Virus record (IMG/VR): IMGVR_UViG_3300020200_000094
Coordinates: 1 to 33,708 of that record
Strand: one strand, 5' to 3'
Length of the DNA stretch: 33,708 nucleotides
DNA from: a virus
Positions 1 to 33,708 of this stretch are shown piece by piece. The notes beneath the pieces are model-generated. The model searched no databases and was not told the DNA's origin. It worked only from the letters and a program-made list of their open reading frames with translations. The position numbers and the translations under genes are program-made. Position 1 is the stretch's first letter. Every line of letters begins with the position of its first letter.

Positions 1-133
1 AGTTAGGCCACTGCGGCAAATTTGTAACAATCGTTTGTTTGTATTTTTTCTTTATTGGATAGTTTTTGTACAAGCTTGGGTTGTCTTGTTTTGTCCATCC
101 GGTAGTAAAGAGAGAAATATCGCCGTACGCCAT
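1..133 (-). CDS. 5' part of a tail-region gene downstream of the tape measure (runs off the left edge)
   Basis: Only the first 44 codons are in the window. The ATG at 133-131 lies two bases past the tape measure stop. It is preceded by a good ribosome binding site (AGGGAGAG) embedded in the last codons of the tape measure gene, which argues for translational coupling and fixes the start. The visible N-terminus begins MAYGDISLFTTGW and then becomes Lys/Tyr-rich. I do not recognise the family. Position directly after the tape measure of a contractile-tailed phage suggests a baseplate hub or LysM-type tail protein, but that rests on gene order alone. Confidence 0.7.
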   Translation of the reverse strand, partial: MAYGDISLFTTGWTKQDNPSLYKNYPIKKKYKQTIVTNLPQWPN

Positions 134-135
134 TT

Positions 136-3100
136 TTATCTCTCCCTATACTTGCGTTCGCGGTCGTCAAGTCTCGCCACGACCATATTTGCTATTGCCT
201 CCGGCGAAGCGTTTGCGCCGTTTATATTAATCGTGTAATTACCCGGTCCGGCCGCAGGAGAGTTTGCCAGGGACGCATAAGTTGTGCTCATTGCTGGAAC
301 CGATTTGTCTCCCACGCCTGGTACTGGTCCCGGAACGACATGTAGGTGTCTTTCTGCCATGTTTCCATGGAATTCCGCAAAACCACCATTGGCGTGAATC
401 ATTGTCGCATATTTGCCAAGATTTTGGCCAACAAGGTCGTACGCTCTTCCAGTTATGTGGTCTGAGTTGGAAGAACCAAGATTGAAGTTTCTCCATGATG
501 AAGTGACACTTCTTTTACCGGTCAATTGTCCATCCATCGCTTGATGACGCGCCATTGTTTGAGAAAGCTTAGATGTTGTTGTGTCGCCTATTTGGCCGCC
601 TCGAGGAGTCGCTGTATCTGGCTTAAGTGTTGTTCCGTCCCATGTGAGACCTTTTTGCCACCAGTCAGGCCCACCAGCAGAACCCTTGAAAAAGCTTTCA
701 GTTGTCGTTTTGTATAAGGTGACGGCACGATTAAATTCGTCGTAGTCTAATTTCATTTTTTGAGCAACGTCTTTTAGGTCGCCAGTAAATTTATCAAGAC
801 CCTCTCCTTCTACTCCTGCATCAATTGCCTTAATTCCTGTCTTTGATTTGTCGATATTAGCCCAGTTGAGCAACTTGTTGATTCCCGCCTCCCCAGACGA
901 GAGACCAGTTATTTCGTCTGTCGTAAGTCTGTCAACAACGCCATTTTGCATACCTCTGGCAAGACGTATGAAATCTGCTTCTAACAAACCTGCGACTTGC
1001 TTTTTCAAAGCACCCTGGTCAAAAGACATGTTATTTGAAGCAGCTATCGCGGCTAACTGGCCGGTTACTTCAGCAACTATGTCTTCCCTATATCCAGTGG
1101 TTAGGGTCTCGCCTGCTGTTTTCGCAATCGCTGTGTCGGCTTCACTCATGCCACCAAACACATTTCCTTCTTTAAACGCGTCACCGTCACCACGCATAAA
1201 CATATTGTAAGAATCCAAATAAGCATCGAGTGCATTCCCCTTGTTTGCTGCAAGGTTCTGGTCTGCAAATGATGCAAAAAATTCGTCAGTAGCAATTGTT
1301 TTTTCTTCAGCCGTGGCGTCCTTGGACATTAATTTGTCCCTAAAGCCCTGGGCGGACCTGTCGATTGCTAATTCGGCTTCTCGTTGTTTTATGTTTTTCG
1401 TAAATGGGTCGCCTCGTTTAATAAACGCGTCTGCTAGCGCATCGTTAAGTTGGGATGCTGTTTTGATTAGTGTGGCACCAAGACTTTTTGCCAAATCCTT
1501 GTACTTAACGGTTGCGTCGTAAAGGTTGATACCAAGTTCCTGTGCCAAGAGTTCAAGTTCGGCTTCTGATTTTCCAGTATCCCTAGTGAGCTGTTTAAGT
1601 CGGTCTGAGTTGACATCTTGCATTTTTTGCATTGATTTGTCAAATGCCCCACCGATTTTGGTTAGTTCTTCTACATATTTGGTTGGTTTTAGTAGAGCAT
1701 CTTTTTTCATTTCTGCAGTCATAGTTATGCCAAACTGACTTTGTCTGGAATATATGTCCTCAATCAGTGCTATTGCAGCACTGTCTTTGTTCGCGGCATC
1801 TGCTGAGTCAAAAGATTTAAACAATTCACCTTTTTTTATGTTGTCAGCAAATATTTCTCGTTTTTTTTGAAAATCGCTTACAATGCTTCCAAATGCTGAT
1901 TTTTGTTTAGACATGTCTAAACCAAGTGCTTGAGCTTCCCTGTTTAGGTCAAACTGTCTTGAAGCAGCACTAGCGAGTCCGGTGAACATGCTATTGATTG
2001 TGCCTTGAGCTGCTTTTGTTGCTTTCTTCATTTGGTCCTTGTGCTTATTTATCGCGCCCATGATTCCGCCAGCAAGAAGACCTATTCCAGCTCCAATTGC
2101 CGCACCAGCAGGACCGAACAAAGCTCCTATTTGGGCACCACCGGCAGCACCGGCGAGCGCTCCAGCTCCGACACTTTTTGCCTTAAGAGCTCCACCTACG
2201 CCGGCAACAGCCAAGCCAAGACGTGGGTCAATCATTGAAAGCGTTCCACCAAGCGCCATAGCTCCGCGCATTTCTTCTGGCGCAAATTGGCTAGCCATAG
2301 CCAAGCCCATTGAAGTGCCCATGCGGCCAGTTCCGCTTTGTGCAAATCGTTTTTGCCCTGCGCCAAATTTTGTTTCGCTTCTGGCTATTCTCGCCATTTC
2401 TCGCGTATAAGAGAGTCGAGTCGCGAATCTTCCCCTATTTTGTTCATTTCTTGCTTGCATCATTCTGTCGCGAGCTTCTTGTCTCATTTTTTCTACATTT
2501 ACGAAGTCGCCTTTGCCATCATTTAATGTTGGGTCAAATCTTCCGTCATTTAGGTAGCCCATAGCCCCCTGAAACATGCCAGCAACTCCTCGTGCTTTAT
2601 ACGCAGCAGTTGCAGAAACGTCTCGCAACCTCGAGCCAAAAGCCATACTTGAACGAGTTAATCTTTCTCTTGCTGTGAGGCCAGGGTCAACAACTCTTCC
2701 CGTATATTCGCGTTCCCCAGTTTCTTTATTTCTTGTTGTTTCTTTCCATCTTTCGAACTCCCCAGTCCTAAAAGACTCGCTCATCATTCCAGGCAAACGT
2801 GCGTCTCTCATGGAAATTTCGCCAGCTGCAACCCTATGTGCAATTCTTCTATCAAGGTCATTTTGTTTTATTGCAGCCAATGCTTCCTCTCTGCCCATTC
2901 CGCCGCCGAGACCCCTGCTTGCAACCAATCGAGAAAGACGCCTATTGCTTAATCTTTCATAGTCAATATTTGGGTTTATACCGCCAGGCATAACCATGTT
3001 TCTCGAGCCATTCATTCCGAGCGCCATATGAACACCGGGCACCGGTGTGACCATTCCTGCTCCGGGTGTTGCAAGCATGAATTGTCTTTCGTATGCTCTA

Positions 3101-5376
3101 CGGTCCATCCCGGCTCTGTACATGTCTCCAGCTTCAAAGCCTTGTTTCATTAGCCTGCCAACTCGCATTGATTCGCCGAGTCTCATTCTTGGGTCAACTT
3201 TTATTCGCCCAAACACACTTTGTGAAGTTTGTGATGCACCCATTGCTATTCCACGATTATTTAAATACACTCCGCCTAGTGCTCTTACGTCTTGGAATAC
3301 AGGAGCTCCATTTTTGCCAACAGCCGTAGTTTGCTGAAAGTCTCTTTCTGGAATAAATTGATTTGTTATTGGAATTCCATCACGGGACCAAGCGGTGGGC
3401 AAATTGGAACCAGTTACAGCTTGACCAATTAGTATTCCTTTTCCTCGTGGGCCCTTAAGCTCCCTATGGCCAATCGCTGCAGTTTTGGCCCCAAAATCCG
3501 CAAGTTGTGCGGCGTTGCTTGTTGAATAAAGGCGAGAAAGTGCTGGACCATAATATGAGTTGTATGCTTGCTGTGTTGGACCGTATGGGTGTATCGGTCC
3601 TGCCATTCCGGCACCACCACCACCACCACCGCTAGACATCCTCCCACTGCCAGCCCCTGCCGCTCCAGCCCCTGGAACTGGACTCCCATTTACGTAAACA
3701 TTTGTTGCCGTAACAGGCATTGTTGAAACATTGCTGAACGGAAGACTTTTTTGTTGACCCGTTATTCCAGGCATAAGTTTTCCTGCAGCGCCCATCATTC
3801 GGCTTCCGAATATTTGGAAAGCCAATAAGGGCCCTAATGCCTTTGCAAAACCACCACCACCGCCGCCGAGGCCGGTTAGGAGTTTTGTCATACCCCTAAT
3901 CAGCATTCCTATACCGCTAAGAACATCATTCAAAAATGGAAGAATTTCAAAAAATACAGTCTTCATTCTGAAGAACAAATCAGATACGTCGCGAATCAAA
4001 TCACCAATACGCGTACCGGTTTCGATTACGGTTAACTCATTCGCCAGCAGCAACTTGCGGAAATGGCCCATGTTTTCTGCGCCTTCTTTTATTGCTTGCC
4101 AAACCTGTCCAAATGCTTTTTCAATAACTCGAGCACCATCTATTAACGGTCTTAATCTTTCGAGGACAAGATTCCATCCGCGTTTAAAATTGCTCCACCA
4201 GTCTCCCATTCTGCCGAACATGCCTTGGATTTTCGGTAAATAATCTCGTATTGTTTTAACCAACCAACCACTAAATTTTTCCACGCCATTAGCCAAACCA
4301 TCAATAAATGTCTCGCCACCGGGATTAAACATGATGCTCGTCATCAATCGTGACAAATCTCTACTTATAGTTTTGAAGATTTTTTCAAAAGCTACTTTTA
4401 CCGGACCTAGAAATTGTTCTCCAAAATCAGCAAATTTTCCCCTTAGAAGCGTGAAATATTTTGTGAGTTGACCTATGAGCGTTTCATTTACTGCATCAAA
4501 CTGACCGAGAACTCCACCCTTTTTCGCAAGTTCTCCAGACATAAGCAATTCCTTGAATTGCTTTTTTGTTTTTATTTTTGTTCCCTTTAGGGCCTTTTCC
4601 ATCTCTGGGCCAAGTTTTTTAGCCTCAGAAATAACATTGGAAAGACTCTTTTTTTCATCATTAAGAACAGCAACGATTGTGCCAACTTGAGCTATTGTTT
4701 TTTTGGGGTCTTGTCCAGCAGCACCAAAATCCATAAGAGCTTTTATAGATGCACCACTTCTATTTATCTGAGTTACTTTCATTGTTTTAGACATTGACGC
4801 ATATGCGCCATTCAAAGCCTCAACACCAAGAGAAGCTAGCTCTGCGTTCATTTGCAGGTTTCTCATCGCCATAGCTGTTTGATTCATGCCACTACCGAAT
4901 TGGCGAGCCCCTTTGCCCCTGTAGGCGTACATGGCAGCTTGCTGTTCTCGAATCGCAGCAGAAACAGTAGCTATTGCGATAGTCGCAGCCGCAGCACCAC
5001 CAGCAAGTAATTGCAACACCCCGTGGTAAGCCTTAACTATATATTGACCGCCTTTTACCAAGGCATGCCAGCCAACCATTGCCACAGAAAGAAGGCCCAT
5101 TTCTATCAAAACACCTTTTATGGCGAATTTCAAAAATTTAGTAAGCGTTTTCCCAAACATTCGTATGCCACTATCAACGAAGTCGAAGTGTTTTTTCCAT
5201 TTTAAAGTTGCCCGACTGAGTGCCGCGCCAGCTCCTTGGGCATATTTTTGAACATTCTTGGCGGAAGACAACCTGTCTTCTAATGCTTCAACGAGTTTGA
5301 TTTTTGCTAACAGCGCATCAAGCTGTTTAGTCTTGGTTATAACCTTGACAACTATATTTACTTTTTCGTCGGCCAT
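136..5376 (-). CDS. Tape measure protein with C-terminal M15-type peptidase domain
   Basis: This 1746-residue protein should set tail length and be ejected into the host envelope at infection. The ATG at 5376 follows GGAGAGG. The N-terminal 150 residues hold hydrophobic stretches (around residues 75-135), a central region is Gly/Ala-rich with a further hydrophobic Gly/Ala segment near residues 1100-1150, and there are long helical Lys/Glu-rich stretches, all typical of tape measures. Near the end is a zinc-peptidase signature: SDHITGRAYD (about residues 1638-1647; His and Asp ligands) followed by AERHLHV (about 1674-1680). This matches D-Ala-D-Ala carboxypeptidase/VanY-like M15 enzymes and suggests local peptidoglycan cutting. 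Its length implies a long tail. Position after the frameshifted chaperone pair is the expected one. A GRMSSGG stretch lies in a Gly-rich linker (about 3625-3645). Confidence 0.95.
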   Translation of the reverse strand: MADEKVNIVVKVITKTKQLDALLAKIKLVEALEDRLSSAKNVQKYAQGAGAALSRATLKWKKHFDFVDSGIRMFGKTLTKFLKFAIKGVLIEMGLLSVAMVGWHALVKGGQYIVKAYHGVLQLLAGGAAAATIAIATVSAAIREQQAAMYAYRGKGARQFGSGMNQTAMAMRNLQMNAELASLGVEALNGAYASMSKTMKVTQINRSGASIKALMDFGAAGQDPKKTIAQVGTIVAVLNDEKKSLSNVISEAKKLGPEMEKALKGTKIKTKKQFKELLMSGELAKKGGVLGQFDAVNETLIGQLTKYFTLLRGKFADFGEQFLGPVKVAFEKIFKTISRDLSRLMTSIMFNPGGETFIDGLANGVEKFSGWLVKTIRDYLPKIQGMFGRMGDWWSNFKRGWNLVLERLRPLIDGARVIEKAFGQVWQAIKEGAENMGHFRKLLLANELTVIETGTRIGDLIRDVSDLFFRMKTVFFEILPFLNDVLSGIGMLIRGMTKLLTGLGGGGGGFAKALGPLLAFQIFGSRMMGAAGKLMPGITGQQKSLPFSNVSTMPVTATNVYVNGSPVPGAGAAGAGSGRMSSGGGGGGAGMAGPIHPYGPTQQAYNSYYGPALSRLYSTSNAAQLADFGAKTAAIGHRELKGPRGKGILIGQAVTGSNLPTAWSRDGIPITNQFIPERDFQQTTAVGKNGAPVFQDVRALGGVYLNNRGIAMGASQTSQSVFGRIKVDPRMRLGESMRVGRLMKQGFEAGDMYRAGMDRRAYERQFMLATPGAGMVTPVPGVHMALGMNGSRNMVMPGGINPNIDYERLSNRRLSRLVASRGLGGGMGREEALAAIKQNDLDRRIAHRVAAGEISMRDARLPGMMSESFRTGEFERWKETTRNKETGEREYTGRVVDPGLTARERLTRSSMAFGSRLRDVSATAAYKARGVAGMFQGAMGYLNDGRFDPTLNDGKGDFVNVEKMRQEARDRMMQARNEQNRGRFATRLSYTREMARIARSETKFGAGQKRFAQSGTGRMGTSMGLAMASQFAPEEMRGAMALGGTLSMIDPRLGLAVAGVGGALKAKSVGAGALAGAAGGAQIGALFGPAGAAIGAGIGLLAGGIMGAINKHKDQMKKATKAAQGTINSMFTGLASAASRQFDLNREAQALGLDMSKQKSAFGSIVSDFQKKREIFADNIKKGELFKSFDSADAANKDSAAIALIEDIYSRQSQFGITMTAEMKKDALLKPTKYVEELTKIGGAFDKSMQKMQDVNSDRLKQLTRDTGKSEAELELLAQELGINLYDATVKYKDLAKSLGATLIKTASQLNDALADAFIKRGDPFTKNIKQREAELAIDRSAQGFRDKLMSKDATAEEKTIATDEFFASFADQNLAANKGNALDAYLDSYNMFMRGDGDAFKEGNVFGGMSEADTAIAKTAGETLTTGYREDIVAEVTGQLAAIAASNNMSFDQGALKKQVAGLLEADFIRLARGMQNGVVDRLTTDEITGLSSGEAGINKLLNWANIDKSKTGIKAIDAGVEGEGLDKFTGDLKDVAQKMKLDYDEFNRAVTLYKTTTESFFKGSAGGPDWWQKGLTWDGTTLKPDTATPRGGQIGDTTTSKLSQTMARHQAMDGQLTGKRSVTSSWRNFNLGSSNSDHITGRAYDLVGQNLGKYATMIHANGGFAEFHGNMAERHLHVVPGPVPGVGDKSVPAMSTTYASLANSPAAGPGNYTININGANASPEAIANMVVARLDDRERKYRER

Positions 5377-5413
5377 TACCTCTCCGAGTGATTTTTGGTC
5401 ACGTGAGTGTAAA

Positions 5414-5440
5414 AGCGCCGAGCTATGTAGCTGGCACGCT
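5414..5440 (-). terminator. Hairpin between tail assembly chaperone and tape measure genes
   Basis: Reading the minus strand, arms AGCG..CC..AGCTA and TAGCT..GG..CGCT pair with small bulges and a 2-base loop, immediately after the stop of the frameshifted chaperone (5441-5439), and are followed by CTTTTAC. The T run is short, so this could be a weak intrinsic terminator or attenuator adjusting tape measure expression, or an RNA-processing or stability element. No termination data can be read from sequence alone. Confidence 0.35.
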
Positions 5441-6151
5441 ACTGAGTCTTCGACTTACGCTCTTGCTCTTCGCGGTCGTTACCTATAACTTTAGCACAAG
5501 CAAGTAAAATCAACCAGGCATCATCGTCAACATCTAGCAGAGAAAGTGGATTTTGGCCAAACAGCTCACCAAGGCGAGCGGCCGACGATATTCGGGAGTC
5601 TTTGACTAATTCGTCGTAGACTCCTTCGTAGGGTCCACTGCTGTTACTGTATCTGAATATCCAGCCGCATCAAGAATCGCAAGAGCAGCAGATTCGACGT
5701 GTGGGTCAACGCCAAACAATGCGCGAACTGCATCTGGTACTGGGCGCGTCGTTTCAGTCATTTCCAAAATCATTGGATGAGCAAAATTTAAATAATTGCC
5801 TTCCGAATCCAAAACTTCCTCGTCGTCAATATAAATTCCCGTGGTTGTATGCCCAATTACAAGACATGCAAACTTTGTGGCGTCGAGACCATTTCTGGAA
5901 TCCTCACCCGCATTTTTGCGCCAGTTTTTCATTTGGGTTTGCGTTATGTTCGGACTGACCTTAACGCTTACGCCATGACGCTCAGGAACCGGAATCAGAA
6001 CAGGTTGACGCTCAACCTTTTTTCTGATAACCGTACGAAGCCGGTCAAGTTGTGTCTCTTCCTTGAACTGCGGCAAAGCGCCGTCCTTCACGGGTGTTTG
6101 CTTTTTCTTTGATGGTTCGGAATTATCCGATGTGTAAAGTGTGTCGCTCAT
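5439..6151 (-). CDS. Tail assembly chaperone, long form made by -1 frameshift (G-T type)
   Basis: The gene upstream of the tape measure stops at 5608-5606, but the -1 frame is open from about 5670 down to TAG at 5441-5439. A -1 slip gives a 237-residue fusion. The extension reads GPYEGVYDELVKDSR..., then an acidic/aromatic DDDAWLILLAC segment and a charged tail, very like the T half of actinophage and lambda-like G-GT chaperones, which bind the tape measure while the tube polymerises. The slip must occur between about 5670 and 5606. I see no canonical A/G-rich heptamer; the best candidate is G GAC CCT (minus strand, 5636-5630). The extension has no plausible start of its own, and it ends 62 bases before the tape measure start. 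Confidence 0.8.
5606..6151 (-). CDS. Tail assembly chaperone, short form (G type)
   Basis: The unshifted product is 181 residues and lies between tail tube and tape measure, the conserved place of the chaperone. The N-terminus is Ser/Lys/Pro-rich and probably disordered. The middle holds a soluble domain (FACLVIGHTT... and an acidic IDDEEVLDSEG segment), and the C-terminus is where the alternative frame takes over. The ATG at 6151 has only a weak upstream ribosome site. Most ribosomes are expected to end here, with a minority making the longer form, as in known G/GT pairs. Function is inferred from position and from the frameshift arrangement rather than from a catalytic motif. Confidence 0.85.
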   Translation of the reverse strand: MSDTLYTSDNSEPSKKKQTPVKDGALPQFKEETQLDRLRTVIRKKVERQPVLIPVPERHGVSVKVSPNITQTQMKNWRKNAGEDSRNGLDATKFACLVIGHTTTGIYIDDEEVLDSEGNYLNFAHPMILEMTETTRPVPDAVRALFGVDPHVESAALAILDAAGYSDTVTAVDPTKESTTN

Positions 6152-6196
6152 AGAACGAAACCTATCACACGAAATATTGTTTTATTGCAACTAGGT

Positions 6197-6703
6197 TTAG
6201 CTGGCAGTAGGGCTTTCCACGTCGGAGATTGCAAACGTTAAGGCAAATGTTGCTGGGGCACCAGACGATGAATCACCTTCTGGTTCCGTCATGCCAACAA
6301 GCAAAGCATTGTAGTAAATTCTGTCGTTTGTTGGGTCTTTGATGTCGCAATCGTAAACAGATACCGTAATATTGTAATAAGCGACACCAACATACTTTCT
6401 TAAATCCTTAAGTTTTCTACCAATACCAGCAGCCGTTTCTGACGGATTCATGTCATCGTCATAGTGGGCCGTGAGGGTGATGTCCCCAATTTCCGATGGA
6501 GCACACAAAACCGTTGGACGAGATTTGCCGCCTTCGTAAATTTTTTCTACCGATGCGGTAATTTCGCCACCAGACACTTGAGCAAATCTGAACAGGGTCC
6601 ACTTGGGGAGGTTTGCCTGAACGTTGATTTGTTGCTTGGTTTCAGCACCAAACCCCGTTGGGGCAATTTCTGCCAGTACTTGTCTTTGCGCTATTTTTGC
6701 CAT
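6197..6703 (-). CDS. Tail tube protein
   Basis: A 168-residue protein with an excellent ribosome site (GGAGGAATAAAAC before ATG 6703), 14 bases after the sheath stop. It is beta-rich with segments such as ITASVEKIYEGGKSRP and ITLTAHYDDD, and it ends in ATFALTFAISDVES, resembling the beta-sandwich of myophage and siphophage tube subunits. The order sheath, tube, chaperone, tape measure is the standard contractile-tail cassette, and the product would form the inner hexameric tube. The strong ribosome site fits a high-copy structural protein. Family identity is inferred from order, length and strand pattern; I saw no unique catalytic motif. Confidence 0.85.
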   Translation of the reverse strand: MAKIAQRQVLAEIAPTGFGAETKQQINVQANLPKWTLFRFAQVSGGEITASVEKIYEGGKSRPTVLCAPSEIGDITLTAHYDDDMNPSETAAGIGRKLKDLRKYVGVAYYNITVSVYDCDIKDPTNDRIYYNALLVGMTEPEGDSSSGAPATFALTFAISDVESPTAS

Positions 6704-6717
6704 GTTTTATTCCTCCG

Positions 6718-8169
6718 TTACACCACTGAAGTGGTTAGGTTCGACTTGACAATGTCGATTTGGATTTGGTCACCGATGCTGCTGACCCTCAAACCAACCC
6801 TGGCCTTAACCAAACCATCGTTCAGCTGAGAGGCCGGATTGATTGTTGAGTCGCACTTTACGGTGAAACCTGGGTCAAGCAATCTTCCATTTGCGTCGTA
6901 CGCTGGATAAAGAGCACCAGTGTCTCTCATTGAGGCGAGAATCGCCACAAGTCGCGCCGAAATATTTGAAAAAATTGTGTTTCTTCCGTCGATTGCGCTG
7001 AATACCAAATCTTCCAGCGAGCGGTAGGCTTCAGAAACAACAGTGTTTACAACATCTTGCTGTGTGATGTATTTGAAATTATCTGTATCAACCGAGCACG
7101 AACGGGCACCGTAAATTCTTACAGTGTTCTGAATGACTCTGATTGCATTAACAAAACCCTCATCAAGTTCGTCACCGCTAATTTTGTTAATATCAAATTT
7201 GACACCACTCACAAAACGTGACGATGAAAGCAAACCAGCAGCCGGAACATGAGCTCCACTTTGATTATGAGCAAGGGCTCTCTTTGCGGCAACATACCCA
7301 ATCGGTGGAATCATTCGTGTAATTCCAGAGATTGATGTTGGGACCTCTATCCATGGATAGAAGTAAGCAGCATGCTCTGAGTGTTCCAATGCCTGCACGG
7401 TTAGTGCCGCAGTCTTGGCCTGAGCAATTGTTTGTGATTCTGGCCCAGCGAGAAGAGCAACCCTGTTGTACTCATTTGCATGCTCTACCAGGTTTCCATT
7501 CATAGTGTCCGACTGTGATTCCGGACAAGCAACTGCACCGACGCCCAGAGCGTCATTGAGCAGCCCCAGGCCGGTGTTGTACTGCGCGTCAGTAATAGAA
7601 GCATCGTTTGCCGCTCCGGCAGAAAGGGCCGTAACTGCCAACGTGCTCGGGAGTAGGTCTGCGTTATTGACGGCCGCAGATACGTAGCGCGATGCAATCG
7701 TGCTTGAATTAATTCTGCCAACCGCCTGAGACGAACTTGTTACCGTTCCGGTTGTATAAACAAATTCATCTTCGAAGAACAAAAGAACTCTAAAAGCTGA
7801 GCCGGTATTGACGACCTGAACATCAACATCCTGCGACCAGCTACCAGCACCATTGGCCGTCAGTGTCATTACCGCCGAGCCCGAATTATTAAGAGCAATC
7901 CCGCCCAATGTTGCATTGGCGCCAACTACCCGGACAGCATGAACGCGCGTTCCACCCTCTTCAAAAAAGGTTTCAATCGTAGGATGTAGATACGAGTCCG
8001 CTCGATATCCACCGAATACATCTTCGAATTCGGCAAGACTTTCAACCAAAACGGCTTTGTTACTTGGGCCACGCAGGGCTTTGCCCACGACGAACAATTG
8101 CGATGATTCACGAACCGTTGCTGTCGATGGGCCAGTTCTAACTGAAGTTGATATAACTACACCAGGCAT
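6718..8169 (-). CDS. Contractile tail sheath protein
   Basis: This 483-residue protein begins MPGVVISTSVRTGPS, followed by LFVVGKALRGPSNKAV and FEDVFGGYRADSYLH, then FFEEGGTRVHAVRVVG. That N-terminal series is characteristic of phage tail sheath proteins, where the N-terminal strand links subunits. The C-terminal part (IRVIQNTVRIYGARSC, then a helical region and a final strand GDQIQIDIVKSNL) matches the sheath C-terminal domain. It assembles around the tube and contracts to drive it through the envelope. The ribosome site is AGGAAGG. The 114-base gap upstream is AT-rich and may hold a promoter for the tail operon, but I saw no convincing -35/-10 pair. This gene fixes the morphology as a myovirus. 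Confidence 0.95.
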   Translation of the reverse strand: MPGVVISTSVRTGPSTATVRESSQLFVVGKALRGPSNKAVLVESLAEFEDVFGGYRADSYLHPTIETFFEEGGTRVHAVRVVGANATLGGIALNNSGSAVMTLTANGAGSWSQDVDVQVVNTGSAFRVLLFFEDEFVYTTGTVTSSSQAVGRINSSTIASRYVSAAVNNADLLPSTLAVTALSAGAANDASITDAQYNTGLGLLNDALGVGAVACPESQSDTMNGNLVEHANEYNRVALLAGPESQTIAQAKTAALTVQALEHSEHAAYFYPWIEVPTSISGITRMIPPIGYVAAKRALAHNQSGAHVPAAGLLSSSRFVSGVKFDINKISGDELDEGFVNAIRVIQNTVRIYGARSCSVDTDNFKYITQQDVVNTVVSEAYRSLEDLVFSAIDGRNTIFSNISARLVAILASMRDTGALYPAYDANGRLLDPGFTVKCDSTINPASQLNDGLVKARVGLRVSSIGDQIQIDIVKSNLTTSVV

Positions 8170-8283
8170 AGGACCTTCCTAATTTGTTTTTCGGGGTTGG
8201 AATCCCTTATGTTGATTTCAATTGTAGAATAAATAGGTGATTATTTTGTGCAACTATCAATTTGCTTTATTTTTAAAATCAAA

Positions 8284-8943
8284 TTATGGCCTTGGTATTG
8301 TGACACTTGCGGAAACGCCAGAAGCATTGTCAAGTGATGGCATTTCTTGAGTCGTTCCAGCATGTTTTGCTTGGACCTGTATTTCTTCAACTTCGCCTAG
8401 ATTTGTTCTCGTTACAACTTCGTCCATTTCTAGGGTGTACCCAATAAACGACCCAGACATAAATCTGTCACCTTTTAACAATGTGGTGTCCGAAAATTCT
8501 TCCCTAATTGATGATTCGTCAATAATTACACGGAAATTTGACCTTGTGTCATAGGCTTTTAGGCAGGGATAATCCAGCATGGCTGAACGAATAACCGTTG
8601 TTAACCTGTCACGCATTAATGGGCATTCCTCTATTCCCTCCGTCCTGACCCAGCAGTATGTTCTCATACTGTAGGAAACCCGATATAGGGGGTGCTGGAA
8701 TTCAAAACTAATTCTGCTTAATTGGGAGGTCGACAAAACCACAGTGATTATCGACGGCCATTTATCTATGGCCAATGGTTCATATCCAATATATTGCGCC
8801 GGATTGGGAAGGTTACTTTCATTAAGATTCCACCCGTTTCTGTACCTAATTAGACGTATTGGCATATCCTGCTCGAGGTACGAATTGACAAAACTCTTTG
8901 CAAAATGGGTTCCATTCATTAAATATTCATCAAAATCTGTCAT
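8284..8943 (-). CDS. Putative tail terminator / tail completion protein
   Basis: A 219-residue protein whose ATG overlaps the preceding stop by four bases (ATGA), so it is translationally coupled to the neck protein gene. I do not recognise a diagnostic motif. The middle is a mix of strands and helices (IITVVLSTSQLSRISFEFQHP, and a YSMRTYCWVR segment), which could fit the alpha/beta fold of tail terminators that cap the tube and bind the head. In contractile phages the gene just before the sheath usually encodes this terminator or an adaptor. The call therefore rests on order, size and coupling. Confidence 0.6.
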   Translation of the reverse strand: MTDFDEYLMNGTHFAKSFVNSYLEQDMPIRLIRYRNGWNLNESNLPNPAQYIGYEPLAIDKWPSIITVVLSTSQLSRISFEFQHPLYRVSYSMRTYCWVRTEGIEECPLMRDRLTTVIRSAMLDYPCLKAYDTRSNFRVIIDESSIREEFSDTTLLKGDRFMSGSFIGYTLEMDEVVTRTNLGEVEEIQVQAKHAGTTQEMPSLDNASGVSASVTIPRP

Positions 8944-9443
8944 GTCACCCTGCTGCCCTCAACTACGTATTTGGCAAGGTCTTGTTCTATTTGCCTGTCA
9001 AAATCTCGTGGAACAAAAACAATTGGACGCGCCGGCATGTTTCGTGTCCCGAACTGATGCCATCTAGCTATTCTTCCGGGAACAACCAATTCCATACTCT
9101 GGTCCCGAATATCGCTTCCGGGATTTGATGATGCATTAACGACGGAGGTATAAAGTTGACCCGTTTGAACAAGAATTTGTTCTGCCGTCATTGGAAATCT
9201 TATTTTTTTCCATGCGTAATATGCGGGAGACAACGGAGCCCATCCGCCCTTTAACATTGCTTTTGCGGAAAGCAGTCCAAGGGTGGTGAAGTTTTCCCCC
9301 CATGCGCGCTCAAGTCTTTCTTGTGCCCTTTTTAAAACAGGACGTACATTTCTCGTTCTATCTTTCATGTCTTTTAATCTTGCTTGGGCGTCATTAATTT
9401 CGACTTTTGTGACAACTATGTCAATTGAATAATTTTTCCCCAC
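8940..9443 (-). CDS. Neck / virion morphogenesis protein (HK97 gp10-like or Mu gpG-like)
   Basis: A 167-residue protein starting at GTG 9443, one base after the connector stop, with AGGA upstream. Residues around 75-105 (GGWAPLSPAYYAWK..., then ILVQTGQLYTSV) and the C-terminal RIARWHQFGTRNMPARPIVF form the classic signature of phage virion morphogenesis and head-tail joining proteins: a 'W.pLs..Y...K' block, 'L..tG.L..Si', then 'H..G.....PaRpf'. These proteins sit in the neck and help join head to tail. Function is known for the family; the assignment comes from the motif order. Confidence 0.85.
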   Translation of the reverse strand: MGKNYSIDIVVTKVEINDAQARLKDMKDRTRNVRPVLKRAQERLERAWGENFTTLGLLSAKAMLKGGWAPLSPAYYAWKKIRFPMTAEQILVQTGQLYTSVVNASSNPGSDIRDQSMELVVPGRIARWHQFGTRNMPARPIVFVPRDFDRQIEQDLAKYVVEGSRVT

Positions 9444-9444
9444 G

Positions 9445-10089
9445 CTAAATCCTGACTCTTTTATATTTTCTCAACGCAGCAAGCTCAGAATCAAGAAATC
9501 CAGTCTCAACGGGTGCCACACCCCGTGGATTTAAATCTTTTACACCAACAACATCATCATGCATATTTTGCATTTCTCTGGTTGCTGCTCGAAGAATCAT
9601 CAAACGCATTACGGGAATTGTTGCTCCGTCTAATCCCGCTTCATACTCAACGGTAATTAAGTCGTCTGCATATCCGTAGTAATAATCTATTCCGTAGGGT
9701 CTTGGAATATAATCTTTTTCGACAACCAGTTCTTTTTCGCTGCCAAAAAGTGGCTTAACCTTAACTTCGCTTATCGAAACAATCGGTGTATTTTTAAAAT
9801 ATATTGCGGGTGGCGGAGATGACCAGGTTGTTAAATCATGAACGTTGCTTTCCTGGAAACCCGTGTTGTATTTGTTGTCTGCCGATGTCAAAAACGTCCC
9901 CATTGGAACGCCAGAATGTGCCGCATCAAGACGGTGTTCTTCCGTGAATTCCATAACTTCTATGGGTCGATTCAAAAACGTCTCTAGTTCGCTCTGCAAG
10001 CCAGCAAGTATCAGCGTGGCAGCATCCTCCTGTCTGAGTGTCAGCGAGATATCCATGTATATCTTTAGTTGATTTAAAGAAACAATCAT
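9445..10089 (-). CDS. Head-tail connector / adaptor protein (gp6-like)
   Basis: A 214-residue protein. I choose ATG 10089 because CGGAG lies 6-10 bases upstream; an in-frame TTG at 10107 has no such site. The N-terminus (IVSLNQLKIYMDIS, then RQEDAATLILAGLQSELETFLNRP) matches the helical DNA-packaging/connector fold, in which short helices follow 'ik.yL.i....de..l..li..a...ie.yl.r'. It should stack under the portal as the first neck ring. The gene is first in the rightward-to-leftward tail operon and is preceded by an imperfect palindrome in its leader. Confidence 0.8.
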   Translation of the reverse strand: MIVSLNQLKIYMDISLTLRQEDAATLILAGLQSELETFLNRPIEVMEFTEEHRLDAAHSGVPMGTFLTSADNKYNTGFQESNVHDLTTWSSPPPAIYFKNTPIVSISEVKVKPLFGSEKELVVEKDYIPRPYGIDYYYGYADDLITVEYEAGLDGATIPVMRLMILRAATREMQNMHDDVVGVKDLNPRGVAPVETGFLDSELAALRKYKRVRI

Positions 10090-10101
10090 TTGGTCTCCGT
10101 G

Positions 10102-10131
10102 TGTCAATAAATATCAGGTATTTATTCGACA
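10102..10131 (-). promoter_or_regulatory. Leader palindrome upstream of the connector gene
   Basis: TGTC-AATAAATA pairs with TATTTATT-c-GACA around a 5-base loop: 12 pairs with one bulge. On the minus strand the hairpin ends just before the ribosome site of the connector gene. A TAAAAT box (minus strand, 10143-10138) with a poor TTGGCG 15 bases upstream lies next to it and could be a weak promoter for the tail operon, placing the palindrome at or just after the transcription start. It could be an operator, a 5' mRNA stabiliser, or both. The palindrome is real; its role is inference. Confidence 0.45.
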
Positions 10132-10212
10132 CTTTAAATTTTAACATTAATCACAATTCGCCAATAAACGAGATACCGTTCTGCCTTTTCAGTCTGTAGT
10201 AGTGTCAACAAT

Positions 10213-10605
10213 ATGACAAAAACACCAAAAAACGTAGTAACAATCGATAAATTGCGTCAACGCCAACTGCAAGCAAAATTAATAAATCACATAGCTTCTG
10301 TGTTTTTTTATTTTAGCGTAGAGGAAGGTGAGGATTTCCAAGAGACTGATGTTGATGAATTAATTTTAGATAATTGGGACAACGGCGTCCTGACTGCGGC
10401 CGTTCTCGGGCTGCGAGTTGTGGGCGAAATGGATGATGGAAGAATTGTTGCGGAATTAAAACCAACCGAAAGCGTAAAGAAATTTTTTATCGACAACAAT
10501 ATGGGGGGAGAAGATAACATATACCTCGAAGACGTAGACGAAGAAGACGTAACTAGCACTCCGGCGGACATCGATTGGGGAGATTTTTCAGATATTTTTG
10601 AATAG
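10213..10605 (+). CDS. Acidic 130-aa protein of unknown function on the opposite strand
   Basis: The only plus-strand gene inside the leftward block. It encodes 130 residues: a basic N-terminus (KTPKNVVTIDKLRQRQLQAK), a central alpha/beta segment and a strongly acidic end (EDVDEEDVTSTPADIDWGDF). Codon choice resembles its neighbours and the frame is uninterrupted, so it looks genuine, though no good ribosome site precedes ATG 10213. Start-region TGTCAA (10203-10208) reads as a perfect TTGACA on the other strand but has no matching -10. It converges on the very basic protein gene, with stops about ten bases apart. I do not recognise the family. An acidic partner, DNA mimic or regulator are possibilities only. 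Confidence 0.65.
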   Translation: MTKTPKNVVTIDKLRQRQLQAKLINHIASVFFYFSVEEGEDFQETDVDELILDNWDNGVLTAAVLGLRVVGEMDDGRIVAELKPTESVKKFFIDNNMGGEDNIYLEDVDEEDVTSTPADIDWGDFSDIFE

Positions 10606-10614
10606 AAAATATCT
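10590..10614 (+). terminator. AT-rich inverted repeat between convergent genes
   Basis: AGATATTTT and AAAATATCT form a perfect 9-bp inverted repeat with a 7-base loop, spanning the stop codons of both convergent genes. On the plus strand it is followed by a T-rich stretch (TCTTCTTTTTG), consistent with a terminator for the acidic gene. The stem lacks G+C, so it is probably weak. Confidence 0.4.
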
Positions 10615-11431
10615 ATCTTCTTTTTGTCCTTCGAATTGTCCTTCGAACTTTTCTTTTACCAGCTCTTTTTATAGATTGCTTTCTGGCTCTATTTGCGCTT
10701 TTGGCTCTTACGGCAGACCGGGGTTTAGTAACCCGTCTTCCGCGAATACCCGTAGAGCCCGAAACCCCCCGGCGTCCATATGTGCCTCTTTTGCTGATAT
10801 TGAGCATGTCAATATCCTGTCTTCCGCCAGTAAGCTGTTTTCGTATCTTTGTTCTTTTTGTTCCCCTGTCGCTAAGAATACCGCCCTTTTTGTTTTGTCT
10901 AGCCATTCTTCTATCAAACCTTTTCATTACGGCTTGCAAACCCCTTGGATTGGTTCTTCCTAGCAGCGTTTGCCCACCAACCGTTCGCGTCTGCCGAGCC
11001 AGCGCGCTTCTTCCAAGGCCATCCCTTTTAGAAAGGACGGTTCTACCTTTTATTTTTTTATCACCAGCGGCTTTGCTTCTACGTTCAAATTCGTTCATGT
11101 GGGAGCGTCTCATTATTGCACCAGTTCTTTTATTCCTGGCGAACTTTGCGCTTTTATAAGTTCCCCTTCTTCCGGGTATGCGTGCACCAGCACCCCGTGC
11201 ATCAATGCCATATCTGGCCATTTGCCTAAGGTCCTTGTATCTTCCTTTTTGTATGTCGGCATCACTCAAACCAAAAAGCTGTTTTGCCATTTTTGTTGCG
11301 CGCCTATAACGTCTTCGAACATTTCTGTCTACTTTGCCGCCCCTTTTCGACATGTCTTTAAATTGCAAAATATCATTTAACATTTGCGCGGCGTCGTCGG
11401 TGATGTCTGGGCCGTAGCGTACTTGGGGCAT
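10613..11431 (-). CDS. Highly basic protein, possibly DNA-condensing or capsid-internal
   Basis: A 272-residue protein with a good ribosome site (GGAG before ATG 11431). I count about 83 Lys+Arg residues, roughly 30%. The first 30 residues are ordinary and mildly acidic (VRYGPDITDDAAQMLNDIL), then basic patches repeat (RRRYRRATK, GRRGTYKSAKFARNKR, GRRGVSGSTGIRGRR), ending in KRKVRRTIRRTKRR. There are many Gly/Ser/Thr between the basic clusters and essentially no Cys or Trp, like histone tails or protamine-like packaging proteins. It lies between the ParB/PAPS-reductase cassette and the connector gene. It may condense packaged DNA, or bind nucleic acid in the host. I do not recognise a family. 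Confidence 0.85.
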   Translation of the reverse strand: MPQVRYGPDITDDAAQMLNDILQFKDMSKRGGKVDRNVRRRYRRATKMAKQLFGLSDADIQKGRYKDLRQMARYGIDARGAGARIPGRRGTYKSAKFARNKRTGAIMRRSHMNEFERRSKAAGDKKIKGRTVLSKRDGLGRSALARQTRTVGGQTLLGRTNPRGLQAVMKRFDRRMARQNKKGGILSDRGTKRTKIRKQLTGGRQDIDMLNISKRGTYGRRGVSGSTGIRGRRVTKPRSAVRAKSANRARKQSIKRAGKRKVRRTIRRTKRR

Positions 11432-11498
11432 ATTTACTCCAGTAAATTAAATCTTTACATAGCCATGCTATTGATTAGATAATACCAGAAAACGCAAT

Positions 11499-12053
11499 TT
11501 ACCTATCGGCATTTGGTGGGGATTCAAATTCCATAGCCTTCGAATTGGGTGAATTTGCTGGAGCCTCTATTGGAACCCATGCCTTTGAATAATTATGTTC
11601 CTTTATTTTTCGTTGCTTTATTAGGTCCCCGTCCACAAGCACTGCAAGCTCTTCGTTCCCCATCGATAAATACATTTTCAAATTAGAAATTGAGTAATTA
11701 CCTGAATCATATATTCTCTTGACCGATTTGGAGAGTTTTTCTATAACAATATTTGAATGACCCCTGTTAAGTCGTATGTGTAACATCATTGAATCAATCA
11801 AGTCAAGGTCATGCATCACGGCTGGAATTTTAAAATTGCAACGTTTGGCGATTTCGTCGATTGATTGAGCCAATAAAAAACGCTCCGAACCGTCAATAAT
11901 TTCGCCTGTCGATTTTCTGACATGTATTGGCTGTATGAAGCCAAATTCTATTAAAGACCCAGCAATTAAAAGCAACTCCGGTCTAAGCGTATACGTAACC
12001 TTCCAAGACGGAACAACTAATTTAGAAAATGGAATTTCCTCTATTTGAATCAT
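11499..12053 (-). CDS. ParB/IbrB-like domain protein, downstream copy
   Basis: A 184-residue protein with the ParB N-terminal domain pattern: a start such as IEEIPFSKLVVPSW, a loop FGFIQPIHVRKSTG, then EIIDGSERFLLAQSI, where GSERF replaces the usual G-x-R-R box. This variant resembles IbrB-type ParB proteins. Its ATG overlaps the stop of the PAPS-reductase-like gene by four bases, so the two are co-translated. ParB-fold proteins can bind or hydrolyse nucleotides or act on DNA; the actual activity here is unknown. The C-terminal third has a short helical segment and a Pro/Ser-rich tail. Confidence 0.8.
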   Translation of the reverse strand: MIQIEEIPFSKLVVPSWKVTYTLRPELLLIAGSLIEFGFIQPIHVRKSTGEIIDGSERFLLAQSIDEIAKRCNFKIPAVMHDLDLIDSMMLHIRLNRGHSNIVIEKLSKSVKRIYDSGNYSISNLKMYLSMGNEELAVLVDGDLIKQRKIKEHNYSKAWVPIEAPANSPNSKAMEFESPPNADR

Positions 12054-13180
12054 TTGGCTATTTCGCCTTCCTCTATCGTTCTTACTGTATACGCCCTAGT
12101 TTTTGGTCCAACCGGAGTCGGGGAATTGACATCAATTTCATTCAGTAAAAGATTTCGCATAAGCAAACTTAGCGGATAACCGCGCGGGTCGGAAATGTGT
12201 TTTTTTCTAAATTTTGAAACAAAAACTTTTGCTTCTCTTTTTCTTCTATCGCCAATCAAATACTTGTCTATTAATTCCGATGCCCCATCAAAACCCATTT
12301 TTGTATAATTTAAAATTAATTTTTCCATATCAAAATCAGGCCACAAATTTCTCTGAGCGTCAATGTAGGGAAAACACTCAAACAATCTGTCATAAAATTC
12401 TGGTTCAGTCGCTATTACGTCGCCAATCCTTCTTATTGCAGTTGCGTGAAGCGGAATTCCAACACGCGTATTACTTCCGGTCAGGGAGGCAAGGTCGTAG
12501 TATTTACAATATTCAGCATTGTGTTCTTCAATGATGTATTTAAAAACATCATTTGTGTTCCAGTCATATATTATTTTTGCGAATTTCAGCGGTATCCCGC
12601 GCTTCAATTGATATGGCGTCACTATATAGTTTTCGTGTAATTTTTGCACAAGCGACCTATATCTAACCATTGATTCGCTCGCCCTAACACCAGTAAGAAA
12701 CGCAACATTGCCCTTTTTCCCCTGCATCGTGTAGTAATCGGTTTGGTCTGGAAGTGAAACAGCGTGATTCAAACCAAAATCGTCTGCGTTGATTGCCCAT
12801 TTTGGCATCGGCCGAACCCATCTATCCTGAACCATTCTGTCGTAACTCCAAAGAAGAGTAGTAATTCTTCGCCCAAGAACCCAGATTTCCGCGGGATACG
12901 GAAGGCAATACCATTCCATGTCAACCCAGTCATAATTTCTGACTTTTTCTACATATTCAATGACTAGGGGGCTAACCATCTCTTCGTCTCGAAAAATAAC
13001 TTTTACAGGACCGAGTCCACGCTCTTCATGAATTTCTTTAGCAAGATATAAAACAGCAGTCGAATCTTTACCGCCAGAAAACTGAACGCAAACAGTATCG
13101 AAAATATCGTATACGTGTCTAATTCTTTTTCGTGCCGCCTCAACGCAGCTCATATCAAGAAATAAGCGCTGCCTTGTCAC
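12050..13180 (-). CDS. PAPS reductase-like (adenine nucleotide alpha-hydrolase) protein, IbrA/DndC-like
   Basis: A 376-residue protein starting at GTG 13180, which overlaps the previous stop by four bases. The PP-loop SGGKDST is at residues 35-41, and FLTGVRASES (161-170) is the second signature of PAPS reductase-like enzymes. YDWNTNDVFKYI matches the 'P-I-x-D-W-t-x-x-D-V/I-w' region of IbrA-like members. Enzymes of this superfamily adenylate or reduce sulfur-bearing or other substrates; DndC-type members serve DNA phosphorothioation, and IbrA is found next to the ParB-like IbrB in E. coli. Here it is flanked on both sides by ParB-domain genes in one overlapping operon, which suggests a DNA-modification or regulatory function. 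The substrate is unknown. Confidence 0.9.
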   Translation of the reverse strand: MTRQRLFLDMSCVEAARKRIRHVYDIFDTVCVQFSGGKDSTAVLYLAKEIHEERGLGPVKVIFRDEEMVSPLVIEYVEKVRNYDWVDMEWYCLPYPAEIWVLGRRITTLLWSYDRMVQDRWVRPMPKWAINADDFGLNHAVSLPDQTDYYTMQGKKGNVAFLTGVRASESMVRYRSLVQKLHENYIVTPYQLKRGIPLKFAKIIYDWNTNDVFKYIIEEHNAEYCKYYDLASLTGSNTRVGIPLHATAIRRIGDVIATEPEFYDRLFECFPYIDAQRNLWPDFDMEKLILNYTKMGFDGASELIDKYLIGDRRKREAKVFVSKFRKKHISDPRGYPLSLLMRNLLLNEIDVNSPTPVGPKTRAYTVRTIEEGEIAK

Positions 13181-14013
13181 GACGAATGTGTTTTGATGAA
13201 TGAAATTAATTTTTCTGCAATCGTTGCACCGGAATAGTTTGCATCAATTTTAAGTGATTTTATGAACTCATACCAAGATGCTTGTTGCTCTGTTGTTTCA
13301 AAAGTTATCTGAACGGTTATTGCTGCGTTCGGAGCAGATGATTTCATTGCGGTAGTCGAACCACGAATCGCCGCATCGGAATGGTCAAAACTCGAATTTA
13401 ATTTAATTTCATTTTGCCCATCTCTTGTTCTATTTATCGATACAGAGTTTGAATCGAAAATTGGTTCACCCGAACCATCATCCCCGGATTCATCTTCTTG
13501 CTCCGCGTCGTTATCTTGGCTTTCTGATTGTCTAATAATCACCGGAGGAACGTAGGAGCCAGAATGAATTGTTTCATTTTCGTATCTAACTGATGCTTGC
13601 TCTATTTCGGCAATTTCAAATTCATCCCACCCTAGGCTGTCAAGAAGTTCGGGATAATAATCTCCAACCTCAAGAATTAATTCATGCAAAATCTCGGGTT
13701 CGGTATAGCCGAGCTCCATTGTTCTATTGTCTGCAATGGCAAAAGCTATTGCTCTCTCGTTGTCGACGTCGTATTGTACTGTTGCAATTTTGTCCCATCC
13801 AAGCTCTATCGCGGCTTCAAGCTGATGATTCCCCGCGACAACAGTGAATGTCCCATCACCGTTTGGTCTTGCGACTATTGGTTTTATTTGTCCAAATTCT
13901 TCATATGACGCGATAATCGCTTTAATATTTCCTTTTCTTGGATTTTTATCAAGCCGCTTTAACAGGGATATTTCAATCGCTAGCGGCCTAAGCGATTCGT
14001 GAATATTATTCAT
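13177..14013 (-). CDS. ParB-domain protein, upstream copy with extra C-terminal region
   Basis: A 278-residue protein. Residues 10-115 form a recognisable ParB/Spo0J domain: ISLLKRLDKNPRKG, FGQIKPIVARP, then VVAGNHQLEAAIELGW (the G-x-x-R/Q box) and AIADNRTMELG. Residues 150-215 are acidic and Ser-rich, probably a linker, and the last 60 residues form a separate small domain (ITVQITFETTEQQASW..., ending IKTHSS). It starts two bases after the preceding stop and overlaps the PAPS-reductase-like gene by four bases. Many phages carry such a protein near DNA methylases or modification genes. Nuclease, CTPase or modification-guide roles are all possible. Confidence 0.85.
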   Translation of the reverse strand: MNNIHESLRPLAIEISLLKRLDKNPRKGNIKAIIASYEEFGQIKPIVARPNGDGTFTVVAGNHQLEAAIELGWDKIATVQYDVDNERAIAFAIADNRTMELGYTEPEILHELILEVGDYYPELLDSLGWDEFEIAEIEQASVRYENETIHSGSYVPPVIIRQSESQDNDAEQEDESGDDGSGEPIFDSNSVSINRTRDGQNEIKLNSSFDHSDAAIRGSTTAMKSSAPNAAITVQITFETTEQQASWYEFIKSLKIDANYSGATIAEKLISFIKTHSS

Positions 14014-14015
14014 TT

Positions 14016-14351
14016 TTACACCTGTGTTCTTACGTTGGCGTTTAATGTCCTAAGTGCGTCTATTGATGTTCGAAGCGAAAGAAGAACTTCGCGTTTTGAT
14101 TTAACCAAAGCTTCTGCGCACTTAAACTCAAAGTTCTGCTGGTCCATTTTGTAATCAGCCCAAGCTTCTCGTTCCTTTATTGAGCCCTTCGCCGATAGGT
14201 ATTCTTTTGCCCAGTTGCTTTTATAAAGAGATTCCTTTTTGGAACAATCCATAGCTACGGTTTCGAATTGTTCTGTTTCGTGTTCTAATTTGTCCATAAG
14301 CCTAAGAAGCTCTTGCTCTACTTCGACTTGGCTTATTGGCGTGCTTCTCAT
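14016..14351 (-). CDS. Small coiled-coil protein of unknown function
   Basis: A 111-residue protein, almost entirely helical and charged (VEVEQELLRLMDKLEHETEQ, then KSKREVLLSLRTSIDALR), probably a coiled coil. Its ATG overlaps the RuvC-like stop by four bases (ATGA), and the next gene follows after two bases, so it belongs to the same operon. Small helical proteins of this kind often accompany phage recombination genes, but I recognise no specific family. Confidence 0.8.
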   Translation of the reverse strand: MRSTPISQVEVEQELLRLMDKLEHETEQFETVAMDCSKKESLYKSNWAKEYLSAKGSIKEREAWADYKMDQQNFEFKCAEALVKSKREVLLSLRTSIDALRTLNANVRTQV

Positions 14352-14878
14352 TTTTTGTCCTTTTCAATTAATTCCAACAGTGACCAATCTACTTTAGCTA
14401 AAACTTCCAGACTGGTTTTTGGCCAATCAAATCTTTGTTTACCGATTTTAGTAAGAGCCATTTCTTCCAGAATCCACGCGTCGCATTTATCGTCCGCCCC
14501 CGGATTTTTCCAAATCAAACCTGTTTTTGCGGAAACAAAAGAAATTACTTCATTTTTCGAAGCATTGCCCCTCCCTGTTGCAAATTTTGCCCGACATGTA
14601 GGCGGTATCTCTATGTAGGGGGTATCCATTCTGTGAAGCATCACCCTTACGACCCCGCCAAGCTCCCCTATTGAATGGGCTTGAGAGTTTCGCGACGAAA
14701 AAGCATAGCCCTCAATCAAGACTGCGTCTATTTTAAATTCAACAATTAAATTTCCTATTGACTCGGATATTTCAATAAGTCGTTTTACGCCAGTCGAGCC
14801 AACAGAAATAACATCACAGTCGTTGTTACTGGAATATCCGGTTGACGTCAAAGATAAATCAAGGCCCAAGAATCTCAC
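14348..14878 (-). CDS. RuvC-like Holliday junction resolvase
   Basis: A 176-residue nuclease with the RNase H-like RuvC pattern: FLGLDLSLTSTGY at the N-terminus (catalytic Asp7), VLIEGYAF (Glu56), GRGNASKNEV (about 102-111), and the C-terminal acidic pair GADDKCDAW (Asp129/130 and Asp133). All four acidic positions appear intact. It would cut branched recombination or replication intermediates before packaging, fitting its neighbours (annealing protein and PD-(D/E)XK nuclease). The start is GTG 14878; no strong ribosome site precedes it. Length is normal for phage and bacterial RuvC (about 160-180). Confidence 0.9.
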   Translation of the reverse strand: MRFLGLDLSLTSTGYSSNNDCDVISVGSTGVKRLIEISESIGNLIVEFKIDAVLIEGYAFSSRNSQAHSIGELGGVVRVMLHRMDTPYIEIPPTCRAKFATGRGNASKNEVISFVSAKTGLIWKNPGADDKCDAWILEEMALTKIGKQRFDWPKTSLEVLAKVDWSLLELIEKDKK

Positions 14879-14913
14879 AAAAAGACACTACATTCATAGG
14901 CGCACGCCCAAAA

Positions 14914-14940
14914 GCAGGGCGGTTAATTTTCCCACCCTGC
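14914..14940 (-). terminator. Intrinsic terminator-like hairpin between HNH and RuvC-like genes
   Basis: On the minus strand GCAGGGTGG pairs with CCGCCCTGC: nine pairs including one U-G wobble, with a 9-base loop, followed by TTTT. The wobble is a C/A mismatch on the plus strand, so the RNA structure belongs to the leftward transcript. It may end or attenuate transcription from the terminase/recombination genes before RuvC. Confidence 0.5.
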
Positions 14941-14950
14941 CCTTGAACCC

Positions 14951-14964
14951 ATAACGGTCCTAAG
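14951..14964 (+). other. 14-base match to the conserved 23S rRNA helix 69 region / I-CeuI site core
   Basis: ATAACGGTCCTAAG is identical to the universally conserved 23S rRNA segment that forms the core of the I-CeuI homing endonuclease site. After this the sequence diverges (TAATAACGAG instead of GTAGCGAA). It lies in the 143-base gap 14879-15021, next to the HNH endonuclease gene. The match is direct; any relation to homing is inference, and chance is possible. Confidence 0.4.
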
Positions 14965-15021
14965 TAATAACGAGTGTATTTATAAAATAAATAATGAAAA
15001 TGTTAATTTTCAAACTAAATA

Positions 15022-15381
15022 TTAAGTTTCCCAACCATGTTTTGCAAGACCAAGACTAAATGCAAGTTCCGGATTTGCCGTAATTCGAACATGGCACGGA
15101 CGACATACGGCAAGAATGTTTGATTCATCAAGTATGGAACCACCTTGCGAGCGGCGAATTATCTCGTGAAGGTCCTTGCTTAAATGATGATTATAGGTTA
15201 CCTTACCGTCGTGTTTGGCAAAAATTTTACACGCCTCACAAAGCGGACGCTCACCAAGAACTTTTTTTACAAGTTTTCTGCGTTCTATGTAAAGTTCTTC
15301 TGTTTTTTTACTCCTCTTTGCTAGCAGAGTTTTTTGTTTTAACCGTTTTTTTTGTTTGGATTGTTTTTTTCTGGACAACAT
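15022..15381 (-). CDS. HNH endonuclease
   Basis: A 119-residue protein. I choose ATG 15381 because AGAGG lies seven bases upstream; an in-frame TTG at 15405 lacks a site. The first 35 residues are very basic (KKQSKQKKRLKQKT). The nuclease core follows: CEACKIF and CRPCH as paired Cys knuckles, with TYNHHLSKDLHEIIRRSQGG giving the HH/N and ESNILAVCRPCH the N and final H. This is the zinc-stabilised HNH fold found in packaging-associated and free-standing homing endonucleases. Its location away from portal and large terminase, with a hairpin over its ribosome site, leaves both roles open. Confidence 0.85.
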   Translation of the reverse strand: MLSRKKQSKQKKRLKQKTLLAKRSKKTEELYIERRKLVKKVLGERPLCEACKIFAKHDGKVTYNHHLSKDLHEIIRRSQGGSILDESNILAVCRPCHVRITANPELAFSLGLAKHGWET

Positions 15382-15409
15382 AATTTTGCCTCTGGTGAAA
15401 GGCAAAATT
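15382..15409 (-). promoter_or_regulatory. Hairpin sequestering the HNH ribosome binding site
   Basis: A perfect 9-bp inverted repeat, AATTTTGCC and GGCAAAATT, with a 10-base loop. It lies between the stop of the upstream gene (15415) and the HNH ATG (15381-15379). On the minus-strand mRNA the AGAGG ribosome site runs from the loop into the 3' arm, and the start codon touches the base of the stem. Such a fold should limit translation, as is known for hairpins upstream of T4 homing endonuclease genes. The structure is seen; regulation is inferred. Confidence 0.6.
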
Positions 15410-15414
15410 GTACA

Positions 15415-15930
15415 CTAAAGATTGCTGTCCTGAATAGAGTCAAAAAGCCACTCACCATTCAGGGATGCCCATAAAGACCTATCAATTGCCGTATCCTCTA
15501 AATTAAAATTCTTCATTAAGGTTTTGTGTTTGGCAATTGCCCGACGATAAAACTCCACTTTATCCCAACCGTCAGTTTTCATCTCGGTACCGGTTTCAAT
15601 CATTACCAAAATTTCATCCAGTTTTTTATCTACATGAAATTTAAATCTACGAACGCGTGTTGCTTTTGCGTCGTAATAGGTTCCGGCTTCACGAGACAGG
15701 GCGGAACCCTCTCTACCCATTGACAAAAAACGCTGATTATCGGATTCCGCATCTGCTTCAATATTTTCAATTTGCCGCTGAAGATTTTCAGAAAGAGCAA
15801 TCAAAGCCTCTCGCCATCTTGGCCAATTCTCCTCGCGGAGAAGTGTTTGTTTTTGAATTGGGGATAGCTTATTTTTTACCTCTTCGGCAACCATCCGGGC
15901 AAATTCATCATCAGTTAATTTGTCGCTCAT
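15415..15930 (-). CDS. Unknown 171-aa helical protein in the recombination block
   Basis: I choose ATG 15930, which has GGGGAAATA just upstream and overlaps the nuclease gene by only 20 bases; an earlier in-frame start at 16023 would overlap by 113 bases. The protein begins MSDKLTDDEFARMVAEEVKN and is mostly charged helix (SENLQRQIENIEADAESDNQ), with a basic middle (ATRVRRFKFHVDKKLDE) and an aromatic end (SLWASLNGEWLFD). I do not recognise it. Position between the Cas4-like nuclease and the HNH gene suggests an accessory DNA-metabolism protein. Confidence 0.8.
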   Translation of the reverse strand: MSDKLTDDEFARMVAEEVKNKLSPIQKQTLLREENWPRWREALIALSENLQRQIENIEADAESDNQRFLSMGREGSALSREAGTYYDAKATRVRRFKFHVDKKLDEILVMIETGTEMKTDGWDKVEFYRRAIAKHKTLMKNFNLEDTAIDRSLWASLNGEWLFDSIQDSNL

Positions 15931-16711
15931 TATTTCCCCAGGCTGGACAAATTTTCTTGAACGAGCACCACCCGCATAAAACTGATTTTTTGTGTGGAAA
16001 ATTTCCCGACTTGCAACTTTCATCTATATTCCTTTTTGTTTCTTGTATTGTTTCGATGGTGGCATTGAGGTCTTCTTGCGTGACCCGACGTTTAAATCTA
16101 ACTGGGTCCCTGAGGTATAACAACTCAACATCAATCTCATCAAATTCAATGCCAAGGTGCGACAAAAGCTGGGAATAGGCAATAAGTTGAAAGAATTTCT
16201 CTGGTAAATCGATTTCTCTGGGTGTTTTTCCGGTTTTATAGTCACTAATTGTGACGTTTTTATCACCAATCAAAAGTCTATCAATATAGCCACGCATTTT
16301 AACACCACCAATTTCGCCGGTCACAAAACACTCCATTTTCGATGGGGTAAAAGATGTGGGATTTTCAAACTCCCACAGATGCTCAATGCACCACCAGGCC
16401 GCCCACCTAAACCTATTCAATTCTTTTTCCCCGCGGACAACACTGCCCGTTTTTTCCTCCCACCGAGAATCCCACAACTCCCTGGCGAGTAATTTTGCTT
16501 GCTCCCGTGTGCGTAAATTTGGTGAGAGTTTGTACAGTTTTTCTAAAACATCATGGACGTAATTACCAAGTATTGCCTCCTGTCCGCTTGGGTCTGGAAG
16601 GCCATCAATTTTAGAATATTTAAATTTAAGCGGGCACTGACGAAATGTTCCTATCGATGAGGGCGATAAAAACTCCGGAGCAACAAGTTCCCTATTCTTC
16701 GGATGGCTCAT
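15911..16711 (-). CDS. Cas4/RecB-like PD-(D/E)XK nuclease with four-cysteine cluster
   Basis: A 266-residue nuclease starting at ATG 16711 (GGTGGGG upstream, inside the preceding gene's end). Motifs in order: SPSSIGTFRQCPLKFKY (SxxxxxxxCPxxf, first Cys at 26), ILGNYVHDVLE (active-site His), GYIDRLL and TISDYKTGK (the D...DxK core), FQLIAYSQLL (QxxxY motif), and a C-terminal CGWCSFKKICPAW (Cys 246, 249, 255). The four cysteines match the iron-sulfur cluster of Cas4 and AddB-type nucleases. It probably resects DNA ends to give the 3' single strands used by the adjacent annealing protein. No cas gene lies nearby. Confidence 0.9.
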   Translation of the reverse strand: MSHPKNRELVAPEFLSPSSIGTFRQCPLKFKYSKIDGLPDPSGQEAILGNYVHDVLEKLYKLSPNLRTREQAKLLARELWDSRWEEKTGSVVRGEKELNRFRWAAWWCIEHLWEFENPTSFTPSKMECFVTGEIGGVKMRGYIDRLLIGDKNVTISDYKTGKTPREIDLPEKFFQLIAYSQLLSHLGIEFDEIDVELLYLRDPVRFKRRVTQEDLNATIETIQETKRNIDESCKSGNFPHKKSVLCGWCSFKKICPAWGNNERQIN

Positions 16712-17417
16712 TAATATACACCCCACCAAACTTTATTCGCAATACTTCCGTAATCAAAGATTGTAGGTCTTCAATCGTTGCGGTTTCCTTTTTGGGTTTT
16801 GGTTTCCCGCCAGAAGTGGTTTCCCAAAATTGATTTAGTTCTACTTTTTGTTCTTTGGTCAAAGATTTTGTTACTTCAACAAAATACTCCCACTTTTCGT
16901 CGACTTCAGCTTTGGGTTGTTGTTTTTTTTCTACATTGAGTTCCTCGTCTTGCGTGAGCGCCATTGCTTCTTCTGCGTCGATTGCGTCGGCAGAACGAGA
17001 CAAATACAGACCGACACCCAATTGTTGGGCTGCCTTTTTTAGGGCGTCAGACACTGCCATCTTAAAAGAATTACCGAGGTCGACCGGCTTTCCCGTTGAT
17101 TTAATTCTTTTAATACTTGTTCCACCAACACCATGCTTAACGACATGCTTGCCCGCTATGTCGGCGGAAAGATTTATGTGCGCAATAATTTCATCTGGTT
17201 CATGCGTGTCACGTTCAAGACGAATAACCTCAAACGACCATGAATCAATCCCAAGAACCTTATTCAAACGATTAATTACTTCGCTTACGGGAATAAAACG
17301 AAGATTGACACCAGAAACGGTCATCATTTTTTCCATTTCTTCCGGAAATTGTGCGTAAAGTGCGCGGGTGATTCCGTTAAGGTCTTTATTAATTTGTGTT
17401 TCCAATAGTTCAGTCAT
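16692..17417 (-). CDS. Rad52/Sak-like single-strand annealing protein
   Basis: A 241-residue protein. The N-terminal 150 residues fit the Rad52/Rad22 annealing fold: LRFIPVSEVINRLNKVLG, an IAHINLSADIAGKHVVKHG strand pair, and the diagnostic NSFKMAVSDALKKAAQQLGV followed by GLYL. The C-terminal third is charged and probably disordered, ending in a short helix. It should bind and anneal single-stranded DNA in phage recombination, and it overlaps the nuclease gene by 20 bases, forming a typical exonuclease/annealase pair. The start ATG 17417 has only a distant AAAGG. Confidence 0.9.
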   Translation of the reverse strand: MTELLETQINKDLNGITRALYAQFPEEMEKMMTVSGVNLRFIPVSEVINRLNKVLGIDSWSFEVIRLERDTHEPDEIIAHINLSADIAGKHVVKHGVGGTSIKRIKSTGKPVDLGNSFKMAVSDALKKAAQQLGVGLYLSRSADAIDAEEAMALTQDEELNVEKKQQPKAEVDEKWEYFVEVTKSLTKEQKVELNQFWETTSGGKPKPKKETATIEDLQSLITEVLRIKFGGVYINEPSEE

Positions 17418-17423
17418 AATAAT

Positions 17424-17915
17424 TTAATCTTTAACCTTTCTTACGATGATGCTAGTCTTCAGCTCGCCGACGTCGCAATAGCTATCCGGGTTAATTCCAA
17501 TTTTGTTTAATTCTTTAATTCTCCAATATGATGGAGCACAATAGGTGAGCAAATCAACCGCTATTTCGCGAGGCGTTTTAATCACCTCACCGGTGTCCAT
17601 ATCAATGGACATCTGAACAAGCCTGTCGGCGACGGCATTACCAAGAGATTTGTGGTCCCACCCCTTTCTGTCGTAGCCTGATTTTTTTTCAATCTCAATG
17701 CCGGACGGAAGAATAACACTTTCGTTTTCGCCAAGAACCTCAATCATTGCATGTGAAAATGTTTCATAAATAAAAGCAAAATCGCGTTTTACGAAATTTA
17801 TTTCAGCAAGATATTCACACGCCTGCATTACGTCTGGGGCAGATTTTACATATTCGCGGATTTCCAAATCAAGCTCAGTAATCATTTGTTTGATTGTGTT
17901 TATTTTATCTATCAT
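17424..17915 (-). CDS. Unknown protein co-transcribed with the annealing protein
   Basis: A 163-residue protein with AAAGGAAAAAAA before ATG 17915, lying six bases upstream of the annealing gene. It begins with a helix (TIKQMITELDLEIREYVK), then FAFIYETFSHAMIEVLGE, an ESVILPSGIEIEKKSGYDRK segment and a C-terminal YCAPSYWRIKELNKIGIN. The mid-region (SGYDRKGWDHKSLGNAVADR) recurs in my memory of phage recombination blocks, but I cannot name the family or a function. The spacing suggests an accessory factor for the Sak/Cas4-like pair. Confidence 0.8.
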   Translation of the reverse strand: MIDKINTIKQMITELDLEIREYVKSAPDVMQACEYLAEINFVKRDFAFIYETFSHAMIEVLGENESVILPSGIEIEKKSGYDRKGWDHKSLGNAVADRLVQMSIDMDTGEVIKTPREIAVDLLTYCAPSYWRIKELNKIGINPDSYCDVGELKTSIIVRKVKD

Positions 17916-17950
17916 TTTTTTTCCTTTTACAATAATAGGTGCGGTAAGCG

Positions 17951-19267
17951 TTAGATGAGTATAGTCGCCCTTCTTCTTTGGGGCAATCCCAATCCAGTTA
18001 AATACGTATAGGCACCAACCGCGGAGTCAATTTGGTCGTCGTGTGAAGCAGCTTCGGGGAAAGATGAAAACTCATCAAGCCACGCAGTGAGCCACGGCAT
18101 TCGCACGACTCGAACATTACCATTTGCCACGGCAGCAGCAAACGGTCTGGCTCTTGTCTCTTTGTCGCCCGTTGACCGCAAAGAACTGAAGCTATACCCA
18201 GACAGAACATACCTGGCGTATTGGTCGACCAGGGCTTTTCCGCTCGAGCCTGGCTCCTGTTCCATCACAATAGAAACACCATGCCCGTCTTCGAGCGCTG
18301 TTTGGGCAATCAATTTTTCAACCTTTTCGCCCCTCGCCCGTAGTTTTTTGACATCCAAAACATAAGCAATTCCTTCGTTTAACAACATCAACGTGCCAAC
18401 GGTCCAGTCTGGGTCTGTATTGGAATGCGAAACTTCGGTTGCGGCGAGGTCCCAAAATCTAACGACCCTTGCCGACGAATTAATTAACGGTATTTCGTTC
18501 TGGTCGATTATTACAAAAGAGGTCCTATCGAACAACGACCCCAGAGTGGTCGACCACCAATCGCCCTCCTCCAATCTTCTTCTTTCCAGCGGGTCCAGAG
18601 CGGAAAGTGATTGCCTATACGAATCGGCATCGATTCCTGGGTTGTCCTTAAGCCTGGATGGAACGAAAATTCTCCCCTCCGATTTCCCCTCGACGATAAA
18701 ACGCTGTCGCACCCAGTTCGGGGCAGGGTTTGACGCACACCTCATTCTTAGGGGAATTTGAGATATTGGCCCTGAAGCTGGGCGGCGCAGACGGGAGAAC
18801 AGGTATCTATAGTCCGATTCTCGAATTTCAGTAACTTCGTCTATTCCTATAAATTGGAATTCCGAACCCTTATACCTTAAATAATCGTTTGCGTTATTTA
18901 AATAACCAAAAGAAATTCTTGCCCCAGACGGAAACGTTGCAATAAAGGAGTTGGAGTTCCAATGAACATCTTCATGTTTGGATATCCATGATTTAAATCG
19001 GTCCATCAAGGCACCGGGAAGAGAAAGGTCAGCAAATGTCCTTCTGAAAAGAATTGCCGAGTAGCCAGGGACATCAACATATTGCAAAGCAGCCATAAGA
19101 AGCGCCGACGATTTGCCGCCACCTGCGGCACCACCAAAAAGAGCCTCTATTGAGTACGTTCTTAAAAATACTTTTTGATTTATTGACGGCTCTTCGGGGC
19201 AAAACGACGGCATTTTTGGTTGAAGATAATCAAGAACCTTGACCCAGTCTTGTTTTTCTGACGCCAT
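17951..19267 (-). CDS. terL: Terminase large subunit
   Basis: A 438-residue packaging motor. The ATPase has Walker A GGAAGGGKSS (residues 45-54), an arginine-rich FRRTF (74-78) and Walker B FIGIDEV (139-145). The RNase H-like nuclease carries FWDLAATE (Asp273), IVMEQEPG (Glu337) and SHDDQIDSAVGAY (Asp410/411, Asp414). All catalytic positions are intact. AGGAAG precedes ATG 19267. It is the first gene leftward from the divergent promoter region, while the portal lies on the other strand. No small terminase was found in the window. The downstream genes are for recombination, not the head. Confidence 0.97.
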   Translation of the reverse strand: MASEKQDWVKVLDYLQPKMPSFCPEEPSINQKVFLRTYSIEALFGGAAGGGKSSALLMAALQYVDVPGYSAILFRRTFADLSLPGALMDRFKSWISKHEDVHWNSNSFIATFPSGARISFGYLNNANDYLRYKGSEFQFIGIDEVTEIRESDYRYLFSRLRRPASGPISQIPLRMRCASNPAPNWVRQRFIVEGKSEGRIFVPSRLKDNPGIDADSYRQSLSALDPLERRRLEEGDWWSTTLGSLFDRTSFVIIDQNEIPLINSSARVVRFWDLAATEVSHSNTDPDWTVGTLMLLNEGIAYVLDVKKLRARGEKVEKLIAQTALEDGHGVSIVMEQEPGSSGKALVDQYARYVLSGYSFSSLRSTGDKETRARPFAAAVANGNVRVVRMPWLTAWLDEFSSFPEAASHDDQIDSAVGAYTYLTGLGLPQRRRATILI

Positions 19268-19316
19268 AAATATCTTCCTAATAAAACCACAACTCTTGAT
19301 AATCTACCCAACGCAA

Positions 19317-19345
19317 TTTATGCGCTACTGTATGTTATATGCCAA
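19317..19345 (-). promoter_or_regulatory. Candidate leftward promoter for terL in the divergent intergenic region
   Basis: The 71-base divergent gap (19268-19338) must supply starts for both directions. On the minus strand TTGGCA (19345-19340) and CATAAA (19322-19317) are spaced 17 bases, a fair sigma-70-like promoter with the start near 19310. For the plus strand TTGATA (19296-19301) has only weak -10 candidates (TATGCG at 17 bases). Host promoter rules are unknown, so treat this as a candidate. Confidence 0.35.
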
Positions 19346-19539
19346 AATTTACCCAAAATTGGAAGAAGTTTGTTTTTTGGCTCAAAAGCAAAACAAATCG
19401 CAGCACCTTCGCCAACTTATTAATGGTTTCATTTATAATATTTACAAGCATAGGTGCTGGGTTAATACTTCCCCCGGCTGGTCTTGTGGTCGCAGGTATT
19501 ACATGTGGAATTTACGGCTTTTTACTAGGTTCGGAATAA
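19339..19539 (+). CDS. Small two-helix membrane protein
   Basis: A 66-residue protein with a basic N-terminus (PKFTQNWKKFVFWLKSKTNR) and two adjacent hydrophobic segments (about residues 26-44 and 46-63, the second reading GLVVAGITCGIYGFLL) joined by a Pro-Pro turn. It is the first gene rightward from the divergent region, 11 bases before the portal. No ribosome site is visible, so it may be leaderless or read weakly. Two short helices and a basic end recall holin-like or small phage membrane proteins, but no lysis gene is near. I do not recognise the family. Confidence 0.6.
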   Translation: MPKFTQNWKKFVFWLKSKTNRSTFANLLMVSFIIFTSIGAGLILPPAGLVVAGITCGIYGFLLGSE

Positions 19540-19550
19540 AAAAATAATTT

Positions 19551-21605
19551 ATGGCTTGGAACAATTCTTCTAATAAATCGATGCGCTCAGAGCAAAAAAA
19601 ATCTCTTGGTTACGGTTTGCCGATATCGGCAAATCCGTCATTTACGGACAAACCATATAAAGATGGCTGGGACATCGAGCGTGCCTATCGCGAAGGGATG
19701 TCAAAAATTACCTGGGTGAATAGGTGTATTGAAGCAATTGCCAGCAACCAGGCATACCTGCCAATGATGCTTAGAAAGAATAATGACAAAAATGGAGAAA
19801 AAATAAAAGGTAAAGAAGCTGAGCGGTCCGTAATTTTGGAACTGCTTAACAATAAAGCAAATATTGGCGAAAATTCTTATGTTTTCAGATACAGACTCTC
19901 GGCGCAACTTTTATTAGGAACCAGGGGCGCATTTATTGAAAAAATACGCGGCAGAGATGGTGGAATTACGGCATTGAGTCTCCTGCCGCCCCAATCTACT
20001 GCGCCGATTCCCCACCCGAAAAAATTTGTTTCCGGATACGAAGTCATGATGCCATACGGCGAAAAAACAATTTTAAAACCAGAAGATGTTTGCTGGGTAA
20101 GAAGACCTCATCCCCTTGACCCCTATCTTTCCCTAACACCGCTTGAGGCGGCCGGTGTGGCAATAGAAATTGAAAACTTAGCAAAAATCTATAATCGGAA
20201 TTATCTCCTAAATGACGGGAGACCGGGCGGATTGCTTGTTGTTCGCGGTGAAATTGGCGAAGATGATAAGGATGAGCTAAGGAGCAGGTTTAGGGGCAAT
20301 ATTTCCAAAACAGGGCAAACAACCGTTATATCTTCCGATGAGGGCGTTGATTTTGTTGATACATCGGCATCGCCACGGGATGCCGCCTACACGCAGATGA
20401 GACAGATAACGAAAGAAGAGATACTTTCTGCGTTTGGTGTGCCGGAATCGGTCATTGGAAATGCTGCTGGTCGAACATTTTCCAATGCGGCAGAAGAAGT
20501 CCGTGTGTTTTGGGTTGAAACAATGAGGCCACATCTAGAGGTACTTGCACGAGCCCTTGACGAACTTGACGAAAAATTTTATATTGATTTTGATACGTCA
20601 GAAGTTCCAATTCTTATGCTCTACAAACAAGAGCGCGAAAGATATTTAATGCAGGAACTACAAGCGGGATTGATTAGCGTAAACGAATACAGGTTTGGCT
20701 CGGCAAGAAAAGAAGTTGAATCAGAACTGGCAGATTCATTGTTGATGAATCCAAACCTTATACCAATTGCAAACACCAAAAAGAAAATGGAAGAAGGCGC
20801 AGCTCAGGTTCCTGGGGCGCCGGGTGGAATGCCGGGTATGCCTCCAATGCCTGGGGCGCCGGGTGCTATGCCGGGAATGCCACCAATGCCCGGAGCGGAA
20901 CAACCACCGCTCGACCCGAACACAATGCAAGGCGCGATGGCCGAGGCAGCAACCGGCGGAGAACTCGCACAAAGCCCACTTCCACCAGAAGCCACCACCG
21001 GAACACCGGCACCAACAGGAATCGTTACGGCATCGGATTCTAGAATTCAAACAAAATCAGAAGAAAACAATTCTCAGTTTGATGTTGAAAGATGGTCAGA
21101 GATACTTTCGCGCGGAATTGAAAGAGTTATTGAACGTCAACAACGGGTTGTTCTTGAAAAAATAGGTGGAGCAAAATCCAAAAAAGCGCTTACGGCCGGA
21201 ACGCTAGATATTGATTCAATTATCTCGACCGAAATTTGGAATAAACAAATGGACGACGATATAAAACCCGTTATCTCAGCGATAATCAATGACTCCATAG
21301 CCAATAAACAGGCCACCTATGAATTAAAGGGCATCAAATCAAAACAAATTCAACCCCTTGAAGTTGTTAAAGCGATTGATTCACGCATGCTGAACATTAA
21401 AAAGATAAATAAAAACGCGCATTCCGAAATAGCTTCTTTGATGATGAAATCTTTCAAAATTCAGAGTGAAGAAGAACGATTTACGTCATTCCGACAAGAT
21501 GTTGTTGAAATGTATGCAAATCTTTTAGCCAAAGAACATATCGATACGGCAGAAACAAACGCTGTATCAGCATGGAACTTTGGGCAAGGAAATCTATTTC
21601 TTTAA
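19551..21605 (+). CDS. Portal protein (HK97 family) with extended C-terminus
   Basis: A 684-residue protein. The N-terminal 420 residues follow the phage portal pattern: WVNRCIEAIASNQAYLPMML, LLLGTRGAFIEKIRGRDGG, SLLPPQSTAPIPHP, a long region with YNRNYLLNDGRPGG, then EEILSAFGVPESVIGNAAGR (typical 'i...fgVPp..lg' block). Residues about 421-445 are Pro/Gly/Met-rich repeats, and about 150 further residues form helical charged segments ending WNFGQGNLFL. It is the dodecameric DNA gate at one capsid vertex, and the starting point for head assembly. The extension is unusual in length and might contact internal proteins. No clear ribosome site precedes ATG 19551. Confidence 0.95.
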   Translation: MAWNNSSNKSMRSEQKKSLGYGLPISANPSFTDKPYKDGWDIERAYREGMSKITWVNRCIEAIASNQAYLPMMLRKNNDKNGEKIKGKEAERSVILELLNNKANIGENSYVFRYRLSAQLLLGTRGAFIEKIRGRDGGITALSLLPPQSTAPIPHPKKFVSGYEVMMPYGEKTILKPEDVCWVRRPHPLDPYLSLTPLEAAGVAIEIENLAKIYNRNYLLNDGRPGGLLVVRGEIGEDDKDELRSRFRGNISKTGQTTVISSDEGVDFVDTSASPRDAAYTQMRQITKEEILSAFGVPESVIGNAAGRTFSNAAEEVRVFWVETMRPHLEVLARALDELDEKFYIDFDTSEVPILMLYKQERERYLMQELQAGLISVNEYRFGSARKEVESELADSLLMNPNLIPIANTKKKMEEGAAQVPGAPGGMPGMPPMPGAPGAMPGMPPMPGAEQPPLDPNTMQGAMAEAATGGELAQSPLPPEATTGTPAPTGIVTASDSRIQTKSEENNSQFDVERWSEILSRGIERVIERQQRVVLEKIGGAKSKKALTAGTLDIDSIISTEIWNKQMDDDIKPVISAIINDSIANKQATYELKGIKSKQIQPLEVVKAIDSRMLNIKKINKNAHSEIASLMMKSFKIQSEEERFTSFRQDVVEMYANLLAKEHIDTAETNAVSAWNFGQGNLFL
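20811..20898 (+). repeat. 39-base tandem repeat coding for a Pro/Gly/Met linker in the portal
   Basis: Two near-identical 39-base units begin at 20811 and 20850, with a partial third. They encode PGAPGGMPGMPPM-type units. The few base differences between copies are mostly synonymous, consistent with a recent slippage duplication under mild constraint. The repeat lies between the portal core and its C-terminal extension and is probably a flexible linker. Confidence 0.85.
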
Positions 21606-21700
21606 ATAGTTTCTGTAATTTGGACAGCAAATTTGGAATAGTTGCAACAGTGGGTTCCGTCTTCACTTATTATCTCTAGGTACCGAAATGAAAGAGCGCT

Positions 21701-23347
21701 ATGCCTAACGAGCTTTTTGAATATAAAACAAGCGGTCTCAATACCGCTGGCACCCGAGGCGGCTCCATAAACCTAGACGAAGCACAGGGAATCGTTGAGT
21801 GTTTTGTGGCTGGAATAGGGAATAAAGATTCAGTCGGCGATATTGTTGCCTCGGGCGCCTTCACAAAAAGTTTGATGCGAAGAAAACCGAGGGTCGTGTG
21901 GGGCCATTCCTGGAATGACCCGATTGGTAAAGTGCTTGAAATATACGAAGTTCCAACTACCGACCCACGTCTTCCAATAAAAATGAAGATGGCCGGAATA
22001 GGTGGATTATTTGCACGCGTTCAATTTAATCTGAATTCAGAAAAAGGCAAAGAAGCTTTTGCAAATGTTGTATTTTTTGGAGAAGAGCAAGAATGGTCAA
22101 TTGGATATAAAACACTTCGTGCTCAATTCGACCAAAAATCTCAAGCAAATGTTATATATGAGCTTGAATTATATGAAGTTTCTCCAGTTCTGCATGGGGC
22201 AAATCAACTAACAGGAACTATTTCTATAAAAACAGACGCATTAGATTCCGAAGAAATACTTGAAATTTCGCAATCCGACAAAGACGAATTGCAAAAACAG
22301 CTATCGAAGATTTACGGTCCAAAAGCAATGATTATTCGGGCTGACCAAAATAATGTTGTGTTTTCGAAACCCGGCGACGATGGTCAATCAGAAAAGATGC
22401 AGTGCGGTTGGAGCAGAAGCAGCTCGGGCTTTATGTTTGGTACGCCGGAAAGAGTACAAATCCCGGTTGCCGCTCCCGTGGTTTCCCTTCCGTCAGCACC
22501 AGCCAATCCTTCGATGATTGTTGATAATCCGACTCCATATACACATCATCCGAATAGGGTTGTAGTGAGACCCCAGCAAATGCCCGCAATTCCCGTTGCT
22601 GTTAAACCAAACCCAATTGGACCAGGAACCGTGATGGTTCCCCTTCCCCCTATCAAATATGAAAATGACAGCAAACCAGTAGATAAAGACAACCTAATCC
22701 AAGAGGAAGCAGACCTTAGGGATGCGCTTCTCAAAATAGTCAAACGTCATGGCAAATTTAATCAAGACAGCACAGGGGTTTGGGCTGGCTACACACCTCC
22801 GCAAAATAATTCAGTTGCTGGAATTGGGGTAAAGTGTGCAAATTGCGTCCTATATCAAGGCGGTTCATCGTGCAAAATAATTGACGTTCCGGTGCACCCT
22901 GAAGGAAAATGTAGATTTGCGATTATTCCCGAGGGTGTCGTCAAGGGTAGCTATGCGACTCAAAAATCCATAGACGACATGGAAGCAAAAGAACAAGAAG
23001 ACTACATTCTTGAATTAGAAGCAAAATATCCCGGGGAACTTCTTCTCGCTGCCCTCAGGGGTGCCATTGGGCGTTTTCGAAAAAGAAGAAAGAAAAGAAG
23101 GTTCAAGGACCTTTCGGAATTCGATGAAAACGAAATTGATGAAAAAGGATATTGCATAAGCATTTCACCAAGCGATGCGTTTGGTGTAAAAAATCTTCTG
23201 GACCCAATATTTGATTATTATGGCGCTGAGTCATTTGTTGATATTCAAGGAATTGTTGTTAAATCGGGAATTAGTTACGACCTAATTGAGGCAGTTGACA
23301 ACGCTCTCGACAATTACGATATAAAAAAAAAGTCCAAGATGAAATAG
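21701..23347 (+). CDS. HK97-type prohead protease with C-terminal 4-Cys domain; reading frame leads into the polyprotein by -1 frameshift
   Basis: A 548-residue unshifted product. Residues 1-180 match the HK97/U35 prohead protease: GIVECFVAGIGNKDSVGD, VVWGHSWNDPIGK (catalytic His69), EEQEWSIGYKT (catalytic Ser133) and ELYEVSPVLHGAN. It normally cleaves scaffold, delta domain and other capsid-internal proteins. Residues 181-370 include a Pro-rich linker and an RSSSG (239-243) resembling the downstream motif. Residues 379-404 carry C-x2-C-x8-C-x12-C, like a small iron-sulfur or zinc site. A basic patch RKRRKKRRF (about 460-468) follows, then a compact domain. The last codons contain A AAA AAA (23323-23329), then TAG. 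Length far exceeds the usual ~200 residues. Confidence 0.92.
   Translation: MPNELFEYKTSGLNTAGTRGGSINLDEAQGIVECFVAGIGNKDSVGDIVASGAFTKSLMRRKPRVVWGHSWNDPIGKVLEIYEVPTTDPRLPIKMKMAGIGGLFARVQFNLNSEKGKEAFANVVFFGEEQEWSIGYKTLRAQFDQKSQANVIYELELYEVSPVLHGANQLTGTISIKTDALDSEEILEISQSDKDELQKQLSKIYGPKAMIIRADQNNVVFSKPGDDGQSEKMQCGWSRSSSGFMFGTPERVQIPVAAPVVSLPSAPANPSMIVDNPTPYTHHPNRVVVRPQQMPAIPVAVKPNPIGPGTVMVPLPPIKYENDSKPVDKDNLIQEEADLRDALLKIVKRHGKFNQDSTGVWAGYTPPQNNSVAGIGVKCANCVLYQGGSSCKIIDVPVHPEGKCRFAIIPEGVVKGSYATQKSIDDMEAKEQEDYILELEAKYPGELLLAALRGAIGRFRKRRKKRRFKDLSEFDENEIDEKGYCISISPSDAFGVKNLLDPIFDYYGAESFVDIQGIVVKSGISYDLIEAVDNALDNYDIKKKSKMK
23323..23329 (+). other. In-phase A AAA AAA slippery heptamer (predicted -1 frameshift site)
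   Basis: The codons are GAT ATA AAA AAA AAG TCC, so A AAA AAA is in the classic X XXY YYZ phase inside a run of nine A. A -1 slip joins the protease to the next frame as ...DIKKKVQDEIEV. A small stem-loop (GAGGT, AAAAA, ACCTC; 23347-23361) lies 17 bases downstream. The new frame has stops at 23287 and 23296 and no ATG/GTG/TTG until 23509, so it needs a slip. A real insertion or deletion in the A run is the alternative. Confidence 0.75.
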
Positions 23348-26300
23348 AGGTAAAAAACCTCGGAAGAAGACTTGCGTCATATGGCGCTTCGCGCCTTATT
23401 GATAGGCCAACTCTCGGCGGTGGACGTGGTCGTCGTGGCGGAGGTTTTGGTGTCCCGGAGGGCGACCTAAACCCCGAAACCCGCGTAGATAAGAATAGAA
23501 ACGGATGGTTGTTTGACAATATTCCGGGGTGGGAACAAGCCGACCCAACACCCTACGGTCCTGGCTCAATATATAACGCGGAATTAACCCCAGAACAACG
23601 GCGCGATAGCGGAAAAATTAAACCAGAAGGAAAGCCGATTGATGGTGCGGCTGACCTTGAAATTATTCCACCCAAACAAAAGCCAAAACCACAAAAAGCA
23701 AAAAAAAATGAAGAAAGAAGACTTTCCTCGGGAAGAAATCTTTCTAGACATGGTCTTGGAAAAACACACGAAGAGAAATTTGGTGTCAGTAGAGACGAAA
23801 AAACAAGAAGAGAAAATTTTGACAAAACCGTTCAGAATTGGATTGACTCTCAAATGGGGTGGACTGAAGTCCCAAGAAGCACAAGTGATAAAAAGGAAAC
23901 AGAAAGCTTTCTCCGTGGTAGGGAGCTTGGGGTCAATCAATCACGCGTAGCGTGGCGCGGAACCGGAAAAGGAAACGGTAAAAGGCCAAATAATTTTAAT
24001 AAGAAAGCAAAATCGTCAGAAGATTACACAAATTGGTTTTATGCCTATTCGGGACATCTTGGAAACTTTATTTCTGCATTAAATAGCAGAGAAGACAAAA
24101 ACACTGCTGACGACATAAAAGATTTCAATCGAGGAATTAGAAATGGAATCGCGAATGATGTATTCGCAAAAATGCCAGACACCAAGTCATGGGATAAAAA
24201 AAATTCCGAAAATCTTTCAAAATGGCTTTCCGAATATGGATTCAATTTCCAAAAATCTCGCGATGGAAGACTTTCTTCCGGATTTTTGGAACCACCGCTT
24301 AATGAAGGAAGGAAAACTAGAATTCCGGGTCTTGATGAGGGATTTGACCCCGATAACCCATTTGGCGACGAAGATGCACCGTACGACATTGGATTTGACA
24401 TTTATGACCAAATAATTAAGGAATTCCTGGGAGACGAACCCCGAAAAGACGAACCGCGAATAATCCCGAACTGGACCGACAAACAAATTTATGAAAAGCG
24501 AATGGGGGGCATGACGCTTCAGGAGGTTGCAGACAAGCTTCGAATCACGCGCCAAGAGGTTAGACAACGCGAATTAAGACATATGAACGAGATGCGAAAA
24601 CTGGCGGTAAGTGGAAAAAGAAAGACCAGGGGGCCCGACAAGAAAACAAGAATAACAAATCTCTCCGAGGATGATAAAAATAAAATTTACGAAGAAAGAA
24701 TTGCTGGAGCCAGTATTAAAAAATTGGCTCAGAAATATAACATCAGGAAAAATAATGTAGATGTTGTCGTTGCCGAAATTTCAAAAAAGAGAAAAGACGA
24801 AGACTCGGCAAGCAAAACAAGACGAGAAAAAGAAATATCAGAAGCCAAAATTCGAGAACAAAAACCAAAACCACAAGAGGAAGAAGACTGGTCGCGCGGA
24901 CTTTCCTCCGGAGCAAGTGTAAATAAAAAACTCAACAACGTTGGTGCGCTTGGTTATGTTCTCGAAACTTCACCAACACAAAGAAAAAATAGGCTTTCGT
25001 CGGGCGCGACACTAACAGGTAGTGAATTGCAGCAGATGTACGACAACATGTCTGCACAAATTCTTGAGTCAATTCTGAAAGCCATGAAAAATCCGCAAGA
25101 TAAGTGGAAGAGACCTTGGGCCAATCAAGACGTCTATGCAAGAAACATCACTAATACAAAGTGGAATCCCGACGGTAGGGCATACGAGGGTGCGAATCAG
25201 TTCATGCTTTCAATGATTGGCTCCACAATGGGCTACCCAACAAATAGGTGGGCCGGTCGTGAGCAATGGAAAAAATTAAATGGAAAAATAAACCCCAAAG
25301 AGAAACCAACCGTAATTCTTGCCCCAGACATCATCAACGGCAGAAAAGTTCCAAATAAATTTCATCTTACTGAAGTTTTCAATGTCGCCCAAGTGTCTGG
25401 ATTACCGTCAGCAATGTACGAACCTTCGAAACTGAAATTGTCAGACGAGCAAAGACTTGAAACAATACAGGCAGTAGTAAGCGAAATCGGTCCCGATTTC
25501 AGGGAGGGGAATTTTGGTGGAGCTTTTTATTCGCCCAATAAAGACACAATATTCATGCCCCAATTCGGAACTTTTGACAGCCCTATAGCTTTTTATTCAA
25601 CGCTTCTTCACGAAATGACGCACTGGACTGCGCATCAATCCAGGCTAGGTAGAGAATTTGGGAGAATGAACGCTCCAAAAGCAACTGATGATTTCAAAAA
25701 ATACGCATTCGAAGAATTAATTGCGGAAATTGGTTCATCATTGATGATGGGTATGCTTGGTCTTGAACCCGTTTTCAGGGATGACCATGGTCAATATTTG
25801 GCATCCTGGGCTGAGAAAATCCAAGAAGACCCAACCGCGGTAAGACGAGCTTTGGGTGAAGCACAAAAAGCCGTTGATTACATGTTGAATCGCTCCCCGA
25901 CAATGCGAAGAATGCTTGGCATGGGCCCGACGGAAAGAAAAGTCGACCAAGACCTTCGTTTTGAAATACCAATGCTCGAGGGGATGGAAGGTGCTCCGAA
26001 AATTCCTGGCTCAGGAAGACCAAAAGGAACTTTTGAAATGCCAGATGAAGATATGGACGAACGCTTGTCTTCCGGAAAAATTGAAGATTTTGCAAAGAAA
26101 CCATTTAGGGCTGGCAAAACACACAACATTGGTGGACGTGGCTGGCGCGCAGTAGATAGGGAAAATGGCGACAGGGAGGTCTACCACTACGGAACAATGA
26201 TGGGCGTCATCCGTGGGGGCAAATATTACGAAGCATCCAAGGGCTGGAATTCAGTTTCAGACAAGCAGGGAGTAAGAAAAATTCTCCGCGCCCTTGGACA

Positions 26301-29300
26301 GGATGCGCCAGAACCGATGACAAACATCCAAGCGCTTGACCGCCTATCATCCGGCAAGATAGAGCAATTCGGAACGCGTCCACACGTTCCAAATAAAGTT
26401 TCATTTGCTGGCAGTAATCGCGCATGGAAATCCATTGATATGGACAATGGCGATAGGGACATCTATCACTACAACACAAGAATGGGATTTATCAGAGACG
26501 GAAACTTCTATCAAGTTTCAGATGGATGGGGTTCTGTCTCTGACAAACAAGGAATACGAAAAATTCTTCGTTCTCTTGGCCAAAAAGAAGCGATTCGCTG
26601 GACATCGGATGGTGGATTTGAACTCGAAGATGAAAAAAGATTAGCAAGTGGCCGCGAAATCAAGACGGACAAACGTGGACGAATTATTGACTCAACTGGA
26701 AGATTATCAAGCGGTTCTGACTCTGGGCCAATAAAGCCAGTAAAGGCAGACCAGACAAATAACAAAGACCTTCACATAAAGAGAAGCTCTTCTACCATTT
26801 CGTTTAAGGCTGCTCACAGACTTTCATTTGAACCGACACAGCAACAAAGAGACATAGTCGATATAGGCATGGACCTTGTAATGGGAAGAGTTGGCAGCAA
26901 AATTCTCTCAGTTCAGGCCGCAGCGGGCACAGGAAAGACGACTACGCTCAAGATGCTCGCCAAGGCGATAGACGAAGTGTTTAGTTTGGACATAGTTGAT
27001 AATGATGTTGAGCTGAATCACAAACTGGGTTTTCTTACCGAAAGATTTGCTGACGATTTAGCGGAAATGAAAATAAAGGACCTTAGAAATATTCCGATTG
27101 AGCAAGCAAGAGAAGCAGTAGCAAAATTAAAAGAGAGACATGGTTCAAAAAACCTCTACTACGGAGTATTTAATAGAAACAATCAGTTTGAAGCAGAGCG
27201 AAGCTTTACTTCAAATACAGGAATATCCACTTTGGACAAACTTGCTTTCTGGGGTCTGAGACTTGGAGCGGCAGACGAAAAGTTTGGGCCACATATCGCA
27301 GCAAAAATGCAAGTAAAAAGAATGGACCTTCGTTCGGCTGCATCACTTACGCAAGACGGAAAACCAATCAGAAAAAGAAACAACCGAAAGAAAAAAGATG
27401 GCTCCCCAATAACGTTCGTTGTTGATAACTACGTGACAAAAAAGAGAGTTGAGATAACTGGAGAAAATCCAGTCCTTGAAGATACCGGGTTGGTTGAACT
27501 TTCAAAAGGTGAAGATTTCATACGCTTCTTTGGGCTCAGGGGTTTGTTCCACGACCCGGGCAAATCACCAGAAGGTAAGCAAAAAGCCATTCCATCAAAG
27601 GGATATCTACAGTTTGCACAAATAACCGTAGACGACCTCGGATTTTTGCTTGCAAAAGCAGTAGAGAACTGGGCATACAGCACCGATGAAAAACTGAGCG
27701 CAAAACATTTTGCCCTGACACCGCAGCAAATATCAGAAAAGCGAAGCAAAAGAGGCAAAAAGAAAAAGAGGGTCGTAAAAGGATTCAAACCAAAAGAAGA
27801 GCAAGATGCTGATGGTGGGGTTTTTGAAGAAGAAGAGGTTAACCCGCTTGTAGACAGCGAATTTTTTGCGTCGGTTGCAGCTGAACCCGAAAAATATATT
27901 CCAAAAGAATGGGTTGAATTTGGAACAAGAGCAGTAAGCGCATTACAGGATAAGTTCATAAAAGATAACGACGGCAAAAAAACTTTAAGCCCTGTTGTTC
28001 CCGACCAAACACAAACTTATAAATTGTTTGCTCTTTCGAGTCCAAATCTTTCAGAAGCCAAATACATGATTGGACATGCGGATGGACTGTCGAAGAAGCA
28101 GGGAGTAAGAACAAACGGACAAATAGGCGATTTTGTAAATAGTAACGGAAACGTTATAAAAATGGGCAAAGATGGGAAATTTGCTCTTGACACAGACCTT
28201 GACGACGTATGGGTTATCACGTCATTTAAGGGAGAAAGAGGCAAAAAGGGAAATCAAAGTGCCGTTATCCAAAAGTCGTTTGCAAACCCAGGAAGACCAG
28301 CTTCTGCATTCTTAATAGATGAAGCTCAAGACCTCAATCCAGTGATGATGCAGGTTCTCGAGGCAAACAAGGAAAAAATGCCAATCATTCTGGTTGGAGA
28401 CTCAAGGCAAAAAGTTTACGGTTTCAGAAGGGCCATAGATGCTTTGAGCGCAATAAATCCAGACTATGTGTTGCCGCTCAATGAGTCATTCCGTTTCGGT
28501 TCAAGAATCGCATACCTTGCAAATGTTTTGCAATTCCTTGGGAATATTGATGATGAGAAAAAAGGAATTCCAAATTTCAGAATGCAATTTGTCAGTGGAC
28601 ATCTGCAGGATGTTGTGCGCGGTCAATTTGATTCAACAATAGAACTTCTCAATAAAAAAGATAGAAGTGTTGAGGACAATGTACGTCTAACATCATTGCT
28701 GCAACAGATAGATGAAGAGTTTAAGATTTCCAAAACTTTGGGTCCAAAGAAAGATGGCAAAGACAAGAATGGGGAACTGCTATCAATAGTTGACGACGGG
28801 ATACCAGATTCACAGAGAGCGAAAATTCTTTCTGATAGAAAAAATTCAGCTGTAGACGAAGCAATGGGGGAAATTTGGGATTCAGAAACTCTGCTTTTGG
28901 ATGAAAAAGGAAATCCAGTACTCGACGCAAACGGAAAACCACGACCCAGGGGTGAGCTGCTTCCAACAAAAGGCAGAACATACGCATATCTGACGAGAGA
29001 CAACGCAGAAATATTCAGTGCAGCATCAAGACTTGCCGTATTCCTTGAGCTACAGCTTGGACTAGATGCTAATTCAAACGCTCAGCCATGGGAAAGACTG
29101 TCCCCACAAATAGCTACTTCAGCCAAAAAACATGATGAGCTTGTGAAATTTTTTAGACATGCTGCATGGATTCTCGGTACAGAGCAATACAGGCTTGCGC
29201 ATCCAGAAAGAAGGCCTGAAGCTTCAAACCTGGTAGGAAACGTTTGGAGTAGGGACGAAATTGTCAAGCGACTTGGGCAAAAGCGATACCAGCAAATGAC

Positions 29301-32300
29301 GGCAATGTGGATGTTGATGTTTCCAATAGAGGATGGAAAAAGAACATTTATCCCACCAAAACAATTCCTGCAAATGCTTGAAGGCCACGAAAGGGATGGT
29401 GCTGGTGGGCAAAAAGAGTGGGTTGCGCCAGTAATAATTCCAGAACGCCAAGCAGTGAAGATGGATATTTTCTGGCCCAATATGAGCGTTGGTGAAATTA
29501 AAGAGATAACAAATAGGCCGAATGCCGCACGCCATAGGGGTAAAGCAACTGCATCATCATCGCAGAGGGTTGCAATTCCCATAACTGGACAAAAAGAGAG
29601 AGGGGAAATATACGCCTATCTCGAAATAAAAGGTGGCGACGAAAAGAAGCCTGGCAAATGGACGGGAAGGGTTTTCATAAGCGGATGGGGTCTTAGCTCT
29701 ACGCGCGGCAGAGCAAGAAAGGGCGGCTACTACAGAGAAGACGTAAAAAGAATAATGTCGACCAACCCTAAGTTTAGAGGCAAATTCAAATACGTTGAAC
29801 AAGGCGACACAACCCAAAGGGGTGGCGCACAAAACATAAATGACGCTTTTGTTATAGACCTAAAAGATGTTGGCGGAAGTACGGAAAAGCTTTCCGAGTT
29901 GGTTCAAGAAGTAGCAAAAGAAATTAGAAAAGCAGCCAACACAAACGGCGCAGACGCCGTTGTCACGACAGCCCAATTGTTCAAGGGTATGGAAGCAGAA
30001 GATGTTGTACTTGGTCGCTCATGGCAAGACGCATTTAAATCAATAGATGAAGTTCTTGAAAAAGAAGGAAAGATAAGTGATGCATTTAGAGAAGAGTTAA
30101 ACATAGTTTATGTTGCTCTCACTAGGGCGAAAAAGAGAATTGACCCAGGTCGCGTTCTTGCCGAACTCTATCTTGGAACACGTGAAACGGATGGCGAGAA
30201 GCGCAGAGACGCTGCTGTAGCAGGATTAAAGAAACACGTCGATGAATTGCGCAAGTCAAAAAATCCAGAAGATAGAAAAGTTGCAGATGCGATAGACGAG
30301 CCAGAGGGATTTGTATTCCCATACCCAGAAAAACTAAAAGACCCCGATGATGGAGCAAAGCCGGACGGCGATGACGAACTCACCGTTGATGAGATGGATG
30401 AAGCCATGCGCGGAAAAGAAAAAGAAAATGACTCTGTTTCGGAAGATAGAGAAAAAAATAAAAATATTGATTCATCTGGAGAAAAAGAAGAAGAAGAAGA
30501 CTTCATTGAAGTTGGGGACGATGATGAAGACTTCGACGACGATACGGAGACCGAATCAATAGACGATATTGAAATTAGTTACGGAATGCCTCGCGCACAA
30601 GAGAGACTTTCTTCTGGCCGTGAATCTTTTTGGGAAAATGATTTTTCTGAAGCAATAACTTCTTCCGCAAACGCCGACAATGACAGAGAGGTCAGAGCGT
30701 ACATTCGCACCAGCCAGAACAGAATAAATGAAATATTTAGCTCCTCTTCTCCAATTCGGTATGGCGATGAGCAGGATGACTTCAATCCAGGGGTAGAGCT
30801 TGACATCGACCCAGAAACAACAAGAAAACTAAATGAATATCAAGAAAGACTTGGCCAGGCCGCGAATATTGCTTGGGCGAAGGAAAAAATTTCAAACGCG
30901 GATGCGCGTCCAAAAGAAAAACAAGCAGCTAAAAAAATAATTCAGGATGTCAATACTGGTCGATTGTCGTCGGGTCGTGGTCCAAGAAGAGTAACAAGAA
31001 CACTGGAAGATGTTCAGGCTAACTCCCGGTACGACTGGAAGGCTGCTGGATTTAGGTTTATCCCAACCGATGAGCAACAAATAGCGACAGATGCAGTCAT
31101 GACTGGCGAGGACGTTGTCATAAGAGCGCTTGCGGGAACGGGTAAAACATCGACGCTTGAACTCATTGCCAAGCGGCTTCAGGACCAAGAATCTAACAAA
31201 AAATTAGTTTATTTAACATTCACCAGAAAAATGCAGGAAGAAGCAGTAAAAAAATTTGCTAAGTTCAACAACGTAGAGGTTAGAACATGGGATTCCGTTG
31301 CTTATGCCGCAATAGTAGGGCCGAATGAAGCCCTAAGAGCAAAACTTGATGCAAAAGAAAAATTACCCAATGGTAAATCTATTGTATTTTCGAATGCGTA
31401 CAAACAACTCGCGGAGCACTACGAATTTAAGGAATTCAAGACAACTTATGCCGATAAAGACGGAGATATCAGGGAAATAAAAGTTTCCCCGCGTGAACAG
31501 GCATTGCTAATTTCAAAAGCATTGAATGAATATGCAACAAAAAGTGATAAAAAAATCACCACCGGATTGATAAGGGCTGCGGCAGGTAGATACAACGTTG
31601 CGATAAACGACGAACTTGCACAAGACCTTAAACAAAAAGCTGAACAGATGTGGAAGGACTCATTTGACCCAGAAAGTCAAGTTCAACTTCCGCAAAGCTA
31701 TGTAATGAAACAATTTGCTCTTTCCGAACCAGACCTTTCGACTGGTGTTGGAATGAGAAAAAATCTAGACGGAAATGACATAATCCTGTTTGACGAAGCG
31801 CAAGACGCAAATCCGGTAATGACCGCGATAGTAAAAAATCAGAAAATTCAAAAGATAATTGTTGGCGACAGTAATCAAGCAATTTATGAATTTAGGGGCG
31901 CGGTTGATGAGCTTGATAATTTTTCTGCCAAATACGACCTGACTCTTTCAGAATCATTCAGATTCAATGAGGTGATTGCTGGATTTGCAAATCGATTCCT
32001 TGCCGCCCACCAAAAGAAAAAATCAAAATATGGTCCAGCTCCAAAATCATCAAAAATGAGACTTGTTGGGCGTGGGGCAGATGGGGCAATCGTTAGTTCC
32101 GAGGCCGAAATGCCAGAAGGAATTCAATTTGCAAGAAACAGAAATGCCAAGAAAGATGGGACCCGTGAAACATTTGCGTATTTGACACAGACAAATGCTT
32201 CAGCATTCAAGAGAATTCTTGAATCACAGAGAGCTGGCATGCGAACTGGTTCTGTTTCAACATTTAAACAAGACCTACTTGACATGGTTAATCACGCTGA

Positions 32301-33708
32301 ATGGCTACAGAATGGCAAAAAGGGACAACTCCAGGGCGGCAGAAGATTTGCTCCGTTTAATGAGTACGACACCTGGGACGAATTGAAATTTGATGCATCC
32401 CCAAAAACCGACGTTGATTTGAAGCAAGCCGTAACGAGTTCCAATAATATTCAAGCAATAACGGCATACAAATTGATGCTTGAAGAAAAATTTAATTATG
32501 CAAACCTAAGGTCAGCAATTGACAAAATAGAAGTTACGGACGAAAATGCATCCGTTAGTGAATCTGCCATAACCGCATCACAAATTGTCGATGGCGCAAA
32601 GATTGACATAATAAGCGATGGCGGGATGCAGGCTGAGGTTATTGGAAAAGAACTTGCTCTTAGTTTTACCGACAAAGCCAAGTTTTCCACGTTTATGGAA
32701 AGAAAGCCCATTTACAAAGACAAACTTGGCTTCAAGTACGACGGAACAACGAAAACATGGAGAAAGAAATTCTCGTCCGCAGAAGACGGAGTTCAAGTTC
32801 TTACGGACCTAAAGAATATGGTCAGAGACGGGCTCATATCAGACCAATCCGATTATGATTCAGCCGACAAAGTTAAAAGCTTTATATCTAGGGGTTCTTC
32901 GGATAAGTTTTTGACAGAAATAGGTCAAAATGGATTAGGAATATCGTTTACAACAGCACCTGATGGAAAAGTAAGAGCAGTAATAACGGGTAACACATTT
33001 ACCTTGCTTGGAAAAGCAGGTCCGTTGAAAGACAAATTCAAGGGGGCAAAAGTTTGGCGTTGGGATGGAGATAAAAAACAGTGGTATTTTGATGCCCAAT
33101 CCCCGGACGAGGCTTTTGAAAAAATAAGCGCAACAAGAAAAGCAATGGGGATTGCCGAAGGTGAATACCTTGTTAAACCACTTGAAAAACCAAACACGGA
33201 CGGGGGGGTTGACATCGTTGCTCAAACTGCACACCGCTCAAAGGGCTTGGAGTACGACTATGTGGTTTTGGGTGACGATTTTAAAATGCCGGAACCGTTA
33301 GGGGACGAGGAAGTATCGGAAGATTACGACCCGCTCGACCAGGTTGATGAAGAAGATATTCGCTTGCAATATGTTGCCGCGACTAGAGCAAAGAAAATGC
33401 TTGCAACTGGTTCGTTGGGCTGGATTTATGACGCAACCGATGATAAAGACGAAAAACCCAACAATGAAAAACTTAGTTCCGGCAGCCAGACATCTCGTCG
33501 CGCGGCGAGAAGAGCAAGACTCTCCTCTGGGCAACAGGACCCAATAGACCCAAACGAGGAAATCGACAGGCGGCCAACACAGGAAATGACCGATGAAACA
33601 TTAAGGGAAATGTTTGAATACTATGAAGGCGGGAGACGGGCAAGAAAGACTAGGCGCGCTCAAGGTGAAGCCAACGACGAAAGGCTTTCCAGCGGAAAGA
33701 ATCGAGAA
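23329..33708 (+). CDS. Giant polyvalent polyprotein, continuation of the prohead protease in the -1 frame (3' end outside the window)
   Basis: The frame is open for 3460 codons to the window edge without a stop. Fused to the 543 protease codons before the slip, it makes over 4000 residues. Contents in order: Gly/Arg-rich start; unknown segments; two helix-turn-helix-like units; ArdC antirestriction domain and HEMTH zincin; two copies of a ~75-aa domain; FBH1/UvrD-like helicase 1; an acidic spacer; helicase 2; a basic tail. The domains are separated by RLSSG motifs. Intact catalytic motifs through 10 kb show that the frame is translated. Such architectures are known as polyvalent proteins of phages and conjugative elements, thought to enter the host with the DNA. 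Processing at RLSSG is inference. The first in-frame ATG is only at 23854. Confidence 0.88.
23734..24267 (+). other. Polyprotein segment 1: unknown ~175-aa domain
   Basis: The segment between the first and second RLSSG motifs. It starts NLSRHGLGKTHEEKFGVSRD and includes QNWIDSQMGWTEVP and YTNWFYAYSGHLGNFISAL, with many aromatic and basic residues. It looks like a folded helical domain. I do not recognise it and see no catalytic motif. Confidence 0.5.
24283..24897 (+). other. Polyprotein segment 2: tandem helix-turn-helix DNA-binding units
   Basis: After an acidic Pro/Asp/Gly linker come two units with the same plan: IYEKRMGGMTLQEVADKLRI (followed by TRQEVRQRELRH) and IYEERIAGASIKKLAQKYNI (followed by RKNNVDVVVAEI). 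Both read as 'iye.r..G.s...la.ky.i....v', typical of HTH domains of sigma region 4/resolvase type. Basic stretches flank them. The segment probably binds DNA. An LAVSG between the units resembles the linker motif but is not an exact match. Confidence 0.6.
25006..26061 (+). other. Polyprotein segment 4: ArdC-type antirestriction domain with zincin metallopeptidase
   Basis: The segment between the fourth and fifth motifs, about 350 residues. The N-terminal ArdC/single-strand-binding domain has KNPQDKWKRPW, GRAYEGANQFMLSM and YPTNRWAGREQWKKLNGK, then FHLTEVFNVAQVSG. The C-terminal zincin has STLLHEMTHWTAH (HEMTH at 25609-25623) and FEELIAEIGSS (25708-25740) as the downstream Glu ligand. ArdC protects incoming plasmid or phage DNA from restriction, and these metallopeptidases are proposed to process polyvalent proteins. 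All metal ligands are present. A Pro/Met/Gly linker follows before the next motif. Confidence 0.88.
26077..26637 (+). other. Polyprotein segments 5-6: duplicated ~75-aa domain
   Basis: Two paralogous units, each starting directly after an RLSSG: KIEDFAKKPFRAGK... (from 26077) and KIEQFGTRPHVPNK... (from 26356). Both continue with 'W+(A/S)(V/I)D..NGDR(E/D)(V/I)YHY.T.MG.IR.G.(Y/F)Y...GW.SVSDKQG(V/I)RKILR(A/S)LGQ'. They are about half identical, yet the DNA has diverged. Short beta-rich units are likely. I do not recognise the family. Confidence 0.75.
26716..30603 (+). other. Polyprotein segment 8: superfamily-1 FBH1/UvrD-like helicase 1 (~1300 aa)
   Basis: Motifs: Q-like FEPTQQQRDIV (from 26827); Walker A AAAGTGKT (26917-26940); Walker B LIDEAQD (28312-28332); VGDSRQKVYGFRRA (from 28393); LNESFRFGSRIAYLAN; TAQLFKGMEAEDVVLG (motif V); YVALTRAKKR (30109-30138). 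'SFRFG..IA' and 'VGDs.Q.iYgFRgA' match the F-box helicase 1 (FBH1) branch of UvrD. About 455 residues separate motifs I and II, far more than usual, and about 500 lie between IV and V, so it is heavily inserted. A Glu/Asp-rich tail (about 30361-30600) precedes the next motif. It could unwind or strip recombination proteins from incoming DNA. Confidence 0.85.
30619..30960 (+). other. Polyprotein segment 9: 114-aa acidic spacer or small domain
   Basis: The segment between RLSSG copies at 30604 and 30961, starting ESFWENDFSEAITSSANAD and including a helical charged stretch (TTRKLNEYQERLGQAANIAW). No recognised motif. It could be a small protein or a spacer between the two helicases. Confidence 0.4.
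30976..33468 (+). other. Polyprotein segment 10: superfamily-1 FBH1/UvrD-like helicase 2 (~830 aa)
   Basis: A second complete helicase, diverged from the first: FIPTDEQQIATDA (Q motif); LAGTGKTSTLELIA (Walker A, from 31129); VYLTFTRKMQEEA (Ia); LFDEAQD (31786-31806); VGDSNQAIYEFRGAVDEL (from 31861); LSESFRFNEVIAGFAN; TAHRSKGLEYDYVVLGDDF (V); YVAATRAKK (33370-33396). Between IV and V it carries two units of the same small plan, each with 'G.....dg..K.W...F', at about 32626-32820 and 32968-33140. The motif set is complete, so ATPase activity is expected. It ends before KLSSG at 33469. Confidence 0.87.

Follow-up and report, generated by a model that had tools for sequence, protein, structure and literature searches.

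A ParB/PP-loop ATP-pyrophosphatase/ParB gene triad shared by a large freshwater phage and unrelated phages

IbrA-IbrB is a known pair, present in enterobacteria and in many prophages, in which an enzyme containing PAPS_reduct and DUF3440 domains is accompanied by a ParB partner. DndC, a component of Dnd phosphorothioation, belongs to the same PAPS-reductase/PP-loop superfamily, and the ParB-superfamily protein DndB can be found near it. FAD synthase and the ATP sulfurylase CysD resemble the enzyme described here in their PP-loop, a DW...D motif and their fold, with a YCxLYD motif in FAD synthase, but their known acceptors are small molecules and not DNA. Neither FAD synthase nor CysD is known to have a ParB partner. 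With respect to the ParB fold itself, a 2025 survey reported that diverse ParB-fold proteins bind ATP, CTP or GTP, and that changing the P-motif arginine abolishes binding (PMC12704722); a term search of the text of that survey for IbrB or PAPS partners returned no mention. Here we describe a triad from a large freshwater phage in which a PP-loop enzyme lies between two ParB-fold proteins, ParB_N and ParB_C.

The stretch of DNA analyzed (the window) is the entire IMG/VR record IMGVR_UViG_3300020200_000094, 33,708 bases in length. The window is evidently part of a larger myovirus, as its products include tail sheath, tail tube, neck, terminase, portal and head protease proteins; related contigs reach up to 159 kb. 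The triad belongs to a minus-strand gene series that runs from RuvC through a phrog_1389 protein, ParB_N and the PP-loop enzyme to ParB_C (Table 1). A preliminary description of this DNA had placed ParB, PP-loop and ParB open reading frames at 11499-14013, joined by 4-base overlaps, and the coordinates, the strand and both overlaps were borne out: ParB_N and the enzyme share GTGA (13177-13180), and the enzyme and ParB_C share ATGA (12050-12053). The RuvC/phrog_1389 junction (14348-14351) is a 4-base overlap too, and the only other junction of the run, between phrog_1389 and ParB_N, is a 2-base gap. The phrog_1389 protein is 69-100% identical in the relatives that carry one; in one relative a 2OG-Fe(II) oxygenase (PF13759, L118:3467-4087) is inserted between phrog_1389 and ParB_N. 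Adjoining ParB_C downstream on the minus strand (10613-11431) is a 272 aa, extremely basic protein (30.5% K+R, pI about 12) that returned no match in Pfam and PHROG scans. Its place is kept in most relatives, its sequence is weakly conserved, and it could be a DNA-condensing or core protein. Further upstream, the minus-strand gene at 16692-17417 encodes a Rad52-like single-strand annealing protein, whose homologues in two relatives (G015 and G018) match across an in-frame TGA.

Table 1. Genes of the minus-strand run and conserved motifs of the triad proteins.
Feature	Coordinates	Strand	Evidence
RuvC-like Holliday junction resolvase, heads the overlapped run	14348..14878	-	Pfam RuvC E 7e-7; phrog_159 E 3e-33
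phrog_1389 protein, 111 aa	14016..14351	-	phrog_1389 E 5e-12
ParB_N, 278 aa, ParB-fold (phrog_723 type)	13177..14013	-	Pfam PF02195 E 1.7e-9; phrog_723 E 6e-35; alignment A4, 25 homologues
ParB_N G-N-H (residues 61-63), equivalent to ParB nucleotide-binding C motif	13825..13833	-	A4; phmmer alignment to Spo0J and Noc
ParB_N A-D-N-R (residues 94-97), position of ParB P motif	13723..13734	-	A4; role inferred from PMC12704722
PP-loop ATP-pyrophosphatase, PAPS-reductase fold, 376 aa, GTG start	12050..13180	-	Pfam PF01507 (PAPS_reduct) E 4.5e-11; phrog_2302 E 3.6e-76; AlphaFold2; Foldseek
SGGKDS PP-loop motif (residues 35-40)	13061..13078	-	Invariant, 73 homologues
GVRASES (residues 164-170), resembles CysH G-x-R-x-x-Q-S	12671..12691	-	R166, E169, S170 and nearby R173 invariant; CysH match by eye
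DWNTND (residues 206-211), then YCxxY (224-228)	12548..12565	-	D206, W207, D211, Y228 invariant; 8rom alignment
ParB_C, 184 aa, IbrB-type ParB-fold	11499..12053	-	phrog_2159 E 5.8e-20; AlphaFold2 pLDDT 85; Foldseek 7bnr E 1.2e-6
ParB_C D-G-x-x-R (residues 54-58), nucleotide-pocket motif	11880..11894	-	G55 and R58 invariant, D54 nearly; 53 homologues
ParB_C N96-R97, core of xNR(A/G)(R/K)G family motif	11763..11768	-	Both invariant, 53 homologues

The SGGKDST (residues 35-41) and GVRASES motifs of the middle protein, which the preliminary description had called intact, are complete, and their core residues are invariant in 73 diverse homologues (alignment A2). Across the same alignment R19, F27, V32, D65, E67 and R239 are likewise invariant, in addition to the motif residues listed in Table 1. 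The region spanning DWNTND and YCxxY is common to FAD synthase, where it reads DWTYRD...YCILYD. A profile of the triad-type enzymes matched human FAD synthase best (E 3e-4), followed by CysD, both of which transfer adenylyl groups, with PAPS reductase weaker; a phmmer search of the PDB with the single sequence as query returned no match. The AlphaFold2 model (pLDDT 86, pTM 0.83) gave CysH as its top Foldseek match, and FAD synthase, CysD, TilS and thiolases were also returned. Superposition of the PAPS domain of FAD synthase (8rom) on the model yielded a TM-score of 0.70 of the target and an rmsd of 3.2, at only about 15% sequence identity to FAD synthase and CysD. Given the invariant S35-S40 loop, a PF01507 match above its cut-off and these structural matches, the safest statement is that the protein is an ATP-pyrophosphatase of the PAPS-reductase fold, one that likely adenylates an acceptor. 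The label "PAPS-reductase-like" is valid at the level of the fold only.

The kinship with IbrB-IbrA suggested in the preliminary description holds for the unit. Both systems combine a PP-loop enzyme with a same-strand ParB of the phrog_2159 type, and both retain the invariant PP-loop residues and the NR and DGxxR motifs of the ParB. However, DUF3440, present in four IbrA-type relatives, is absent from the window enzyme and from four other triad-type enzymes, which have a C-terminal region of their own, and a second, different ParB is encoded upstream. In a tree of 59 enzymes the triad-type sequences form one clade (SH-aLRT 100) apart from the IbrA type. The absence of DUF3440 and the separate clade indicate that the window enzyme is not IbrA. 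Within the triad-type clade, the loci that have no ParB next to the enzyme group together as a derived subclade. Two loci of this unlinked-ParB subclade encode proteins of 350-420 aa with an NGQHRL motif upstream of the PP-loop gene (L133:3589-4647, which is phrog_5931, and L147:2961-4223); a resemblance to DndB was considered for these proteins and set aside, as it was seen by eye only and a Pfam scan gave no match.

ParB_C is an IbrB-type partner. The match to the Pfam ParB_N domain is weak (E 0.004, under the curated cut-off) and the match to phrog_2159 is clear; the protein has the ParB fold and the DGxxR and NR motifs, and adjoins the PP-loop enzyme. Foldseek placed the model closest to CTP-bound ParB, Noc and KorB, followed by sulfiredoxin. 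The nucleotide-pocket residues are kept, while the motifs differ from those of ParB/Noc CTPases, with DGxxR and NR(G/A)(R/K)G in place of GERR and ENLQR. ParB_N was aligned with 25 homologues, among which G61 and N96 are invariant and N62, A94 and D95 nearly so. Its C-terminal domain is also conserved, with the family consensus VVQYTIVFDnxxQQxxWYxFxRWLR. The "duplicated ParB" of the preliminary description is inaccurate: the two proteins come from separate families, phrog_723 and phrog_2159, whose ranges differ. The enzyme profile retrieved 80 loci from bacteria and archaea; in 77 of them a ParB_C-type protein is encoded nearby on the same strand, compared with only 4 that contain a ParB_N-type match. 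This difference identifies ParB_C as a nearly obligate partner and ParB_N as an addition largely limited to phage triads.

The order ParB_N, PP-loop enzyme, ParB_C recurs outside the lineage of the window. The preliminary description had called for a search of other phages, and the same arrangement is found in Mycobacterium B3 phage Daisy, the M. abscessus prophage prophi79-1, Arthrobacter phages Kovu and Waltz, Bacillus phage 031MP004 and Rhizobium phage L338C, and also in a Candidatus Aminicenantes contig (L160). The PP-loop enzymes of the Mycobacterium, Arthrobacter, Bacillus and Rhizobium phages are 30-41% identical to that of the window. The closest known arrangements are genes 1-5 of the Mycobacterium B3 phages (Daisy, Phlyer and others) and genes 5-7 of Kovu, which contain the same components in the same order with PP-loop enzymes 37-41% identical; These are actinobacterial phages that share no nucleotide similarity with the window, and not related freshwater myoviruses. 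Small genes are inserted in some of the triads; in Daisy, two of them separate ParB_N from the enzyme. For 24 kb of the window, the phage collection gave no nucleotide match, indicating that the triad order does not result from recent copying. In 80 viral relatives the order RuvC, phrog_1389, ParB_N, PP-loop enzyme, ParB_C is kept in the loci that are long enough; the presence of the triad order in nearly all of these and in unrelated phages argues that the arrangement is not due to chance. Within the neighborhood, the PP-loop enzyme usually shows the highest conservation, being 78-84% identical in most relatives as compared with 44-61% for the ParBs.

The "strict coupling" of the preliminary description is an overstatement. 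Gene order is kept, and spacing differs among relatives: ParB_N and the enzyme overlap by four bases in 30 of the 114 viral loci that have both, with gaps of up to about 2 kb in the others. All 24 viral records of at least 50 kb contain exactly one strong match to each triad gene (E <= 1e-151 for the PP-loop enzyme, <= 5e-89 for ParB_N and <= 7e-67 for ParB_C). The three genes lie together in 21 of these records; ParB_N is distant in G025, and all three are far apart in G002 and G003. Two of the exceptions to ParB adjacency, in large records, hold both ParBs elsewhere, and several others are shorter fragments. As a control, the HNH endonuclease and the Rad52-like annealing protein of the same region were found to be kept in all seven genomes tested, which weakens co-retention within the lineage as proof of coupling. 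The triad is therefore simply core in the lineage of the window, and it is the comparison across lineages that carries the case for specific coupling.

In the window the triad sits in a recombination/terminase region. The triads of Daisy, Kovu, Waltz and prophi79-1 are likewise near terminase genes, as are related enzyme-ParB sets in Taranis and FCL-2; no terminase genes were found in the 9 kb examined around the triad of Rhizobium phage L338C. In three phages with different hosts, similar class-I methyltransferases adjoin the triad or lie within it (L084:5977-6582, L085:5088-5639 and L093:5630-6208), that of the Bacillus triad phage being phrog_11826, and this small methyltransferase is a candidate fourth component. 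The dyad (IbrA-type) relatives adjoin cupin or helicase-like genes, as in a Pseudoalteromonas phage where an ectoine-synthase-like cupin (L090:5311-5703) is next to the IbrA-type enzyme. In Mycobacterium phage Nebkiss, the ParB gene that corresponds (L087:5317-6216) has an N-terminal extension resembling this cupin. At the end of the Kovu genome, genes 96-98 (PQ184785, L241:46982-49446) encode a gamma-glutamyl cyclotransferase, an amidoligase and a glutamine amidotransferase, and are circularly adjacent to another ParB gene.

We favor a model, which we judge to have somewhat less than an even chance of being correct, in which the triad acts as one unit, a DNA-directed adenylation complex whose NTP-dependent ParBs bring the enzyme to phage DNA before packaging for modification. 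The middle protein would bind ATP at the SGGKDS loop and form an AMP-activated intermediate with an acceptor held by the conserved arginines. Both ParB-fold proteins would be NTP-dependent clamps or loaders, with ParB_C as the core partner; ParB_N, an addition specific to phages, would serve target choice or loading. The acceptor would most likely be phage DNA, at a base or the backbone, acted on late, around recombination and packaging, and the altered DNA, once packaged, may resist host nucleases. The DNA-directed complex suggested in the preliminary description is plausible. Consistent with this model are the gene order shared with unrelated phages despite the 24 kb without a nucleotide match, the well-supported triad-type clade, the same-strand ParB_C of nearly all bacterial and archaeal loci, and the presence of all three genes in every large record, including the three in which they are separated. 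The invariance of the PP-loop and substrate-side residues, the profile and fold matches to FAD synthase and CysD, the likeness of ParB_C to CTP-bound ParB and sulfiredoxin, the recurrent terminase and recombination neighbors and the methyltransferase of three phages point in the same direction. On the other side, the retention of HNH and Rad52-like genes makes lineage co-retention non-specific, the 9 kb examined around the Rhizobium triad contain no terminase genes, and a search of the literature returned no experimental reports of modified virion DNA in any triad phage.

A further point against the model is that a small-molecule acceptor would account just as well for the likeness to FAD synthase and CysD. 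The enzyme could adenylate a metabolite, phosphorylated or of a similar kind, in the way that FAD synthase uses FMN and CysD uses sulfate, and so produce a signal, a cofactor or an anti-defense nucleotide, with the ParBs as NTP-binding accessory subunits; the cupin (ectoine-synthase-like), GNAT or methyltransferase genes that adjoin some relatives are in keeping with this. We consider it quite unlikely, as two ParB-fold partners in a recombination/terminase setting suggest DNA and no dedicated metabolic pathway was seen near the class-1 triads. The only function reported for a relative, IbrAB, is transcriptional co-activation, which also counts against the favored model: annotations of IbrA/IbrB relatives name them co-activators of prophage genes. 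NTP binding is, moreover, a general property of the ParB fold (PMC12704722). A regulatory complex, as proposed for E. coli IbrAB, in which the enzyme and the ParBs sense a nucleotide and switch phage or host transcription, the enzyme serving as a sensor and not modifying DNA, nevertheless appears unlikely. Full conservation of PP-loop and substrate residues over very wide distances argues for catalysis, the triad type without DUF3440 is separate from IbrA, and the neighbors of the triad are recombination and terminase genes and not regulators.

A reduced DndC-like system that replaces a backbone oxygen with sulfur, the sulfur being supplied by a host cysteine desulfurase, would draw on the shared superfamily (DndC profile matches of E 3.6e-7 in NCBIfam and 1.9e-8 in PADLOC), on C225, invariant in the nine triad-type sequences of alignment A1, and on the ability of host IscS to replace DndA (PMC11662687). 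The score against TIGR03183 is, however, 29.4 bits, far under the cut-off of 290.4. The cysteine dyad and the essential Fe-S cysteine important in DndC (PMC10853773, PMC11662687) have no invariant counterpart, no cysteine being invariant in the 73-homologue alignment, and the YCxxYD motif that contains C225 is shared with FAD synthase, an enzyme without sulfur-transfer activity, so that C225 is not a mark of sulfur chemistry. DndA, DndD, DndE and desulfurase genes are absent from the annotations of Kovu and Daisy 0-58 kb; the window covers only part of a genome, and a desulfurase of the host could supply this function. From the score, the cysteines and the partner annotation in these two phages, phosphorothioation is not indicated by the sequence and is improbable, and the DndC relationship drawn in the preliminary description does not extend beyond the superfamily. 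Auxiliary sulfur assimilation by a phage PAPS reductase would agree with automatic annotation and with CysH as the top Foldseek match. We regard this as highly improbable, because the loop is intact compared with the degenerate SSFGIQA of CysH (6vpu), no invariant cysteine could act as the catalytic one of CysH and the partners are ParBs. The ParB-like annotation might recall the partition or maintenance genes of a phage-plasmid, an identity that is scarcely credible here: no ParA family was found among the 30 window proteins scanned, ParB_N scores 42.7 bits against TIGR00180, under the cut-off of 58.45, and the ParBs are tied to the enzyme.

The component families are public (phrog_2302, phrog_2159 and phrog_723), and the two-ParB triad as a unit, with its separate clade and wide range, appears to be undescribed in the open literature searched, where we found no paper on its function or describing it as a system. 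Returning to the DNA-directed adenylation complex, it is conceivable, though doubtful, that the triad represents phage DNA modification of a new class: the two ParBs would form an NTP-gated loader that brings the adenylating PP-loop enzyme to DNA, where it would leave an undescribed base or backbone mark. The enzyme is found in hundreds of viral contigs, where it is usually annotated as a PAPS reductase and taken for an auxiliary sulfur gene; the evidence places it in a ParB-linked, three-protein module that every related large phage record examined contains in single copy. A triad of this kind is present in laboratory phages of M. smegmatis (Daisy, Phlyer and other B3 phages), which makes its chemistry directly testable. 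If the modification hypothesis is true, the triad would provide a new type of DNA mark or anti-defense chemistry, and a negative outcome would still correct a widespread annotation.
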